Assembly: GCF_002074055.1 (NCBI RefSeq)
Contig: NZ_CP014619.1
Span: forward strand, 1 to 64,000
Origin: Frondihabitans sp. 762G35
GTDB taxonomy: Bacteria > Actinomycetota > Actinomycetes > Actinomycetales > Microbacteriaceae
DNA: 64,000 bases
Direction: 5' to 3'
Under the pieces are notes generated by a model, which had not been told where the DNA came from, made no database searches, and saw only the letters and a program-made list of their open reading frames with translations. Below are positions 1 to 64,000 of this stretch, piece after piece. The position numbers and the translations under genes are program-made. How positions within the stretch are numbered: position 1 is the first letter of the stretch; each line of letters opens with the position of its first letter.

Positions 1-1416
1 GTGACGACAACGACCGATCCCATCCAGGGGCTCTGGCGGTCCGTCCTGGCCAGTCTCACCACCGACGACCGCATCACCCCGCAGCTGCACGGCTTCGTCA
101 GCCTGGTCGAGCCGAAGGGCGTCCTCGGCGGCACCCTCTACCTCGAGGTGCCGAACGAGCTGACGCGCGGGATGCTGGAGCAGCGCATCCGGGAGCCCCT
201 CCTCGAAGCGATCTCCCGTCTCGGCGACAGCACGGTCACGAGCTTCGCCATCACGGTCAACCCCGACATCACGCCGGACACCCTGAGCCAGCCCCAGGAG
301 CCGGCCGAGTCGAACCAGTACGTCGAGGCGCCTTTCGTGCCGGCTCCGACCGAGCCCGCCCCGGGTGCCAAGCGCAACGACTCCCGCCTGAACCCCAAGT
401 ACAGCTTCGACAACTTCGTGATCGGAGCCTCGAACCGGTTCGCGCACGCCGCGGCGGTCGCCGTCTCCGAGGCTCCGGCGAAGGCGTACAACCCGCTCTT
501 CATCTACGGGGAATCCGGCCTCGGCAAGACGCACCTCCTGCACGCGATCGGGCACTACGCGGAGAGCATGTATCCGGGCATCCGGGTCCGCTACGTCTCC
601 AGCGAGGAGTTCACGAACGACTTCATCAACTCGATCGCGAACAACCGCTCGAACCAGTTCCAGCAGCGCTACCGCGACATCGACATCCTCCTGATCGACG
701 ACATCCAGTTCCTGCAGGGCAAGGACAGCACGCAGGAGGCGTTCTTCCACACCTTCAACACCCTCCACGACCACGACAAGCAGCTGGTCATCACGAGCGA
801 TCTCCCGCCGAAGCACCTCACCGGCTTCGAGGACAGGATGCGCTCGCGCTTCGAGTGGGGCCTCATCACCGACGTCCAGGCCCCCGACCTCGAGACGCGC
901 ATCGCGATCCTCCGGAAGAAGGCGCAGAGCGAGAAGCTCCTCGTCCGCGACGAGATCCTCGAGTACATGGCCACGAAGGTGTCGAGCAACATCCGCGAGC
1001 TGGAGGGGACGCTCATCCGCGTCACCGCCTTCGCGAGCCTGAACCGCACCGCCGTCGACCTCAGCCTCGTGCAGACCGTCCTGAAAGACCTGATCACCCT
1101 CGACGAGGACAACGTGATCGCGCCGGTCGACATCATCAACCACACGGCCGACTACTTCAAGCTCTCCGTCGACGACCTCTACGGCTCGTCCCGCTCGCAG
1201 GCGATCGCCACGGCCCGGCAGATCGCGATGTACCTCTGCCGCGAGCTGACGAACCTCTCCCTGCCCAAGATCGGCCAGCTCTTCGGCAACCGCGACCACA
1301 CGACGGTGATGTACGCGAACAAGAAGATCTCGGAGCTCATGAAGGAGCGCCGCTCGATCTACAACCAGGTCACCGAGCTCACGAGCCGCATCAAGCAGGA
1401 TCACCGCTACAAGTGA
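1..1416 (+). CDS. dnaA: Chromosomal replication initiator protein DnaA
   Basis: DnaA binds DnaA boxes at oriC and uses ATP to open the duplex and load the helicase. The 471-residue product shows the normal order: an N-terminal interaction domain (about 1-90), a Pro/Glu-rich linker (about 95-125), the AAA+ core with Walker A GESGLGKT at 170-177 and Walker B LLIDD at 230-234, and the C-terminal DNA-binding domain with the signature GNRDHTTVMYANKK starting at residue 429. The start is GTG at base 1, so the replicon was probably numbered from this gene. It is followed by a DnaA-box-rich spacer and dnaN, the usual actinobacterial order. The identification is secure. Confidence 0.99.
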   Translation: MTTTTDPIQGLWRSVLASLTTDDRITPQLHGFVSLVEPKGVLGGTLYLEVPNELTRGMLEQRIREPLLEAISRLGDSTVTSFAITVNPDITPDTLSQPQEPAESNQYVEAPFVPAPTEPAPGAKRNDSRLNPKYSFDNFVIGASNRFAHAAAVAVSEAPAKAYNPLFIYGESGLGKTHLLHAIGHYAESMYPGIRVRYVSSEEFTNDFINSIANNRSNQFQQRYRDIDILLIDDIQFLQGKDSTQEAFFHTFNTLHDHDKQLVITSDLPPKHLTGFEDRMRSRFEWGLITDVQAPDLETRIAILRKKAQSEKLLVRDEILEYMATKVSSNIRELEGTLIRVTAFASLNRTAVDLSLVQTVLKDLITLDEDNVIAPVDIINHTADYFKLSVDDLYGSSRSQAIATARQIAMYLCRELTNLSLPKIGQLFGNRDHTTVMYANKKISELMKERRSIYNQVTELTSRIKQDHRYK

Positions 1417-1889
1417 TTCGACGCGCCTCGGCGCCTCCCCGGCTCTCCACGACGCCTTTCCGCGGCTCCGAGAGCCCTTCGGCGATCGCAGTGGGCCTTA
1501 ATGCCGACAGGTTTCCCCCAGTGTGGATAACCTGTGGAAAGTCGTGGATAACCATGGGTCGGATTGTTCACTCTTCGAGGCACCCTGTGAGTGACAGGTT
1601 TCCGGAGCCGGACCGAGACCACAGGTCGACCCCCCGGATTCCACAATCCATCAACAACTCACACGCGTGTAGTTCCCAGTGCCTGAGCGGTTATTAACAC
1701 GTTATCCACACTGTGCACAACGGTTAAGACTGTTAAGACCTCTTAGAAAGAATGATTGGGAGAGACAACCTTGTGGATGGCGGAGGACGTCTCGGAGCCC
1801 CGGGTCCACCTGGAGAATTGCTGTGCCAGTATTAACCGGCCGGGCTCGATCGAGCCGTCCACGGGTGTGTTTCCGATAGGGGTCAAAGC
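1417..1889. other. oriC: Probable chromosomal origin oriC (dnaA-dnaN spacer)
   Basis: This 473-bp gene-free spacer has DnaA-box-like 9-mers on both strands: TGTGGATAA at 1522-1530, a TGTGGAAA variant at 1533-1540, CGTGGATAA at 1543-1551, TTATCCACA at 1702-1710, TGTGCACAA at 1713-1720 and TTGTGGAT at 1771-1778. A locally AT-richer stretch at about 1689-1757, with two copies of GTTAAGAC, could be the unwinding element. Its position between dnaA and dnaN is where actinobacterial origins lie. The box list comes from reading by eye and is probably incomplete. Confidence 0.85.
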
Positions 1890-3038
1890 GTGAAGTTCCA
1901 GGTCAACCGCGATGTCTTCAGCGATGCCGTGTCCTTCGCCGTCAAGCTCCTGCCCCAGCGGACGACTCTCCCGATCCTGAGCGGCGTCCTCATCGAGGCC
2001 CACGAGGGCGGGCTCACGCTCTCGTCCTTCGACTACGAGGTCTCGTCGCAGACGAACATCGTGGCCGAGGTCGACGAACCGGGCACGGTCCTCGTCTCCG
2101 GCCGGCTCCTGGCCGACATCGCGAACCGCCTGCCGAACGCCCCCGTGACCTTCACCACGGAGCAGACTCGGATCAGCGTCTCCTGCGGGTCGGCCAACTT
2201 CTCGCTCCTGAGCATGCCCGTCGAGGAGTACCCGACGCTGCCCGTCGTCGGCGAGCAGTCGGGCGTCGTCCCCGGCGACGCCTTCTCGCTCGCGGTCTCG
2301 CAGGTGGCGGTCGCCGCCTCGCGCGACGACGTCACCCCCGTCATCACCGGCGTGCAGCTCGAGATCACCGAGAACGCGCTCTCGCTCGTGGCCACCGACC
2401 GCTACCGCGTCGCCGTCCGCGGCATCGACTGGGATCCCGGCACCGCCGCGAGCACCGAGACGCTCACCGCGCTCGTCCCGGCCCGCACCCTCCAGGAGGT
2501 CGGCAAGACCTTCGGCTCGGCGTCGACCCTGTCGGTCGCCATCACCGGATCGGAGGATCGCGAGCTCATCGCGTTCCAGGCCGACAACAAGATCGTGACC
2601 TCGCTGCTCATCAAGGGCAACTTCCCGCCCGTGAAGCGCCTCTTCCCGGAGTCGGTGGAGAACTACGCGGTCATGAACACCGCCGACCTCGTCGAGGCGA
2701 CGAGGCGCGTGTCGCTCGTGCTCGAGCGCGAGGCGGCACTGAGATTCACGTTCACGATCGACGGCCTCACCCTCGAGGCCATCGGAAGCGAACAGGCGCA
2801 GGCGTCAGAGTCGATCGACGCGCTCTTGACCGGAGAGGACACCGTGGTCTCGCTGAAGCCGCAGTTCCTCCTGGACGGACTGGGAGCCGTGCACTCGGAG
2901 TTCGTCCGCATCTCGTTCACCAAGACCGAGAACCCCAACAAGCCGGGGCCGGTGCTGATCACGAGCCAATCCTCGAAAGACCAGCCCGGGGCGGACAGCT
3001 ACAAGTACCTCCTCCAGCCCAACCTCCTCCTGCGCTGA
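1890..3038 (+). CDS. dnaN: DNA polymerase III sliding clamp (beta subunit)
   Basis: This is the ring-shaped processivity clamp that tethers DNA polymerase III and other repair and replication enzymes to DNA. The 382-residue protein has the family length and the three repeated clamp folds. It begins MKFQVNRDVFSDAV and ends with a typical clamp tail containing the YKYLLQPNLLLR stretch. The GTG start at 1890 is chosen because it gives the conserved N-terminus. It sits between oriC and gnd, the usual order in Microbacteriaceae. Confidence 0.98.
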   Translation: MKFQVNRDVFSDAVSFAVKLLPQRTTLPILSGVLIEAHEGGLTLSSFDYEVSSQTNIVAEVDEPGTVLVSGRLLADIANRLPNAPVTFTTEQTRISVSCGSANFSLLSMPVEEYPTLPVVGEQSGVVPGDAFSLAVSQVAVAASRDDVTPVITGVQLEITENALSLVATDRYRVAVRGIDWDPGTAASTETLTALVPARTLQEVGKTFGSASTLSVAITGSEDRELIAFQADNKIVTSLLIKGNFPPVKRLFPESVENYAVMNTADLVEATRRVSLVLEREAALRFTFTIDGLTLEAIGSEQAQASESIDALLTGEDTVVSLKPQFLLDGLGAVHSEFVRISFTKTENPNKPGPVLITSQSSKDQPGADSYKYLLQPNLLLR

Positions 3039-3103
3039 CCGCGCACCCCGGCGAACGAGCGCCTCACCCTGACGACGCACGCTCACACGAACAAAGGATC
3101 CAC

Positions 3104-3994
3104 ATGCACATCGGCCTCATCGGTCTCGGCAAAATGGGCAACAACATGCGTGCTCGCCTTCGTGCGCACGACATCGAGGTGACCGGCTACGACAACAACC
3201 CGGCCGTCTCCGACGTCGCGAGTCTCAAAGACCTCGCCGCGGCCCTCCCGGCACCCCGCATCGTCTGGGCCATGGTCCCGTCCGGTCCCATCACCGCCGG
3301 CGTGATCAAGGAGCTCTCCGAGGTCCTGTCCGAGGGCGACATGGTCATCGACGGGGGCAACTCGAAGTTCACCAGCGACTTCGACAACGAGAAGCTCCTC
3401 TCCACCAAGGGCATCAACTACGTCGACGCCGGTGTCTCCGGCGGCGTCTGGGGCCTCGAGAACGGCTACGGCCTGATGGTCGGCGGCAGCGACGAGAACA
3501 TCGCGACCGCGATGCCGATCTTCGACGCGCTCCGCCCCGAGGGCCCGCAGGCCGAGGGCTTCGTGCACGTCGGCCCGACCGGCGCCGGCCACTACGCCAA
3601 GATGGTCCACAACGGCATCGAGTACGCCATCATGCAGGCGTACGGCGAGGGCTTCGAGCTCCTCGAGACCAAGAAAGACCTGATCAAAGACGTCACGGGC
3701 ACCTTCAAGGCCTGGCAGCGCGGCACGGTCGTCCGCTCCTGGCTGCTCGAGCTGCTCGTGCTCGGCCTCGAACAGGACCCGTCGTTCGAAGACATCTCGG
3801 GCTACGTCGAGGACTCCGGCGAGGGTCGCTGGACCCTCGAGGAGGCCATCGACAACGCCGTGCCGATGCCGGCCATCAGCGCCTCGATCTTCGCGCGCTT
3901 CGTCTCCCGCCAGGGCGACGGGTCGCCGACGATGAAGGCCGTCGCCGCGCTCCGCAACCAGTTCGGCGGCCACGCGGTCAAGAAGGCCGACTAG
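3104..3994 (+). CDS. gnd: 6-phosphogluconate dehydrogenase, decarboxylating (short form)
   Basis: The enzyme oxidises and decarboxylates 6-phosphogluconate to ribulose 5-phosphate in the pentose phosphate pathway. The N-terminal Rossmann motif GLIGLGKMG is at residues 4-12, the substrate-binding DGGNSKF stretch is near residue 85, and the catalytic HYAKMVHN segment has Lys166 and Asn170. At 296 residues this is the short GndA-type enzyme, lacking the extra C-terminal helices of the 470-residue form. The ATG is preceded by AAAGGA. Its place between dnaN and recF is common in actinobacteria; nothing links it functionally to replication. Confidence 0.96.
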   Translation: MHIGLIGLGKMGNNMRARLRAHDIEVTGYDNNPAVSDVASLKDLAAALPAPRIVWAMVPSGPITAGVIKELSEVLSEGDMVIDGGNSKFTSDFDNEKLLSTKGINYVDAGVSGGVWGLENGYGLMVGGSDENIATAMPIFDALRPEGPQAEGFVHVGPTGAGHYAKMVHNGIEYAIMQAYGEGFELLETKKDLIKDVTGTFKAWQRGTVVRSWLLELLVLGLEQDPSFEDISGYVEDSGEGRWTLEEAIDNAVPMPAISASIFARFVSRQGDGSPTMKAVAALRNQFGGHAVKKAD

Positions 3995-4056
3995 CCACAG
4001 CGCCAGGGCCCACGGCTGGCAGCCATCGGGTTGCCAGCCAGGCCGGAGGGGCCCGC

Positions 4057-5232
4057 GTGCGAGTACTGCATCTCAGTCTGACCGACTTCCGGAACTACGC
4101 GTCCGCGGAGGTCGCGTTCGCGCGCGGGCCCAATCTTTTCGTCGGCCGGAACGGCCAGGGCAAGACCAACCTCGTCGAGTCGCTCGGCTACCTGGCCACC
4201 CTCGGGTCGCACCGGGTCTCGAGCGACGCGGCCCTCATCCGGCAGGGTGCCGACTCGGCGATCGTCCGGGCGCGGCTGGAGAGCGCCGAGCGCGATCTGC
4301 TGGCCGAGGTGCAGATCAACCGGTCGTCGCCGAACCGCGCACAGATCAACCGGGGCGCGATCAAGCCGCGCGAGCTTCCGCGCTACTTCTCCAGCGTGCT
4401 CTTCGCTCCCGAGGACCTCGCGCTCGTCCGCGGCGAGCCCGGCGGCCGACGCCGGTTCCTCGACGAACTGCTCGTGGCGCGGAACCCGAGACTCAGCGGA
4501 GTCCTCGCGGACTACGAGCGGGTCCTGCGCCAGCGCAACACGCTCCTCAAGTCGGCCCGCGCCTCCCGGGTCCCCGCCGACAAACTCTCGACCCTCGACA
4601 TCTGGGACGACCGCCTCGTCGCGCTCGGCAGCGAGATCATCGCCTCGCGCGACGCCCTGGTCGCGGCGCTCGGCCCCCGGGTCGCGGAGAGCTACGCCTC
4701 GGTCGCCGGCGACGACCACCGCGCGACCCTGTCGACCGTGGTGAGCATCCGCGGCGGCCGCGACGGCGGAGTCCGCGACGACGACGACCAGATCGACGAG
4801 GGGCAGGAGCCGCTGGCCGTCCCCGAGATCGCCCCGCTCTTCCGCGAGGCCCTGGCCCGGGTGCGTCCCTCGGAGCTCGACCGCGGAGTGACGCTCGTCG
4901 GCCCGCACCGCGACGACCTGTTCCTCTCCCTCAACGGCCTGCCGGCGCGCGGCTACGCGAGCCACGGCGAATCGTGGTCGTTCGCGCTCGCCCTCAAGCT
5001 CGGATCGGCCGCCGTCCTGCGAACCGACTCCGTCACCGGGGATCCCGTGATCGTCCTCGACGACGTGTTCGCCGAGCTCGACCGATCGAGGCGCGAGCGC
5101 CTCGCCGACGCCGTGGCCGACTACGAGCAGGTGCTCATCACGGCGGCGGTCGAGGAGGACGTCCCCGAGCGCCTGGCCGCGCACACCGTGCGGATCTCCA
5201 AGGGGACCATCGTCGAGGAGCCGAACCCGTGA
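4057..5232 (+). CDS. recF: DNA replication and repair protein RecF
   Basis: RecF is an SMC-like ATPase that helps RecO and RecR load RecA at gaps. The 391-residue protein has Walker A GRNGQGKT at 30-37, an ABC-type signature region around HGESWSFALALKL (about residue 305) and a Walker B VIVLDDVFAELD close to the C-terminus. The start is GTG at 4057. Its last four bases overlap the GTG of the next gene (GTGA), so the two are probably translationally coupled. Confidence 0.97.
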   Translation: MRVLHLSLTDFRNYASAEVAFARGPNLFVGRNGQGKTNLVESLGYLATLGSHRVSSDAALIRQGADSAIVRARLESAERDLLAEVQINRSSPNRAQINRGAIKPRELPRYFSSVLFAPEDLALVRGEPGGRRRFLDELLVARNPRLSGVLADYERVLRQRNTLLKSARASRVPADKLSTLDIWDDRLVALGSEIIASRDALVAALGPRVAESYASVAGDDHRATLSTVVSIRGGRDGGVRDDDDQIDEGQEPLAVPEIAPLFREALARVRPSELDRGVTLVGPHRDDLFLSLNGLPARGYASHGESWSFALALKLGSAAVLRTDSVTGDPVIVLDDVFAELDRSRRERLADAVADYEQVLITAAVEEDVPERLAAHTVRISKGTIVEEPNP

Positions 5233-5738
5233 CTCCTGCCCGCCCCCGCAACGACGACGACAACGAAGCCCAGCGCGTCTACCTCCGGTTCCGTCGCGTC
5301 TTCGGCGACGCGACGTCGCGATCGCGCGACGGCCGGCGCCGGATCGCCCGCGCAGGAGCCCCGAGCCAACCCTTCGGCAACGGCCGCGATCCCAAGGGCA
5401 TCGCCGACGTGATCCTCGGGGTGACGACGGAACTCGGCTGGAACTCCACCCTCGCCCAGTCCGACCTGATGACCGCGTGGCCCGAGATGGTCGGCCAGGA
5501 GCTCGCCGAGCACTCGATCCCGGTCGGCATCGAAGACGGCACGCTCACTGTCCAGTGCGACTCGACGGCGTGGGCGACGCAGCTCCGCTTGATGCGCGCG
5601 CAGGTGACGACGAGCATCATGGCGACCTACCCCGAGGCGGGCATCCAGTCGATGCGTTTTCTGGGGCCCAACGCCCCGACCTGGAAACGCGGCCCCAGAT
5701 CGGTCCCAGGGCGCGGTCCGCGCGATACTTACGGTTGA
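5229..5738 (+). CDS. dciA: DciA-like DUF721 replication protein
   Basis: The protein belongs to DUF721, the DciA-type helicase operator family, which helps load or activate the replicative helicase DnaB. The 169-residue reading starts at GTG 5229, which overlaps the recF stop by four bases. A longer in-frame ORF continues upstream but only as a shadow inside recF. The N-terminal third is charged and probably disordered; the DUF721 core begins near KGIADVILGVTTELGW and continues through WPEMVGQELAEHSIP. The dnaA-dnaN-recF-dciA-gyrB order supports the call. Confidence 0.9.
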   Translation: MTPARPRNDDDNEAQRVYLRFRRVFGDATSRSRDGRRRIARAGAPSQPFGNGRDPKGIADVILGVTTELGWNSTLAQSDLMTAWPEMVGQELAEHSIPVGIEDGTLTVQCDSTAWATQLRLMRAQVTTSIMATYPEAGIQSMRFLGPNAPTWKRGPRSVPGRGPRDTYG

Positions 5739-5814
5739 CAAGGGTGATTCGGTCACTGGGGCCGGGAAAATCCCTCTGAGGGCGTATTTCGCCCCGTCGC
5801 CGAGCCTCCTGCGG

Positions 5815-7896
<2,082 letters not shown>

Positions 7897-7986
7897 TCCG
7901 CGGCCCGGTCTCCTCCTGACGAGGCGGACCGGCCGCCCAGGCCGTGAGCAGGACGCTCGGGGCCGGCTACAGAAAGAACACACACG

Positions 7987-10686
7987 ATGGCAGACGACAC
8001 CGACGACACCACCGACGGCCTTCCCGAGGGTGTCGAGCCCCGAGCCGGTGCTGGCGACAAGAACTGGGCGGCGGCGCTGAAGCGCGACAGCATCGAGGCG
8101 GTCGACCTCCAGCTCGAGATGCAGCGCTCCTACCTCGACTACGCGATGAGCGTCATCGTCGGGCGCGCGCTCCCCGAGGTGCGGGATGGCCTCAAGCCGG
8201 TGCACCGCCGCGTGATCTACGCGATGTACGACGGCGGCTACCGCCCCGACCGCGCCTTCTCGAAGTGCGCGCGCGTCGTCGGCGAGGTGATGGGTAACTT
8301 CCACCCCCACGGCGACTCGGCCATCTACGACGCTCTCGTCCGGCTGGTCCAGCCCTGGAGCCTGCGCTACCCGCTCGCGCTCGGCCAGGGCAACTTCGGC
8401 TCGCCCGGCAACGACGGCGCGGCCGCCCCCCGGTACACCGAGACGAAGATGGCGCCGCTCGCCCTCGAGATGGTCCGCGACATCGACGAAGACACCGTCG
8501 ACTTCCAGGACAACTACGACGGGCGCACGCAGGAGCCCGCGATCCTGCCGGCCCGCTTCCCGAACCTCCTGGTCAACGGGTCCGTCGGCATCGCCGTCGG
8601 CATGGCCACGAACATCCCGCCGCACAACCTCCGCGAGGTCGCGTCGGGTGCCCAGTGGTACCTGGAGAACCCCGAGGCGAACCGCGAGGAGCTCCTCGAG
8701 GCGCTCATGCAGCGGATCAAGGGCCCGGACTTCCCGACCGGGGCCCAGATCCTCGGCGTCCGCGGGATCCACGACGCTTACCGCACCGGCCGCGGCTCCA
8801 TCACGATGCGCGCCGTCGTCAACGTCGAGGAGATCCAGGGTCGCACCTGCCTCGTCGTCACCGAGCTGCCGTACCAGGTCAACCCCGACAACCTCGCGAT
8901 CAAGATCGCCGACCTCGTCAAGGAGGGGCGCGTCGCCGGCATCGCCGACATCCGCGACGAGACCTCCGGCCGCACCGGCCAGCGCCTCGTCATCGTGCTC
9001 AAGCGCGACGCCGTCGCGAAGGTCGTCCTGAACAACCTCTACAAGCACACCTCCCTCCAGGAGAATTTCGGCGCCAACATGCTGGCGATCGTGGACGGCG
9101 TGCCCCGCACCCTCCCGCTCGACGGATTCATCACCGCCTGGGTCGACCACCAGATCGAGGTCATCGTCCGCCGGACGCAGTTCCGGCTGCGGAAGGCGGA
9201 GGCGGACGCTCACATCCTGCGCGGCTACATCAAGGCCCTCGACGCCCTCGACGAGGTGATCGCCCTCATCCGTCGGTCGCCCACCGTCGACGAGGCCCGC
9301 ACCGGCCTCATCGAGCTGCTCGACATCGATGAGCTCCAGGCCAACGCGGTGCTCGCGATGCAGCTGCGTCGCCTCGCGGCCCTGGAACGCCAGAAGATCC
9401 AGGACGACCACGACGAGCTCGAGCGCAAGATCCTCGACTTCCAGGACATCCTCGCCAAGCCCGAGCGTCAGCGGACCATCGTCAGCACCGAGCTCCAGGA
9501 GATCACCGACAAGTTCGGAGACGAGCGCCGCACCGAGATCATGTTCGGCTTCGACGGCGACATGAGCGTCGAAGACCTCATCCCCGAGGAGGAGATGGTC
9601 GTCACGCTCACGCGCGGCGGCTACATCAAGCGCACCCGCAGCGACAACTACCGCTCGCAGCACCGCGGCGGCAAGGGTGTCAAGGGAGCTCAGCTCCGAG
9701 CCGACGACGTGGTCGAGCACTTCTTCGTCACGACGACGCACCACTGGCTGCTCTTCCTCACCACGAAGGGCCGGGTCTACCGCGCCAAGGCCTACGAGCT
9801 GCAGGAGGCGGGCCGCGACGCCAAGGGACAGCACGTCGCGAACCTCCTCGCCATGCAGCCCGACGAGGAGATCTCGCAGGTCCTCGACATCCGCGACTAC
9901 GAGGTGGCCGACTACCTCGTGCTCGCGACGCGCGGTGGCCTGATCAAGAAGACCGCTCTCACGGAGTACGACACGAACCGCACCGGCGGCATCATCGCGA
10001 TCAACCTCCGCGACGACGACGAGCTCGTCTCCGCGCTCCTCGTCGACGAGCACGACGATCTCCTGCTCGTCTCGCGTCACGGCATGTCCCTGCGATTCAC
10101 CGCCGACAACGAGTCGCTGCGTCCGATGGGTCGCTCGACCTCCGGCGTCAAGGGCATGAACTTCCGCGGCGACGACACCCTCCTCTCGGCCTCGGTCGTC
10201 GGCGACGAGGGCTACGTCTTCGTCGTCACGGAGGGCGGCTACGCCAAGCGCACGGCCGCGGACCAGTACCGCGTGCAGAACCGCGGCGGCCTCGGCATCA
10301 AGGTCGCCAAGCTGGCCGAAGCGCGCGGCGACCTGGCCGGCGCGATGATCGTCACGGAAGACGATGAGGTCCTGGTCGTCCTCTCGTCGGGCAAGGTTGT
10401 CCGCTCCGCGGTCGCCGAGGTCCCCGCCAAGGGTCGCGACACGATGGGCGTCGTCTTCGCCCGGTTCGCCAACGACGACCGCATCATCGCGGTCGCACGC
10501 AACAGCGAGCGCAACCTCGAGGTCGCCGACGCCGATAGTGTCTCTGAAGACACGGTCTCCGTCACCGCCGAAGATGCTTCTCCAGAGGGAAGCGCAACCA
10601 CTCCCGCGGATGAGATCGTTGAGGGCACCGAGCCCGACAACGGCACCACGGGGGAGCCGGCCGGAGAGGACGAGACCGAAGAATGA
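7987..10686 (+). CDS. gyrA: DNA gyrase subunit A
   Basis: GyrA is the DNA-cleaving subunit of gyrase. The 899-residue protein has the catalytic tyrosine Tyr150 in APRYTETKM. The quinolone-determining region [10 protein letters not shown] has Ser111 and Asp115 at the positions equivalent to E. coli Ser83 and Asp87, so it looks quinolone-sensitive. A GyrA-box-like sequence, QHRGGKG, starts the C-terminal beta-propeller. The last 60 or so residues form an acidic, low-complexity tail rich in Glu, Asp and Thr. The stop overlaps the next start (ATGA). Confidence 0.99.
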
Positions 10687-11090
10687 CAACCGTCGCGGAG
10701 AAACTGCAGAGCAAGGCCAAGAAATCGGTCGGGACGAAACAGGTCCGTCTGAAGCTCGTCTACGTCGACTTCTGGTCGGCCGTGAAGCTGTCGTTCCTGA
10801 TCGCGCTCGCCATCGGCATCGTGACGGTCGTGGCGACGTTCCTGGTCTACGTGATCCTGGCCCGGCTCCAGATCTTCTCGACGGTCGACACCCTCCTGCA
10901 GGAGGTCCTCGGCGACAGCCGGTTCACCCTGCAGGACACCCTGTCGATCGGCCAGGTCATGCTCTTCGCGATGATCGTCGCCATCCTCAACGTGGTCATC
11001 GGCACGGTGCTCGGTGCCATCGCCGCGGTGCTCTACAACCTGAGCGTCCGTATCACGGGCGGCCTGCTCGTCGGCTTCACGAACAACTAG
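10683..11090 (+). CDS. DUF3566 transmembrane protein
   Basis: This 135-residue membrane protein of the DUF3566 family almost always follows gyrA in actinobacteria. It has a basic N-terminus (about 1-25, [16 protein letters not shown]) and two hydrophobic segments, about 37-60 and 93-122. The ATG overlaps the gyrA stop by four bases, so the genes are probably co-translated. Its biochemical role is unknown to me; the conserved linkage is the main evidence. Confidence 0.9.
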
Positions 11091-11130
11091 CGCGCGCGTC
11101 GCGCTCTCGCCACGCGCGCGCCACGCGCGC

Positions 11131-11196
11131 CTCGCCGAATGGACAGGTGTCGTCGCTTTTCGGCCGGAAAGCGTCGGCGCCCGTCCACTCGGCGAG
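11131..11196. repeat. 66-bp imperfect palindrome
   Basis: Two 33-base arms around a central CGGCCG are complementary except for six mismatches; the outer ends read CTCGCCGA and TCGGCGAG. Transcribed, it would form a long hairpin. It follows DUF3566 and precedes tRNA-Ile, so it could terminate the gyrase operon, though no T-run follows. It could also be a dispersed palindromic repeat of this genome. Confidence 0.6.
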
Positions 11197-11264
11197 GGCA
11201 CAGGGCAGGAGCCGCGGCCGATTGGGTAGATCAGGCCGGATACGGTACTGTCTTATTCGGTCCC

Positions 11265-11338
11265 GGGGCTATAGCTCAGGCGGTTAGAGCGCTTCGCTGA
11301 TAACGAAGAGGTCATAGGTTCAAGTCCTATTAGCCCCA
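11265..11338 (+). tRNA. tRNA-Ile (GAT)
   Basis: A 74-nt cloverleaf with acceptor stem GGGGCTA/TAGCCCC, a D-loop with the usual CAGGCGGTTAGAG, and an anticodon arm TTCGCTGATAACGAA with GAT at 11299-11301. The T-arm contains GGTTCAAGTCC. CCA is not encoded. The tRNA-Ile/tRNA-Ala pair after gyrA is typical of actinobacteria. Confidence 0.97.
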
Positions 11339-11400
11339 CTCCCGGAACACGTCGCACGCCTCTCGAGGCACACGAGAACACTGTCGGCAGACCGACGCAC

Positions 11401-11473
11401 GGGGCCTTAGCTCAGTTGGTAGAGCGCCTGCTTTGCAAGCAGGATGTCAGGAGTTCGATTCTCCTAGGCTCCA
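11401..11473 (+). tRNA. tRNA-Ala (TGC)
   Basis: A 73-nt cloverleaf with acceptor stem GGGGCCT/AGGCTCC (one G-T wobble), anticodon arm CCTGCTTTGCAAGCAGG with TGC at 11434-11436, and T-arm GAGTTCGATTCTC. CCA is not encoded. It lies 62 bases after tRNA-Ile and is followed by a strong hairpin. Confidence 0.97.
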
Positions 11474-11480
11474 CGTGTTC

Positions 11481-11506
11481 GAAGGCCCCCGCGGGGGCCT
11501 TCTTTC
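11481..11506 (+). terminator. Intrinsic terminator of the tRNA pair
   Basis: A perfect 10-bp GC-rich stem, GAAGGCCCCC and GGGGGCCTTC with a GC loop (11481-11502), followed by TTTCC. It lies 8 bases after tRNA-Ala. Confidence 0.85.
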
Positions 11507-11527
11507 CGTTGGGGGACGGCCTCTTCA

Positions 11528-11550
11528 GCGTGACGCCGACGGCGTCACGC
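11528..11550. terminator. Hairpin GCGTGACGCC-N3-GGCGTCACGC
   Basis: Perfect 10-bp arms around GAC, in the spacer between the tRNA terminator and the convergent leftward gene. No T-run is present on either side, so a terminator role is only possible; a protein-binding palindrome is the alternative. Confidence 0.45.
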
Positions 11551-11630
11551 GTGGCTCCACCGATGCGTGCGGGCTGATGCCGTGATACTCCGCGCCGTGA
11601 GGTCGGCGCGTGAGCGCGGGGGCAAGCGCA

Positions 11631-11664
11631 ACGGCCCGCCTGCTCGGGGGAGCGGACGGGCCGT
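11631..11664 (-). terminator. Hairpin after the 213-residue membrane protein gene
   Basis: Fifteen-base arms (ACGGCCCGCCTGCTC and GAGCGGACGGGCCGT, two mismatches) around GGGG lie just past the stop of the leftward gene at 11683. A GC-rich hairpin without a T-run is common for actinobacterial terminators. Confidence 0.55.
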
Positions 11665-11682
11665 GAGCGCCGAAGGGGGGTG

Positions 11683-12324
11683 CTACTTCGCGGTGGTGGA
11701 CTCGTCGTCGTCGGCCACCCAGAGCTCGTCGTCGGCCCGGAGCGTCTGGACGGCGGCGAAGACCAGCGCGCCGAGGCCCACGACACCGAGGACGATGAGG
11801 AAGACGCCGCCGGGACCGATGCCCGAGCGACGGCTCTTCTTGTAGGCGTGGACGGTCTTGGCGACCTTCGCCGTTGCACGGGGGTGCTTCGCAGCGGTCC
11901 GGGCGGCCTTCTTGAGCGCCTTGCGCTTGGCCTTCTTGCTGAGCTTCTTGCCGTCCTTGACGAGACCCTGGCCCTGGCTCACCAGGTTCTTGACGCGGGG
12001 GTCGTCGGCGAGATCGCCGAGGGCACTGCCGGCGATCGCCGAGCTGACGGCGGGAGCGACGTCGTTGACGAGGCGGTCCTTGGCGTGGGTCGCGGCGACG
12101 CTGGCGTTGGCGACACCGGTGGAGACGGCGGGCTTGACCTGCTTCTCGTAGGCGGCGCGCACGCGGGGGGCAACGTCGTTGACGGCGATGGAGGCCGCCT
12201 CGGATCCGGCGTTCTGCCAGAAGTCCTTGGAGTGGCTGAGGAGCTCGCGCTGCTCGCTCCAGATCCCGGCGGCTTCGCCTCGAAGCTTCTTCAACTCGCG
12301 TGTGCGCTTGCGTGACGTGCCCAT
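11683..12324 (-). CDS. Conserved hypothetical protein, membrane-anchored at C-terminus
   Basis: A 213-residue protein starting MGTSRKRTRELKKLRGEA at ATG 12324, preceded by GGAGAG. A longer ORF runs upstream but lacks a ribosome site. The middle is helical and Ala/Val-rich, followed by a strongly basic stretch (KKLSKKAKRKALKKAARTAAKH, about 125-150), one hydrophobic segment (about 173-195) and an acidic tail. The basic patch next to a single membrane span could bind nucleic acid or lipid, but that is only a guess. I do not recognise a named family. It is divergent from the isomerase gene. Confidence 0.7.
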   Translation of the reverse strand: MGTSRKRTRELKKLRGEAAGIWSEQRELLSHSKDFWQNAGSEAASIAVNDVAPRVRAAYEKQVKPAVSTGVANASVAATHAKDRLVNDVAPAVSSAIAGSALGDLADDPRVKNLVSQGQGLVKDGKKLSKKAKRKALKKAARTAAKHPRATAKVAKTVHAYKKSRRSGIGPGGVFLIVLGVVGLGALVFAAVQTLRADDELWVADDDESTTAK

Positions 12325-12445
12325 GTGCTCTCCTTCGTGGATTCTGCGACGATGCACCCATCCTGGCACGGGCTCCCCTGGCAGGTCACAGGATGTCGAC
12401 TGGGGGACGACTGAATCCCGGATGCGCTGTGAAAGAATCGAACAC

Positions 12446-12991
12446 ATGTCTACGCACACCGCTGTCGCTACGATCACCACGAACCTCGGCACCATCAAGG
12501 TCGATCTCTACGGCAACCACGCCCCCAAGACCGTCGCCAACTTCACCGGTCTCGCGACCGGCACCATCGAGTGGACCCACCCCGCGACGGGCAAGGTCTC
12601 CACCGACAAGCTCTACGACGGAATCGTCTTCCACCGCATCATCCCCGACTTCATGATCCAGGGCGGCGACCCGCTCGGCCAGGGCGTCGGCGGCCCCGGC
12701 TACAACTTCGACGACGAGATCCACCCGGAGCTCACCTTCCAGGAGCCCTACGTCCTCGCCATGGCGAACGCCGGCACCCGCGGCGGCAAGGGCACCAACG
12801 GCTCGCAGTTCTTCATCACGACCGTGCCCACCCCCTGGCTGCAGGGCAAGCACACCATCTTCGGCACCGTCTCCGACGCCGAGTCGAAGAAGGTCGTCGA
12901 CGCGATCCAGGCCGTCCCCACCGACGGCCGCGACAAGCCCCTCGACGACGTCGTCATCGAGACCGTCGTCATCGACGAGGTCGGTGCCTGA
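12446..12991 (+). CDS. ppiA: Cyclophilin-type peptidyl-prolyl cis-trans isomerase
   Basis: The enzyme catalyses cis-trans isomerisation of prolyl peptide bonds and assists protein folding. The 181-residue protein carries the cyclophilin motifs FHRIIPDFMIQGGD, the MANAG.....TNGSQFFIT block and the WLQGKHTIFG block, with the family length for a cytoplasmic single-domain cyclophilin. No signal peptide is visible. The ATG at 12446 is chosen because the protein then begins with the first cyclophilin strand, ATITTNLGTIKVDLYG. It overlaps the next gene's GTG by eight bases. Cyclophilin near the gyrase cluster is common in actinobacteria. Confidence 0.96.
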   Translation: MSTHTAVATITTNLGTIKVDLYGNHAPKTVANFTGLATGTIEWTHPATGKVSTDKLYDGIVFHRIIPDFMIQGGDPLGQGVGGPGYNFDDEIHPELTFQEPYVLAMANAGTRGGKGTNGSQFFITTVPTPWLQGKHTIFGTVSDAESKKVVDAIQAVPTDGRDKPLDDVVIETVVIDEVGA

Positions 12992-13856
12992 CCCTCACGT
13001 GACGACTCCACCCGTCTCCACCGATAACTACTGCTACCGCCACCCCGACCGGCAGAGCTTCGTGCTCTGCCAGCGGTGCGGGCGCACCATCTGCGGACAG
13101 TGCCAGACCCCGGCCCCGGTCGGGGTCCACTGCCCGGAGTGCGTGCGCGAGGCCCGGGGCAACGCCCCGCGCATCCGGCCGCAGTCGGTGACGGCCGTCC
13201 GCTCGATGGTCTCGTCGGGCGGGCCGGTCGTGACGTACGCGATCATCGCCGTCACGGTGGTGATCTGGCTCGCGCAGCTCTTCTCGCGCGGGTTCGTCAC
13301 CAACGCGCTGCTCTTCTACACGCCGGCGGCCCTCGTGGAGCCGTGGCGGATCGTCACGGCGCTCTTCGTGCACAATACGTCGCTGCCGTCGGGCGTTCTC
13401 CACATCGGCTTCAACATGTACTCGCTGTTCATCTTCGGATCGATCCTCGAGCAGCAGTTGGGCCGGGCCCGCTTCGCCGCGCTCTACTTCCTGAGCGGGA
13501 TCGGCGGCTCGCTGGCCGTGGCGCTCCTCGCCCCGGGTACGGCGGTGATCGGGGCATCCGGCGCGATCTTCGGTCTGCTCGGTGCGTTCTTCGTGATCCA
13601 GAGGCACCTGGGCGGCCAGTCCGTCCAGATCCTCGTCCTGGTGGCGCTCAACCTCGCCATCGGCTTCTTCGTCCCCGGCATCGCGTGGCAGGCGCACGTC
13701 GGCGGTGTCGTCGTGGGCGCGCTGGTCGCCCTGCTCCTCATGCGCACTCGGCACCGGTCCAAGACACCGCTCCAGGCGGCAGGCCTCGTCGGAGCCGCGG
13801 TCGTGCTCGTCGCGGCCATCCTGCTCCGGTCGGCGTCGCTCCTCGGGGTTCTCTGA
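12984..13856 (+). CDS. Rhomboid-family intramembrane serine protease with N-terminal zinc finger
   Basis: Rhomboids cut membrane proteins within or near the bilayer. The 290-residue protein has an N-terminal B-box-like zinc-binding segment (CYRHPDRQSFVLCQRCGR....CGQCQTPAPVGVHCPEC, about 11-53), then at least six hydrophobic segments. The catalytic serine is Ser192 in GASGAIFG and the histidine is His238 in QAHVGG. The fusion with a zinc finger is usual for actinobacterial rhomboids. The GTG at 12984 overlaps ppiA by eight bases; a GTG at 13002 is the alternative start. Confidence 0.92.
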   Translation: MPDPHVTTPPVSTDNYCYRHPDRQSFVLCQRCGRTICGQCQTPAPVGVHCPECVREARGNAPRIRPQSVTAVRSMVSSGGPVVTYAIIAVTVVIWLAQLFSRGFVTNALLFYTPAALVEPWRIVTALFVHNTSLPSGVLHIGFNMYSLFIFGSILEQQLGRARFAALYFLSGIGGSLAVALLAPGTAVIGASGAIFGLLGAFFVIQRHLGGQSVQILVLVALNLAIGFFVPGIAWQAHVGGVVVGALVALLLMRTRHRSKTPLQAAGLVGAAVVLVAAILLRSASLLGVL

Positions 13857-13878
13857 GACCTCGAGCGCAGGAGCCCCG

Positions 13879-13904
13879 GGCCGGTCGTCGCACGACGACC
13901 GGCC
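13879..13904 (+). terminator. Hairpin terminator after the rhomboid gene
   Basis: A perfect 12-bp stem, GGCCGGTCGTCG and CGACGACCGGCC with a CA loop, lies 23 bases after the stop and is followed by TTCGTCG. Confidence 0.7.
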
Positions 13905-13975
13905 TTCGTCGTCCCGCAGAAGCCCCCGATCGGCGGCCCGCCGCGACCTGACCACCGGCTTAAAAGGGTACGGAG

Positions 13976-13984
13976 TTATCCACA
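13976..13984 (+). other. Isolated consensus DnaA box
   Basis: TTATCCACA lies in the convergent spacer between the rhomboid gene and crgA. A short inverted repeat TTACAC-CC-GTGTAA follows at about 14007-14020. A single 9-mer may be a titration site or chance. Confidence 0.35.
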
Positions 13985-14073
13985 GGTGAGTCCACATTGG
14001 GGATAGTTACACCCGTGTAAGACACCCCGTTATGGGTGAGTGACACCCGGGTCTCGAGGCGCTAAGGCCTCGT

Positions 14074-14280
14074 TCAGCGCCACCGGGTGGTCATGATGAA
14101 ACCGATGAACATGATGCCGAAGCCGATGGCGATGTTCCACGCGCCGAGGCCGGGAACGGGAAGGGCGCTCTGGCTCACGTAGTAGACGATGATCCAGGCG
14201 AGGCCCAGGAGCATCAGACCGAACATGATCGGCTTGAACCAGACGGGATTGGGCGCTGTCGTCTTCTTCTCGGTGGCCAT
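14074..14280 (-). CDS. crgA: Cell division protein CrgA
   Basis: CrgA is a small two-span membrane protein that helps recruit peptidoglycan enzymes to the septum and tunes FtsZ-dependent division in actinobacteria. The 68-residue protein starts MATEKKTTAPNPVWFKP at ATG 14280. It has hydrophobic segments at about 18-38 and 46-64 and ends TTRWR. NPVWFKP.M.G.M..G is a typical CrgA beginning. It lies next to the sortase, pabA, pknB and pknA cluster, the conserved neighbourhood for crgA. It is divergent from the sortase gene. Confidence 0.95.
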   Translation of the reverse strand: MATEKKTTAPNPVWFKPIMFGLMLLGLAWIIVYYVSQSALPVPGLGAWNIAIGFGIMFIGFIMTTRWR

Positions 14281-14340
14281 GCCCAGAAGTGTAGCGGCTG
14301 GGGCCCTGTGGACAACCTGCTCGACCCCGCCCGACGCCCG

Positions 14341-14346
14341 TACAAT
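14341..14346 (+). promoter_or_regulatory. -10 element of a probable leaderless sortase transcript
   Basis: TACAAT ends six bases before the sortase ATG at 14353, which would put the transcription start at or next to the start codon. I see no clear -35. Leaderless transcripts are common in actinobacteria. Confidence 0.5.
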
Positions 14347-14352
14347 CGACCC

Positions 14353-15111
14353 ATGACCGACGATCCTCCCCTTCGTCCGCGCCGTCGCGGGCGCCGCACG
14401 TCGGTGGTCGGGGTCCTCGGCGAGATCCTCATCACCCTCGGCGTGATCGTGATGCTGTTCATCGGGTGGCAGCAGTGGTTCAACGACATCGTGGTCTCCG
14501 GCCAGAACCGCGACGAGGCGTCGAAGATCAGCGAGTCGTTCCACGCGTCGGCCGCTCCCACGACGAAGCCGAGCTCGAACGGCGACTACGGCACCCCGGC
14601 TGTCCTCGCCGCCCCCAAAGAAGACGAAGCGTTCGGAGTCCTCTACGTCCCGCGCTTCGGAGCCGACTACAAGGTCCCCATCGCCGAGGGCACCACGACG
14701 AGCGGCGTTCTCGATACGGGTGACGCCGGCCACTACGACACCACTCAGATGCCCGGAGCCGTCGGCAACTTCGCCATCGCGGGTCACCGCACGACGCACG
14801 GTGCCCCGTTCGGCTCCATCGCCGACCTGCGGGTCGGCGACCACCTCTACGTGCAGACCAAGGACGGCTACTACACGTACACGTTCCGCAACCTGCAGTA
14901 CGTCAAGCCGACGCAGGTGCAGGTGCTCCAGCAGGTGCCCGACGCCCCCGACGTCGCGGCGTCCTCGACCGATCGCCTGATCACCCTGACGAGCTGCAAC
15001 CCGAAGTTCTCGGCAGCCGAGCGCATCATCGCCTTCGGGGTCTACACCTCGTGGCAGCCGCTCTCGGCGGGCGCCCCCGCGGAGATCGCCAAGACGGTGG
15101 GGAAGGCCTGA
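14353..15111 (+). CDS. Class E sortase
   Basis: Sortases join sorted surface proteins to the cell wall or to pilin partners. The 252-residue protein has a basic N-terminus (RPRRRGRRTS), a membrane anchor at about 18-40, and a C-terminal sortase fold with His145 in AGHRTTHG, Cys215 in TLTSCNP and a downstream Arg in ERIIAFG. The TLTSC variant and the position next to pabA and pknB fit class E. The ATG at 14353 is preferred over an upstream in-frame start because of the -10 element directly before it. Confidence 0.93.
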   Translation: MTDDPPLRPRRRGRRTSVVGVLGEILITLGVIVMLFIGWQQWFNDIVVSGQNRDEASKISESFHASAAPTTKPSSNGDYGTPAVLAAPKEDEAFGVLYVPRFGADYKVPIAEGTTTSGVLDTGDAGHYDTTQMPGAVGNFAIAGHRTTHGAPFGSIADLRVGDHLYVQTKDGYYTYTFRNLQYVKPTQVQVLQQVPDAPDVAASSTDRLITLTSCNPKFSAAERIIAFGVYTSWQPLSAGAPAEIAKTVGKA

Positions 15112-15112
15112 C

Positions 15113-15274
15113 GTGTACGCAGCCCTCTGGCGCATCCTGCCCGGCCCCTGGTGGGTGCGGGTCCTCCTTCTCGTGATCCTCGCAGCGGCGGTCCTCTACG
15201 CTCTCGTGACCTGGGTCTTTCCTCTCGCGGATTCGTTCATCAATTCGCCCAACGTGACGGTGGGTTCCTCATGA
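15113..15274 (+). CDS. Small single-span membrane protein
   Basis: A 53-residue product beginning with GTG two bases after the sortase stop. It reads YAALWRILPGPWWVRVLLL and has one transmembrane helix at about 16-37. Its stop overlaps the pabA ATG by four bases (ATGA). Such a short hydrophobic protein sits between the class E sortase and pabA in many actinobacteria, and the tight overlaps on both sides argue it is real. The function is unknown. Confidence 0.8.
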   Translation: MYAALWRILPGPWWVRVLLLVILAAAVLYALVTWVFPLADSFINSPNVTVGSS

Positions 15275-15909
15275 CGCGCATTCTCGTCATCGACAACTAC
15301 GACAGCTTCGTCTACACGCTGAACGGCTACCTGCAGCAGCTGGGCGCCGAGACCGAGGTCGTCCGCAACGACTCGTTCGACGGCCGAGACGCTGCGGCGC
15401 GGATCGCCGACTACGACGGCGTCCTTCTGTCACCCGGCCCGGGCACGCCCGCCGCGGCGGGTGTCTCCGTCGAGGTCGTGCACGCCGCCCTCGAGAACGA
15501 CACGCCCCTGCTCGGAGTGTGTCTCGGGCACCAGGCGATCGCGGAGGCGCTCGGGGCGACCGTCACGCACGCGGAGGAGCTCATGCACGGCAAGACCTCG
15601 CGCATCACCCACGACGACAGCGCCTTCTACGCCGGCGTCCCTCAGCCCTTCCTCGCCACGCGCTACCACTCGCTCGCGGTCGTCACCGACACGGTTCCCG
15701 ACGAGCTCGAGGTCACGTCGCAGACCGAGGGCGGCGTCATCATGGGGCTCCGCCACCGCGAGGCTCCGGTCTACGGGGTCCAGTTCCACCCCGAGTCGGT
15801 TCTGACCGAGGGCGGCTACACGATGATCGGCAACTGGCTCGGCGTCGCAGGGCTTCCCGAGGCCGCGGTGACGGCCCGAGGGTTGAGCCCGCTGCTCAAC
15901 CTCGGCTGA
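15271..15909 (+). CDS. pabA: Aminodeoxychorismate/anthranilate synthase glutamine amidotransferase subunit
   Basis: This class I amidotransferase releases ammonia from glutamine for p-aminobenzoate (folate) or anthranilate (tryptophan) synthesis. The 212-residue protein has the oxyanion segment SPGPGTP, the nucleophile elbow GVCLGHQAI with its Cys, and the His-Glu pair in YGVQFHPESV. In actinobacteria this locus-specific paralogue beside pknB is usually called pabA or trpG; sequence alone does not decide between them. The ATG at 15271 overlaps the small membrane gene. Confidence 0.94.
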   Translation: MTRILVIDNYDSFVYTLNGYLQQLGAETEVVRNDSFDGRDAAARIADYDGVLLSPGPGTPAAAGVSVEVVHAALENDTPLLGVCLGHQAIAEALGATVTHAEELMHGKTSRITHDDSAFYAGVPQPFLATRYHSLAVVTDTVPDELEVTSQTEGGVIMGLRHREAPVYGVQFHPESVLTEGGYTMIGNWLGVAGLPEAAVTARGLSPLLNLG

Positions 15910-15983
15910 GCGCGACCCGCGAGCCGCGACCAGCGAACCGCGACCAGCGCCCGGTGACTCGGGCCCCGCGGTCGACGTGAACC

Positions 15984-17687
15984 CTACGGGGCGCTGCAGA
16001 CGCCGAGCGTGATCGCCGAGTGCTGCGACGTCTCGCCGACGGGGAGAGACTGCGACGACACGACGCCGCCCTGGCAGGAGAGATCCTGCGTGGCGTTGAC
16101 CAGGAGCCCCAGGGTCGACAGCGTCTGCGTGGCCTCGCTGATCGACTTCGTGGTGACGTCGGGGACGTAGACCTGGCCCGTCGAGACGACCAGGTTGACC
16201 GTCGAGCCGACGGGTGCCGTGGCTCCTGACGCGGGCGACGACGAGAGGACGACTCCCGCCGGGGCGTCCTTGTCGTCGGTCTGGGTGACGGAGCCCTCCT
16301 TCAGCCCGAGGGCCCGGATCTGACTCCAGGCGGTCGCCGTGTCTTTGCCGGCGACGTCGGGCATGCTCACGGTCGGCGGCCCGCTGGAGACGTAGACGGT
16401 GATGCTGTCGTTGGGCGACACGCTCGTGCCCGCCGCCGGACTCGTCTTGACGATGGAACCCTCGCGCACGGTGGTGTTCGCCTGATCGGTCCGCTCCGGC
16501 ACGAGCTTGAGGTCGGTCAGCTTCTTCTGGCCGGCAGACCACGTCTGGCTGGTCAGATCGGGCACGGCGATGCCCTGGGTCGGCAGCTTGATCGGAGTCA
16601 GATGACCGACCCAGAAGACGACCGCCACGATCACGATCGCCACGAGGACGATGCCGGCCCAGATCCACGCCACGGGGGGACGGGTCTGGGTGCGGTTCGG
16701 ACGGCTGGCGGCCGTCGTGGTCAGCTCCTTGACGGTGCCCTCGGACCCGGCGGCGGCGCGCGGATCGACCCCGAAGAGCGTCGACTCGGAGACGTCGCGG
16801 TGGATCTTGCGCGCGGGGAGGTGGCCGGCTCCTGCGTCGACGACGTCGTTGCGGAACTCGGCGGCGCTCTGGAACCGATCGAAGCGGGTCTTCGCGAGGG
16901 CGTGCAGCGTGACCGCGTCGAGGGCGGGCGAGACGGCAGGATGCAGGACGCTCGGCGGCACCGGCGGCTCGCTCACGTGCTGGTACGCCACGGCCACGGG
17001 CGACTCGCCCCGGAAGGGCGGGCGCCCCGTCAGCAGCTCGAACAGCACGACGCCCGTCGAGTAGAGGTCGGAGCGCGCGTCGACGGTCTCGCCGCGGGCC
17101 TGCTCTGGGCTGAAGTACTGCGCGGTGCCGAGGATCGCCGTCGTCTGAGCGACGGTCGCGGCGGAGTCGGAGACGGCACGCGCGATCCCGAAGTCCATCA
17201 CCTTCACCTGGCCCGAGTGGGTCAGCATGACGTTGCCGGGCTTGATGTCGCGGTGGACCACGCCCGCTCGATGTGAGTATTCGAGTGCGGTGAGGATGCC
17301 CTCGGTGATGCGGACCGCCTCTTTCGAGTCGACGGGGCCCTCCGCGATGATGTCCTTCAGCATCCGGCCCTCGACGTACTCCATGACGATGTAGGGCACG
17401 AGGACGGTGTTGCCGCCGGCGTCGCGGGTGGACTCCTCGCCGGCGTCGAAGACGCGGACGATGGTCGGGTGGGCCATGCGCGCAGCGGCCTGCGCCTCCT
17501 GCCGGAAGCGGGTGCGGAACGCGGGATCGGTCGCCAGCTGCGACTTCATCAGCTTGATGGCCACCTGGCGGCCCAGCCGCGAGTCGGTGCCCATGTAGAC
17601 GTTGGCCATGCCGCCGTGACCGATCAGATGCCCGATCTGGTATCGGTTGGCGAGGAGGCTGATCCCCTCGGTCACGCCTTCAGCCAC
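15984..17687 (-). CDS. pknB: Ser/Thr protein kinase PknB with PASTA domains
   Basis: PknB is the membrane receptor kinase that senses muropeptides or lipid II and controls cell wall synthesis and division. The 567-residue protein has a Hanks-type kinase domain (glycine loop [27 protein letters not shown]), a juxtamembrane linker, one transmembrane helix (about 350-372) and three extracellular PASTA repeats. The GTG at 17687 is chosen because GGGAG precedes it by a few bases; a longer in-frame ORF exists upstream. It is the last gene of the leftward operon fhaA to pknB and is convergent with pabA. Confidence 0.96.
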   Translation of the reverse strand: MAEGVTEGISLLANRYQIGHLIGHGGMANVYMGTDSRLGRQVAIKLMKSQLATDPAFRTRFRQEAQAAARMAHPTIVRVFDAGEESTRDAGGNTVLVPYIVMEYVEGRMLKDIIAEGPVDSKEAVRITEGILTALEYSHRAGVVHRDIKPGNVMLTHSGQVKVMDFGIARAVSDSAATVAQTTAILGTAQYFSPEQARGETVDARSDLYSTGVVLFELLTGRPPFRGESPVAVAYQHVSEPPVPPSVLHPAVSPALDAVTLHALAKTRFDRFQSAAEFRNDVVDAGAGHLPARKIHRDVSESTLFGVDPRAAAGSEGTVKELTTTAASRPNRTQTRPPVAWIWAGIVLVAIVIVAVVFWVGHLTPIKLPTQGIAVPDLTSQTWSAGQKKLTDLKLVPERTDQANTTVREGSIVKTSPAAGTSVSPNDSITVYVSSGPPTVSMPDVAGKDTATAWSQIRALGLKEGSVTQTDDKDAPAGVVLSSSPASGATAPVGSTVNLVVSTGQVYVPDVTTKSISEATQTLSTLGLLVNATQDLSCQGGVVSSQSLPVGETSQHSAITLGVCSAP

Positions 17688-17785
17688 GAATGTCTCCCAA
17701 AATGCCACGGTCCCGCCCAGTGTACCGGGACGGGACCTGAGGGTCCCGGAGCACGCTCCGGGACCCGGCGACACGGGGTGGGTGC

Positions 17786-19552
17786 CTAGGGGGTGGGCGG
17801 TGGGCTGCTGGGGACTCCCACGTTCTGGACCGTCACCGTCACCGTGGGCGACGACTCCGAGGTCAGCGACCCGCACGACGCCTTGTAGGAGAAGTTGAGG
17901 TTGCCGGCGCGGCTCGACTTGACCAGGACCTGCGTGGTGTTGGCCCCCACCGAGCCCGACGTCTTGCCGCTCGTGTCCGTTCCACCCGAGACCGAGTAGT
18001 TGTACCCGGAGAGGTTGTAGCCCACGGGGCATCCGGAGTACTGCGGGAGGGAGATCGTCGCCGTGGTGGCGTCGTCGGCGGGGATCGTCGGCGGCGTGGC
18101 CGTGGGCGCTCCCGGCTGAGCGGCGCTGGGCTGGGCCGCGTAGACGAACAGCTGCACGGTCGAGCCGACGTTGACGGTGCCGGTCGGGTTCACGTTGTAG
18201 ACGAGGCCGACCTGGCCCGGCGTGGGGGCCGTGCGCGGGTTGGGGGCGTCGGTGACGGTGAAGCCCTTCGGCCCGAGGAGGGCCCGCGCGTCGGCCTCGC
18301 TCTTGCCGATGTAGTCGGCGGCGTTGATCACGTAGGACGTGGGAGCCGCGGTCGAGGGCGGCGGCTGGCTCGCCGGCGTGCTGGCCGCGGGGGATGACGA
18401 GGAGGACGGCGGGGGCGACGTCGTGTTCGACTTCGGGGCCGACAGCAGCGCGATGGCGGCGATGGCCCCGCCGACCACGATCAGGATCGCGAGGACGATG
18501 ACGGGCCAGAACCAGGCGCCGCGCTTCTTCGGCTCCTCGTCGGCGGCGGTCTCCGGCAGGATGCCCGTCGGCGTCCCCGCACCGAGGCGCGACGTGGCGG
18601 CGGTGGCGGCAGGTGCGGCGTCCGCGGCGGACATGAGGCGGGTCGTGGCATCCTGCGCGGCGAAGACCTGCGTGGCGGCGTCTCCGGCACCGGCCAGCCC
18701 CAGGGCGGGGACGGCGGCGGTGGCGGCGGCGACGTCACCACGGCGCAGGGCACGCGACGCCTGGGCGAGGGCCGAGGTGGTCGCGGGGCGCTCGGCGGGC
18801 TTCTTCGCGATGCAGGAGTAGACCAGCTTGCGCACGGGCTCCGGGATCGTCGACGGAAGGTCGGGCGGCGTCTCGTTGATCTGCGCCATCGCGATCGCGA
18901 CCTGCGACTCGCCCGTGAAGGGCCGGCGGCCGGCGAGGGCCTCGTAGGCGACGATGCCGAGCGAGTAGATGTCGGTCGAGGGCGACGCAGGATGCCCGGA
19001 GGCCTGCTCCGGCGACAGGTACTGGACCGTGCCCATCACCTGGCCGGTCGCCGTCAGCGGCACCTGGTCGGCGATGCGTGCGATGCCGAAGTCGGTGATC
19101 TTGACGCGGCCGTCCGGCGTGATCAGCAGGTTGCCCGGCTTGATGTCGCGGTGGACGAGTCCCGCCGCGTGCGCGGCCTGGAGGGCGGACGCCGTCTGCG
19201 CGACGATGTCGAGGACCTTGTCGGTGGGCAGGACGCGGTCGCGCTCGAGGATGGTCGACAGGGCCTCGCCGGGGACGAGTTCCATGACCAGGTAGGCGCT
19301 GCCCTCCTCCTCGCCGTAGTCGAAGACGTTGGCGATGCCCTCGTGGTTCACGAGAGCGGCGTGGCGCGCCTCCGCGCGGAAACGCTCGAGGAACCCGGGG
19401 TCGCCGAGGTACTCGTCTTTCAGGATCTTGATGGCGACGGTCCGGCCGATGACGAGGTCGGTGGCCTGCCACACCTCGCCCATCCCGCCGATCGCGACGC
19501 GGGACGAGAGTTCGTATCGTCCGCCGAAGGTGAGCCCGCTGTAAGGTCTCAT
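17786..19552 (-). CDS. pknA: Ser/Thr protein kinase PknA-like
   Basis: A second Hanks-type kinase of the cell-shape operon. The 588-residue protein begins [15 protein letters not shown], and its ATG overlaps the pbpA stop (ATGA). The kinase domain shows [24 protein letters not shown] and [10 protein letters not shown] long Ala-rich linker follows, then a transmembrane segment (about 340-362), a Ser/Pro-rich spacer, one PASTA-like domain ([18 protein letters not shown]) and a C-terminal beta-rich extension of about 120 residues. The extension makes it longer than mycobacterial PknA. Confidence 0.93.
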
Positions 19553-21003
19553 TTGCTCAGCACCGCCTCCATTACCTGCTTTGCTATTGGCGCGGCGACG
19601 CTGTTGCCGACCAGCTGTTGCCCGCGGCCTCCACCGTCGCCCACGACGACCGCCACGGCGACCTTGGGATCTTTCGCCGGTGCGAATCCGGTGAACCACA
19701 GCGTGTAGGGCTCACCGGTGCCGTTCTCGGCGGTCCCCGTCTTGCCCGCCACGTCGACGCCACTAATTCTTGCATTGGTTCCGGTGCCCTTGGCGACGAC
19801 CTGGGTCATCAGCTCGGTCAGCTCGGAGGCCACGCCGGCGCTGATCGGGGTGCCCAGCGTCTCGGCCTTGAACGACTGCAGGGGCGAGAGATCGGGGTTG
19901 ACGATGTCGTCGACGAGCGTGGGGGTCATCTCTTTGCCTCCGTTGGCGATCGCTGCGGTGATCATGGCGACCTGGAGCGGCGTCACGCGGACGCTGCCCT
20001 GGCCGAAGGACTGGAGCATGAGGGTGGCGGTGCCGTCCGTCTGCGGGAAGACGCTCGGCGCGGTCTTCTGCGGGATCGCGAGGGCGGACTCGAATCCGAA
20101 CGCCTTGGCCATCTCGTTGATCGCGTCGTAGCCCAGCTTGGCGCCGAGCTCGGCGAAGGGGATGTTGCACGAATCGATCAGAGCGGTCTCGATCGTGACG
20201 GTCGAGCCGCCGCCGCACGCCCCGCCCTCGGCGTTGTTGATCCGCGAGGACGATCCGGGGAGCGTCAGGGTCGCCGGGTTGGGGAGCGTGGAGTTCTTGT
20301 TGTACTTGCCGCTCTGGAAGGCCGCGGCCGCGACGACGAGCTTGAACGTCGAGCCGGGGAAATAGAGGTCGCCCTGGATCGCCCGGTTGATGAGCGGCTG
20401 CGACGAGTCGCCGATGAGGGTGTCGTAGGCCTTCAGCACCGAGGCGCGGTCGTGGCTGGCCAGCTTGTTGGGATCGTAGGAGCCCTTGGAGACCATCGCG
20501 AGGATCTTGCCGGTCGACGGTTCGATCGCGACGACGGCGCCGGTGTTGTCGCCGAGCGCGTCGGAGGCGGCCTTCTGCACGGTCGCGTCGATCGTCGTGT
20601 TGACGGAGGCACCCTCGGGATCCTTGCCGGTGATCAACGAGTTGAGACGGTCGAGGAACTGCTCGTTGGACTTGCCGGAGAGCTGCTTGTTGAGCGCGTT
20701 CTCGATCCCGGTCGATCCCTCGCCGAGCGTGTAGTACCCGGTCACGGGGGCGTAGAGCTCGCCCTCCGAGTAGGTCCGGAGGAACTTGTACTGGTCGTCC
20801 ACGGGCTTCGACTCCGCCACGGCCTTGCCGTCGACGAGGATCGCGCCGCGCTGCGCCGAGTAGCTCTGCAGGATGGCTCGGGAGTTGCGCGGGTCCGCGC
20901 GCAGCGAGTCGGCCTGCACGGCCGTGATGTACGTGCTCGACGCGAGCAGCGCCACGAACATGGCGAGCACCACGACGCTCACGCGCTTGAGCTCCTTGTT
21001 CAT
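19549..21003 (-). CDS. pbpA: Penicillin-binding protein 2 / transpeptidase PbpA
   Basis: A class B penicillin-binding protein that cross-links peptidoglycan during division or polar growth. The 484-residue protein has an N-terminal membrane anchor (about 8-30), a dimerisation region, and a transpeptidase domain with Ser218-Thr-Phe-Lys221, a SCN-type second motif (DSCNIPF) and KTGTAENG near residue 424. Its start and stop overlap or touch both neighbours, in the conserved order rodA-pbpA-pknA. Confidence 0.96.
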
Positions 21004-22427
21004 CAGCCGACCACCGTCCTCGGTTGATTCCTGACCCCGTCGGACAACCGCAGGATGAGCGCCACGATGATCCAGTTCGACACCAGCGACGATCCTCCCG
21101 CCGCCAGGAAGGGCATCGTGAGGCCGGTCAGCGGGATCACGCGCGTGACGCCGCCCATGACCACGAAGACCTGGAGCGCGACGGCGAAGGCGAGGCCGAC
21201 CCCGAGCATCCTGCCGAAGTCGTCCTGGCCGACGAAGGCGATTCGGAACCCGCGCGACACGAGCAGCAGGTAGAGGCCGAGGATGGCCACCAGCCCGGCC
21301 AGCCCGAGCTCCTCGCCGAGCGACGCGATGATGTAGTCGCTCTGCGCCAGCGGGGTCGTCTGGGGGCTGCCCTGCCCGAGGCCGGTGCCGATCAGGCCTC
21401 CGTTGGCGAAACCGAACAGCCCGGTCACGAGCTGGTAGCTCCCGCCGTCGGCGTTGTAGGTCGACGACGCCAGCGGGTCGAGCCAGGCCTGGAAGCGCCC
21501 GTGGACGTACGAGAGGGAGAGGGCCGCGACGATCGCGCCGCCGACGAAGAGGACGAGGCCGATGATGATCCAGCTCGCCTTCCCGGTCGAGATGTAGATC
21601 ATGACGAGGAAGAGACCGAAGTAGAGCAGCGAGGTGCCGAGATCGCGCTCGAAGATCAGCACGAGCATGGCGACGGCCCAGATGACCAGGATGGGGCCGA
21701 GGTCGCGCGGACGCGGGAAGCGCATCCCGAGGATCTTCGGACCCATCAGCGAGAGGCTGTCGCGGGCCTGCACGAGATACCCGGCGAAGAACACGGCGAG
21801 CGTGATCTTCGCGATCTCTCCGGGCTGGAAGGACAGCGGACCCACGTCGATCCAGACCCGCGCGTTCAGCCCGCTGCGGCCGAGGCCGGGGACGAGCGGC
21901 AGGAGCAGCAGCACGATCGACGTGAACATGAAGATGTAGCGGTAGCGGGCGAGCACCCGGTAGTTGCGGATCACGAACAGCACCGCGATCGCGATCACCA
22001 TGGCGGCGATCGTCCAGACGATCTGTCGGACACCCGCTCCGCTCGACACCGCGACGCCCCGGGCCAGGTCGATCCGATAGATCTCGGCGATGCCCAGCCC
22101 GTTGAGGGTCAGGGCGATGGGCAGGACGAACGGATCGGCCTCCCGGGCGACGACGCGGAGGACGACGTGCGCCACGAGCGCGAGCCCGAGGATGCTGGCG
22201 CCGCCCCAGAGGACGGAGGGCTCGATCGTCCCGAGGGCGCCGAGCTGCACGAGGACCATCGCCATGGCGCAGATCCCGCAGGCGAGCACCAGGAGGGGCA
22301 GCTCGATGTTGCGGAGGCGCGCCGGCTGGCGCAGCCGGATGGTGATCGTCTGCGTCAGGGCCTGCGCTCGGGCCGAGGGGTTGCTCGGTCTGCCGATCGC
22401 CTCGGTCGCGTCAGTTGCCGGTGGCAT
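21003..22427 (-). CDS. rodA: SEDS-family peptidoglycan glycosyltransferase RodA/FtsW
   Basis: SEDS proteins polymerise lipid II into glycan strands and work with a class B PBP, here the adjacent pbpA. The 474-residue protein has about 10-12 hydrophobic segments and typical SEDS blocks: a PGEIAK-type stretch (SFQPGEIAKITLAVFFAGYL) near the middle and GLTMPFLAAGGSSLVSNW near the C-terminus. The N-terminal 35 residues are hydrophilic. Its stop overlaps the pbpA start by one base and its start overlaps pstP by 17 bases. The genomic position matches mycobacterial rodA. Confidence 0.95.
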   Translation of the reverse strand: MPPATDATEAIGRPSNPSARAQALTQTITIRLRQPARLRNIELPLLVLACGICAMAMVLVQLGALGTIEPSVLWGGASILGLALVAHVVLRVVAREADPFVLPIALTLNGLGIAEIYRIDLARGVAVSSGAGVRQIVWTIAAMVIAIAVLFVIRNYRVLARYRYIFMFTSIVLLLLPLVPGLGRSGLNARVWIDVGPLSFQPGEIAKITLAVFFAGYLVQARDSLSLMGPKILGMRFPRPRDLGPILVIWAVAMLVLIFERDLGTSLLYFGLFLVMIYISTGKASWIIIGLVLFVGGAIVAALSLSYVHGRFQAWLDPLASSTYNADGGSYQLVTGLFGFANGGLIGTGLGQGSPQTTPLAQSDYIIASLGEELGLAGLVAILGLYLLLVSRGFRIAFVGQDDFGRMLGVGLAFAVALQVFVVMGGVTRVIPLTGLTMPFLAAGGSSLVSNWIIVALILRLSDGVRNQPRTVVG

Positions 22428-23658
22428 CGCCGAGCCTCTCCACGATCGCGCGCGCCTGCTTCAGGCTGCCCGCGTTGATGGTGTCCTCGACGCTCTGCCG
22501 GTTGTAGTTGGAGAGGTCGTCGACGGTGACCTGGGTCTTCTCGTAGACGCTCGAGAGCCCGATCGGCCCGAGGGACTGCTGGACGCCCTTGTAGATGACC
22601 ACCGTGCCGTCCTGCTCGCCGACGTAGTAATGATCCTGCGTGTACCGATAGCCGGCGAAGGCCGCGGCCGCCACGAGGAGGGCTGCGACGACGAGCGCCA
22701 CCAGCCAGGTGATCCGTCGGCGCCGCGCCCGGCGGCGGTCCTCCGCGATGAGCTCCTTGAGGTACTCGTCGGACTCGGGCTCGAAGTGGCTGTCCTCCGG
22801 CGTCGTAGCGACCTTGAGGGGGTGCAGGAGGATCGTGGGGAGTCGAAGCGGACGTCGCCCCGTCTCGCCCTCGAACGTGAGGGGCACGGAGGCCGACCCG
22901 ACCGTCGTCGGCACCTCGGCGGCGGACGTGGCGCTGTCGTCCACGTCGACGACGACGACCGTGACGTTGTCGGGCGCACCGTGGTCGAGCGTCTCCTTGA
23001 CGAGGCGACGCCCCACGGCGTCGGCGTCGAGGCCGGACGCGAGGGCCTTCCGGATGCGGTCCTCCGCGAGGTAGCTGGAGAGACCGTCGGAGCAGATGAG
23101 CCAGCGGTCGCCCGGCTGCGTGCCGATGATCGCGGTGTCGATCTCGGGGGCGGCGTCGACGTCGCCGAGCACCCGCATCAGGACGGAGCGTCGCGGGTGG
23201 ACCGCCGCCTCCTCGGGCGTGATCCGGCCGGAGTCGACGAGGCGCTGGACGAACGTGTGGTCGGCCGTGATCTGGCTGAGCTCGCCGTCGCGGTAGAGGT
23301 AGATGCGCGAGTCGCCGATGTGGGCGATCGCCATGCTGTCGTCGACGCGCACCATCGCGCTGACGGTGGTGCCCATGCCGGTGAGCTCCTGGTGCTCGAA
23401 CACCGTCTCGGCCAGCAGCTGGTTGGCGGCGATCAGCGACGACTGGAGCGCGAACTCCGCGTCACCGGGCGACGGGTACGGCTTGTCGACCTCCCGGATC
23501 CTGCGGATCGCGATCGCCGAGGCGACGTCGCCGCCGGCGTGGCCACCCATGCCGTCGGCCACGACGAAGAGCTGGTTGCCCGCGTAGCCCGAGTCCTGGT
23601 TGTTGGCACGGATCTTCCCGACGTGGGACAGGGCGGCACTCTTTATCGACGACGCCAT
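22411..23658 (-). CDS. pstP: PP2C-type Ser/Thr phosphatase PstP
   Basis: PstP dephosphorylates PknA, PknB and their substrates, including FHA-domain proteins. The 415-residue protein has the PPM core with NNQDSGY, VADGMGGHAGGDVAS, GTTVSAM, HIGDSRIYLYRDG, ICSDGLSSYL and GAPDNVTVVVVDVDD. The metal-binding aspartates in these motifs are all present. A linker and a membrane span (about 302-325) follow, then a roughly 90-residue extracellular tail. Its place between fhaB and rodA is conserved. Confidence 0.96.
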   Translation of the reverse strand: MASSIKSAALSHVGKIRANNQDSGYAGNQLFVVADGMGGHAGGDVASAIAIRRIREVDKPYPSPGDAEFALQSSLIAANQLLAETVFEHQELTGMGTTVSAMVRVDDSMAIAHIGDSRIYLYRDGELSQITADHTFVQRLVDSGRITPEEAAVHPRRSVLMRVLGDVDAAPEIDTAIIGTQPGDRWLICSDGLSSYLAEDRIRKALASGLDADAVGRRLVKETLDHGAPDNVTVVVVDVDDSATSAAEVPTTVGSASVPLTFEGETGRRPLRLPTILLHPLKVATTPEDSHFEPESDEYLKELIAEDRRRARRRRITWLVALVVAALLVAAAAFAGYRYTQDHYYVGEQDGTVVIYKGVQQSLGPIGLSSVYEKTQVTVDDLSNYNRQSVEDTINAGSLKQARAIVERLGDATGN

Positions 23659-23662
23659 CCAG

Positions 23663-24205
23663 TTACCGCCGCAGCTCGAAGCTCGTCGTGCCGATGGTGA
23701 CCGTGGCGTTCAGCGGGAGCGGGGTCGGGACGGAGACGCGCTCCCCGTTCACGAACGTGCCGTTCGTCGAATCGAGATCCTGGATCACCCAGCGGCCGTT
23801 CCACAGCATGAGTCGGGCGTGGTGGGTCGAGGTGTAGTCGTCGCGGATGATCAGGTTGCTCTCGTTCGAGCGGCCGATCGTGAGCGGTCCGTCGCCGAGC
23901 GGCATCTCGAGGCCGTTCTTGGCGCCCTTCGTGATGACGAGGCGCGTGGGGGGAGCGCCGTCGCTGCCGGGGACGGGGGTTCGGGGGGCCGCGGCCTGAG
24001 GGCGCTGGACCGGTGCCGCCTGCTGGCTCTGCTGACCCTGCGGCGGGGTCGGGGGGTTCTGCTGCCCGTTCTGCTGTTCGGGGAGCCGCTTCGCCCGCTG
24101 GCCGAAGAGGTCGCTGCGGAGCGCGTAGACGATGAAGAAGATGAACAGCCAGAGGATGATGATGAAGGCGAGGCGGAGGACGAGGAGCGTCAGTTCACTG
24201 GTCAT
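23663..24205 (-). CDS. fhaB: FHA-domain protein FhaB (FipA-like)
   Basis: FhaB binds phosphothreonine marks made by PknA and PknB and links them to the division and wall machinery. The 180-residue protein has an N-terminal membrane helix (about 7-30), a Gln/Pro-rich linker and a C-terminal FHA domain with GRSNESNLIIRDDYTSTHHARL and DLDSTNGTFVNG. Its stop is 4 bases from the pstP start and its own ATG overlaps the fhaA stop by four bases. Confidence 0.94.
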   Translation of the reverse strand: MTSELTLLVLRLAFIIILWLFIFFIVYALRSDLFGQRAKRLPEQQNGQQNPPTPPQGQQSQQAAPVQRPQAAAPRTPVPGSDGAPPTRLVITKGAKNGLEMPLGDGPLTIGRSNESNLIIRDDYTSTHHARLMLWNGRWVIQDLDSTNGTFVNGERVSVPTPLPLNATVTIGTTSFELRR

Positions 24206-24948
24206 CGGATCGCACCTCCCGCTCTCCCCGGCCCGTTCCGGCGGGGGTCGCCGAGAGGGTTTTCGGACGCGTTCGAGGACGCTGCGACAGGGAGCACTCG
24301 GAACACGATACGCGTACGACCGATCTCGATCACGGAGTCGGAGCCGATCACGGCCTTCGAGAGGGGCGCTCCGTCGAGTTTCGACCCGTTGGTCGAGCCG
24401 AGGTCGGTGGCCTGGGCGCGGGTGCCGTCCCAGAGGATCTCGAAGTGCTTCCGGGACGTCCCGGTGTCCTGGACGGTGATGTCCGCCTCGCTGCCGCGAC
24501 CGATGACCGTGCGCCCCTTCGGCAGCGTGTGGCGCTTCCCGTCGACCTCGACGACGGCCGTCCAGGTGACGTCGTCCTCTCGCACGTTCGACGACTCGAT
24601 CCGCAGGATGCCCACCGAGAGTTCGTCGTCGGGGACCAGCGCGATCCGGACCGGCCCCGCGAACGAGTAGTTCTGCGCGGCGGCGTGGTTCTTGACCAGC
24701 TGGGTCAGCTCGTCGGTGAGAGCGCCGCCCATCGCGGCCATCCTCTGGTGATCCTGCGGGGAGAGGAGGACGCGGAAGTCGTTCGGCGCGAGGATCCGCT
24801 CGCGGGAGACCACGGCCGACCGGACGTCGAGCTCGTGGCGCAGCGCGCTCGTGATCTCCAGCGGCTGCACGCCCGAACGGAACGTCTTGGAGAAGGCGCC
24901 GTTGACGGCGCGCTCCAAGCGCTGTTCGAAGTTGTCGAGCAGTCCCAT
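24202..24948 (-). CDS. fhaA: FHA-domain protein FhaA
   Basis: FhaA is a phosphothreonine-binding regulator of peptidoglycan synthesis. The 248-residue protein starts MGLLDNFEQRLERAVNGAFSKTF at ATG 24948, with GGAGA upstream. It has the DUF3662 N-terminal domain (about 1-115) and a C-terminal FHA domain (GRGSEADITVQDTGTSRKHFEI and DLGSTNGSKLDG). It is shorter than mycobacterial FhaA because the low-complexity linker is brief. It is probably the first gene of the leftward operon fhaA-fhaB-pstP-rodA-pbpA-pknA-pknB. Confidence 0.95.
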   Translation of the reverse strand: MGLLDNFEQRLERAVNGAFSKTFRSGVQPLEITSALRHELDVRSAVVSRERILAPNDFRVLLSPQDHQRMAAMGGALTDELTQLVKNHAAAQNYSFAGPVRIALVPDDELSVGILRIESSNVREDDVTWTAVVEVDGKRHTLPKGRTVIGRGSEADITVQDTGTSRKHFEILWDGTRAQATDLGSTNGSKLDGAPLSKAVIGSDSVIEIGRTRIVFRVLPVAASSNASENPLGDPRRNGPGRAGGAIR

Positions 24949-25091
24949 TGAGGTCTCCACCGGTGTGGTCGGTCGGGCCGCGGTGCGGCGGGCGGGGCCG
25001 CGGTGCGGCGATTCTTTGGACGAGGTCGCAGGTTCGTCGATGCTAGCCGGTGCAAACCACACGGCCGCTGCATGCTATCGTTTTCAGGTTG

Positions 25092-25178
25092 GCGCGAGTG
25101 GCGGAATAGGCAGACGCGCACGGTTCAGGTCCGTGTGCCCGAAAGGGCGTGGGGGTTCAACTCCCCCCTCGCGCACCA
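25092..25178 (+). tRNA. tRNA-Leu (CAG), CCA encoded
   Basis: A class II tRNA with acceptor stem GCGCGAG/CTCGCGC, a long variable arm (TGCCCGAAAGGGCG), anticodon CAG at 25126-25128 in the loop TTCAGGT, and a T-arm GGGGGTTCAACTCCCCC. The 3' CCA is encoded. It marks the boundary between the conserved core on its left and accessory DNA on its right, and is a likely integration site. Confidence 0.97.
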
Positions 25179-25185
25179 GGGGTTC

Positions 25186-25227
25186 TTACCCGAAAACAGC
25201 TGGAATATTACCTGAAAGCAGCTGAAA
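25186..25227. repeat. Tandem 20-bp direct repeat next to tRNA-Leu
   Basis: TTACCCGAAAACAGCTGGAA (25186-25205) and TTACCTGAAAGCAGCTGAAA (25208-25227) match at 17 of 20 positions and are offset by 22 bp. Each contains the palindrome CAGCTG. The spacing of two helical turns and the position just past the tRNA suggest a protein-binding site, possibly integrase arm sites. Confidence 0.5.
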
Positions 25228-25263
25228 AGAAGGCCGCAGCCAATTGGCTGCGGCCTTCTTTTG
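25227..25263. terminator. Bidirectional intrinsic terminator
   Basis: A long perfect stem, AAGAAGGCCGCAGCC and GGCTGCGGCCTTCTT around AATT, is flanked by A-rich and T-rich tracts. It can end transcripts from both the tRNA (rightward) and the transposase-like gene (leftward). Confidence 0.85.
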
Positions 25264-25283
25264 TTGGAGCGGAGTTGAGGCGG

Positions 25284-27068
25284 TCAGTCGCTCAGGTCAT
25301 TGAGCTCCGTGATGAATTCCTCGTTGGTCTCGTAGCCGTCGTAGACGCCTGTCGGTTTCTTTCCTCTACCGGTGGCGGGGTCGTACCGATACGCGTTCGT
25401 CGTCTCCCGCCGACGGTCGGTCGGGTGTTTTGCCGGCTGGCCTTCTCGGTGGATGAACTGGTCCACACGGTTGAGGTTTGCGGCGCAGATGATGAGAGTG
25501 GCTAAGAGGTATTGCTTCGAGAAGCCGCGGGCACGGCGGCGCCCAGGAGTGTCGAGAGCGTGGTGGCGCTCGTCCTTTATGTAGGCGTTCACCGATTCGA
25601 TGTAGTTCCGAGCGATGGGGTAGAGCCTCAACCAGATCTTGGAGCCCCAGTAGATGTCTTGGCCGAGTTTGAGGCCGGCCGTCTTGGGGAACTGAACTGT
25701 CTGCTGCTTGCAGATGCGGTCGGGGAACTGGGGGATGTTGGTTGGGACGATGCGCATGAGGATCCGGTCGCGATTTTGTTCCGCGTCACGGGCCTTGAGC
25801 GGGCATTTGACAGTCGCGCGCGTCCCAACGGCTGGACAGGAGTACCTCGTTTCGCCATGTTCATTCGGCTTGGCTTTGCGGAGCAATTGGTATGGAGCCC
25901 GGGAGTTGACTCGGGCGGCGAACGTAGCCGCGTCGATGGTCCGCTTTTTCCCCCGGAAGTCTGACGACGCGGTGATCACGTCTTCGGGCATCGCGGGGCA
26001 GTACCAGCTGCCGTCGACCTGGATGGCGCCTTCGTGCTGGGATTGCAGACCGAGCTGTGCGTCCTGGTAGTCGGTCACGATTCCCATACCCAGGCTGCGA
26101 ACGGGGCCGGCGAGGTCCTCGGGTTTCGATGTGGCGAAGTACCCGCGATCTGCGACAACAAGGCCGTCCTTCATGTACCGGCCGAAGCGGTCCATCGCTT
26201 GTGTCAAGGCCTTGAGTCCGTTGCCAGCGGGGTCGAAGCTCGGCTTGCACTGGGAGATACCGATCACCGGTTTGCAGAAGGCCTGGTCGTGGCTCTCCTT
26301 CGTGTTGATGGTGGGCGCCACCAGGTGCAGTTCGTAGGCCCATTTGGCGATCCTTGCGTTCTTGGGGTCAGACGGCTCACGGTGTTTAGAATCGCGCCGG
26401 TACCACCCGGCGTCGTGCTCGATGCTGGCGAAGAGCCCATTCACTGATTGGCCGCGCTTGCTGTAGACGGCGAACGCAGTTGCGTCGATGGTGACGTTGC
26501 CTTCCCATCCGTCGAACACTTCGGGGCTGCTGGCCGCGGTGACGAAAAGCAGTTCGTTTGCGAGCCAGTCGAGGTTGGTCATCGCTTCCTCGCAGACTTC
26601 GGGGTCTCGTCCTGCCTCATTGGCCGCTCGGTCTTCCATGAGCATCTTCTTGTTGAGGGGTCCGGGCTTGGGGTCCTGGATTGCGACGAGGCGGGTGAAG
26701 CTCTTGTGGATGAGGGAGTACCAGGCCTGCTCGGACCTCTGTGCCGGAAGGTGGATCAGGGACCTGGACTCGTCGCTCAGTCGGTGGTGGAGCATGGCTG
26801 CCGCGGCCCGGAACGTGAGGGGGCTGCCTTCGATGGCGAGGATGAGGAAGATGATCAGGGTGGCGCTGAAGTCAAGGAGGCTTTCTCCTCCCTGGGGCCC
26901 CTTTCTCGCGCGATGCGCGAGGAGTAGGAGCCGGTCTGGGATGTCCGACTCGGTGATAACCCGGTAGGCGAGGACGACACGTTTGTCGACAACGATGTCG
27001 TTGCGGTCGAGGACCCCCTTTCCGTGTTCGGGGATGGGATTTGGGCGGGCCGGGTTGCGTTGGAACAT
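25284..27068 (-). CDS. DDE-type transposase-like protein
   Basis: A 594-residue protein with the layout of an IS4/IS1182-like DDE transposase. A helical N-terminal region (to about 170) is followed by a first Asp in VTIDATAFAVYS, a second Asp in LVVADRGYF and a Glu in YIESVNAYIKDE, in the right order for a D-D-E triad. The last 50 residues are charged. The ATG at 27068 has a strong GAAAGGAAA ribosome site. I could not find convincing terminal inverted repeats or a target duplication. It may therefore be a domesticated or decayed element, or part of a larger unit with the recombinase-like genes upstream. Confidence 0.7.
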   Translation of the reverse strand: MFQRNPARPNPIPEHGKGVLDRNDIVVDKRVVLAYRVITESDIPDRLLLLAHRARKGPQGGESLLDFSATLIIFLILAIEGSPLTFRAAAAMLHHRLSDESRSLIHLPAQRSEQAWYSLIHKSFTRLVAIQDPKPGPLNKKMLMEDRAANEAGRDPEVCEEAMTNLDWLANELLFVTAASSPEVFDGWEGNVTIDATAFAVYSKRGQSVNGLFASIEHDAGWYRRDSKHREPSDPKNARIAKWAYELHLVAPTINTKESHDQAFCKPVIGISQCKPSFDPAGNGLKALTQAMDRFGRYMKDGLVVADRGYFATSKPEDLAGPVRSLGMGIVTDYQDAQLGLQSQHEGAIQVDGSWYCPAMPEDVITASSDFRGKKRTIDAATFAARVNSRAPYQLLRKAKPNEHGETRYSCPAVGTRATVKCPLKARDAEQNRDRILMRIVPTNIPQFPDRICKQQTVQFPKTAGLKLGQDIYWGSKIWLRLYPIARNYIESVNAYIKDERHHALDTPGRRRARGFSKQYLLATLIICAANLNRVDQFIHREGQPAKHPTDRRRETTNAYRYDPATGRGKKPTGVYDGYETNEEFITELNDLSD

Positions 27069-27169
27069 GCTCAGTTTCCTTTCGTCGTGTCGCTCGGTGG
27101 TGTTCGGGTCGATCTCGAAGGGCGTACTGCTTTACTGGGCGGAGGGTGGAGCTCGGTTAGGCAGCGGCT

Positions 27170-28174
27170 TCATGGCAGCTCTCCCGTGCGAAGGACGCGA
27201 CGGACCTCGGCGTCGCTGGGTAGTGGGAGCTGTTCGACGATGGTCTGCAGCGTGCTGGCGTGCTGGATCTTGTAGGCGTCCATCACGGCGCGAAGAGCAC
27301 TGAAGTGACTGGCGCGTCGAAGGAACCAGGTGACCCGCAGCCGATTCAGCTCGGGCACGAACGAGTCGATAGGTCGAAGGGCTCGTCGCGCCGTATGCAG
27401 GAAATCGTGGATGCTTTGGTTTGAAGCCAATTGAATGAGCAGCGCGCCTGGCGACGCGGACGCGAGGACCTCCCGCACGGACGGCTCGTGGAGTTGGTCG
27501 CACCACACGGACCGGTCAGCCAAAGTCAGTAGCACGCCGGATGCTCCCCGGTCGCTGAGGTCGTCTGCTCGCACCGTCATCATGTCCGCGCCGTTGAGCC
27601 CGAAGCCCAGGCCGAGAGCGAGGATCGCGTAGGCGTTTCGCTTCACACGTCCAACACGTCGGGTCCGTGCCCACGCATGAAGCTTCGCGAGGTCGGAGAC
27701 CGTGTACGCATCACTTGGATGCGAACGGTAACTGCGGGGGGACACAACCTCCGATGACCGTTCCTCGACGATGCGGCGGATGAGGTCACTCAGGTGACCA
27801 CTCGCCAACGCGCGGCTTCGCGGCGCGAGTCGTGCGGTCATGTCCGCACTGTGGACGTATGCCTCGGCCAGTCCAAGGCTGAACAGGTCATCACTGAGGC
27901 GCAGCCCTTGCGCTGTCACGCACCAGTCGATGTAGCGGGCAGCCGCCATCATGTACTCCCGTGCTTTTCGGACGTTGTAGGGGTGCACGCTTTTCACGGA
28001 CGTGCGGACGAAAGCGGCAATGGGGACCCACGCGCGAACATCCCGGAGAGGCTCATATGTGTCGATAGCCCGACCGACCTCGTCGGCATCGGTGCTATTA
28101 GGGTCCACAGTCACCACCCGCCCCGACTGCGGGTCCAGCGGGCGGTGAGGATGAAGGGCGAGCCGAGCCACCAC
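27170..28174 (-). CDS. Tyrosine-recombinase-like protein lacking catalytic residues (1)
   Basis: A 334-residue protein that aligns by eye with the protein at 29409-30335 in two blocks. Here they read ILALGLGFGLNGADMMTVRADDL and LRVTWFLRRASHFSALRAV. These match the two catalytic boxes of tyrosine recombinases (GLR..E...L...D and HxLRHTFAT...G...). The first catalytic Arg is replaced by Asn. In the second box one Arg remains, but the His residues and the Tyr nucleophile are not present. It is probably a non-catalytic DNA-binding relative. GTG 28174 is used; GTG 28171 is equally possible. Confidence 0.5.
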   Translation of the reverse strand: MVARLALHPHRPLDPQSGRVVTVDPNSTDADEVGRAIDTYEPLRDVRAWVPIAAFVRTSVKSVHPYNVRKAREYMMAAARYIDWCVTAQGLRLSDDLFSLGLAEAYVHSADMTARLAPRSRALASGHLSDLIRRIVEERSSEVVSPRSYRSHPSDAYTVSDLAKLHAWARTRRVGRVKRNAYAILALGLGFGLNGADMMTVRADDLSDRGASGVLLTLADRSVWCDQLHEPSVREVLASASPGALLIQLASNQSIHDFLHTARRALRPIDSFVPELNRLRVTWFLRRASHFSALRAVMDAYKIQHASTLQTIVEQLPLPSDAEVRRVLRTGELP

Positions 28175-28628
28175 CCACCAGACTCACGTCCACCGATGCG
28201 CGAGGCATCGGTAAGGGCCGTCCGAACGCAAGGATTTGCGTCAACGAGGTTTTGCGAGGGCGCCGGTTGATGGGTCCCCGGCCCCAGCGTTGTGGACCGA
28301 GATCCTCGTCAGCGGAAGGCACCCGCCGCTGGCGGCTCTCGTCACGAGCACGGGTCTTTCGGTCCCCCGATGCCAGAAGAGGGAAGCGCAGAGTAAATGC
28401 CTGGATTGATGGTCCGGTCACCCGTGAAATCGAGCCGCATTCGACGCGCCTCCGCGGGCCCGACGCTTGGTGTCTGGTCATAGGCAGAACGCTAAGAACA
28501 AGCACCGAGGCATGCCTACGACACGCCGAGAACGGATCAGAAATGGCTCGCACATTGGGGCAAAAGTCAACGGAAGTGGCGCAGGTTCAGTCAGCTGACG
28601 CTGGCGACCGAGCCGAATGTGACCGGCC
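28175..28628. other. Gene-free stretch in the mobile region
   Basis: About 450 bp between the first recombinase-like gene and the small HTH gene. ORFs exist on both strands but have arginine-rich, non-protein-like compositions and no ribosome sites. I see no hairpin, repeat or RNA gene in it. Confidence 0.4.
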
Positions 28629-28889
28629 CTAGTGGCTGTAAGGCAACCGATCCGCGTTGGGTCGGTTGGGGTCGCCGTCGCGTTCTTGACGCGCTAGACG
28701 GATCCAGTGGCCGAGGGTGCCGTGTGTCATGCCGAGCCGGCGGGCGATGTCGCGGCGGCTGTATCCGGCGTCGACTTGCTTCAGGACCATCTCTCGGATG
28801 CGGCGTGCCTCGTCGTAGTTGCGCCGAATGGAGTATCGGATGTCGAGGAAGGGGTCGTCGTAGTCAATGTCGGTCATGGCAGTGTCCAT
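28629..28889 (-). CDS. Small helix-turn-helix protein
   Basis: An 86-residue protein with a clear HTH at about 45-66 (YSRRDIARRLGMTHGTLGHWIRLA), of the resolvase/transposase-HTH_23 type. The N-terminus is acidic (MTDIDYDDPFLDI). ATG 28889 is used; the in-frame ATG at 28877 (MTDID) is an alternative. It lies between the two recombinase-like genes and points the same way, so it may regulate or assist them. Confidence 0.6.
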   Translation of the reverse strand: MDTAMTDIDYDDPFLDIRYSIRRNYDEARRIREMVLKQVDAGYSRRDIARRLGMTHGTLGHWIRLARQERDGDPNRPNADRLPYSH

Positions 28890-29408
28890 CTGTTCACGTC
28901 GTCAGGTGAGCGCCCCGTATCGCCGTGACCGCGGTCATGGCATCCTGGAACGGACATCCCGAGATGGGTGTGACGACAAGCTGCGGATCTCCCGGTCACC
29001 GGGGCGCAACGAACAGCGAGGCAGTCGGCCATGAGCGGACTGCGTAGGTAGCCGACCCTCAGCAGGTCACTACCGACTGTGATGGACCGGTCGAATGCCC
29101 GAATCCGTTTGGCGACGGAAAGGGTTCTGGGAACCGGTGTTTGTGTTGCCACCGCGAGTGTATCCATCTCCAGTCTGATGCCTGCCGTTCTCGGGCGGGA
29201 GCGCATGACGTGTACTCGATGACTCGATTCGCTCACGACACGCCCTCCTTCTCCACTCCGGGACTGCCCACCGCGCTCCCAAGTAGGAGACCAGCCACCG
29301 TCTTTGCCCGTATCGTGGACATTTCTCTCTAAAACGACCACGCTGATACCTGAAAAGGGGATTCTGGTCGCGCCATGGTGACAGGCACTGCGACTGAATC
29401 GATGGAGG
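28890..29408. other. Gene-free stretch in the mobile region
   Basis: About 520 bp with no ORF that looks like protein on either strand. I see no repeat shared with its flanks and no RNA gene. It may contain regulatory or decayed sequence. Confidence 0.35.
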
Positions 29409-30335
29409 CTAACGGTGCGTTGCGGACAGGTTCTGGTCGGCATAACGCAGAGCCCGGATGGCCGTGTCGGCGGGTATGTCGGTGATGAAGCGTTCGAACC
29501 GGGCGAGGGCATCGAGGGACTCGAGGCCGGCCGCCTTGGTGAGGACCCGGAGGGGTGTGCCGGCATCGAGATGTCGGACGATCCAGGTGGCGCGCATGCG
29601 TTGCGATTGGGGATGCAATCCCAACGTGCGGCTTCGGGCGACGAAGTTGGAGATGGCATTGACGTACGCGAGCCTTCGTCCTGGGCGGAAGGCGAAGGCG
29701 TCTGGGGTGGCCGGGTTCAGATCGGGCACGATGTCAGCGAACTCGCGAAGCATGGGGACCATGCGCTCTCGGCCCTGCCGGATGAACACATCAATGTCCC
29801 GGCCATCGCGACGGACGTCCGACGTCCGCAACTCAATGATCTCCTGAGCCGACAGGCCCGCCCCGAGGCCGAGTGCGACGAGGAGATGCGCGTTGGCCCT
29901 GCGGTCCTGTGTGGATTGCCCTCGGGCCCAGCTGACGACGGACACGAGCTGCTTCCGGTCGTAGGGCTCAGAGGGGTCGCTCGGAGGCAAGGGGGGAAGG
30001 CGCCCCGGTCCCGTGCGAACGATGACCTCCGACACGCGAAGCAGGAGGCTGCGCCGGTTGCCGCGCGCTGCCGCGGTGAGGCTGCCGCACCCGACCTGCG
30101 CGTAGTACGCGATCACCTCCCGGGTGAAGATGGCCGGCGCATCCAAGGGCAAGCCTGCGGACTGCCAACACCACAGCGCGAACCCGGCGACGGCTTTACT
30201 GATGGCGGGGACCGGGTAGGGGATGATGCCGTCCACGGTGCGGACGACCTCCTCCACGAGATCCCGGATGGCTTCCCAATGTGCTGGATCGATGAAAGGA
30301 CGAAACGCGTGAGACTTCTTAGGCTCATCACTCAT
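29409..30335 (-). CDS. Tyrosine-recombinase-like protein lacking catalytic residues (2)
   Basis: A 308-residue protein starting MSDEPKKSHAFRPFIDP at ATG 30335. The box I-like segment is LGLGAGLSAQEIIELRTSDV, with Ser where active enzymes have the first Arg. The box II-like segment, RMRATWIVRHLDAGTPLRVL, keeps one Arg but has Gln at the His position. It is followed by AAGLESLDALARFERF, where the expected GH histidine is Leu and the Tyr position is Phe. The recombinase fold is therefore probable and catalysis unlikely. It is divergent from a XRE-cupin regulator and has an operator-like palindrome over its promoter. Confidence 0.55.
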   Translation of the reverse strand: MSDEPKKSHAFRPFIDPAHWEAIRDLVEEVVRTVDGIIPYPVPAISKAVAGFALWCWQSAGLPLDAPAIFTREVIAYYAQVGCGSLTAAARGNRRSLLLRVSEVIVRTGPGRLPPLPPSDPSEPYDRKQLVSVVSWARGQSTQDRRANAHLLVALGLGAGLSAQEIIELRTSDVRRDGRDIDVFIRQGRERMVPMLREFADIVPDLNPATPDAFAFRPGRRLAYVNAISNFVARSRTLGLHPQSQRMRATWIVRHLDAGTPLRVLTKAAGLESLDALARFERFITDIPADTAIRALRYADQNLSATHR

Positions 30336-30338
30336 GAC

Positions 30339-30354
30339 GCTGATAATAATCAGC
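30339..30354. promoter_or_regulatory. Operator-like palindrome GCTGAT-N4-ATCAGC (site 1)
   Basis: A perfect 6-bp inverted repeat lies directly before the leftward gene at 30335. On the minus strand it contains TATTAT, which ends seven bases before that ATG, so the palindrome overlaps a probable -10 of a leaderless transcript. A near copy lies at 31073-31088. The adjacent XRE-cupin protein is the obvious candidate binder. Confidence 0.6.
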
Positions 30355-30417
30355 AAGCCATCTGCCGATGGGACCGGCAGCGGCGTGTCACTAAGGCACC
30401 GTGCAGGCGTGGTCGCG

Positions 30418-31032
30418 ATGTCTGACGAGTCAAACAGCCGCGAGAGTCGGCACGCGATCATTCATGCAGCGGTCATGGACATTGGACGCCACCTGGCCGA
30501 GTTCCGTGAAGGAGGTAGAACCGCTGCCAGCCTTGCGCGCTATGCCGGTGTCGCCGAGAAAACGGTGCGACGAATCGAGGCGGGAGAACAGACCCCGACC
30601 TTGGAGCAGGCGCTTCGTTTGTGTGATGCCATGGGGATCTCGATCACCGCTCTACTCGGTCCCATGCGTGTAACGCGTGCCAGCCGTGTGGCCGACCGTG
30701 AACCGGGCGTGAACTCAGGCGCAGTTCGACTGGATGCACTCTCATCGTCCTTCGAGCACATGGCCGAGGAGATTCTGCCTCCGGATCGTCAAGAATCGTT
30801 CATTCGGCACTCTGGTCTGGAACTGCTCTATGTCGTGCGCGGCGCTGTTCGCCTGCAACTGCATCACGACGAGGAGGGCGAAGTCCTCCCCGAACGGGAC
30901 GCGGTCCAGTTTGACGCCGGGCTGACCCACCGGCTCATCAACGAAGGCGACGAGGATGCCATCATTTTGCGCATGATGAGCAGCGACGGCCTGCGGGTCC
31001 ACGAGGCGAGAACGACCCATCCGGTCTGGTAG
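30418..31032 (+). CDS. XRE-family regulator with C-terminal cupin domain
   Basis: A 204-residue transcription factor. The N-terminal HTH_3 spans about 20-78 (AASLARYAGVAEKTVRRIEAGEQTPTLEQALRLCDAMGIS), and a cupin_2 barrel lies at about 115-195 (GLELLYVVRGAVRLQLHHDEEGEVLPERDAVQFDAGLTHRL). XRE-cupin proteins usually bind a small ligand through the cupin. ATG 30418 is preferred; an in-frame ATG at 30334 would add 28 residues without homology and overlap the divergent start codon. Confidence 0.85.
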   Translation: MSDESNSRESRHAIIHAAVMDIGRHLAEFREGGRTAASLARYAGVAEKTVRRIEAGEQTPTLEQALRLCDAMGISITALLGPMRVTRASRVADREPGVNSGAVRLDALSSSFEHMAEEILPPDRQESFIRHSGLELLYVVRGAVRLQLHHDEEGEVLPERDAVQFDAGLTHRLINEGDEDAIILRMMSSDGLRVHEARTTHPVW

Positions 31033-31072
31033 CTCGTTCACCCCGGCGCGTCGACAGCGCCGCAGTCGAAGT

Positions 31073-31088
31073 GCTTATACTAATCAGC
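31073..31088. promoter_or_regulatory. Operator-like palindrome GCTTAT-N4-ATCAGC (site 2) over a leaderless promoter
   Basis: A near copy of site 1 (one arm mismatch), ending directly before ATG 31089. It contains TATACT at 31076-31081, a good -10 placed seven bases before the ATG. TCGACA at 31051-31056 is a possible -35 with a long 19-bp spacer. The same protein probably controls both promoters. Confidence 0.6.
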
Positions 31089-31547
31089 ATGGGGAAAGAA
31101 GGGCCTGCCGTGATTAGGGTGACCGCCGTAGGTGGTCATCCAGTACATCTGGGGTGGACGTCGAGCATCTTGGTGCCCGCGGATGTCGAGATCGAGTTCG
31201 TTGATTTCGGCTCGCGTGTGGAATGTGTGGTCACGCGTCGTGATGAGCAGGTCGGCGTGGTGTGCAATTTGGACACCGGTGAACGTGCCTTCCAGACGAA
31301 CGGCCACCCGGCGTCGCTCGTCGCGCGTCTGGCCCTTGCCTGTGTCGACGCACGGCAGGCCTACGGATCGACCTCTCCTGACCGGAAACAGCAGCCATCC
31401 CCGTTCCTGCCGATAGCGGCTATCGCCGAGCTCGGAGGTGCCGAGTACGTCCAGCCAGCTTCGGCACGCTATCCCTTGCCATCCGAGCTGCGGACCCCAC
31501 CTGCTCAGGTTTCTGGGGCGCCATCACGACCGGAAGACGACGAGTAG
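31089..31547 (+). CDS. Hypothetical protein
   Basis: A 152-residue protein I do not recognise. The N-terminal half is beta-rich (VIRVTAVGGHPVHLGWTSSILVPADVEIEFVD, then VECVVTRRDEQVGVVCNLDTGER). A short helical piece follows (LVARLALACVDARQAY), and the C-terminus is Pro/Ser-rich and probably disordered. No membrane segment or signal peptide is seen. ATG 31089 is chosen because the -10 TATACT sits seven bases before it; a GTG at 31071 lies inside the operator. Its 3' end overlaps the convergent HTH gene by 43 bases. Confidence 0.6.
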   Translation: MGKEGPAVIRVTAVGGHPVHLGWTSSILVPADVEIEFVDFGSRVECVVTRRDEQVGVVCNLDTGERAFQTNGHPASLVARLALACVDARQAYGSTSPDRKQQPSPFLPIAAIAELGGAEYVQPASARYPLPSELRTPPAQVSGAPSRPEDDE

Positions 31548-31804
31548 AGGTCGGCATTGAGCCCGATCTCCAGACGGGAAATCGTCGCAAGGTCAGGCCA
31601 TGACTCACCATGGAGGATCCTGACGAGCGTCGCGTTATGAAGGCCTGTCTGCTCCGCGACGGAGCGGATAGAGCGGCCCGCCATCGCTACGCGAAGGTTC
31701 ACGACGAACAGGCGAGCTACTTCACCGAACGGGTCCGGTGACGGAACGTCCGGCCAGGGAGCCGGCGCGAGTTCCGCCGGCGTCTGCCGGGCCGTGCGTG
31801 CCAT
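31505..31804 (-). CDS. Small XRE-like helix-turn-helix protein
   Basis: A 99-residue protein with a HTH at about 50-90 (RSIRSVAEQTGLHNATLVRILHGESWPDLATISRLEIGL). The first 30 residues are Pro/Ala-rich. ATG 31804 is used; TACCCT ends six bases before it and could be the -10 of a leaderless transcript. It is convergent with, and overlaps, the hypothetical gene at 31089. The ORF extends upstream in frame but without protein-like composition. Confidence 0.65.
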   Translation of the reverse strand: MARTARQTPAELAPAPWPDVPSPDPFGEVARLFVVNLRVAMAGRSIRSVAEQTGLHNATLVRILHGESWPDLATISRLEIGLNADLYSSSSGRDGAPET

Positions 31805-32283
31805 GCGTCCAGGGTAGAGGCACCGGGTCGGTGCGTGATGTACGAGAGGCGAGTTGATGCCCGCGATCATGCCCGGACCATGACGCAACAGGTCGTAACC
31901 CTGCTGCGACCTACCAGGCGAAAGCATGCGAGCATCTTCGCCTTCTCTCGCCGGCATCAGTTCGAGCACGCCAGGCAGGTACGCCAGCTTAAAGCGCTAT
32001 CGTCTGCGATCGATCACATCAGCTTGTGTGACCGCGGAGGTAGCGCGTCTACATCTGCAGAGCGCGTGTCGTCGCTATCAATTCAGGTCGGCGTCTCGAG
32101 CAAATCAGGGACGGTTCACGAGGAGGATTGGCAGCAGGCCAAGGCCGCCGGCGGTGACGACGATCGTGACCATAAAAAGCAGTCCGCCTTGGCTATGTCA
32201 AGGTACTTGGGACCCACCAGGGCAATCTAGGCCGGACCCACTTGTGGCCCTCACGGACGGTCGTGAGCTGGGAGAATCCCCGG
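31805..32283. other. Spacer with one short hydrophobic ORF
   Basis: About 480 bp without a convincing gene. A 22-codon leftward ORF at 32105-32173 encodes a hydrophobic peptide beginning MVTIVVTAGGLGLLPILL. It has no clear ribosome site and could be a relic, a small membrane peptide or chance. Longer rightward ORFs here look like noise. Confidence 0.35.
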
Positions 32284-32757
32284 CTAGCTGGAGCTGACGC
32301 CTTCTTTGAGGTGACGGTAGATGGTGCCGCGTGAGACGCCGAAGGTGTCGGCGATCTGCTGCACCGTGTAGGTCTTCTCGTCGCACATCGCTCGGGCCCG
32401 CTTGGCCTTCGTGGCGGTCATCTTGGAACGCCCTCCGCCGTTTCGACCGCGGGCTCGGGCGGCGGCGAGTCCGTCCTTCGTGCGTTCGACGATGAGGTCG
32501 TGCTCGAACTCGGCAATGGCAGCGAGCATGTGGAAGAACAGGCGGCCGCCGGGGGTGGTCGTATCGATGCCCTGCGATAGGGCTCTGAGGCCAACGCCGC
32601 GGCGGTCGAGTCCGTCGGCGATCTCTTTGAGGTTTCGGACGGAGCGGCCATTGGCGAGTGCGGTCGATAAGCGGAACCGCATTGCGCATGGAGAGAACGA
32701 AGGCGCTAACAGGGAACAGGCACTTCGCCTCAGTGACGCCGTCGAAGAGATAGCCAA
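32284..32757 (-). pseudogene. 5'-truncated serine recombinase (resolvase/invertase family)
   Basis: The reading frame matches the C-terminal two thirds of a Pin/TnpR-type recombinase: GRSVRNLKEIADGL, then TPGGRLFFHMLAAIAEFEHDLIVERT and a C-terminal HTH (YTVQQIADTFGVSRGTIYRHL). The N-terminal catalytic part, including the RVSxxxQ serine motif and the DRL.R region, is missing. Homology stops near 32650, and upstream residues look unrelated. It is a broken relative of the intact enzyme at 37184-37792 and marks the other side of the NTPase/HEPN module. Confidence 0.8.
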
Positions 32758-32810
32758 CTGGTGGTCGTCGCGCTTTAGACCTTTCTAGCTGCTCCGACGG
32801 GTCCGATCGC

Positions 32811-35800
32811 CTAGCCGTGGTGCAGAGTAATCCGCAGCGTTTGGCCCTTGTCAGGCTTAGACATAGAGATAATCCCGGCGCTCTTGAGTCGTTTAACAAT
32901 GGTCCGATTTTCGGATGTATCGGTGATCTTCGGCCGCTGCCTGCCGGCATCTGCGATGGTTCGGTAGGGGCCGCCAATCTGCCGGAGAAGCTGACGCAAC
33001 TCGTCTATAGAAATTCGATCTCCGGCGCTTGCGAGTAGGCGAAGAACGGTTTCCTTCCGGGCACCCCCTGCTTGGACCATTGAGATCGCGCTTGCACCGA
33101 GAGTAAGACGCTCCTCGAGGCCGCTCTCGGCGATGGCCTCGTAGGCGTCTGCGGGAACGTTGGCGAATGCGTTCAGGTTGTTGACGAGCCTCGCCTGGAT
33201 TGTCGCCTTGATGTTCCGACTTCGGATGAGGGGGGCGATGTGCTCAACCTTGACCGTGGTGGGGAGAACCATGTCGATGAACGCGGTGGATTTTGTGATG
33301 GCGTATTCCTGGGTGGCCCAGTCGACCATAAGGCGAGCCGCGAATGCCTCTGGGTCGTCGACGAGGAGATCCTCGGCAATGAGCCGACCCATGAGCTCTC
33401 CCGCCTCTGGTTTCAGAGAAGATGCGGGCAGGACTCCCGGATCAAGATCTAGTGCCAGGTCTACTCGGTGCTCTGTAGCTAATGCGTCCGGGCCGGCATT
33501 CACGATGGCTAGGGCTACAGCCGAGCGCCGCTGTTGCTCGACTTCGCCTACGTCGGTGATGGCTGGGACGCGTGCAAGAAGAGCGCTGATGCTGCTGTCG
33601 ACCTCGCCTGCCCAGTCGATGTAGGAGGCGACGTTCTGGAATGTGGGTGAGGTTCGAGGCTCGCGGACGAGGGCGGGCCATGCGGCGGAGGGAACTTCGC
33701 TTAGCTGCTCGACCGTGCAGTCGGGTGCAGCCGTCGGAATGAGGCGGTCGTAATGCGTTCTTCCCCATTGCTGCGACGCAGTGAGAATCGGGACAAATTG
33801 GTCAGGGTGTTCGATTGTGAATGCCGTTGTTGGGGAGTTCTCGAAAGCCTGGAGGTAATCGTCGAGGCTGTCCACGGCGTAGCTATACAGTTCCGGGTGA
33901 CTGGTCCTCAATGCATCGAGGGCGATGTTTTCTGATCGGGATAGCTGTTGAAGGTTGGACGCCGTGATCGTGAACGCTCGGGTGCGGGCAAGCACGCGGC
34001 GGGCCGAAGAGGTGAGGGGAGTGACGTCGGGCAGGGTGCTCCCTGTGTCTACTAGGAGGGCAACTGTGGCTTCGGCAGTGAATTGTTCCTGCGTGAGGGA
34101 TGGAAGGGCTTGGTAGTTGGCCTCTAGAACCGCTCGCACGGTGTCGGGGAGGTCGTAGTCCAGGTCGCCTCGGTGCTGAATTGCCGTGTCCAGCAGGCTG
34201 ATCCGTTCTTCTGGGTCGAGGGGGGCTTGGTCGACAAGGTAGCTATAGATGCCCTTGGACAGGGGGGCCAGCTTCGCGATGAAGGGATCTTTAGCGGCGC
34301 CGGCGTTCATGTATAGGTCGATGAAGGCTTGATCGTCCGTGTTTCCGCTGGTGAGGCGACCGACAACGACTGTTGCGTCGCTTGGACGGTGGTGGAGGAG
34401 GTGGTCGAGGATCGAGACGTTGTGCATGCTGCGTTCGGTGAGGACGGAGCGGCCTTGGTCTCTGAGGATTGCGTCCACGTCGTCGCCATCGAGAGCGTAT
34501 TCGGGGTCTGGGATGCCGCGATCAACGTTGCGCATGATGTAGGTCATGGCGTCAGGGCGGATAAGTTCGCCGTAGAAGGTCGACACGTGCAGGGCGAAGT
34601 AAGACGTCAGGTACCCGCTGATCACAAGGTCGACGACAAGGCGAGACGGTAATAGCGCCTCTGCCCATTGCTGGAAGGTCTTTTCGACCTCGCCATCGGC
34701 GGCGCTATAAGTAAAGTCGGCGCGGCCGGCTAGGCCCTGCCAATTATGCCGGCGGAGAAACTCACTGCGCGTGGCGTTTCTCCGGATTTTCTCGCGGTCG
34801 GCCTCAGCCATGTGGGCCGCTTCTGGACCGAAATCAACAGAGGCGCCAAGCAGCGTTTCGACGACATTCCGAGGGAGGGACATCTGCTGCGGTGACCCGT
34901 AGTAGCTCGCTGAATTGACCGTAACGGTGATCTCCCCTCGCCCCGCACGCAATTCGCGCCAAAAATGGGGTGTGCGTAGCGACGCGTCATCGACTGGTGA
35001 ACCATCCAGTCGGATGGCCGCCTCTACGAATGGAGTACCTGAGGCCGTGGCTAGTGCGTCTATCTGAGAACGTAGTTTCTTTCCGAGTGCTTCGGCTCTT
35101 TCCGTGGCGGCATCTTCGCTGGCGATGCGCCTGCGCAGTCGAGTGCTGTCATCGCGAAGCTGTTCCAGGTTTGCTTGAACAAGGCTGCGCCATGTTCGGA
35201 AGAGCCGGTCCAGAGAGCTTTCGCCGTGGCGGACGGCTTCGAAGTCTGCCAGGTGGCTATTCTTGAAAAGGATCATGGCGAAGAGGCGGTCCGGATCGAG
35301 CTCTGGCACGGGCGTGGGCACATCGAGCAGTTGGCGTTTAAAGACCTCGTATTCGTTCACGATGTTGTGAATGAGACGCATGTCGGCGACGTGGCGGGCA
35401 GACAGGTCCACGAGATCTTTGGAGATCGCGTGACCGCGCGATGTGAGCAGCGAGAGCAAGAGATCTCGAGCGTTCTTGTGCGTGATGAACGGGACCATCG
35501 GCACGATCAATTCGAAAAATTTGGTGCGGTTCGCTCGGACGAGTTCGGCACGTGCCTCGTCGGTTGTGACAAGGGCCGCGTCCCTCCCGAGTTTCTCAAA
35601 AACACTGTCTCGGACTGCGTAGATGAACCGGACGTTTCGGGGTTCCAGCTGGGCTGCGGCATTGAGAAGGCCATTGAGGGATCGGAGGGATTCGAAAATG
35701 CCTGGGTCGTTGAAGCGATCGAGATCTTCGATGATGACGATGTCGCGTTTTGGGTTCGATTCGAAGAAGTAGATGATTTCGTCGAGGTATTCGTCAAAGT

Positions 35801-36470
35801 AGCTTGTCGACCGTGGTGGCAGGGTGATGGATGCTGGTCCGGCGGTGACTTTCTCAAGGCCGAAGTGGCCTTGAAGCAAGAGCCGAATTAGAAGCACGCC
35901 AGCGCCGCCTGCTACGAGCACGCCGACGGCGATGATCACCGCTCGAACAGACATAGGAAGAGTCGGCAGTGCGATGTGAAGTGCTGCAGCCAGGGGTGCC
36001 CCGGCTCCAATGGCAACCAAGATGGCGAGAACGAGGAGACCCCCAGCAACCGCGATCAGCGTCTCCCGTTTCCATCGTAGGCGCGAAATTCTGCGGAAAC
36101 GAGATTGGGGCGTGTCTGAAGGGTGCTGCTGGTAGAGCAGCTGCTTGACGATCTCCTTTTGGATGCGGTTTGAGGTTGTTTGAGCCGCGGGGTTCCCTCC
36201 GGACGCGGTGTCGACGGACTCGGGCTCTACTCCCAAGGTCAGCAGGGACAGATTGATCACCCGGGCCGAATAGCTGGCCGCCAGTTGTCCAAGCACACTG
36301 CTTTTGCCCACACCGTATGAGCCCGCAAGAGCAATATTTCTAACGAGGGGTTGGTCATCAATTGCGCGTTTGAGCGCGGCCAAGTACGTCCCATGGACAG
36401 CTTGGTCGTACCGCGGAGCGAGACTCTCCAAAGCGAGAGCGGGATGAGTGTTATCGACGGGGTCAAGCAT
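32811..36470 (-). CDS. YobI/KAP-like membrane P-loop NTPase
   Basis: A 1219-residue STAND/KAP-like ATPase. Walker A GSYGVGKS is at 50-57, and two predicted transmembrane segments lie in an insertion at about 135-200. Walker B DIVIIEDLDRF is near residue 248, followed by sensor-like VRFIYAVRDSVFEK. This arrangement matches YobI-type NTPases, many of which sit in defence islands. The remaining 850 residues are helical, ending in a winged-helix-like region (LRQLLRQIGGPYRTIADAGRQRP...NRTIVKRLKSAGIISM). The ATG follows TAGGTT by six bases, so it is perhaps leaderless. The local GC content looks lower than in the core. Confidence 0.75.
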   Translation of the reverse strand: MLDPVDNTHPALALESLAPRYDQAVHGTYLAALKRAIDDQPLVRNIALAGSYGVGKSSVLGQLAASYSARVINLSLLTLGVEPESVDTASGGNPAAQTTSNRIQKEIVKQLLYQQHPSDTPQSRFRRISRLRWKRETLIAVAGGLLVLAILVAIGAGAPLAAALHIALPTLPMSVRAVIIAVGVLVAGGAGVLLIRLLLQGHFGLEKVTAGPASITLPPRSTSYFDEYLDEIIYFFESNPKRDIVIIEDLDRFNDPGIFESLRSLNGLLNAAAQLEPRNVRFIYAVRDSVFEKLGRDAALVTTDEARAELVRANRTKFFELIVPMVPFITHKNARDLLLSLLTSRGHAISKDLVDLSARHVADMRLIHNIVNEYEVFKRQLLDVPTPVPELDPDRLFAMILFKNSHLADFEAVRHGESSLDRLFRTWRSLVQANLEQLRDDSTRLRRRIASEDAATERAEALGKKLRSQIDALATASGTPFVEAAIRLDGSPVDDASLRTPHFWRELRAGRGEITVTVNSASYYGSPQQMSLPRNVVETLLGASVDFGPEAAHMAEADREKIRRNATRSEFLRRHNWQGLAGRADFTYSAADGEVEKTFQQWAEALLPSRLVVDLVISGYLTSYFALHVSTFYGELIRPDAMTYIMRNVDRGIPDPEYALDGDDVDAILRDQGRSVLTERSMHNVSILDHLLHHRPSDATVVVGRLTSGNTDDQAFIDLYMNAGAAKDPFIAKLAPLSKGIYSYLVDQAPLDPEERISLLDTAIQHRGDLDYDLPDTVRAVLEANYQALPSLTQEQFTAEATVALLVDTGSTLPDVTPLTSSARRVLARTRAFTITASNLQQLSRSENIALDALRTSHPELYSYAVDSLDDYLQAFENSPTTAFTIEHPDQFVPILTASQQWGRTHYDRLIPTAAPDCTVEQLSEVPSAAWPALVREPRTSPTFQNVASYIDWAGEVDSSISALLARVPAITDVGEVEQQRRSAVALAIVNAGPDALATEHRVDLALDLDPGVLPASSLKPEAGELMGRLIAEDLLVDDPEAFAARLMVDWATQEYAITKSTAFIDMVLPTTVKVEHIAPLIRSRNIKATIQARLVNNLNAFANVPADAYEAIAESGLEERLTLGASAISMVQAGGARKETVLRLLASAGDRISIDELRQLLRQIGGPYRTIADAGRQRPKITDTSENRTIVKRLKSAGIISMSKPDKGQTLRITLHHG

Positions 36471-36673
36471 GTGGCGAACCTAACGGACTGTGCCAACATC
36501 GACGCGGAGGCCGCCGTCGGAGTCGTCGTCGTCGATGTTGACAAAGAATGGCGCATCACCGTAAGACGCCCTCGTGGCTCCGTTCTCACACGGAAAGCGG
36601 AGAGACAATGCCTACCGTTTTTGAAACTCCTCACCAAGCGCAAGCCGGACCTGCCTTGGCCTCGGACTTACCG

Positions 36674-37183
36674 TTACGAGAGATCCGATATCTCGACAAC
36701 GCCCGCGTAGATGTGCCTTAGAAAACTGACGGCGGACACCATCGGGTACGTCACTGCGCCTCGCGGATGCCCGACCCATTTGTTCCGCAGACGCAGCATG
36801 TCTCGAAGGAACTCGTCGAGCTCGGGCCTCAAGGAGTAGCCCTTTCGAAGCGACTCGATGAGACGGCTCATGCCGGCCGTGGGCGATTGGTCAACCTTAA
36901 ACCGCATGGCGAGCTCGAGGGCCTGGAGAGCTTTCTCGACCGCCAGAGCAGCGAACTCATAGTGAATGACCGAAGCCTCCAAAAGGTCTCCGCTCACGTC
37001 AAGGAGGGCGACAACATCGCTCGGTGTTGATGACGATGCCGGAAAGGTCGATATCAGTTCACGGATAGCTGGCGGTGTCGCCGGCACCGGGGGCTGCGAC
37101 GAACTCGTGGGGACCAGCGACATTCGCGTGGTCCGCTCGTCTAGCTGGAATGTCCACGTCGTCGGATACCGGCTCTCGCTCAA
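36674..37183 (-). CDS. HEPN-domain protein, candidate RNase toxin
   Basis: A 169-residue helical protein whose C-terminal half has the HEPN signature R-x(4-6)-H: Arg133-Asn-Lys-Trp-Val-Gly-His139, in MLRLRNKWVGHPRG. Many HEPN proteins are RNases in defence and toxin systems; others are non-catalytic partners. The TTG at 37183 directly follows the recombinase stop and has AAGGGA six bases upstream, so coupled translation is likely. An ATG at 37123 would give 149 residues and keep the HEPN core. It points the same way as the NTPase 203 bases downstream. Confidence 0.65.
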   Translation of the reverse strand: MSESRYPTTWTFQLDERTTRMSLVPTSSSQPPVPATPPAIRELISTFPASSSTPSDVVALLDVSGDLLEASVIHYEFAALAVEKALQALELAMRFKVDQSPTAGMSRLIESLRKGYSLRPELDEFLRDMLRLRNKWVGHPRGAVTYPMVSAVSFLRHIYAGVVEISDLS

Positions 37184-37792
37184 CTAGTTCCCTTCACGAC
37201 TTGTGGCCCCTTCGGCAGCCGATTGCGCGAGAGCTCGGTACAGAGTCGCGCGGTTGATCCCGAGCTTTCGGGCGACGACGGTCTTGGGAATCCCGGCGTC
37301 GATCAGGCCGCAAGCTTTCCCGACCTGTTCGGGGGTCAGCTTGCGTGCGCGGCCGAGGTACCTACCAGCCTCTTTGGCGATCCGAATTCCCTCGCTTTGA
37401 CGCTCACGTATTAGGGAACGTTCGAATTCAGCGAAGGCGCCGAGGAGGTTGAGCATGAGCTGACCGATCGCGTCGCCAGTATCGGCGCCGTAGGTCTGTT
37501 GCTCTTTGACGAACGTCACCGACGCCCCTTTGGCCGAGATCTCGTCGACGATGTCACGGAGGTCACGAAGAGACCGCGCGAGGCGGTCCATAGAAGAGAC
37601 GCGGACGCTGTCGCCATCCCTGACGTACCGGATGCACTCGGCCAACGCCGTCCGGTCGGCGCGAGAACCACCAGAGACCTTCTCTTCGAAGACCCTATCG
37701 ACGGGACCGATGGCCTCGAGCTGGCGGGCCAAGTTCTGGTCAGCGGTACTGACCCGCACGTAAGCAACGGACTGCCTCTTGTGCTGCGTCAT
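37184..37792 (-). CDS. Serine recombinase (Pin/TnpR resolvase-invertase family)
   Basis: An apparently intact 202-residue site-specific recombinase. The catalytic serine is Ser15 in YVRVSTADQN, the DRLARSLRDL helix is present, the E-helix region reads LNLLGAFAEFERSLIRERQSEG, and the C-terminal HTH is IPKTVVARKLGINRATLYRAL. ATG 37792 begins MTQHKRQSVAYVRVS; ten more codons upstream are open. The direct repeat A1 lies about 45-110 bp upstream, where resolvases normally have their recombination site. Confidence 0.92.
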   Translation of the reverse strand: MTQHKRQSVAYVRVSTADQNLARQLEAIGPVDRVFEEKVSGGSRADRTALAECIRYVRDGDSVRVSSMDRLARSLRDLRDIVDEISAKGASVTFVKEQQTYGADTGDAIGQLMLNLLGAFAEFERSLIRERQSEGIRIAKEAGRYLGRARKLTPEQVGKACGLIDAGIPKTVVARKLGINRATLYRALAQSAAEGATSREGN

Positions 37793-37836
37793 TCCTAGAC
37801 CCTTGCACAAATCTGTTGCAATGGTCGGTAATGGAC

Positions 37837-37903
37837 CCTAAAGCGACGCCGATTTGCTCGGCAGAGCGTGTCGCGTTGGGCTGTACCTCAAAGCGACAAG
37901 GCT
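37837..37903 (+). repeat. Direct repeat A1 (res-like site beside serine recombinase)
   Basis: A composite element: AAAGCGAC, 19 unlike bases, then CGTGTCGC, then a 19-base identical core TTGGGCTGTACCTCAAAGC preceded by one variable base, then a near-identical tail. The same parts occur with the same spacing at 45049-45106 (A2) in the same orientation. The spacing conservation argues for a functional site rather than chance. Confidence 0.75.
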
Positions 37904-38207
37904 TGAATTGAGAATCGAACGCCTAAGACCGTCGGGCACGTCGGCCGTCCGAAAACGGTGCTCATGTGAGGCAGAAATCGGACACGAGATCCGAGAACGT
38001 CCCGTCGCGGCCTGCACGGCTCGCTGCTCGGTTATCCAAGGCGTCCGAAATAGATCGATTTTGAGAACGACGTCCGTCCCGATTAGGGCACTCCGGCCGG
38101 GCCGATTGGCGGGACAGATATCTGGGAATCAACGGCCCTGTATTTTCGCCCCTGACCGACAATGCCGTCCTTCTGCAAAGCAGTCCCGGTGACCGACCGT
38201 CTGACGG

Positions 38208-38237
38208 GCACGCAGAAACGATCGTTTCTGCCGGCTG
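38208..38237 (+). repeat. Direct repeat B1 with 18-bp palindrome
   Basis: GGGCACG then CAGAAACGATCGTTTCTG (38213-38230, a perfect palindrome) then CCGGCTG. The copy B2 at 43647-43673 shares all of it except a three-base gap in the left half of the palindrome. B1 and B2 are in the same orientation and bracket the amidase-TetR-SDR cassette. Confidence 0.7.
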
Positions 38238-38313
38238 TCGCTAACGCGGGCCCCGCCTTGAGTGGCGGCGAGTGGATGGTCGCCGCCACTCAAGGCGGTG
38301 AGTCGTTAGCGGA
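38238..38313 (-). terminator. Long hairpin at the end of the amidase operon
   Basis: Inner arms of about 18 bp (CGCCTTGAGTGGCGGCGA and its complement) enclose an 8-base loop, and an outer pair CGCTAACG/CGTTAGCG extends the stem. It starts at the end of the leftward 73-residue gene, so a terminator is likely. The size would also suit a cruciform or recombination feature. Confidence 0.6.
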
Positions 38314-38527
38314 CGAGGCCGTGTCCGTCGACGCGACCTGACGCGGGAGTGGGCTCGCGCAGCGAGCGGACGAACGCGACAGTCTGCTGTCGCAGGGTGC
38401 GTGTGGGCTGCTCGACGTCCACGAAGCTGCCGATGATGCGGTCGGGGGTCGTGACGCCGACGTAGCTTCCCACGTTTCGGGTGCGGTGCGGCGCGACGGT
38501 GGTGGGGATGGACTGTGTGGTGCTCAT
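38306..38527 (-). CDS. Hypothetical 73-residue protein
   Basis: A small protein starting MSTTQSIPTTVAPHRTRNVG at ATG 38527, 43 bases after the amidase stop. It reads GSYVGVTTPDRIIGSFVDVEQPTRTL, a probable beta-hairpin core, and then a helical basic tail. No membrane segment, signal or known motif is seen. It is probably co-transcribed with the amidase and ends in a strong hairpin. Short proteins of similar look occur in Microbacteriaceae, but I cannot name the family. Confidence 0.55.
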   Translation of the reverse strand: MSTTQSIPTTVAPHRTRNVGSYVGVTTPDRIIGSFVDVEQPTRTLRQQTVAFVRSLREPTPASGRVDGHGLVR

Positions 38528-38570
38528 GATGTTCACGTGCTCTCTGCTGGTAGTGGGGCGGTGAGGTGTG

Positions 38571-39977
38571 TCAGATGTTGGGGTGGGCGTCGCGGACGGG
38601 GCTGACGGACTCGAGCAGCGATGCGACGTTGAAGACGGTGGATTCGGCGTGCCAGGGGCCGGCGATCTGGACGCCGATCGGGAGGCCGTCGGAGCTGGTG
38701 CCGAACCGCATCGACAGGGCGGGCATGCCGGTGATGTTGAACTGGACGGTGAAGGTCTGGATGTGGGTGGCGTCGACGGTCTGCCCGTCGATGACGAATT
38801 CGGTCTTGTCGTGCTCGTGTGCCGGGATCGGCAGCACGGGCAGCAGGACCGCGTCGTACTTCGTGAAGACCTCGGCGTAGGCGTCGCGGATGCGTTCGAA
38901 GCCCTGCTCCGCGGCGACGTAGTCCTCGACGGATGTGTCGGGGGTGGCGAGCATGGTCTTCGACATCGTGAACCGGAGGTCTTCGTGCCCCTTCGTGGCG
39001 TCGGCCATGGCGGGCTTGAGTTCCATGACGTGCTGCTTGTTGAACAGCGCCAGCGGGTTGTCGTGGTGCAGGGTCGGGATGTCGATCTCCTCGACGTGGA
39101 CACTGGCGGCCTTGAGCGCTTCCGCTGCCTGACGAACGGTGTCGGCGACCTGCGGGTCGACCGGGCCGAGGCCGGAGTCGGTGAACCACGCCACGCGGAG
39201 ATCCTGCGGGGCAGCGTCACGCTTGCCGGCGTCGACCGTGTTCGGGGTGATCGCGAAGCCGTCGTGGCCGTCCGGTCCTCGCATGATGGAGTAGCCGAGC
39301 TCGAGGTCCCGGATGGTGCGGGCCATCGGGCCGACGTGCCAGTCGCGGCGCGGCACTCGCGGCCAGACACCGGTCATGGGGATGCGGCCGTGGGTCGGCT
39401 TGATGGCGGCGATGCCGGTGTGCGATGCCGGCCCACGGACCGAGATCGCGAGGTCGGTGCCGAGACCGATCGGGCTGAGGCCCGCGGCGATCGCTGCGGA
39501 CTCGCCACCGCTGGACCCGCCGGAGGTGCGGTCAAGGTTGTAGGGGTTGTTCGTGCGTCCGGTGAGCAGGTTGTTGCTCTCGGTCGAGTAGGAGAACTCC
39601 GGCAGGTTGGTCTTGGCGAGCACGATGCCGCCTGCGGCCTTCATCCGGGCCACGGCGACGGCGTCCTCGTCGGGCGTGCGGCCCTTGAAGATCGGAGAGC
39701 CACGCTGTGTGAGGATGCCGTCGGTGTCGATGGAGTCCTTGACGGTGAAGGGCACACCGTGCAGCGGCCCAACCTCCTTGCCTGCGGCGAGGGCGTCATC
39801 GGCGGCCTTCGCCTCGGTGAGGGCGTTGTCGTTGATCGTGACGATCGCGTTGATCTTCGGGTCGACCGCCCGGATGCGGTCCAGGTACGCCTGCACGACC
39901 TGCACCGAGGTCAGTTCGCCGGACTTGATCCGTGCAGCCAACTCGGTCGCGTCGAGGTAGATGATGTCGTCAGCCAT
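38571..39977 (-). CDS. Amidase-signature family hydrolase
   Basis: The enzyme hydrolyses an amide bond; the substrate is unknown. The 468-residue protein has the Ser-cisSer-Lys triad: Lys80 in PFTVKDS, Ser155 in RTSGGSSGGESAA and Ser179 in LAISVRGPAS. No GatB or GatC gene is near, so it is not GatA. The ATG at 39977 lies downstream of a TAGAC-N5-GTCTA site, a copy of which precedes the tetR gene. Regulation by that TetR is therefore probable. Confidence 0.92.
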   Translation of the reverse strand: MADDIIYLDATELAARIKSGELTSVQVVQAYLDRIRAVDPKINAIVTINDNALTEAKAADDALAAGKEVGPLHGVPFTVKDSIDTDGILTQRGSPIFKGRTPDEDAVAVARMKAAGGIVLAKTNLPEFSYSTESNNLLTGRTNNPYNLDRTSGGSSGGESAAIAAGLSPIGLGTDLAISVRGPASHTGIAAIKPTHGRIPMTGVWPRVPRRDWHVGPMARTIRDLELGYSIMRGPDGHDGFAITPNTVDAGKRDAAPQDLRVAWFTDSGLGPVDPQVADTVRQAAEALKAASVHVEEIDIPTLHHDNPLALFNKQHVMELKPAMADATKGHEDLRFTMSKTMLATPDTSVEDYVAAEQGFERIRDAYAEVFTKYDAVLLPVLPIPAHEHDKTEFVIDGQTVDATHIQTFTVQFNITGMPALSMRFGTSSDGLPIGVQIAGPWHAESTVFNVASLLESVSPVRDAHPNI

Positions 39978-39994
39978 GATGGCTCCTTCTGTAT

Positions 39995-40009
39995 TAGACC
40001 AGTCGTCTA
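39995..40009. promoter_or_regulatory. TetR operator upstream of the amidase
   Basis: TAGACCAGTCGTCTA, an inverted repeat TAGAC-N5-GTCTA, lies in the amidase-tetR gap. An almost identical copy lies before the tetR gene itself at 40656-40670. Confidence 0.8.
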
Positions 40010-40047
40010 TTAATGGTGGAAAGAAAACCGGGCCGGGGCCCGGTGGG

Positions 40048-40635
40048 TCAGATGTGCAGGCGTGTCTTCGTGAGAGCGAGGGCGCGCTGGAGGGATTCGG
40101 GGGTGCGCTGGATCTTGGCCATGGTGCTGGCTCCGAGCCAGGCGTCGTAGAGCTCGTAAGCGAGGGTGCGGGCCTCGTCGTCGGCGCCGAGGGAGCCGTC
40201 GTGCTGCCCGGTGGTGATCATGCGCTCGAGGTGGTCGATGATGCCGGCAGTACCGTCGACGAGCTGGAGCCGCATCGGCTCGGAGAGGTCCGAGACTTCC
40301 GTGGCGAGCTTGACCACCAAGCACTTGCCCTGGCAGTCGTCGTACGACTGCAGGTCGTAGAAGCGCTCCCAGTACTCCTCCAACTGCTCAGCACCCGTCT
40401 TGTCCGAGTTGCCCGCGATGCGGCTCATCGTGGCGAGGTAGTCGGAGAAGTAGAACTTCATCAGCTCCTCGCCGAAGTTCTCCTTCGAAGAGAAGTAGTA
40501 GTAGAACGACCCCTTCGGGACGCCGGCCTCCGACAGCACCTCGTTGAGACCGACCGCGGTGTAGCCCTTGCGGGCCATCAATGTCTGGGCGGTGTCGAGG
40601 ATGTGCTGCCGAGTGTCGGTCTCCGTTGTGGGCAT
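40048..40635 (-). CDS. TetR-family transcriptional repressor
   Basis: A 195-residue TetR protein with an N-terminal HTH (TRQHILDTAQTLMARKGYTAVGLNEVLSEAGVPKGSFYYYFSSKENFGEEL). The C-terminal ligand-binding half is of the YxaF/LmrA-like type, with a Cys-Gln-Gly-Lys-Cys stretch. ATG 40635 (MPTTETDTRQ) is used. Operator-like sites lie before this gene and before the amidase, consistent with autorepression and control of the amidase operon. Confidence 0.92.
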   Translation of the reverse strand: MPTTETDTRQHILDTAQTLMARKGYTAVGLNEVLSEAGVPKGSFYYYFSSKENFGEELMKFYFSDYLATMSRIAGNSDKTGAEQLEEYWERFYDLQSYDDCQGKCLVVKLATEVSDLSEPMRLQLVDGTAGIIDHLERMITTGQHDGSLGADDEARTLAYELYDAWLGASTMAKIQRTPESLQRALALTKTRLHI

Positions 40636-40655
40636 GACTCCACAATACACACCAT

Positions 40656-40670
40656 TAGACCGGTCGTCTA
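40656..40670. promoter_or_regulatory. TetR operator upstream of tetR
   Basis: TAGACCGGTCGTCTA, one base different from the site at 39995-40009. It lies 20 bases upstream of the tetR ATG, over the likely promoter. Confidence 0.8.
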
Positions 40671-41354
40671 GTGCCGTCGCGTTCGCATCGCTGAACAGCT
40701 ACGGCGAAGGACGGCTATGTGTGATCTGGGCGGGGTGAGTCACGTTGGTTCATGACCTCAGCGTCAAGGTCGGCGTGTCCGTACGTGGCGATGGAATCCA
40801 CGTTCCGTGTCGCCGAAGAGATCGTGTCTGATCGTCGGCCGAGGATAGCTCGACGGAGCCGGGATATCAGCGGGCGATGTTGCTCCGGTGAGTTCATGTG
40901 ACGAACCTAATCACCATCGCGGCTTCATCACCAGGCGATTGATCGTGCTGCACGGTGACTGCACCCCCGGTCCCTCGGATCAGGTGAGGGTGGGGGGTGC
41001 AGCCGGCGCACGGTAACCAGCCGCGACGCTCGTCCACCCTAGAGAAAATTGGGCAACCCACTCCACAACCGACCCGTTCGGGTGTAGAATATCTATGTAC
41101 CCCTGCACGATATGGTGCCTTTCGGCGACCGACTGGTCAAAGATCCGCCCCAATCACGATACGTACCCGCGTCATGGCCCATGCCCTCTGACGGAGGTAC
41201 GAGACCCGGTCAAAGCCGGCGATGATCACATGTTCTGAGACCCCGCGGTTTCGAGCCGAAAAGATCCCGCCTGCTCGAGTCTCGTTGCATCAAAGCCGAC
41301 CCATCTTCTGTTGGTGCCGTGTGCGCGGGAGCCGGTACCAGTAATGGAGATCTG
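40671..41354. other. Long spacer with only weak small ORFs
   Basis: About 680 bp without a clear gene apart from a possible 60-codon ORF at 40715-40897. TAGAAT at 41085-41090 is a fair -10, but the ORF beginning at 41095 is short and not protein-like. I see no RNA gene. Confidence 0.4.
40715..40897 (-). CDS. Possible small hypothetical protein
   Basis: A 60-codon ORF (MNSPEQHRPLISRLRRAILG...). The only support is the sequence before its ATG: TTAGGTTCG-CAC-ATG, almost the same as the bases before the NTPase start at 36470, including a TAGGTT -10 six bases from the ATG. No domain is recognisable. Confidence 0.3.
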   Translation of the reverse strand: MNSPEQHRPLISRLRRAILGRRSDTISSATRNVDSIATYGHADLDAEVMNQRDSPRPDHT

Positions 41355-41567
41355 GTGTCCCCGTGGCTTCTCTTCGTGACCTCGCTCTTGCAGGCGGCTC
41401 CCGCGTCAGTTCCGGTGCTCCTCTGGACGATCGCTGCGTGCGCAGCCGTTCGCACGCTCGTTTTCGTGGCGGCAAGCATCGTGGCTCTCACGTCGACGGG
41501 TGAGCGTGCTAAACGTGCGCTGGCGCTTGCGCGACTCGTAGCGTGGCGGCGGCCACGGCCGAAGTGA
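41355..41567 (+). CDS. Small membrane protein
   Basis: A 70-residue protein starting at GTG 41355 with GGAGA four bases upstream. Two hydrophobic stretches (about 2-22 and 23-45) are followed by a basic tail (GERAKRALALARLVAWRRPRPK). An in-frame GTG at 41319 would add 12 residues without a ribosome site. It is convergent with the SDR gene. The function is unknown. Confidence 0.5.
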   Translation: MSPWLLFVTSLLQAAPASVPVLLWTIAACAAVRTLVFVAASIVALTSTGERAKRALALARLVAWRRPRPK

Positions 41568-41591
41568 CCCAAGGGCCGCGGGCGCCTGACG

Positions 41592-42371
41592 CTAGAAACT
41601 GGGCATCTCGCCGCCGTCGACGTACATGTTCACACCTGTGACCCATTGGGCGCGCGGCGAGGCGAGGTATGCCACCGCCTCGGCGACGTCACGGGGGTCG
41701 CCGAGGCGGCCGAGCGGGATCGTTGTTGTGGCGTCCTCGATGGGGGTCCCGAGTGCGTCGGCGAGATCCTGCCTCACAACGTCGGCGCCGGGCGAGACGA
41801 CGTTGCCGGGGCTGATGGTTGCGACCCGGATGCCGGCCGGGGCCAGCTCTGCGGCAAGAGCTTTGCCGTAGGCGTTCAGTGCGGCCTTGGCGGCGCTGTA
41901 GTGCGCCATCGGCGGCGCCGGAACGATTGCAGCCCCGGAGGAGATGTTGACGACCGATCCTCCGGGGCCGGCCTCGTGCAGAGCGGCGAGGAAGGCGCTG
42001 GTGACTCGAACCGCCGACAGGTAGTTGAGGTTGAGCGAGTCGACCCACTCCTCGTCGGGGATCGAGGCGATGCCTTCGAGGTGGACGCGGGCGGCGCCGG
42101 CGTTGTTGATCAGGATGTCGACTCCGCCGAGGGCGTCAAGCGCAGCGGCGGCGAAGGCCTGGACCCCTTGCACCGAACTGACGTCGCCCGAGATGAAGGT
42201 GGCACCGTCGGGGGTCTCGTCTGTGCGGCTCCGCGCTGTGACGACGACGACGGCGCCGCCGTCGCGGAGCCGCTGAGCGATGGCGGCTCCGAGGCCTCGG
42301 GAGCCTCCTGTGACCACGACGCGCTTGCCGGCGAACTCGGTCGGGTCCGGTGGGTTGATGGCGGTGAACAT
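41592..42371 (-). CDS. Short-chain dehydrogenase/reductase
   Basis: A 259-residue SDR oxidoreductase. It has the NAD(P) motif TGGSRGLGAA (about 21-30), NNAG (about 88-91), the catalytic Ser in NISSGAAIV and Tyr-x-x-x-Lys in HYSAAKAAL. The family-typical C-terminal VTGVNMYVDGG is present. The substrate is unknown. It follows the broken DUF1330 gene by six bases, so they formed an operon, divergent from a TetR gene that probably controls it. Confidence 0.93.
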   Translation of the reverse strand: MFTAINPPDPTEFAGKRVVVTGGSRGLGAAIAQRLRDGGAVVVVTARSRTDETPDGATFISGDVSSVQGVQAFAAAALDALGGVDILINNAGAARVHLEGIASIPDEEWVDSLNLNYLSAVRVTSAFLAALHEAGPGGSVVNISSGAAIVPAPPMAHYSAAKAALNAYGKALAAELAPAGIRVATISPGNVVSPGADVVRQDLADALGTPIEDATTTIPLGRLGDPRDVAEAVAYLASPRAQWVTGVNMYVDGGEMPSF

Positions 42372-42377
42372 CCGCGA

Positions 42378-42700
42378 TCAGACCGTGGTGGGGACGCCGG
42401 GCAGGAAGATCAGGCGACGGCGCATGGCCGTCGCTGCGATCTCGCGGGACGGGGCGTAGTCGTCCGAGTTGTACCAGGCCTCGAGGGTTTCCATGTCGGG
42501 GACTCGACGACGGCGAGCACGAGGCCGGCGTCCCCTTCGGCGACGGTGGGCTGGGCGCCGAGGACGACGAAGCGCCCGCCGACCTTCTCGACCGACACCG
42601 GGGTGAGCTCGGAGTAGCGCTGGGCGCCAGCGGGGTCGATGACCTCGAGCACCTCGGTGATGCTGTAGGCGGGGGTGCGGGTGGCGGTGGTGTCGGACAT
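42378..42700 (-). pseudogene. DUF1330 protein gene with frameshift
   Basis: The first frame from ATG 42700 encodes ITEVLEVIDPAGAQRYSE....GGRFVVLGAQPTVAEGD, the first two thirds of a DUF1330 protein. The rest (MPDMETLEAWYNSDDYAPSREIAATAMRRRLIFLPG style) is in another frame down to 42378. The break is near 42495, where the minus strand reads GTCGAGTCCCCGACATG; one extra T before CCCC would restore the usual VEFPDME. It is either a real one-base deletion or a sequencing error. DUF1330 proteins are small ferredoxin-like proteins of unknown role. Confidence 0.8.
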
Positions 42701-42771
42701 GGTGTCTCCTCATGGATTTTCGGACTCGGCCGGAGCCGGTCTCGGTGGTGGTGCCGTTTGGCAACTCGTTA

Positions 42772-42785
42772 ATGAGGTTACTCAT
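42772..42785. promoter_or_regulatory. Probable TetR operator ATGAG-GTTA-CTCAT
   Basis: A perfect 5-bp inverted repeat with a 4-base spacer, extendable with imperfect AT-rich outer arms, lies in the 207-bp divergent spacer between the DUF1330-SDR operon and tetR. Confidence 0.6.
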
Positions 42786-42907
42786 AATTATTAGGTGTCA
42801 ACCTCCTGGGAACTCTCCCAGCCAACTTTGATGTTGGGTAACATCGAAGAGTGCGAGCGAGTCCGCCCGCCCACCCGACGCGGGTACCGATCGCTCAAGG
42901 AGAACCA

Positions 42908-43519
42908 ATGCCACGCATCACTCAGGCCCAGAAGGAGCTCAACCGCGAGAAGATCGTTCGCGCAGCGAGCGAGGGCTTCAAGCGTCGAGGCGTCGACGGT
43001 CTCGGCATCCAGGACCTGATGCACGCTGCTGGCATGACCAACGGGGGCTTCTACAACCACTTCGCATCAAAGGACGACCTGGCGCTCGAGGTCTATCAGC
43101 AGGGCTTCGCGCAGTCCCTGGCCGTCGTGTCCGAGCTTCGGGAAGCATCGCCGGACGCCCCGCAGGTCGCCCTGGACGCCATGATCGACACGTACGTCAC
43201 GGCGGCACATCGCGACCACCCCGAAACGGGATGCCCCTCCGCCGCACTGCCCGTCGACGCCGGACGGCATGGTATTGACCCGCAGACTGCCTACCGCGAC
43301 GGGCTTGAGGGGTACTTCCGGAACATCACGGATCTGCTTCTACAGCGCGCGCCCGACGCCGGCGCCCGGCTCACTTCTGTAGACGCGCGTGAGCAGGCCG
43401 TGGCGCTGTTCAGTCAGATGGTCGGCGCCCTGGTGGTCTCACGGGCAGTTGCCGAAGCCGACCCGTCGCTATCGGACGAGATCCTGGCGGCTAACAACCA
43501 TCGGCTTCACCGCGAATAG
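42908..43519 (+). CDS. TetR-family transcriptional regulator
   Basis: A 203-residue TetR protein with an N-terminal HTH (KIVRAASEGFKRRGVDGLGIQDLMHAAGMTNGGFYNHFASKDDLALEV) and the C-terminal fold of the NemR/AcuR-like group (ETGCPSAALPVDAG). ATG 42908 has AAGGAGA upstream. It is divergent from the DUF1330-SDR operon, which it probably represses via the palindrome at 42772. The NGGFYNHF variant with a conserved Cys is common in regulators responding to electrophiles, but that is inference. Confidence 0.92.
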   Translation: MPRITQAQKELNREKIVRAASEGFKRRGVDGLGIQDLMHAAGMTNGGFYNHFASKDDLALEVYQQGFAQSLAVVSELREASPDAPQVALDAMIDTYVTAAHRDHPETGCPSAALPVDAGRHGIDPQTAYRDGLEGYFRNITDLLLQRAPDAGARLTSVDAREQAVALFSQMVGALVVSRAVAEADPSLSDEILAANNHRLHRE

Positions 43520-43646
43520 GCCGCCTGCCTAAACTGCTAGCGGGTGCTGTACCCAGATGTTCGGCTCGATGTAGATCCCCTGGTTTGTATCGAAATCGAC
43601 GCGTAGCGTCGAGAGCCCGCCGGGGATCGCCCTACGACCGACCCCG

Positions 43647-43673
43647 GGCACGAACGATCGTTTCTGCCGGCTG
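43647..43673 (+). repeat. Direct repeat B2
   Basis: The second copy of repeat B (see 38208-38237): GGGCACG, a truncated palindrome half AACGATCGTTTCTG, then CCGGCTG. It lies 38 bases before the PycTM-like gene and marks the right edge of the amidase-TetR-SDR cassette. Confidence 0.7.
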
Positions 43674-43711
43674 GCAGCATCTTTGACGCCCGCAGCCGAT
43701 ACGGTTCAGGG

Positions 43712-44281
43712 ATGAGAAAGCGTCACAGTGCGGGCGTCCGAGGAGTCCGGCGGAGCGCGAGGGTGGCTCCCGCGCCAAATCCCGACCACGCTTGGAAGCT
43801 TCTCAGTCTGATCAACGAATGGATACGCCACTCGGACACAAAGGCCGCAGTGACTCTCGCATTCACCGGCGCCATGGCCACCCTGCTCTTCAATCTCGCC
43901 CGCGTGATTGAAAATCGGACAATCCCCGTTGACATCCTCGTCGTCGCCGCCTGCATCCTCGTCGCCACAACGGGCGCACTTTGCGGGCTCACGCTTACGC
44001 CGCGAATTAACGACAAGGATGCAGACCCCCAGGCCATCAATCGTATTTTTTACGTGAGTATCGCTGCCAACTTCCGGGGACGGCGGCCCGAATACAAGGA
44101 CGTTGTGCACACGCTCTCGGCCGATCCAGCGGAACTCATACGGGATCTGGCCGATCAGATTCATGCAAACGCGACGATTGCTACGACTAAGGCTCGCTTT
44201 GCAAAGTGGGCGATACGGGCAGGGCTTGCGGCGGGTGTGGCCATAGCCGCGGCCGCCGCTGTCATCGAACTCTCAAACTGA
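43712..44281 (+). CDS. pycTM: Pycsar effector-like membrane protein (PycTM, DUF5706)
   Basis: In Pycsar defence the PycTM effector is activated by a cyclic pyrimidine nucleotide and damages the membrane. The 189-residue protein has the family block WKLLSLINEWIRHSDTKAAVTLAFTGAMATLLF (about 28-60). It has two close N-terminal membrane spans (45-63, 72-95), a cytoplasmic helical middle and a C-terminal span (164-186). A cyclase follows 10 bases later. TACGGT ends six bases before the ATG, so a leaderless start is possible. Confidence 0.85.
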   Translation: MRKRHSAGVRGVRRSARVAPAPNPDHAWKLLSLINEWIRHSDTKAAVTLAFTGAMATLLFNLARVIENRTIPVDILVVAACILVATTGALCGLTLTPRINDKDADPQAINRIFYVSIAANFRGRRPEYKDVVHTLSADPAELIRDLADQIHANATIATTKARFAKWAIRAGLAAGVAIAAAAAVIELSN

Positions 44282-44291
44282 TAGGAAGTTT

Positions 44292-45026
44292 ATGGACGGC
44301 GATTTCAAGCCATACGACGTTGCAAAGAGCGCCGATCGAATCAAAGAAATACTTGGTCGCCCATCGACGTCTTTCGAGGAGGTTGACTCGCTTCCAGACC
44401 GGGATGACCTGACCTTCACCAACGGTTTCTACGGCAAAGCATCAGCGATCTTCGTAGACATACGTGACTCGTCTGGCATGACGGACAAATACAAGCGGCC
44501 TAAGCTGGCAAAGATATACCGGACCTTCATATCTGAAATGGTCGCCGTGCTCAACTCAGTGGCGGTGGTCCGGGAAGTCAATATCGTTGGCGACTGCGTA
44601 TGGGCCGTCTACAACACCCCATACAAGAGCGATGTGGATGCGGTGTTCGACGCCGCCACCCGTGCGAACACCTTGATCAAGCTGCTCAATCACTACTTCG
44701 AACTTAATTCGATCGATCCCGTGTCGGTCGGCATTGGCATGGAGTTCGGCCGAGCGCTCATGATCAAGGCGGGTTACAGCGGAAGTGGAATCAACGAGGT
44801 CGTCTACATGGGCGACGTAGTCAATCGCGCGGCCCACTTAGCCCACGAGGCAGGACGAGGGTGGTGGACGCCGCCGATGTACATCGGATCCGATTTTCAC
44901 ACCAACTTGAAGCCGTCAAACGCTGCTTTCTGCACTTTGGGCTCAATCGCGGGTATTGGCTCGATCTACACCGCGAACGTGGTCAACGTCTCGATGAACG
45001 ACTACGTGGAAGCCTTGAAAAGCTGA
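44292..45026 (+). CDS. pycC: Pyrimidine nucleotide cyclase of a Pycsar system (PycC)
   Basis: A class III nucleotide cyclase of 244 residues, one catalytic domain without a membrane part, as in PycC. The metal aspartates are Asp56 in AIFVDIRDSSG and Asp101 in VNIVGDCVWAVY. The transition-state Asn178-Arg179 pair is in GDVVNRAAHLAHEA. On phage infection PycC enzymes make cCMP or cUMP to trigger the partner effector; the product here cannot be told from sequence. AGGAAG precedes the ATG. The gene order is effector then cyclase. Confidence 0.85.
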   Translation: MDGDFKPYDVAKSADRIKEILGRPSTSFEEVDSLPDRDDLTFTNGFYGKASAIFVDIRDSSGMTDKYKRPKLAKIYRTFISEMVAVLNSVAVVREVNIVGDCVWAVYNTPYKSDVDAVFDAATRANTLIKLLNHYFELNSIDPVSVGIGMEFGRALMIKAGYSGSGINEVVYMGDVVNRAAHLAHEAGRGWWTPPMYIGSDFHTNLKPSNAAFCTLGSIAGIGSIYTANVVNVSMNDYVEALKS

Positions 45027-45048
45027 GCTAGGCGAGGAGCTGCAAAGC

Positions 45049-45106
45049 GACACGAGTCTCTTACGTCGTTCGTGTCGCATTGGGCTGTACCTCAAAGCAA
45101 CAGGCT
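45049..45106 (+). repeat. Direct repeat A2
   Basis: The second copy of composite repeat A: AAAGCGAC, 19 unlike bases, CGTGTCGC, one variable base, the core TTGGGCTGTACCTCAAAGC and a tail that reaches the stop codon of the CDF gene (45105-45107). In this copy the flanks form a GCGACACGA/TCGTGTCGC inverted repeat. It is in the same orientation as A1. Confidence 0.75.
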
Positions 45107-45719
45107 ACGAATGGTCGTCCGGCCTAAAAATGTCGGCGGCCTCTCGGATGGCGTAGTAGACGATGACCAACGCGGCGGCCGGGTCTGCCCACCACCACCC
45201 CAGGGTGAGATCGAATGCAAGCCCGAGCAGGACGGCGACGGCGAGAAGACCGTCGATGAAAGTCACGCGCCCCTCAGTCATCAGGACGGGATTCTCGAGA
45301 GCACGACCCGTCCTGGCCTTTCCGACGGCCAGGCTGAACATCACGATCGCGGTCACGGCCGTCCAGACGATCCCCTGGCCGCTCCGAGAAGCGTGATGAC
45401 CGGCGAGCAGCGCCGTGGTCGACTGGATCAGGAGATAGAGAGCCAGAGCGACGAATGCTCCGCCGATGAGTGTGAGGGCACGTCTTCGGCGTTCTTCGCC
45501 GCTCCCGGACAACTCCCACAGCACGACGGTGCTCGCTCCTATCTCGATCAGGCTGTCGAGGCCGAATCCCGCCAGCGCGACCGAAGAGGTAGTGATCGCC
45601 AACAGTGCGAGAACGACCACGCCGACGACGTTCCAGCTCAGAGTGAGAATCTCCAAGGCCATGCCGCGGCGCAGCAGTGATCGTCGGCGCGAGTCGGAAA
45701 GCGGGGCTTGGTCGGACAC
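45105..45719 (-). CDS. CDF-like cation transporter (short)
   Basis: A 204-residue membrane protein of the cation diffusion facilitator superfamily. It has about five to six hydrophobic segments with the metal-site-like GFGLDSLIE and the paired site FIDGLLAVAVL in place of the usual HxxxD motifs. It lacks the C-terminal cytoplasmic domain. It resembles the protein at 48693-49364. GTG 45719 lies four bases after the CDF gene upstream, so it is the third gene of a leftward arsR-cdf-cdf operon. Confidence 0.82.
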   Translation of the reverse strand: MSDQAPLSDSRRRSLLRRGMALEILTLSWNVVGVVVLALLAITTSSVALAGFGLDSLIEIGASTVVLWELSGSGEERRRRALTLIGGAFVALALYLLIQSTTALLAGHHASRSGQGIVWTAVTAIVMFSLAVGKARTGRALENPVLMTEGRVTFIDGLLAVAVLLGLAFDLTLGWWWADPAAALVIVYYAIREAADIFRPDDHS

Positions 45720-45723
45720 AGCG

Positions 45724-46812
45724 TCAGTGCTCAGGGGTGGCGCTGCCGGTGGGCGTCACGGTGAACGAGTCGACATTTCGGAGGGCTTCGCGAACGTGCT
45801 CTGAGGCGTGCTCAGCGAGGTGCGTCGCTTCGTGCAGCTCGGCCGTGCCGACCACGACCGTCGCCGATCCGATGATGCGGTGACCAATCCACCGAAGGTG
45901 CAGGTCACGGACAGCCAGCACGCCTTCCGCGTGTTCGAGGGCGTGCTCGGCACGCTCGTAGAGGTCGGGGTCGATGGCGTCCATGAGGCGTGCGCCGATG
46001 GACTTCACGGTGCCCCACAGCAATAGCAGGATCGAGATTGCGATGAGTAGACCAATGATGGGGTCGGCGAGCGGAAAGCCGAGAAGTACGCCAACCGCAC
46101 CGAGGATGACGGAAAGGGACGTGAAGCCGTCCAGACGTGCGTGGACCCCGTCTGCAACGAGTGCAGCGGAGCCGATCTTCTTTCCGACGCGGATCCTGTA
46201 GATCGCCACCAGCTCGTTGCCAGCAAAGCCGATGAGACCGGCCGCCACGAGCAGCCAGGGGTTCTCGATCGACCGGGGGTGGATGAACCTGCTGATCGCT
46301 TCCCAGCCGGCCACGACCGCGGAGAGCGCGACGACGAAGACGATGAACATGCCTGCGAGGTCTTCGGCTCGCCCGTATCCATAGGTGTAGCGGCCGGTGG
46401 CAATCCGCCGGCCGAGGACGAAAGCGATCCAGAGTGGGACTGCCGTCAGCGCGTCGGCAAAGTTGTGGATGGTGTCGGCTAAAAGGGCGACCGAGCCAGT
46501 CAGCGACACGAGCAGGGCCTGCAAGATGGTTGTGCCGAGCAGGACGAACATACTGATTTTCAGGGCCCGGACGCCGGCCGCGGAGGCCTCCATCGCGTCG
46601 TCGATCGAGTCGGCAGAGTCGTGCGTGTGTGGCACGAAGAGGTCATACAGGAACCCCTTGACCCCGCCGTGCGGGTGCGAGTGTCCGTGTCCGTGTCCGT
46701 GTCCGTGGTCATGGTCATGGCTATGGCCGTGGCCGTGCGAGTGCCCGTGATCGTCGTCATGGTCGTGGGCGTGCGTGTGGGTCGTGTCGCTGCCGCGGGT
46801 GCGCTCGCTCAT
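45724..46812 (-). CDS. dmeF: CDF metal efflux protein with His-rich N-terminus (DmeF-like)
   Basis: A 362-residue cation diffusion facilitator exporting divalent metals such as Co, Ni or Zn. The N-terminal 50 residues are extremely His/Asp/Gly-rich (HAHDHDDDHGHSHGHGHS). Then come the family motif HTHDSADSID, six transmembrane segments with metal sites LADTIHNFADALT and LVADGVHARLDGFTS, and a C-terminal domain (about 275-355). The His-rich start and HTHDSADSID point to the DmeF group. Its ATG overlaps the arsR stop by four bases. Confidence 0.92.
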   Translation of the reverse strand: MSERTRGSDTTHTHAHDHDDDHGHSHGHGHSHDHDHGHGHGHGHSHPHGGVKGFLYDLFVPHTHDSADSIDDAMEASAAGVRALKISMFVLLGTTILQALLVSLTGSVALLADTIHNFADALTAVPLWIAFVLGRRIATGRYTYGYGRAEDLAGMFIVFVVALSAVVAGWEAISRFIHPRSIENPWLLVAAGLIGFAGNELVAIYRIRVGKKIGSAALVADGVHARLDGFTSLSVILGAVGVLLGFPLADPIIGLLIAISILLLLWGTVKSIGARLMDAIDPDLYERAEHALEHAEGVLAVRDLHLRWIGHRIIGSATVVVGTAELHEATHLAEHASEHVREALRNVDSFTVTPTGSATPEH

Positions 46813-47171
46813 GCGGTTACCTCCTCTTCACCATGATGTGGCGCGTAGCCGACGACGTGCTCGGCCTGCTTGATGGCGTCGATGACCAGCTCGGAGGCGT
46901 CCTCATCCGTCAGCCTGTAGAACACGGTCGTGCCCTCGCGGCGGGTCTGCACCATGCGAGACAGGCGCAGCTTCGCCAGATGCTGCGACACCGACGCAGC
47001 ACTCTTGTCGACGACGTCGGCCAAGTGATTCACCGACATCTCCTCGGCGTTCTTCAACGCGAGAATGATGCGAATTCGAGTCGGGTCCGCGAGCATCGCG
47101 AAGACCTCCACGGCCAGTTCCACATACTCGGAATCAGGATCGAGGCCGCATACCTGCTTATTTAAGTGCAC
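46809..47171 (-). CDS. ArsR/SmtB-family metal-responsive repressor
   Basis: A 120-residue winged-helix repressor: ADPTRIRIILALKNAEEMSVNHLADVVDKSAASVSQHLAKLRLSRMVQTRREGTTVFYRL. The C-terminal helix is followed by HVVGYAPHHGEEE, a possible metal-binding tail as in Ni/Co sensors such as NmtR or KmtR. GTG 47171 is used, with CATAAT six bases upstream; the open frame continues further without a start that fits. It heads the operon with the two CDF genes and should repress it until metal binds. Confidence 0.9.
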   Translation of the reverse strand: MHLNKQVCGLDPDSEYVELAVEVFAMLADPTRIRIILALKNAEEMSVNHLADVVDKSAASVSQHLAKLRLSRMVQTRREGTTVFYRLTDEDASELVIDAIKQAEHVVGYAPHHGEEEVTA

Positions 47172-47359
47172 ACGCAGATTATGTACCCGTGGGCGAGGAT
47201 TGGAAAATTCCTCTGCGAGCGGCACCGCAGGAGCGTCATGTATCGGCGTAAGAAAACGGGCGCAAAGCGATCCTGTCCACAACCTCAAAGTGGCGCCTGG
47301 CATCCTCGTCTCATCCTTACTACCGTTTATCTGAACAGGTGATCAGATGAGGAGTCATC

Positions 47360-47767
47360 ATGGCAAGCGACCTGGCCAGCATCGACAGTTGCGAGCTGAA
47401 GATGATCGACCCCGACAAGGTCGACCTGGTTCGGCGCAGCCTGCCCGGAGCGGAAGATGTCCTCGAGCTGGCGGACGTATTCTCTCTTCTCGGCGACCCG
47501 GGCCGGCTTCGCCTTCTGATGTCTCTTCTCGAAGGCGGTGAGATGTGTGTGTGCGATCTCGCCGCGACGACGTCGATGAGTGAAAGCTCCGTGAGTCACG
47601 CACTTCGGCTGCTTCGAGCGCACCGAGTGGTGTCGGTCGCGCGTCGTGGCCGGATGGCCTACTACCGCCTCGACGACGGCCACGTCCGAATGCTCCTCGA
47701 CCTCGGCCTCACCCACACCGGTCACACGGTGGCGATCCACCCCGAGACCACCGGAGTCAACGAGTGA
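47360..47767 (+). CDS. ArsR/SmtB-family metal sensor
   Basis: A 135-residue repressor with LADVFSLLGDPGRLRLLMSLLEGGEMCVCDLAATTSMSESSVSHALRLLRAHRVVSVARRGRMAYYRL. The Cys pair in EMCVCDLA is the alpha-3 type metal site of CadC/CmtR sensors. The last helix has DDGHVRMLL...THTGHTVAIH, an alpha-5 site as in SmtB and CzrA. It may therefore carry both site types. ATG 47360 follows GAGGAG. It precedes and overlaps a CDF exporter gene. Confidence 0.92.
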   Translation: MASDLASIDSCELKMIDPDKVDLVRRSLPGAEDVLELADVFSLLGDPGRLRLLMSLLEGGEMCVCDLAATTSMSESSVSHALRLLRAHRVVSVARRGRMAYYRLDDGHVRMLLDLGLTHTGHTVAIHPETTGVNE

Positions 47768-48696
47768 CCGACACGCACCAGCATGACAAGGCACACAGTC
47801 ATGGCGCCGCTCCCGACGCCAACTCTCGGCTGCTGAGCATCGCCTTGGCGTTGATCGTCGGGTTCCTTCTCGTGGAAGCCGTCGTCGCGATCATCTCCGG
47901 GTCTCTCGCTCTGTTGTCCGACGCAGGACACATGCTTACCGATGCCGCAGCCCTTGCCGGTTCTCTCGTCGCGATCCGCCTCGCCGCCCGCCCCAGTACC
48001 TCCAGATGGACATTCGGGCTGAAACGTGCCGAGATTCTCTCCGCCGCAGTCAACGGGGTCACCCTCGTGGTTATCAGTGCCATCGTCGCCATCGAAGCCA
48101 TCCGGCGGCTTCTGGACCCGCCCAGGGTCGAAGGCGGACCGGTTCTCATCGTCGCGCTCCTCGGCGTTGCAGTGAACATCGTCGCCGTCTGGGTTCTCGC
48201 GAAAGCAAACCGGCAGAGCCTGAACGTCGAAGGGTCGTTCCAGCACATCCTCACCGACCTGTATGGGTTCATCGCCACCGTCATCGCCGGGATCGTCATC
48301 CTGGTCACCGGCTTCACGCGCGCCGACTCCATCGCCTCGCTAATCGTCGTTGTCTTGATGCTGCATGCGGCGTGGGGGCTGCTGAAAGACTCCGGCCGCA
48401 TCCTCCTCGAGGGCACCCCAGAAGGTGTCGACCTCGACGCAATCCGCGGACACCTGCTCGAACCCGCCCATGTTCTCGCGGTCCACGACCTCCACGCGTG
48501 GACGGTCACCTCGGACCTCCCCGCCCTGTCAGCGCACGTGACCCTGACGGACGAGTGCTTCCAGGACGGCCACGCACCCCGCGTTCTCGACGAGCTGCAA
48601 GCGTGCCTGGTCGGGCACTTCGATGTCGAGCACAGCACCTTCCAACTCGAGCCCGCCGGCCACACCGCCCATGAACCCGGAACGGACCACGCATGA
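47764..48696 (+). CDS. czcD: CDF zinc/cobalt/cadmium efflux protein (CzcD-like)
   Basis: A 310-residue CDF exporter with six membrane segments. The metal sites read LLSDAGHMLTDAAAL and SFQHILTDLYGFIATV, both with the HxxxD pattern. The C-terminal cytoplasmic domain has HDLHAWTVTSDLPALSAHVTL. GTG 47764 overlaps the sensor gene stop by four bases; the stop overlaps the next gene start (ATGA). Together they form a sensor-exporter operon for Zn, Co or Cd. Confidence 0.94.
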   Translation: MTDTHQHDKAHSHGAAPDANSRLLSIALALIVGFLLVEAVVAIISGSLALLSDAGHMLTDAAALAGSLVAIRLAARPSTSRWTFGLKRAEILSAAVNGVTLVVISAIVAIEAIRRLLDPPRVEGGPVLIVALLGVAVNIVAVWVLAKANRQSLNVEGSFQHILTDLYGFIATVIAGIVILVTGFTRADSIASLIVVVLMLHAAWGLLKDSGRILLEGTPEGVDLDAIRGHLLEPAHVLAVHDLHAWTVTSDLPALSAHVTLTDECFQDGHAPRVLDELQACLVGHFDVEHSTFQLEPAGHTAHEPGTDHA

Positions 48697-49364
48697 CCAG
48701 CACCGAAGCGATCCCTGTCCCGCCTCGCACCAGGATCTTGCGCCGCCGGATTCGGCTGATCGTCGCAGCGACCATCACCTACAACGCCATCGAGGCGGTC
48801 GTCGCGATCACCGCCGGCACCATGGCATCCTCCGCAGCCCTCGTCGGCTTCGGCCTGGACTCCATCGTCGAGGTCCTCTCCGCCGTGGCGATCGCCTGGC
48901 AGTTCACCGCTCGCGATCCCGAGACACGGGAACGGACGGCCCTGCGCGTTATCGCGATCTCGTTCTTCGCTCTCGCGATCTACGTCACCATCGACGCCGC
49001 ACTCTCGTTGACCGGCGTCCGTGAGGCCGAGCACAGCCCCGTCGGCATCGTTCTCACCGTATTCAGCTTGCTGATCATGCCCGCCCTCAGCCTCGCTGAA
49101 CGGCGCACCGGCCGAGAACTCGGCTCCGCGTCCGCGATTGCCGATTCGAAGCAGACCCTCATTTGCGCCTACCTGTCGGCCGCGGTCCTCGTCGGGCTGC
49201 TACTCAACAGCCTGTTCGGGTGGACCTGGGCGGACCCGGTGGCAGCGCTTGTGGTGGTCGTGTTCGCCGTTAAAGAAGGCATCGAGGCGTGGCGAGGTGA
49301 CAGTTGCACCGTCCCGGTCTCGGTCCTCACCGGGGAACGCGAACCAGAAGACGACGACCACTAA
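48693..49364 (+). CDS. CDF-like cation transporter (short)
   Basis: A 223-residue membrane protein like that at 45105-45719. It has ALVGFGLDSIVEVLSAVAIAWQF at the first site and DSKQTLICAYLSAAVLVGLLLNSLFGWTWADP at the second, with no cytoplasmic C-terminal domain. It is the third gene of the rightward arsR-czcD operon, starting inside the stop of the CDF gene. That both CDF operons end with such a short relative suggests it works with the main exporter. Confidence 0.85.
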   Translation: MTSTEAIPVPPRTRILRRRIRLIVAATITYNAIEAVVAITAGTMASSAALVGFGLDSIVEVLSAVAIAWQFTARDPETRERTALRVIAISFFALAIYVTIDAALSLTGVREAEHSPVGIVLTVFSLLIMPALSLAERRTGRELGSASAIADSKQTLICAYLSAAVLVGLLLNSLFGWTWADPVAALVVVVFAVKEGIEAWRGDSCTVPVSVLTGEREPEDDDH

Positions 49365-49400
49365 TCGACGAACTCATCCAGCCGCGGGACGTGCCAGCTC

Positions 49401-49745
49401 TCACGATGTTGATCGCGCGTGGGGCGCAAACATGATCACGGCCACGCCGAGGAGGCAGATGATCGCCCCGGTGATGTCCCATCGGTCGGGATGGAACTTG
49501 TCGGCGACCATCGCCCAGACGAGCGAGCCGGCAACGAAGACGCCTCCGTATGCGGCCATAATCCGCCCGAACTCGGCACTGGGCTGCAGAGTGGCGATGA
49601 AGCCGTAGGCGCCGAGGGCGATGACGCCAAGCCCTGCCCACCACCACGCGCGCCCTTCGCGGACGGCTTGCCACACAAGCCATGCCCCGCCGATCTCTGC
49701 GATAGCGGCGAACACGAATAAGACGACGACTCGCGCGATGGTCAT
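49401..49745 (-). CDS. YnfA-family (UPF0060) membrane protein
   Basis: A 114-residue protein with four membrane segments in the YnfA pattern: [16 protein letters not shown], an [20 protein letters not shown] segment, [16 protein letters not shown] and an [14 protein letters not shown] segment. The family is related to small multidrug transporters and often lies in metal or arsenic clusters; its substrate is uncertain. It is convergent with the CDF operon and downstream of arsC. Confidence 0.92.
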
Positions 49746-49778
49746 GCTCGATCATCCCAGGCCGGTTCCCTCGGAGAT

Positions 49779-50177
49779 CTACGTGCGGTCCAGAAGGTCC
49801 GTCGCGATCTGTCGAGCGACAGCTTCCCGTAGCGGCCTCACCGACTCGACGTCCCAGTTCTGCGGGTTCGGGAACGACCACTTCAGCACACGCCCTGTTG
49901 GCGTGCTCGGCAGCACGAGGCCCGGCTTCATGAGAACCACGACGTCGGCCTGATCGAGGTCCGCACTCGTGACTGCTTGCGGTTGCCGCTGGCTGATGTC
50001 CATCCCCAGCTCCGCGATGCTCGCCGCGACCGCGGGGTTCACCTTCTCGTCGGGGGCGATTCCGGCGGAATTGACGGTGTAATCGTCTCCGGCCAGGTGC
50101 TCGAGGAGGGCCGCGCCGAGCTGGGAGCGGCCGGCATTGTGCTGGCAGATGAACAGCACGGTGGGCTTGTCGCTCAT
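49779..50177 (-). CDS. arsC: Arsenate reductase, low-molecular-weight phosphatase type
   Basis: The enzyme reduces arsenate to arsenite using thiols. The 132-residue protein has the phosphatase P-loop Cys11-x5-Arg17 in FICQHNAGRSQLGAALL. It also has a family Asp-Pro-like region near the end (FPNPQNWDVES, where the usual DP is NP). ATG 50177 overlaps the flavoprotein stop by four bases. It belongs to the leftward operon with the aquaporin and flavoprotein. Confidence 0.93.
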   Translation of the reverse strand: MSDKPTVLFICQHNAGRSQLGAALLEHLAGDDYTVNSAGIAPDEKVNPAVAASIAELGMDISQRQPQAVTSADLDQADVVVLMKPGLVLPSTPTGRVLKWSFPNPQNWDVESVRPLREAVARQIATDLLDRT

Positions 50178-51556
50178 GCGGTGACCGCCTGACGGTGCTC
50201 GCGGGACCAGGACTGGGTGGCGACTTGCACGGCATCCCACGGGGAGCCGAGCGGGGGCGTGTAGGAGAGGTCGAGTTCGCTGACCTGCTCCACGGTGAGG
50301 CCGGCGTGCAGGGCGACGGCGTAGGTGTCGACGCGTTTGGCGGTCTCGGTGCCGAGGCGGCCGACGAGCTGAGCGCCGAGGAGTCGCCCGTCGCGGCTGT
50401 CGCCGGTGACACGGATCGAGATCGGTTGCGCGCCCGGGTAGTACCGCTTGTGATCGTCCGCGATCGCGGTTGTGCTGACGGGGGCGAATCCGGCAGCGAG
50501 TGCTTCGTGTTCGCGGAGGCCGGTGCGGGAGGCGACGAGGTCGAAGACCTTCACGACCTGGGTTCCGACGGACCCGGCGAACCGTGCGGTGCCGCCGAGG
50601 GCGTTTTCGCCGGCGACGCGGCCCTGCTTGTGCGCGGTCGTACCGAGGGGAAGGTACGTGGTGCCGAGGAGACGATGGTGGGTAGTGACTCCATCGCCGG
50701 CCGCGAACACATCGGGAAGACCTGTCCGCATGGTGTCGTCGACGACAACCGCGCGGCCGGCGCCGAGGGTCGCGCCGGCGCCCTCGAGGAGGTCGGTGTT
50801 CGGGCGGACGCCGACGACGACGAGGACGACGTCGGCAGTGTGAGTCACCGGTTCGCCGTGGTGGGTGGCGCTGACGGTGAGGCTGTCGCCGATCTTGTCG
50901 ATTCGGTTGACGGTGGTGTCGGTGAGGACGGTGACGCCGTGGTCGGTGAGTTCCGTGTGCACGAGGGCGCCGAGTTCCGGGTCGAGGGTGGAGAGCACTT
51001 CCGGGCCGCGCTGGATCTGCGTGGTCCGGATGCCTCGGACGGTGAACGCTTCGGCCATTTCCAGGCCGACGTAGCCGGCGCCGACGATGATTGCGGTTGC
51101 GGGGTTGCGGGTTTCGAGGAACCGGTCGAGGGCGAAGGTGTCGCCCATGGAGTGGATGACGTGCACCCCGTCCTCGGGCCCCAACGCATCGAGGCCTTCG
51201 ATGCCGGCATGGGAGGGGAGTGCACCGGTGCCGACCATGAGGGCGTCGTAGTCGATGGTGGACTCCGTGCCGTCGAGGGCGCGGACGGCGAGGCGGTGAC
51301 CTGTCACGTCGATCGACGTCGCGAAGGTCTCCAGGCGGAGGTTCATGCCGGTGGCTTCGAGGTCGGCGTGGGTGCGGTGGGCGAGGGACTGCCAGGGCTG
51401 CACTTCGCGGGAGAAGAAGTACGGGATGCCGCAGATGGAGAAGTTCGGGTACGCGTCCGCGACGACGACGGTCACATCAACGGACGGGTCGAGTTCGCGG
51501 GCGCGGAGCGCGGCGGAGATTCCGGCGTCCGAACCGCCGATGGCAACGAGATGCAT
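50174..51556 (-). CDS. FAD-dependent disulfide oxidoreductase (CoA-disulfide-reductase-like)
   Basis: A 460-residue flavoprotein. The N-terminal FAD motif is VAIGGSDAGISAALRARE, followed by Cys42 in FSICGIPYF, the single redox cysteine of CoA-disulfide reductases and NADH oxidases. An NAD motif reads IIVGAGYVGLEMAEAF (about 155-170), then the FAD-binding DVFAAGDG, and a C-terminal dimerisation domain. In an arsenic operon it may recycle the thiol used by ArsC or act on arsenic directly; this is inference. ATG 51556 is chosen from the Rossmann start. Confidence 0.88.
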   Translation of the reverse strand: MHLVAIGGSDAGISAALRARELDPSVDVTVVVADAYPNFSICGIPYFFSREVQPWQSLAHRTHADLEATGMNLRLETFATSIDVTGHRLAVRALDGTESTIDYDALMVGTGALPSHAGIEGLDALGPEDGVHVIHSMGDTFALDRFLETRNPATAIIVGAGYVGLEMAEAFTVRGIRTTQIQRGPEVLSTLDPELGALVHTELTDHGVTVLTDTTVNRIDKIGDSLTVSATHHGEPVTHTADVVLVVVGVRPNTDLLEGAGATLGAGRAVVVDDTMRTGLPDVFAAGDGVTTHHRLLGTTYLPLGTTAHKQGRVAGENALGGTARFAGSVGTQVVKVFDLVASRTGLREHEALAAGFAPVSTTAIADDHKRYYPGAQPISIRVTGDSRDGRLLGAQLVGRLGTETAKRVDTYAVALHAGLTVEQVSELDLSYTPPLGSPWDAVQVATQSWSREHRQAVTA

Positions 51557-51578
51557 GAGAGAGCCTTTCCGGGGCGGG

Positions 51579-52334
51579 TCAGGCGGATGCCTGGTCGAGG
51601 TGCGGGACCACGACGTCGTCGGCGGACCGGGCGACGTCGGGATAAAGGACAAGCAGCAAAGCGCAGCCGACAGCTGCTCCGAGCAGCTGCATGCCGATGA
51701 ATGCAGGGGTCGAGGTCGGGGCGATGCCGGCGAAGGTATCGGTGAAGATCCGGCCGATGGTCACGGCGGGGTTCGCGAACGAGGTGGAGCTGGTGAACCA
51801 GTACGCCGCCCCGATATACGCCCCGACCGCGGGAGCTGCCAGTGCCCCTCGATCGGTGGGGGCGAGGGCAAAGATCACCAGGATGAGCCCCGCCGTGGCG
51901 ACGACCTCCCCGAGGAGGTGTCCGCTGGTGACGCGGTGCGTGGTGGAGACGGTGGTGGGGGTGTCGAACATGGTGTTCGCCAGGACCGCTCCGAGGATCG
52001 CCCCGACGACCTGCGCGACGACGTAGGGAAGGAGCAGTGCTGAGCGGAGCCCGTTTCGGGTTCGGCGGCCAAGAGCCCAGTCAGCCAGCGTGACCACCGG
52101 GTTGAAGTGTGCCCCGGAGATCGGGCCGAGCATCAGGATCAGGACCGTGAGTCCGAGGGCGGTGGTGAGGCTGTTCTCGAGCAGTTGCAGGCCGACGTCG
52201 TGCGGGCTGAGCTGCTGGGCCATGATCCCGGACCCGACGACGACCGTCACCAGCAGACCCGTCCCGAGCAGCTCCGCCAGCAGACGGCGCAGGAGATCGG
52301 CGCGTGGGATCGAGGTCGAGGAGGGCACGTCCAC
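51579..52334 (-). CDS. aqpS: MIP-family aquaglyceroporin
   Basis: A roughly 251-residue channel of the aquaporin/GlpF family with six membrane spans and two half-helix motifs: GAHFNPVVTLADWALGRR and TSFANPAVTIGRIFT. Aquaglyceroporins in ars clusters let arsenite leave the cell, replacing ArsB/Acr3. The start is uncertain: GTG 52334 is used, GTG 52328 is as likely, and a TTG at 52364 lies inside the operator. It is divergent from the ArsR-ArsC fusion gene with one operator between them, and is the first gene of the leftward operon to arsC. Confidence 0.88.
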   Translation of the reverse strand: MDVPSSTSIPRADLLRRLLAELLGTGLLVTVVVGSGIMAQQLSPHDVGLQLLENSLTTALGLTVLILMLGPISGAHFNPVVTLADWALGRRTRNGLRSALLLPYVVAQVVGAILGAVLANTMFDTPTTVSTTHRVTSGHLLGEVVATAGLILVIFALAPTDRGALAAPAVGAYIGAAYWFTSSTSFANPAVTIGRIFTDTFAGIAPTSTPAFIGMQLLGAAVGCALLLVLYPDVARSADDVVVPHLDQASA

Positions 52335-52352
52335 ATCTTGACGGCAACCAGG

Positions 52353-52374
52353 TACCTCAGTCAAGATTGAGGTA
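52353..52374. promoter_or_regulatory. ArsR operator TACCTCA-N8-TGAGGTA
   Basis: A perfect 7-bp inverted repeat with an 8-base spacer lies in the 40-bp gap between the divergent aquaglyceroporin and arsR-arsC fusion genes. It ends at the base before ATG 52375, so binding would block both promoters and the start itself. Confidence 0.75.
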
Positions 52375-53049
52375 ATGAACGCTGAACTAACTGAGACGAT
52401 CGAGGCTCGGGCCGCGAAGCATGCCGCCCTGGCCGATCCGGCACGCCTACGAATCGTCGACCTCCTGACCCTCGGTGACGTCTCCCCGACCGATATGGGC
52501 CAGCAGCTCGGGATGCCCTCGAATCTCGTGGCGCATCACCTCAAGGTGCTGGAAGGCGTGGGCATTCTCGTTCGGGTCCGGTCCGAGGGTGACCGCCGGC
52601 GCAGCTACCTCCACCTCGCCCCCGGCGCCCTGGCCGGGCTCACCCCGACGGCGACCATGGCTGCACACCGTGTCGTGTTCGTCTGCACCGGGAACTCCGC
52701 CCGGTCCCAGCTCGCCGCAGCCCTGTGGTCGAGTGCGAGCAGCATCCCTGCCACATCGGGGGGAACTCACCCCGCTGAGCGGGTCGAACCGGGCGCTATT
52801 CGGGCAGCGAAGCGGCACCACCTGGACGTGCATGAAGCCACCCCGCAGCTGCTCGCTGACGTTCTTGGGCCGGATGATTTCGTGGTCACGGTCTGCGACA
52901 ACGCTCACGAAGAACTGACCGTCCCCTCCGGGCTGCACTGGTCGATCCCCGACCCCGTCCAGACCGGCACGGATGCGGCGTTCGAGGCCGCTTTCACGGA
53001 CCTCGAACACCGCATCCAGGAACTCGCGCCCCGCCTCACCAAGGCCTAG
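52375..53049 (+). CDS. ArsR repressor fused to arsenate reductase (LMW phosphatase fold)
   Basis: A 224-residue two-domain protein. Residues 1-90 are an ArsR-type winged helix (AKHAALADPARLRIVDLLTLGDVSPTDMGQQLGMPSNLVAHHLKVLEGVGILVRVR) without an obvious cysteine metal site. Residues 97-224 are a low-molecular-weight phosphatase with Cys104-x5-Arg110 (VFVCTGNSARSQ) and a possible WSIPDP acid loop. The sensor and the reductase are thus in one chain. It is divergent from the aquaporin-flavoprotein-arsC operon. Confidence 0.9.
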   Translation: MNAELTETIEARAAKHAALADPARLRIVDLLTLGDVSPTDMGQQLGMPSNLVAHHLKVLEGVGILVRVRSEGDRRRSYLHLAPGALAGLTPTATMAAHRVVFVCTGNSARSQLAAALWSSASSIPATSGGTHPAERVEPGAIRAAKRHHLDVHEATPQLLADVLGPDDFVVTVCDNAHEELTVPSGLHWSIPDPVQTGTDAAFEAAFTDLEHRIQELAPRLTKA

Positions 53050-53062
53050 GCTGCCCTGAGGC

Positions 53063-54409
53063 TCAGGCGTTGACGGGTGCGCGGCCGATCTGCAAAAGGG
53101 CCGGGGCGGGGGCGCAGCAGGCGCCGCCCTTGGCGCCGGTCGGGTCATCGAACAGCCCCGCCCCGCCACACACGCCCGTGTCCGGGAGGACGAGGTCAAT
53201 GCGGGTAGCGGCCTCGTGGTCGCCGGCCAGTTCCGCGACGACGCTGCGGACCTGCTCGTACCCGGTCATGGCCAGGAACGTCGGGGCGCGTCCGTAGGAC
53301 TTCGCACCGACGAGGTAGAAGTCTTCTTCCGGCTGCGCGAGATCCGCAGCTCCTGTGGCACGGACGGACCCACAGCTGTGCACGTTCGGGTCCACCTCCA
53401 CCGCGATCCGCACAGGCGCCTGCAACGTGGCGTCCAGCTCGAGGCGCACCTCGGACAGGAACGACAAATCCGGGCGGAACCCCGTGAGCGCTACCACCAG
53501 GTCTGCCTCGGGCAGGGCACGCCCGTCCTCGGAGATGAGGACGGCGCCGGTGTCGGTGGTGTCGATTCGTTCCACCCGGAACCCGGTGACGAGATCCACG
53601 ATCCCCGCCTCGACGGACTTCTGCGCACGCGCACCGAGAGCGCCGCGCTCGGGTAGCTCGTCGGCCGTGCCGCCGCCGAATGTGTTTCCCACGTTCCCTC
53701 GACGAAGCACCCACGTGATGCGTGTGTCCGGGTGCTGTTTGGCGACGCGGGTCAGCTCGTTGACCGAGGTCGCAGCGGAGTGCCCGCTCCCGACGACGAC
53801 GGTGTGCTTCCCGGCGAACCGGGCAGCGTCGTGGAAGTCGGGGATGCGGTACGACACGAAGCCCGCCGCCGCTTTCTCGCCGAGCGCGGGAATGCCGTCG
53901 GCGCCCAGCGGGTTCGGCGTCGACCAGGTATCGGAAGCGTCGATGACGGCGCGTGCGTCGATGCGCTGCTCGGTCCCGTCGATGTCGACATGGACGGTGA
54001 ACGGCTGCTCGCCGCGGCCCGCGTCCACGAGGCGGTCGCGGCCCTTCCGGCCCACCCCGGTCACGGTCGTCCTGTACTGCACCCGGCCACCAAGGGCTTC
54101 GGCGAGAGGTGCGAGGTAGCGGCTGATCCACTGCGACCCGATCGGATACCCACTCGCCGGGGCAACCCACCCCGTCCCGGCCAGGAGACGGCTGGCCGCC
54201 GCATCCACCAGCTCCGGCCAGGCGGAGAACAACCGGACGTGACCCCAACCCGCGACTGCTGCCGCCGGACCGGCGCCCGCCTCGAGGGCGAGCGGCTCGA
54301 TCCCACGCTCGAGAAGGTGGGCGGCAGCGGCAAGGCCCTGGGGGCCGGCACCGATGACAACGACAGGAAGATCAGACACGGGAAAGCTCCTCGGATCGAG
54401 AACGGTCAT
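53063..54409 (-). CDS. arsO: ArsO-like flavin-dependent monooxygenase
   Basis: A 448-residue FAD/NAD(P)-binding protein. VVVIGAGPQGLAAAAHLLERG is at about 14-34, and the second Rossmann motif is TVVVGSGHSAATSVNEL. In between lies a monooxygenase-like SYRIPDFHDAARFAGK stretch. The C-terminus contains VCGGAGLFDDPTGAKGGACCAP, a paired Cys typical of this group in ars clusters. Family members are called ArsO; their exact reaction is not settled. ATG 54409 is divergent from an arsR gene. Confidence 0.85.
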   Translation of the reverse strand: MTVLDPRSFPVSDLPVVVIGAGPQGLAAAAHLLERGIEPLALEAGAGPAAAVAGWGHVRLFSAWPELVDAAASRLLAGTGWVAPASGYPIGSQWISRYLAPLAEALGGRVQYRTTVTGVGRKGRDRLVDAGRGEQPFTVHVDIDGTEQRIDARAVIDASDTWSTPNPLGADGIPALGEKAAAGFVSYRIPDFHDAARFAGKHTVVVGSGHSAATSVNELTRVAKQHPDTRITWVLRRGNVGNTFGGGTADELPERGALGARAQKSVEAGIVDLVTGFRVERIDTTDTGAVLISEDGRALPEADLVVALTGFRPDLSFLSEVRLELDATLQAPVRIAVEVDPNVHSCGSVRATGAADLAQPEEDFYLVGAKSYGRAPTFLAMTGYEQVRSVVAELAGDHEAATRIDLVLPDTGVCGGAGLFDDPTGAKGGACCAPAPALLQIGRAPVNA

Positions 54410-54427
54410 ACATCGACTGTGCTCGAT

Positions 54428-54441
54428 ACATCGACAGATGT
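54428..54441. promoter_or_regulatory. ArsR-type operator ACATC-GACA-GATGT
   Basis: A perfect 5-bp inverted repeat in the 56-bp gap between arsO and arsR. The neighbouring bases repeat the half-site CATCGAC at about 54411-54417. Confidence 0.65.
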
Positions 54442-54465
54442 CAATGCGACTGGCAGACTGGACCC

Positions 54466-54816
54466 ATGACCACCAGCGCCACACTCCTTCTCCAGCCCGC
54501 CGATGCCTGCTGCGCACCAGCCGGCGACGACGCGCTCGACGCTTCCGCGGCCGAGGACGTGGCGAAGGTCTTCAAGGCCCTGGGCGACCCGACCCGGGTC
54601 CGGCTCCTGTCGCTGATTGCGGCAAGCCCCACCGGGGAGGCGTGTATCTGCGACCTCACCGCACCGGTCGGATTGTCGCAGCCGACCGTGTCCCATCACA
54701 TGAAGCAACTCGTCGACGCCGGCCTCGCCACCCGCGAACAGCGCGGCAAGTGGGCGTACTACCGCGCCGACTTCGCCGCCCTCACCGTCAGCAGTCGGGC
54801 CCTCAACCCGGCATGA
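54466..54816 (+). CDS. arsR: ArsR-family arsenic-responsive repressor
   Basis: A 116-residue ArsR protein with a Cys pair near the N-terminus (PADACCAPAG, about 11-20) and a second Cys pair in GEACICDLTAPVGLSQPTVSHHMKQL, the arsenite-binding region of many actinobacterial ArsR proteins. The winged helix runs KALGDPTRVRLLSLI to KWAYYRADF. The end is short and fits the family. Its stop overlaps the start of the truncated GNAT gene by four bases. It probably controls arsO and itself through the 54428 palindrome. Confidence 0.92.
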   Translation: MTTSATLLLQPADACCAPAGDDALDASAAEDVAKVFKALGDPTRVRLLSLIAASPTGEACICDLTAPVGLSQPTVSHHMKQLVDAGLATREQRGKWAYYRADFAALTVSSRALNPA

Positions 54817-55019
54817 CCGAGGTGACCATCCGCGTCATGAAGGCGGGCGACTGGCCTGCCGTCGAGTGGATCTATGCCGAGGGCATTGCGACGGGTAACG
54901 CGACCTTTCAGGACAAAGCCCCGTCCTGGAAGGAGTTCGGTGGCGGAAGAATCCGAGATCTCCAGATCATCTGCCGGTCGGCCAGGCGTCGTTTCCCTTC
55001 GACTTTCATGTTGCGGTGA
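54813..55019 (+). pseudogene. Truncated GNAT acetyltransferase (ArsN/phosphinothricin-type)
   Basis: The first 45 or so codons encode a typical GNAT start (MTEVTIRVMKAGDWPAVEWIYAEGIATGNATFQDKAPSWKEF). After about 54945 the frame continues with unrelated residues (GGGRIRDLQIICRSARR) and stops at 55019. Full-length relatives have about 160-180 residues with the acetyl-CoA loop, which is absent. The arsenic cluster was therefore cut here by a rearrangement that joined it to the unrelated leftward operon. Confidence 0.85.
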
Positions 55020-55320
55020 GGCGTTCGATCCTGATGACAGGGGTGGTCCATCGACGAGTGGGTACCGCGTCGCCCCTGACGTCGAGGATGAGGATCATGT
55101 CGCTGCCGATGGCAATTTCGCTGATGCCGAGGAGGGGTCGTTCTTCGCCGTCTTTGCGGAGATTTTTCTCCTGGTCCTCGTCGTAGGGGTTGGGGTTGCG
55201 CGTGGCGGTCATCTTCTGGAAGTTGATGACGTAGGCCGACCCGGTGAGCGTGGTGACGAGGTAGACGCCGTCGCGTTCCGTGACGGCGAGTACGCCAAGG
55301 TCGGGGCTGTCGGTCGTCAT
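55006..55320 (-). CDS. Hypothetical protein, last gene of an eight-gene operon
   Basis: A 104-residue protein starting MTTDSPDLGVLAVTERDGVYLVTTLTG. The core is beta-rich (YVINFQKMTATRNPNPYDED, then LLGISEIAIGSDMILILDVRGD and WTTPVIRIERL), like a small barrel. No family is recognised. Its ATG overlaps the upstream gene stop (ATGA-type). Its 3' end overlaps the truncated GNAT remnant, showing that the operon end lies right at the junction. Confidence 0.65.
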   Translation of the reverse strand: MTTDSPDLGVLAVTERDGVYLVTTLTGSAYVINFQKMTATRNPNPYDEDQEKNLRKDGEERPLLGISEIAIGSDMILILDVRGDAVPTRRWTTPVIRIERLTAT

Positions 55321-55787
55321 AGGTACCAGTTCTTTCCATCGTCGTCGACGCCGTCGGGTGACGGGTCATTGGTGCTGACGGGCAGGTCGGGCCCTGCTCG
55401 TGTGAGTGCTTCGGTTTCGAGTTCGATGGCGCTGGCGTCACCGCGGACGTACCGCCACCGCACCCGTTGCCAGCCCTCATCGCCTGCGGGGTCGGGGATG
55501 CGGAACATGTCCTCGAACCGGCTGACGTGCCGGTCCCGGTCAGATGCTTCACGGGTTGTGACCGTGAGGAGGGTGTGGATGATGCGTTCCGCTTCTCGTT
55601 TGTAGTCGTCGAAGTCGTCGCGGATGGTGTCGCCGATGGGCGGTCGGACCACGAATCCGGGAGCCCTGTCGATGGGGTGGATGACGATGGGGACGATGGT
55701 GTGGGTCTCGTCGTCGTGGAGCAGCATGGTGCCGCTAATAGGCGGCTGGTCCAGGTGGACGTTCACGTCGGCAGCGCGAATTGTCAC
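55317..55787 (-). CDS. Hypothetical protein
   Basis: A 156-residue acidic protein starting MTIRAADVNVHLDQPPISGTM. A beta-rich N-terminus (HTIVPIVIHPIDRAPGFVVRPP) is followed by a helix (DDFDDYKREAERIIHTLLTV) and an acidic disordered tail. No family is recognised. It overlaps both neighbours by four bases and is thus firmly in the operon. Confidence 0.65.
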   Translation of the reverse strand: MTIRAADVNVHLDQPPISGTMLLHDDETHTIVPIVIHPIDRAPGFVVRPPIGDTIRDDFDDYKREAERIIHTLLTVTTREASDRDRHVSRFEDMFRIPDPAGDEGWQRVRWRYVRGDASAIELETEALTRAGPDLPVSTNDPSPDGVDDDGKNWYL

Positions 55788-55984
55788 GGCGTTTCCTCTT
55801 CTTCGCTCTCGGGTCCTTGGGGCGGATCTTCGGTGTCGGCCGCTGGCCCTCCGGCTGAGTCCCTGGCTCCGTCGAGGATGCGCAGCCAGACGGTGCAGTC
55901 GGTGGTGTCATCGTGGTGAGTGGTGGTGCTGACCGTGGTGCCGGGTCGGGCGTGCGCGTTGATGGGGTAAGGGCGGAGGGTCAT
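55784..55984 (-). CDS. Hypothetical small protein
   Basis: A 66-residue protein starting MTLRPYPINAHARPGTTVS at ATG 55984, which overlaps the preceding gene stop. The first half (TTHHDDTTDCTVWLRILDGA) may form strands; the second half is acidic and disordered (DTEDPPQGPESEEEE). A longer in-frame ORF upstream is a shadow of the neighbouring gene. No family is recognised. Confidence 0.55.
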   Translation of the reverse strand: MTLRPYPINAHARPGTTVSTTTHHDDTTDCTVWLRILDGARDSAGGPAADTEDPPQGPESEEEETP

Positions 55985-56520
55985 GTCAGTCGCTGGCTGG
56001 GTCCAATGCCGATGGCATCCAGCATCACGAGTTGCACGTCCGGGGCTGTCGCTCCTGCCCCGACCAGGGTGAGCAGGTCCAGATAGCGTTCCGCCCGACG
56101 GAGGACCGTCTCCTCGATGCGCCGCATGTCGCTGTCCAGATCCTTCTCGAGGGGCTCGCCGGTGTCGGGCTCTCCCGTTATCGCCGTAAGGCGGTTCCAG
56201 TCGGGTAACCATGGGACCCAGACGGCGACGACCCGGGTGTCGGCGTCGCGGCGGAAGAGGAACCGGCCGTTCAGACGGGTCAGCCGGGGCGCATTCATCC
56301 CGGCGGCAAGGAACGTCCACCCGGCCGGCAACGCGTCGCTCCTCGAGCATGGGAAAACGAACGTGTCCTCGAGTGCGGGAACGGGCAGCAGCATCTGGTC
56401 CGGGCGAAGAGTCGGTGTCGGCTGGCCGGGAGGACGGTCGAGCCAGCCCGGTGTGCTGCCGTCGTCGTACAGTCCGAAATCGACCTGCTCCCGGTCAGCC
56501 ATCGTGGCGACCATCCCCAT
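55981..56520 (-). CDS. Hypothetical protein, paralogue of the next gene upstream
   Basis: A 179-residue protein. Its layout matches the 202-residue neighbour: a LLPVPAL start, then GWTFLAAGMN, LNGRFLFRRDADTRVVAVWVPWLP and a helical DTGEPLEKDLDSDMRRIEETVLRRAERYLDLL segment. The two proteins are tandem paralogues. The ATG at 56520 lies inside the preceding gene (26-base overlap). No function can be assigned. Confidence 0.65.
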   Translation of the reverse strand: MGMVATMADREQVDFGLYDDGSTPGWLDRPPGQPTPTLRPDQMLLPVPALEDTFVFPCSRSDALPAGWTFLAAGMNAPRLTRLNGRFLFRRDADTRVVAVWVPWLPDWNRLTAITGEPDTGEPLEKDLDSDMRRIEETVLRRAERYLDLLTLVGAGATAPDVQLVMLDAIGIGPSQRLT

Positions 56521-57103
56521 CGGCGCCGTCGGCTTCCTCGGCAGTGGTCCAGTTGTCCGGGTGGGGGAGGCGTGTCAGGCCGAGTCCTGCGGATTGGAGG
56601 ATGACGTCCTGAGAGGCGGGGTTCGCGACGACGGAGCCGATGAAGGAGTTCAGTTCCACGAGGCGTTGCGCCCGGCGGAGGGTGGACATTTCCAAGGCGT
56701 CGGTGTCGATGCCGTCCGTGTCCTCCAACGGGAGTGCCGGGCCTCCGGTGAGTTCGGTGGAGTCGAGGCATTGCGCTTCGAGGCCGAACTGCTGTGGGTT
56801 CCACCGCACCCCCACCCGCACCCGCCGACCATCCGTTTCGCGCGTATAGAGGAGCTGCCCCCAGAGGAGGCTCTGGTGGTGCATGTCGATTTCCGCCCCG
56901 GTGAGTGTCCAGCCGGGGACTTCGCCGGTGGTGTCCCACTTCGGGACGACGAGAGCGCCGGGGTGGACCGGGATGGGCAGCAGGAGTTGGTCGTTGCGGA
57001 TGACCTTAAAGACCTTCCGCGCCTGGCCGTTGCCGGGAGTGCCGCTGAATGAGGTCTCGGCCGGCTGGTCGGTCGTGTTGTCGGGGGTGGTGTTGTACGT
57101 CAT
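56495..57103 (-). CDS. Hypothetical protein, paralogue of the next gene downstream
   Basis: A 202-residue protein starting MTYNTTPDNTTDQPAETSF at ATG 57103, with AAAGGA upstream. It has LLLPIPVHPGALVVP, then GWTLTGAEIDMHHQSLLWGQLLYTRETDGRRVRVGVRWNP and a DTDALEMSTLRRAQRLVELN helix. These correspond block by block to the 179-residue neighbour. The first half is beta-rich and the second helical. The family is unknown to me; a two-gene paralogue pair may form a hetero-oligomer. Confidence 0.65.
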   Translation of the reverse strand: MTYNTTPDNTTDQPAETSFSGTPGNGQARKVFKVIRNDQLLLPIPVHPGALVVPKWDTTGEVPGWTLTGAEIDMHHQSLLWGQLLYTRETDGRRVRVGVRWNPQQFGLEAQCLDSTELTGGPALPLEDTDGIDTDALEMSTLRRAQRLVELNSFIGSVVANPASQDVILQSAGLGLTRLPHPDNWTTAEEADGADGDGRHDG

Positions 57104-57167
57104 TCGTGTCCTTTCGTCCTAGACGGGTGTGCGCGGACGGCTTGGGGTTTCGGGTGTTCCGGTGGCA

Positions 57168-58241
57168 TCAGTCGCGCATGTTCCAGCGCAGGTCCTCATC
57201 GATCTCGATCTGCCACAGGATGTGGGTTCGCATCGCCTCGAACGCCGCGTTGCGTTCCGGCTGCGAGAGCCGCGGGTCTTGTGCGAGGAGGTGGGCGGTG
57301 AGGAACTCGTCCGTGCATCCCGTCGGCCCGAAGTAGTCGGCCAGGCCGAAGATGGTGCGGTCTTCCGGGATGACGAGGGTGACGGTGGCGTCATGCCAGG
57401 TCGCGGGCCGGAACCCGAGCGGGTCAAGGTCAAGCCCGGTGCAGGAGAACACGGTCACCGACACCGGTTCGATGTGGCGCAGCACCTCGCGGGCAGCCCA
57501 GGTGCCGGAGAGGTGCACGTCGGCGTAGGCGCGGATCCGTTCGGCCTGCACCTCGAGAGGAAGGTTCGCCTTCCAGAACGTCGACGCACCGCCGGGGCCC
57601 GGATAGGCCGCGAGGATCCAGTCCAGGAGGTCTGCGGAACGTTTCGCTTCCCACCGGGTCCCGGACGGGCGCAGCATGCTCTCGAGGACCTTGAAGGAGT
57701 CTTCCGCCTGCAGGCGGGTGAGGCCGGCCATATGCATGACCCGTTCGATGTCGCCGCCCTGGCGGACGAGGACTTTCGCTGCCGCAAACACCGCGTACCG
57801 GTACCGGGACGCACTCCGCCGCGGCGTCGTCCCGTTGACAAGGTCGCCGTCGTCCCACACGAGGCCGCGGCGGAGATCGACCAGCAGGATACCCTTCCGG
57901 ATCGTGCGGGCCAGCTGGATGACGGGAGTGGGGATAGAAGTGTCGGCGATGAGGACCAGGTCGTGGCGAGGCGGAATCTCATCGATGGCGACCACCGGCC
58001 AGAACGGGCTGAAGGTCGTCAACAACACCACCCGGCCGTCGCCGAGAGTCAGCTGGTTGAACGAGGACACTTCCGCACCGGGCATGCCCGCCGCCGCGAG
58101 CACCCTGATGACAGCGGTCATGTCGGTCGTGCGCCCGAATCCGGGCGGGAGGTCGAGGAGATTCTGGGTTCGGCGGACCTCGTCACCCCAGCTCATGGGC
58201 AGCTCCGATCCCGTTCGGGCCGTCACACTCGGCATCGTCAC
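57168..58241 (-). CDS. AbiEi-like (type IV antitoxin) protein, tentative
   Basis: A 357-residue protein. The middle has a winged-helix-like ERVMHMAGLTRLQAEDSFKVL. It is followed by ADLLDWILAAYPGPGGASTFWKANLPLEVQ and a region with LSGTWAAREVL and VTLVIPEDRTIFGLADYFGPTG. The DLLDW..AYPGPGG block and the order of the following strands resemble actinobacterial AbiEi-type antitoxins of type IV toxin-antitoxin systems. No AbiEii nucleotidyltransferase is visible nearby. The call is tentative. It overlaps the upstream gene by 59 bases. Confidence 0.4.
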   Translation of the reverse strand: MTMPSVTARTGSELPMSWGDEVRRTQNLLDLPPGFGRTTDMTAVIRVLAAAGMPGAEVSSFNQLTLGDGRVVLLTTFSPFWPVVAIDEIPPRHDLVLIADTSIPTPVIQLARTIRKGILLVDLRRGLVWDDGDLVNGTTPRRSASRYRYAVFAAAKVLVRQGGDIERVMHMAGLTRLQAEDSFKVLESMLRPSGTRWEAKRSADLLDWILAAYPGPGGASTFWKANLPLEVQAERIRAYADVHLSGTWAAREVLRHIEPVSVTVFSCTGLDLDPLGFRPATWHDATVTLVIPEDRTIFGLADYFGPTGCTDEFLTAHLLAQDPRLSQPERNAAFEAMRTHILWQIEIDEDLRWNMRD

Positions 58242-58479
58242 GCTCTTCTAGGGCTGTGAGTAGGGCCCGTAAGAGCCGGTCCGCCTCGTCCACGTAGGCG
58301 CCGGTGTTGGGCAGGTGTGCCTGCCTGCCGGCGGGCGTCACCTCATACCCGGATTCAGTGTCGGCGTCGTCGACGTTGACCCGCCGCAGCTGGCCGCCGT
58401 CGGGATCCGCGAAAATGAATGCCCCAAGCATGTGAAGGCTGTCCCGGCCCAGATGCATCGACACGAGCCGAGGCCTCAC
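58183..58479 (-). CDS. Hypothetical protein
   Basis: A 98-residue protein from GTG 58479, with GGGGGAA upstream. Beta-rich RPRLVSMHLGRDSLHMLGAFIFADPDGGQLRRVNVDD is followed by YEVTPAGRQAHLPNTGAYVDEADRLLRALLTAL, a short helix, and an acidic tail that overlaps the next gene. No family is recognised. Confidence 0.55.
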   Translation of the reverse strand: MRPRLVSMHLGRDSLHMLGAFIFADPDGGQLRRVNVDDADTESGYEVTPAGRQAHLPNTGAYVDEADRLLRALLTALEERDDAECDGPNGIGAAHELG

Positions 58480-58570
58480 GAGGCTTCCCCCACGTGAACT
58501 GTCCCAGCGCAGCTGTCGGCCGGGTGCCGGTTCGCAGCGGAGGTGCTTGCAGGACCGGACACCATCCTGG

Positions 58571-59053
58571 TCACAGTGTCCAGTCGAAGTCGGTGAGCGC
58601 TTCGATGACAGGCGCAGGGTCTCTCCCGCCGGCGAGCCACTCGACAGCAGACACGGGCTCGCAGTCCACGAGAGTTTCGTCGTGGGGTGTGGTCATCCAC
58701 CCGTGCATCATCGCCCCCGAGCCACCGCTAAGTGTTGCCGGCATGGCCTTAAGCACCTCGGTCAGGTGCGGGAGACGACGATATGGCGCACTCCCGCCAC
58801 TGTTCCCGGTCTTGACGAGCTGCCAGCGTGGTACTCGCTCTTCTCCGCTCTGGCTCAGCGTCCAGAGTCGCCCGGCGGCGATATCGGCCTTGACCTGATG
58901 GGCGCCGGTCCCGAGCAGGGTGGCAGCCTCGGCCACTGGGACGGTCTCCTCGAGGTGTCGCCTCCGGCCCTCTTCCTTCCACTTGGCAGCGAGTTGCGCC
59001 GCTTCCTCGTCCGACAGTTCCGGGATGTCAAACGGATCGACGTAGCTGTTCAT
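58571..59053 (-). CDS. MbcA/ParS/Xre-like antitoxin or DNA-binding protein
   Basis: A 160-residue protein starting MNSYVDPFDIPELSDEEAAQ at ATG 59053, with GAGAGAGG upstream. The middle has a helix-turn-helix of excisionase type (VPVAEAATLLGTGAHQVKADIAAGRLWTL....VPRWQL). The C-terminus (LPHLTEVLKAMPATLSG...MHGWMTTPHDETL....SAVEWLAGGRDPAPVIEAL) resembles the toxin-binding domain of RES-Xre antitoxins. No RES toxin follows. It is the first gene of the eight-gene leftward operon, so it may be its regulator. Confidence 0.6.
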   Translation of the reverse strand: MNSYVDPFDIPELSDEEAAQLAAKWKEEGRRRHLEETVPVAEAATLLGTGAHQVKADIAAGRLWTLSQSGEERVPRWQLVKTGNSGGSAPYRRLPHLTEVLKAMPATLSGGSGAMMHGWMTTPHDETLVDCEPVSAVEWLAGGRDPAPVIEALTDFDWTL

Positions 59054-59338
59054 ACCGTCACCTCTCTCGGGGACAATTGGCCGCCCTCTGGTGTCGCTCG
59101 CGTCCGCTGAGCGCGATTTAGCGGCTGGGCAAGCCGTCATTCCGAAGGCGCAGGGGTGGCCACGGACACCGCCGACAAGGTCCCACTCGACGTGCGCTGA
59201 CACTAATCGGCACGATGAGAAAGTTGCGACGCCTGTGGGTGGGCTCGCGGCGCGACTTTCCTTACGTGACACGCTCAGAGGTGAGCCACATGTCGCGCAC
59301 TTCGAGGAACAATCGCGTAACAAGTGATTGGAGTCGAA

Positions 59339-59809
59339 GTGGCCACCAAGAACATGACCCGGACAGAGCGAGCCGCTCAATTCGTGCAAAGCGCTACCGC
59401 GCGGTATGGCGCCCGCTACGACTACGCGTCGGTGCCGGAGACCTACACGAATCAGAAGGCCGAAGTGCCAATCGTTTGCGGCGCCCACGGTGTCACGTTT
59501 TGGCAAAAGCCACAGGATCATCTCCGGGGCACGGGTTGCCTGTCGTGCCGAACCCGCAGAGGCTCAACCGTACGCGGCCGCGCCGAGGCCTTCGTTCGGA
59601 AAGCGCAGGCAGTTCATGGAACCGCCTACGAGTACGACTCCGACACTTTCGAAGACGCCCACGCCGACGTGAGCATCCGATGCCTTATCCCAGGCCACGG
59701 ATGGTTCCGGCAGCGAGCGACAAATCATCTTCAGGGAGAGGGGTGCCCGTCCTGCGGTGAATCGAGTCGGCGTCTGACATGGAAGAGCAACCGCCTGGAG
59801 CGCGCCTAA
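59339..59809 (+). CDS. Protein with two treble-clef zinc-finger repeats
   Basis: A 156-residue protein made of two similar repeats. Each has a helix (RAAQFVQSATARYGARYDYASV; RAEAFVRKAQAVHGTAYEYDSD), a strand pair with CGAHG or CLIPGHG, and HLRGTGCLSCRT or HLQGEGCPSCGE. This C..HG.F.Q....HL.G.GCP.C pattern occurs in DUF723-like repeat proteins, often fused to nucleases. Here there is no nuclease domain in frame. GTG 59339 has GGAG five bases upstream; GTG 59324 and ATG 59354 are alternatives. Confidence 0.7.
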   Translation: MATKNMTRTERAAQFVQSATARYGARYDYASVPETYTNQKAEVPIVCGAHGVTFWQKPQDHLRGTGCLSCRTRRGSTVRGRAEAFVRKAQAVHGTAYEYDSDTFEDAHADVSIRCLIPGHGWFRQRATNHLQGEGCPSCGESSRRLTWKSNRLERA

Positions 59810-59850
59810 GGCATCGAACGCTTGGTCGCCGGCGGCGAATTGCTCATGGC

Positions 59851-60051
59851 GTGCCGAGTGCAGTCGCACTTCAGGCGCGACGCCAGGTGCACACTACGTC
59901 TAAAACGCGTCACGAGAGAACTCTGTCCGCTCACGCCCACGTTCTGACGGCGATCTGCGAACCGGACGCCGACCAGGTCGAAATCGAAGCGCGGCTCATC
60001 GCCGAATGCGCCCACTTGGACACCGGCAGGTCGAGACAGTTTGGAGCGTAG
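59851..60051 (+). CDS. Possible small protein or remnant
   Basis: A 66-codon reading from GTG 59851, with a plausible C-terminal helix pair (LSAHAHVLTAICEPDADQVEIEARLIAECAHL). It overlaps nothing and lies between the zinc-repeat gene and the ATPase gene. No ribosome site is clear. It could be the C-terminal remnant of a longer repeat protein. Confidence 0.25.
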   Translation: MPSAVALQARRQVHTTSKTRHERTLSAHAHVLTAICEPDADQVEIEARLIAECAHLDTGRSRQFGA

Positions 60052-60147
60052 GGACGGTCCCTCCGCTCCGCTACCCTGACATGTGTTCATGAGCATCTGT
60101 CGGAATGCCGACAAGCGGCTCACCGCCCTTAACTCCGCGACAGGCCC

Positions 60148-62493
60148 ATGCTCACCTCTCTGCACCTTCACGGGACGCCAATTTTCGGGACCTCTCCCGG
60201 GACAGATATTGGCCCGCTGACTTCCACCACGGTCATCTTCGGTCCCAACGGATCCGGTAAATCGACAATCAGTCGCGCCCTCGCCGACCCCAGCCGCTAC
60301 ACGGGTACAACTCTCCAGTGGATGAATCCCGACGCTCCTCTGAATGTGCGGGTCTACAACCGCGATTCCGTCGATGCCACCCTGCGGCAGGCGGACAGCC
60401 TTCCAGGCGTGTTCCTACTCGGCACCCAAAGCGTCGAGATCGAACGAGAGCTGGCCGAACACGACGGACCCGACGGGTGCATCGCGAAAGCCAACGAAGT
60501 CCTCGCGAGACAACGGAGGAACATCGAGGCCGCTCAAGCTGAAGCCGCCGCCGCCTTCGACGTCTTGAAGAACACTGCATGGCTTGCCCGCGGTAACGTA
60601 CCGGCGGTCCTCAAGCCGATGTTCGCCGGCTACAACGGAAGCGCCGAAAAACTCGCCAAGAGGCTCCTGGAAGCCCACACTGCACGCGGCGACGAGAACT
60701 CCGTCACTCTGTCCGCCCTCACGACGGAGGCAGCGGCGGTTCTGGACGATTCGGCTCAGACGATTGACCCCCTACCCACGTTTGATGTCGCCCGGACCGA
60801 TGACTTCTCGGACCTCGAGCTCTTTCGAGTCGCCATCGTCGGAAGCAGTGACGTTCGCCTTGCACCATTCATCGAGAAGCACGGCAATGCCGACTGGGTC
60901 CACCAGGGGCGCCACTTCCTCCAGCCAGACGCGAAAACGTGTCCGTTCTGCCAGCAGGAGGCGCCGCAAGACCTGGTCGAGCAACTCAACGCATACTTCG
61001 ACGAGACCTACACCAAGCAGCTCGCCACCCTCGCAGACATCGACAAGGAAGTTGCCATGTGGGCGCAAGAGTGGGGCGACTATCTCGAGACCCTCGCAGA
61101 GCACGCCTCCTTTTCGGCGAACGTCGACGCGGCCAAATGGGAACTAGCTAGCGTCCACCTCGTTACGGCGATAGGCGAAGTGCGTCGCGCCGCTGAGCAG
61201 AAACTCGCGACCCCATCGACCATCCTCCAGGTCACCATTCCCGAAGACGCGCAGCAACAGATAGTGGACCTCATCGACGACGCGAACCAGGCCATCGCGA
61301 CACACAATGAGCTGATCCGCACGCGGGGTGGGCGACGAACGATTTTCATCGCCAACTGTTGGGCCGCATACGCCGCCCACGACATGAAGGCCGCGCTGGA
61401 CGCCTACGACATGACCACAAACCCTCTGGAGAAACGTATCGACGGCGTTACGGACTCCGTTGCCATCAGTGTCGCCACCGTCAAGAAGCACGAAGATCGA
61501 CGCCGGGAACTCACTGCGCAAACGAAGTCCAGCCGGCTCGTCATAGACAGGATCAACAACCTGTTGGCCGGCGCTGGATTCCATACCTTCACCGTCGAGG
61601 AATCCCCGTTGCGACAAGACGGCTACATGATCCGTCGAGAAAACGGCGAGGTGGCCGACGAGACCCTCAGTGAAGGGGAACGCACGTTCATCACCTTCCT
61701 TTACTACGCCCAGTCGCTCGAGGGCGTGGCGGCCGAAGGTGAGACGCATGACATCCTCGCCGTCATCGATGACCCCATCTCAAGCCTCGACAGCGACATC
61801 CTCTACGCCGTGTCCACCATCCTCCGGTCGACGATGGCCAAGATCGGCGAGGGGACCGGCCGTGTCCGCCAACTCATCCTGCTCACCCACAACGTCCATT
61901 TCCATAAGGAGGTCAACTACGACCCTCCTCGCGGACCGAGATACCCCCGTCAGTACGGAGTCATCCGCAAGAGGCCGCACGCACCCAGCACCATCACCTT
62001 CAGTGACAAAAACCCCGTCAAGACCGTCTATGCGTCCCTCTGGGCCGAAGTGCGCCTCATCAGCGAAGACCCCACCGCGTCCACCGTCGGACTCCAGAAC
62101 GTTCTGCGGCGCATCATCGAGTCGTACTTCCAGATTCTCGGTGGTGTCGACACGGCAGACATCGTTGCCCAGTTCAGCGGACATGAGAAAGTGCTATGTC
62201 GCAGCCTTGTCTCCTGGGTCAACGCCGGTTCGCATTCAGTCTTCGACGACTTGCACTACAGCGAAACCGCCAGCACCGTCGACGCCAATCTCGCAGTCTT
62301 CGAGCAGATTTTCCGCATCATGCACCAGCACGGCCATTACCAAATGATGATGGGCGAGTCGTTCGTAGACGACCCCGTTGATCCAGAAGCAACGGCCGAG
62401 GAACGGGGCGACTCGATGGCCAACTCCAGCGGCGCCCCTGCGGCGCAGCCAACCGTACAGACCAGCCCGTCTTCGCAATCGTCCACGGGCTGA
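60148..62493 (+). CDS. AAA_13 ATPase of the RloC/PrrC type (candidate anticodon nuclease)
   Basis: A 781-residue SMC/ABC-like ATPase. It has Walker A FGPNGSGKST (31-40), a helical arm with a Cys265-Pro-Phe-Cys268 zinc-hook motif, the signature LSEGERTFITFLYY (about 508-521) and Walker B ILAVIDDPISSLDSD. PrrC and RloC are tRNA-cutting phage-defence enzymes with an Arg-Glu-His triad after the ATPase. Here Arg654-x3-Glu658 (LRRIIESYF) and His696 (NAGSHS) fit that pattern. RloC also has a zinc hook. The C-terminus is disordered. Confidence 0.75.
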   Translation: MLTSLHLHGTPIFGTSPGTDIGPLTSTTVIFGPNGSGKSTISRALADPSRYTGTTLQWMNPDAPLNVRVYNRDSVDATLRQADSLPGVFLLGTQSVEIERELAEHDGPDGCIAKANEVLARQRRNIEAAQAEAAAAFDVLKNTAWLARGNVPAVLKPMFAGYNGSAEKLAKRLLEAHTARGDENSVTLSALTTEAAAVLDDSAQTIDPLPTFDVARTDDFSDLELFRVAIVGSSDVRLAPFIEKHGNADWVHQGRHFLQPDAKTCPFCQQEAPQDLVEQLNAYFDETYTKQLATLADIDKEVAMWAQEWGDYLETLAEHASFSANVDAAKWELASVHLVTAIGEVRRAAEQKLATPSTILQVTIPEDAQQQIVDLIDDANQAIATHNELIRTRGGRRTIFIANCWAAYAAHDMKAALDAYDMTTNPLEKRIDGVTDSVAISVATVKKHEDRRRELTAQTKSSRLVIDRINNLLAGAGFHTFTVEESPLRQDGYMIRRENGEVADETLSEGERTFITFLYYAQSLEGVAAEGETHDILAVIDDPISSLDSDILYAVSTILRSTMAKIGEGTGRVRQLILLTHNVHFHKEVNYDPPRGPRYPRQYGVIRKRPHAPSTITFSDKNPVKTVYASLWAEVRLISEDPTASTVGLQNVLRRIIESYFQILGGVDTADIVAQFSGHEKVLCRSLVSWVNAGSHSVFDDLHYSETASTVDANLAVFEQIFRIMHQHGHYQMMMGESFVDDPVDPEATAEERGDSMANSSGAPAAQPTVQTSPSSQSSTG

Positions 62494-62530
62494 GTCCGGC
62501 GCAACCTGCGGGAGTGCCCAGCAGGAAGCC

Positions 62531-62632
62531 GTGAAGCAGGCCTCCAAGCACATCGCCGACGCTGCTCTCCAAGTCGGCCGCGGCAAAATCACACTCCGTC
62601 AATGGGCAAGACGAAAGGTCACAACCCGGTGA
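62531..62632 (+). CDS. Possible 33-residue basic peptide
   Basis: A GTG-started ORF reading MKQASKHIADAALQVGRGKITLRQWARRKVTTR, with AGGA upstream. Its stop forms GTGA with the GTG of the next gene, the tight coupling typical of real genes. The product would be a short basic helix. It may serve only to couple translation. Confidence 0.4.
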   Translation: MKQASKHIADAALQVGRGKITLRQWARRKVTTR

Positions 62633-63021
62633 ATAAAAGCGACTACCCCGAGGTCATCGAACTGGTTCGCGACTTGGCACGCGAACACGGAGGCATCGAC
62701 TTCGATGACGTGCTCGAGGACATCTCAGTCGGCGGTAAAGGAGAACTCCTCGACCTTCTACGACGGCTCCGCCAAGAAGTGTTCCTCCATTCGCGGGGCG
62801 CCGTGGCCCTGGTGACCGGGAGATACGCTCGCGTTCTCGACATGCCGGTTCCTCCATACATCGACATTGTTCGAGACTCCGATCCACGAATTGCGCCCAC
62901 CGGCCCAAATGGGGCGGCCGTGGAAGGTAGCGCAGCCGCCGACGTGGCCGTCGCCGAACTCGACGACCTCATTCACGCGCTCGACAACGACACCGGCGAC
63001 AGTGCGGAGATGACGGTCTAG
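62629..63021 (+). CDS. Hypothetical protein of the PrrC-like cassette
   Basis: A 130-residue protein from GTG 62629, preceded by AAAGG and overlapping the small ORF. The N-terminal 60 residues look like a winged-helix or helical-bundle domain (DYPEVIELVRDLAREHGGIDFDDVLEDISVGGKGELLDLLRRLRQEVFLHSRGAVALV). Then comes a Pro-rich YARVLDMPVPPYIDIV and an acidic C-terminus (DVAVAELDDLIHAL). An upstream in-frame ATG at 62602 would add nine residues. It lies between the ATPase and the nuclease gene. The function is unknown. Confidence 0.6.
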   Translation: MNKSDYPEVIELVRDLAREHGGIDFDDVLEDISVGGKGELLDLLRRLRQEVFLHSRGAVALVTGRYARVLDMPVPPYIDIVRDSDPRIAPTGPNGAAVEGSAAADVAVAELDDLIHALDNDTGDSAEMTV

Positions 63022-63024
63022 CCC

Positions 63025-63690
63025 ATGCCAACGCCACAGAAAGCCAACGTCATCGTCACCATCCGCAAAGCGTTCGCCGCGATGGGGGCTGCGTCCGATC
63101 CTTTAAAAAAGACCGGACCGGGGAAGATCTACGAGGCGTGGACCCTCGTTAACATCCTGGAGAACCTAAAGACGCAGGAAGGTGTGACGGTTGCCGTCCA
63201 CGGGGGTTCAACAATGCGCTTCAGAGCGGGTCATGGCCCCATCGACAAGCGTTTCACCTGGCTCGAATGCCAGAGCCGAACCCAGTCCTTCGAGATCTGG
63301 ACAGACATCGAAGTCCTCTCACTTAGCCACAACCGACGACCAGGAGCACCGACAAGCCCTGTCGATGGTGACATGCACGAACTCGACATCGTCGCCGTCG
63401 CCTCGGGCACCACTGGACATCCCCGCCACGACCAGATCCTCTGGGGAATCGAGTGCAAGCACACGACTTTCAGCAAGGCATTTCACCGGTCGATGCTCGG
63501 CATGCGACGGGAACTGAGCTTGTTCCGGGGCAACCCCCAGCGGACCGCGTTCACCAGATACCCGGCGGCGGACGTCGAATCAGACCCGCCGTCCGTCCTC
63601 ACCGCATTTTCGACCGACCGCACCGTCACTCGATTCCAACCGGCCGGCGACGCCTGGGACATCATCTACACGCACCTGCCTATGCCCTAG
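63025..63690 (+). CDS. PD-(D/E)XK-fold nuclease-like protein
   Basis: A 221-residue protein with a restriction-endonuclease-like core: an N-terminal helix with Glu37 (KIYEAWTLVNIL), then Asp121 in HELDIVAVASG and Glu143-Cys-Lys145 in ILWGIECKHTTF. This is the D....ExK arrangement of metal-dependent nucleases. Basic and aromatic residues follow (HRSMLGMRRELSLFRGNPQRTAFTRYP). It starts three bases after the previous stop and so belongs with the PrrC-like ATPase cassette. Confidence 0.7.
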   Translation: MPTPQKANVIVTIRKAFAAMGAASDPLKKTGPGKIYEAWTLVNILENLKTQEGVTVAVHGGSTMRFRAGHGPIDKRFTWLECQSRTQSFEIWTDIEVLSLSHNRRPGAPTSPVDGDMHELDIVAVASGTTGHPRHDQILWGIECKHTTFSKAFHRSMLGMRRELSLFRGNPQRTAFTRYPAADVESDPPSVLTAFSTDRTVTRFQPAGDAWDIIYTHLPMP

Positions 63691-63789
63691 GTTGCTGGCG
63701 TCAAGGCCACGGACAGTTACGCAGCGCCTCGTCGACGAGGTGCGACAATCGGTACCGTTCAGGTCGCTGTCGGAGAAAGGGACTGGGGA

Positions 63790-64000
63790 ATGTTGGAGAC
63801 ACAAAACGACGAGTTCGACCGTCCAGTCGGAGGGCACGGAGCCACAATTCCCGTCCCCATCGCCCTGACGGAAGGGGCGGCGAACTATCTCCGGCACACC
63901 GCCTGTCGAAACTTCTTCCGCGAGCAAAGGGACCGGTTCGACATTCTGGGCGCCGGGACTGCAGCGGACGACCCAGTTTTCGACCAAGGCACGATGATGT
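63790..64000 (+). CDS. Partial hypothetical protein (cut by window end)
   Basis: The first 70 codons of a gene starting MLETQNDEFDRPVGGHGATIP at ATG 63790, with GGGGA close upstream. The visible part is hydrophilic (EGAANYLRHTACRNFFREQRDRFDILG) with no recognised motif. It lies 99 bases after the nuclease gene in the same direction and may be a further member of the cassette. Confidence 0.6.
   Translation, partial: MLETQNDEFDRPVGGHGATIPVPIALTEGAANYLRHTACRNFFREQRDRFDILGAGTAADDPVFDQGTMM

Follow-up and report, generated by a model that had tools for sequence, protein, structure and literature searches.

Towards the end of the window, the 64,000-nucleotide stretch of Frondihabitans sp. 762G35 DNA that was analysed, lie genes for a RloC-like ATPase, a small acidic protein and a predicted nuclease (Table 1). 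An earlier sequence-only reading had located all of these genes correctly, as it had the CPFC motif and residues R654, E658 and H696 of the ATPase. It had also counted as a cassette member a 33-codon ORF that overlaps the 130-aa gene as GTGA (three bases, CCC, then precede the nuclease gene), for which the fetched loci gave no homologue (best E 1.3). The gene at 63790, once proposed as an extension of the cassette, is a complete 121-aa ORF (63790-64155) that crosses the window edge. It has no match in Pfam at E 1 or in NCBIfam at E 0.001, and nothing equivalent was seen beside the small gene and nuclease at their other loci.

Table 1. Features of the locus, numbered from the first base of the window.
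Feature	Position	Strand	Basis and remarks
RloC-like ATPase / predicted anticodon nuclease	60148..62493	+	781 aa; AAA_13, PDC-S06, motifs kept in relatives
Zinc hook CPFC, ATPase residues 265-268	60940..60951	+	Alignment of relatives
Anticodon-nuclease triad R654, E658, H696 (Ser precedes His)	62107..62235	+	Alignment; RloC signature
33-codon ORF, unsupported as part	62531..62632	+	No homologue among fetched loci
Small acidic protein, first gene of nuclease pair	62629..63021	+	130 aa, GTG start; divergent family member; predicted pI 4.33
PD-(D/E)xK-like nuclease, second gene of pair	63025..63690	+	221 aa; alignments with relatives
Predicted nuclease catalytic core	63133..63459	+	E37 63133-63135; D121 63385-63387; E143-C-K145 63451-63459; alignments and predicted alpha-beta order
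Low-GC stretch	59000..64000	.	GC 0.61-0.62, on to about 65 kb of contig; preceding 9 kb 0.64-0.70

The ATPase matches Pfam AAA_13 with 438 bits over residues 13-722, and its best PADLOC match, with 632 bits over the full length, is PDC-S06, a candidate single-gene system; the PADLOC PrrC model gives 29 bits over residues 508-733. The Walker A, signature (LSEGE) and Walker B motifs are present at residues 32-39, 507-511 and 537-548, as aligned with 11 relatives, one of which (L033) consists of the C-terminal half only and does not include Walker A; a further relative split by an insertion (L034) was left out. Counting the window protein, the CPFC zinc hook is found in all 11 aligned rows that cover that region, and R654-x3-E658-x37-SH696 is kept in 12 of 12. 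In the available text of PMC2610378, the RloC signature is given as Arg-X3-Glu-X36-52-His, often with Ser before the His, in proteins of 658-897 aa, and PrrC is described as having no zinc-hook insert. The window protein thus has the ABC motifs, CXXC hook, triad and size of RloC, and the hook sets it apart from PrrC. No solved structure matches it by sequence at E 0.001, and no type Ic or other restriction locus was recognised by eye in ORF lists, mostly of unscanned ORFs, covering 56-75 kb of the contig. The ATPase fits RloC, a predicted stand-alone anticodon nuclease, and this part of the locus appears to be ordinary: a phage-defence protein of a known type, with tRNA as its probable substrate.

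The last gene encodes a probable DNA nuclease of PD-(D/E)xK-like type, 29-41% identical to ten relatives in one alignment (A5). D121 and E143-x-K145, to which the sequence-only reading had drawn attention, were confirmed: among 13 unbroken homologues, the window protein counted, E37, D121 and K145 are kept in all and E143 in 12, with Ser at position 143 in the remaining one (L021). The nuclease alignments left out two broken or truncated copies (L013, L014), and L017 and L021 appear only in the 13-sequence alignment. The predicted order is a helix at 32-52, strands, a strand at 117-126, a strand at 138-142 and a helix at 151-164, placing the Asp and the Glu-x-Lys on neighbouring strands and a Glu on the first helix, as the PD-(D/E)xK pattern has it. 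One nuclease of 11 family members matches Pfam RRG7 (3.8e-4), presumably a member of the nuclease clan, and none of the 11 matches a PADLOC model at E 1. The window nuclease has no match among solved structures by sequence at E 10, and its structural model (pLDDT 64.5) gives only chance-level Foldseek matches, none at E <= 0.001.

The small proteins of this family are 129-149 residues long and, in 13 of the 14 for which a value was computed (L021 was left out), acidic, with pI 4.05-5.35; the other, from L008, has a pI of 6.6. The GTG start of the 130-aa window protein is supported because its relatives begin at or near the equivalent residue. Membership of the window protein in the family is weakly supported but above chance. 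A profile HMM finds it at E 0.0056 in maximum-sensitivity mode, a score reached by none of 2000 shuffles, hhalign places it with the family at E 4.6e-6, and a single BLASTP comparison with the L005 protein gives 4e-5. An ordinary HMM search at E 0.01 gave no match, nor did BLASTP against the L003 protein or a tblastn search of plasmids that included L003. PADLOC models at E 1 do not match the window protein, no Pfam domain is consistent across members, and the best match of the family profile to solved structures is at chance level (E 0.043). The protein is predicted to be all-helical, with a low-confidence model (pLDDT 59.5).

In the window and in 14 of 14 relatives, a small ORF overlaps the start of the nuclease gene or stops at most about 20 bp short of it. 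This ORF matches the small-protein profile in 13 of the 14 relatives, 12 of which were used to build the profile; the ORF of L021 is not detected by it. In six comparisons among six relatives, the window not included, dN/dS is 0.05-0.23 for both genes, and both are under purifying selection in the relatives compared. Two loci (L013, L014) have a broken or truncated nuclease beside an intact small gene, the pattern to be expected if harm comes from the nuclease. As labelled in the databases, the pair is seen in Actinobacteria, Proteobacteria and Bacteroidetes, and in metagenome-assembled genomes of an Acidobacterium, a Chloroflexi bacterium (with the nuclease broken) and an archaeon. The pair is best read as a rare module that has no family in Pfam, PADLOC or NCBIfam. 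No description of it was found in literature listings and the openings of abstracts, a coverage that excludes supplements and most subscription papers. A viral origin was rejected: three viral contig scans were empty, and 50,697 phage records gave a single match, to an unverified fecal scaffold that also encodes SIR2-HerA.

The neighbours of the pair vary widely. RADAR-like, SIR2-HerA, Avs1-like, PD-Lambda-4, retron-like and HD-CE/HATPase systems are found near it, some copies are near no recognised system, and in 9 of 15 loci, by raw count, a gene of defence or conflict type was seen close by. The neighbour library scans left out L013 and L021, and covered one neighbour each in L005, L007 and L014 and two in L008. 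Two nucleases that are 76% identical (L004, L017) have different neighbours, one lying near SIR2-HerA and the other near an Avs1-like protein. Three gammaproteobacterial loci share only a block of 1.16 kb: L008 and L009 have 1158 bp in common, starting 20 bp ahead of the small gene and stopping 51 bp past the nuclease, and L003 carries the same block. The data show that the pair occurs repeatedly and that, in relatives, it travels as one piece and is maintained by selection.

With the attC hairpin consensus as the criterion for the end of an integron cassette, one copy of the pair (L009) looks like such a cassette. Its block ends in an attC-type hairpin (z -4.95) beside an integron-integrase-like fragment, which scores 94 bits against TIGR02249 (cut-off 265) and has a second piece containing a stop; weak matches to this model also occur in 14 of 14 control genomes, none above the cut-off. 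The attC-type site of L003 is weaker (z -2.52), that of L008 does not fold (z 0.12), and no full integron integrase lies beside either. A rough scan of 62400-64000 in the window detected no attC-like site, and none was evident by eye, from sequences and RNA folds, in the gaps of L010, L011, L017 and L006.

The sequence-only reading had joined ATPase, small gene and nuclease in one cassette, in which a single sensor might serve both a tRNA and a DNA nuclease activity, and had made their co-occurrence elsewhere the test. None of the 12 loci with a relative of the ATPase carries the small gene or the nuclease, and none of the 14 with a relative of the nuclease carries the ATPase. The ATPase side was sampled in 198 genomes of the order and a plasmid collection, leaving out two partial plasmid matches (H13, H14) and with only about 0.5 kb beyond the ATPase in L031; on the nuclease side several upstream flanks are short (2.0 kb before the small gene in L013, 3.6 kb in L017). 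The joint cassette was therefore rejected as the main reading and, with the parts not found together in the sampled loci, the shared sensor is unsupported. What stands of the earlier description is the RloC/PrrC-type ATPase with its zinc hook and triad, the linkage of the small gene to a PD-(D/E)xK-like nuclease, and the defence-island-like setting. On balance we favour, with some reserve, two independent defence units lying side by side in a low-GC island, the pair being a mobile module whose small protein would restrain the nuclease. The adjacency of ATPase and pair in this genome is best explained by island clustering and not by an obligate complex.

The first unit would be the stand-alone RloC-like protein, a Rad50-like ABC ATPase with a zinc hook which, by analogy with studied RloCs, may sense DNA ends and switch on its C-terminal HEPN-type anticodon nuclease. 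In the second, the small acidic protein, encoded just before the PD-(D/E)xK-like nuclease and probably translated together with it, may bind and restrain the nuclease, as in toxin-antitoxin-like or abortive-infection pairs. Infection would lift this restraint, and the nuclease would then attack DNA. Such a restraint seems the most likely role of the small protein.

A less probable account of the pair, of which we are doubtful, is that it is a modification-dependent (type IV-like) restriction system, in which the small protein is not an inhibitor but a subunit for specificity or activation. This account also assumes two units and differs from the preferred explanation solely in the pair's mode of action, so that their likelihoods overlap. 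No DNA methyltransferase belongs to the pair, and when the nuclease profile was compared with solved structures up to E 10, it matched AbaSI, a modification-dependent enzyme, and no other. However, that match is not significant (E 0.13, profile positions 21-75), and the small protein, with its low-confidence all-helical prediction, belongs to a family lacking a consistent Pfam domain.

Unlikely, and more so than the restriction account, is that the three genes form one system in this lineage, in which the nuclease would cut invading DNA, the ends would activate the RloC-like ATPase, and tRNA cleavage would be the fall-back, on the model of PrrC, which guards a type I restriction enzyme. ATPase and pair lie on the same strand with a gap of 135 bp, and no terminator-like site was found on the + strand of 59800-64000. 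The absence of terminators says little, since few are expected by shuffling too and the same scan did not detect a promoter. RloC is reportedly activated by linear DNA and DNA-breaking agents (PMC3874168, available text), and it has been suggested that HEPN nucleases with linked restriction genes mount a multi-pronged defence (PMC3710099, available text). Against this, both parts occur together in no other sampled locus, and the pair lies near many other systems and in some loci near none that was recognised.

More improbable again is that the pair is a portable side-arm, coupling to whichever large sensor ATPase adjoins it (RloC-like, RADAR-like, Avs1-like, PD-Lambda-4, SIR2-HerA or HD-CE/HATPase) and giving a DNA-cutting activity to systems whose own targets are mainly RNA, nucleotides or NAD. 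In four loci a gap of 103-124 bp separates the nuclease from a large downstream gene; were the pair a side-arm, docking would take place at this gap, and RloC in the window would be turned on by DNA ends that the nuclease creates. A Lamassu variant is very improbable and was rejected on model scores: Lamassu has the same three kinds of part (an SMC-like ATPase with zinc hook, a small subunit and a nuclease effector) and LmuB matches the ATPase weakly (best E 8.8e-12), but the ATPase scores 632 bits with PDC-S06 against 43 with LmuB and has its own nuclease triad, and the PADLOC models that fail to match the window small protein and the 11 nucleases include LmuA and LmuC.

On the preferred two-unit reading, the pair forms a compact module whose probable nuclease belongs to no family in the three libraries searched. 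If the pair is a defence unit, it would be a new one of two genes that can be carried by integrons, and would illustrate how small units may settle beside larger systems and be mistaken for their parts.

Among known systems, PrrC similarly joins an ATPase to an anticodon-nuclease triad, but lacks the zinc hook of the window protein, in whose surroundings (the 56-75 kb ORF lists) no type Ic restriction locus was recognised by eye. The RloCs of Geobacillus and Acinetobacter share with it the ABC motifs, the CxxC hook, the triad with Ser before His and the size range, and the lack of any restriction system recognised by eye in those lists is a further likeness; in the window, unlike in these, an unrelated nuclease pair lies downstream, and tRNA cleavage is a predicted activity. 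From PDC-S06, a candidate system whose model covers only the ATPase, no difference was seen. Integron-borne phage-defence cassettes have been described (Kieffer 2025; Darracq, Littner et al., as described in the available text of PMC12409362). The gammaproteobacterial copies resemble these in forming a compact shared block that begins about 20 bp before the first gene, as does the L009 copy in its attC-type hairpin and adjoining integrase-like fragment, whereas the window copy shows no attC and the pair is a candidate defence unit. As in type II toxin-antitoxin pairs, a small acidic gene comes first and overlaps or abuts the gene of a predicted enzyme, although the window nuclease is larger than most type II toxins.

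All four rightward ORFs described in the sequence-only reading (an RloC-like ATPase gene, a 33-codon ORF, a small-protein gene and a nuclease gene) were recovered by ORF calling in the window, and its account of genes and layout, including the GTGA overlap and the three bases between the small gene and the nuclease gene, is confirmed. The window opens a single contig of 3.41 Mb. GC is 0.61-0.62 from 59 kb to the window end versus 0.64-0.70 across the preceding 9 kb, and the dip stops near 65 kb of the contig, so that this low-GC stretch suggests an island. A 161-aa protein encoded within it, just upstream of the ATPase gene, has paired cysteine motifs resembling treble-clef zinc ribbons, and only sub-threshold Pfam matches. 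Farther upstream, four consecutive minus-strand ORFs have no Pfam match at E 0.01; those of 179 and 202 aa are similar to each other by eye.

Coordinates of features in the window and in related loci
Locus	Position	Strand	Feature
Window	55981-58479	minus	four ORFs
Window	59324-59809		161-aa protein
Window	60148-62493	plus	RloC-like ATPase, 781 aa
Window	62531-62632	plus	33-codon ORF
Window	62629-62632	plus	GTGA overlap
Window	62629-63021	plus	small protein, 130 aa
Window	63025-63690	plus	nuclease, 221 aa
L009	8904-14736		pair with PRTase-CE
L011	9508-15814		pair with RdrA/RdrB-like genes
L013	1998-3255		pair, damaged nuclease
L014	9468-10496		pair, damaged nuclease
L034	6001-9821		interrupted ATPase relative
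L036	6001-9008		ATPase relative with DUF3223

The Pfam family AAA_13 covers nearly the whole ATPase (438 bits), the PADLOC candidate PDC-S06 matches it at 632 bits, and the PrrC model matches weakly over residues 508-733. A search for relatives, cut at E <= 1e-30, matched five of 198 genomes of the order, the window's own among them, and ten of 72,556 plasmid records, eight of which were retrieved; the set comprises 12 loci (L030-L041). Eleven were aligned with the window protein, one partial (L033); L034, an Arthrobacter plasmid copy split by an insertion that carries a transposase gene, was omitted. CPFC is kept in all 11 rows covering the zinc hook, and R-x3-E plus Ser-His in 12 of 12. The window protein carries the published RloC signature (PMC2610378). 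On its conserved motifs and this signature, the ATPase is filed as RloC by sequence, with predicted activity. RloC is described as having an internal switch that responds to linear DNA, and as seldom linked to restriction systems (PMC3874168). In an alphaproteobacterial plasmid (L036), the ATPase relative shares one base with the DUF3223 (DCL family) gene downstream of it, possibly a different partner.

At E 1, neither the window nuclease nor the small protein is matched by any Pfam, PADLOC or NCBIfam model. Among 11 nucleases of the family, one has a weak Pfam match (RRG7, 3.8e-4) and none a PADLOC match. Fourteen loci besides the window (L003-L014, L017 and L021) hold nuclease relatives, drawn from a plasmid record, a scaffold in a phage collection, an 84,980-species genome collection (44 pattern matches, which yielded 10 loci) and whole-genome searches. 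The family is rare: it occurs in one of 396 genomes of the phylum (the window's own), two of 396 in the order (the window's again among them), three of 398 of the Pseudomonas copy's phylum (search-centre genome included) and one of 72,556 plasmid records (four queries). Three more searches (217, 200 and 179 genomes) found it in each centre genome alone, and no copy was detected in E. coli genomes, with one copy as DNA query, or in three viral-contig scans. All 13 unbroken nucleases keep E37, D121 and K145; 12 keep E143, which is Ser in L021. The predicted helix and strand order fits a PD-(D/E)xK core; the fold stays putative because confidence in the model is modest and a structural search with it returned no match.

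In the window and all 14 relatives a small ORF either runs into the nuclease start or stops no more than about 20 bp from it. The small-protein profile recognises this ORF in 13 relatives (not in L021); 12 of these built the profile, which leaves L017 as the only independent match. Across the family the small proteins have scattered Pfam matches only; PADLOC and NCBIfam scans covered the window copy. That copy fell below the cut in the ordinary profile search, had no match in the plasmid collection and gave no BLASTP alignment with the L003 protein. It aligns with the profile and with the protein of L005, whose nuclease is closest to the window's, and in maximum-sensitivity mode it is the best remaining profile match (E 0.0056, a score reached by none of 2000 shuffles). 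By sequence it is classed as a divergent family member. Both genes are under purifying selection in the six relatives compared (window copy outside the set), with dN/dS of 0.05-0.23 in six comparisons, some synonymous distances being near saturation.

The sequence-only reading had also joined all four ORFs into one candidate defence cassette in which two nuclease activities may share one sensor, and this claim finds no support. No nuclease or small gene was found in the 12 ATPase-relative loci (no profile match at E 1, tblastn matches only from E 1.2 upwards; L031 reaches just about 0.5 kb past the ATPase), and no ATPase at E 0.01 in the 14 nuclease-relative loci, within flanks short in some. 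In L004, L013 and L017, DNA similarity starts 13-40 bp upstream of the small gene; despite this common boundary, SIR2-HerA lies upstream of the pair in L004 and an Avs1-like protein downstream in L017. L008 and L009 have exactly 1158 bp of DNA in common, at 93.5%, which is hardly more than the pair itself; L003 carries the same block at 81-84%. The block begins 20-31 bp upstream of the small gene and stops about 50 bp past the nuclease. Judged by the attC consensus, its tail folds as an attC-type hairpin in L009 (z -4.95) and more weakly in L003 (z -2.52), and does not fold in L008 (z 0.12); L009, a Halomonas locus, has a second attC-like site past the next small ORF (z -1.51). An interrupted fragment just upstream of the L009 pair scores 94 bits to the integron-integrase model (cut-off 265), which is suggestive, since weak matches to this model also occur in all 14 control genomes. 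The L008 genome has two integrases above cut-off on contigs other than the pair's, and matches in the L003 record are weak and far from the pair. Anti-phage integron cassettes are reported (PMC12409362), so that a cassette like the pair's is a natural candidate.

In nine of 15 loci, by a raw tally uncorrected for background, the pair has a recognised defence or conflict-type gene in its neighbourhood. None was recognised in L005 and L007 (one neighbour scanned each), L008 (two), or L013 and L021 (none scanned).

Genes near the pair (CE, conflict element)
Locus	Neighbours
Window	RloC
L003	HD-CE with HATPase
L004	SIR2; HerA
L006	PDC-S27; DUF1016/YhcG nuclease
L009	PRTase-CE with wHTH; reverse transcriptase
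L010	PD-Lambda-4_A
L011	RdrA; RdrB (each under NCBIfam cut-off)
L012	N6/N4 DNA methylase
L017	Avs1b (partial match, 58 bits)
L014	Fic gene, opposite strand (outside the tally)

In L009 the integrase fragment is followed by the pair, the second attC-like site, the PRTase-CE/wHTH protein, the reverse transcriptase and a DUF4238 protein, which looks like a retron-type system. In L011, divergent RdrA/RdrB-like genes (RADAR-like, scoring under curated cut-offs) lie 103 bp downstream of the pair. In L003, L010, L011 and L017 a large ATPase or sensor gene begins 103-124 bp past the nuclease stop, across gaps unrelated to one another by eye.

The pair recurs, travels as a unit in relatives and is under selection there, with a conserved nuclease signature. 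In the main rival explanation of its action, the nuclease would be modification-dependent and its partner a helper subunit. Under the preferred reading, restraint, the acidic product of the first gene (pI 4.05-5.35 in 13 of 14 computed) would hold the nuclease in check until infection. L013 and L014 each retain an intact small gene beside a truncated or broken nuclease gene, which agrees with restraint; two cases prove little. The pair is worth an experiment. The window RloC adds a member to a known family, whereas the pair, which has no name yet, is a rare and widely scattered module whose general kind is known.
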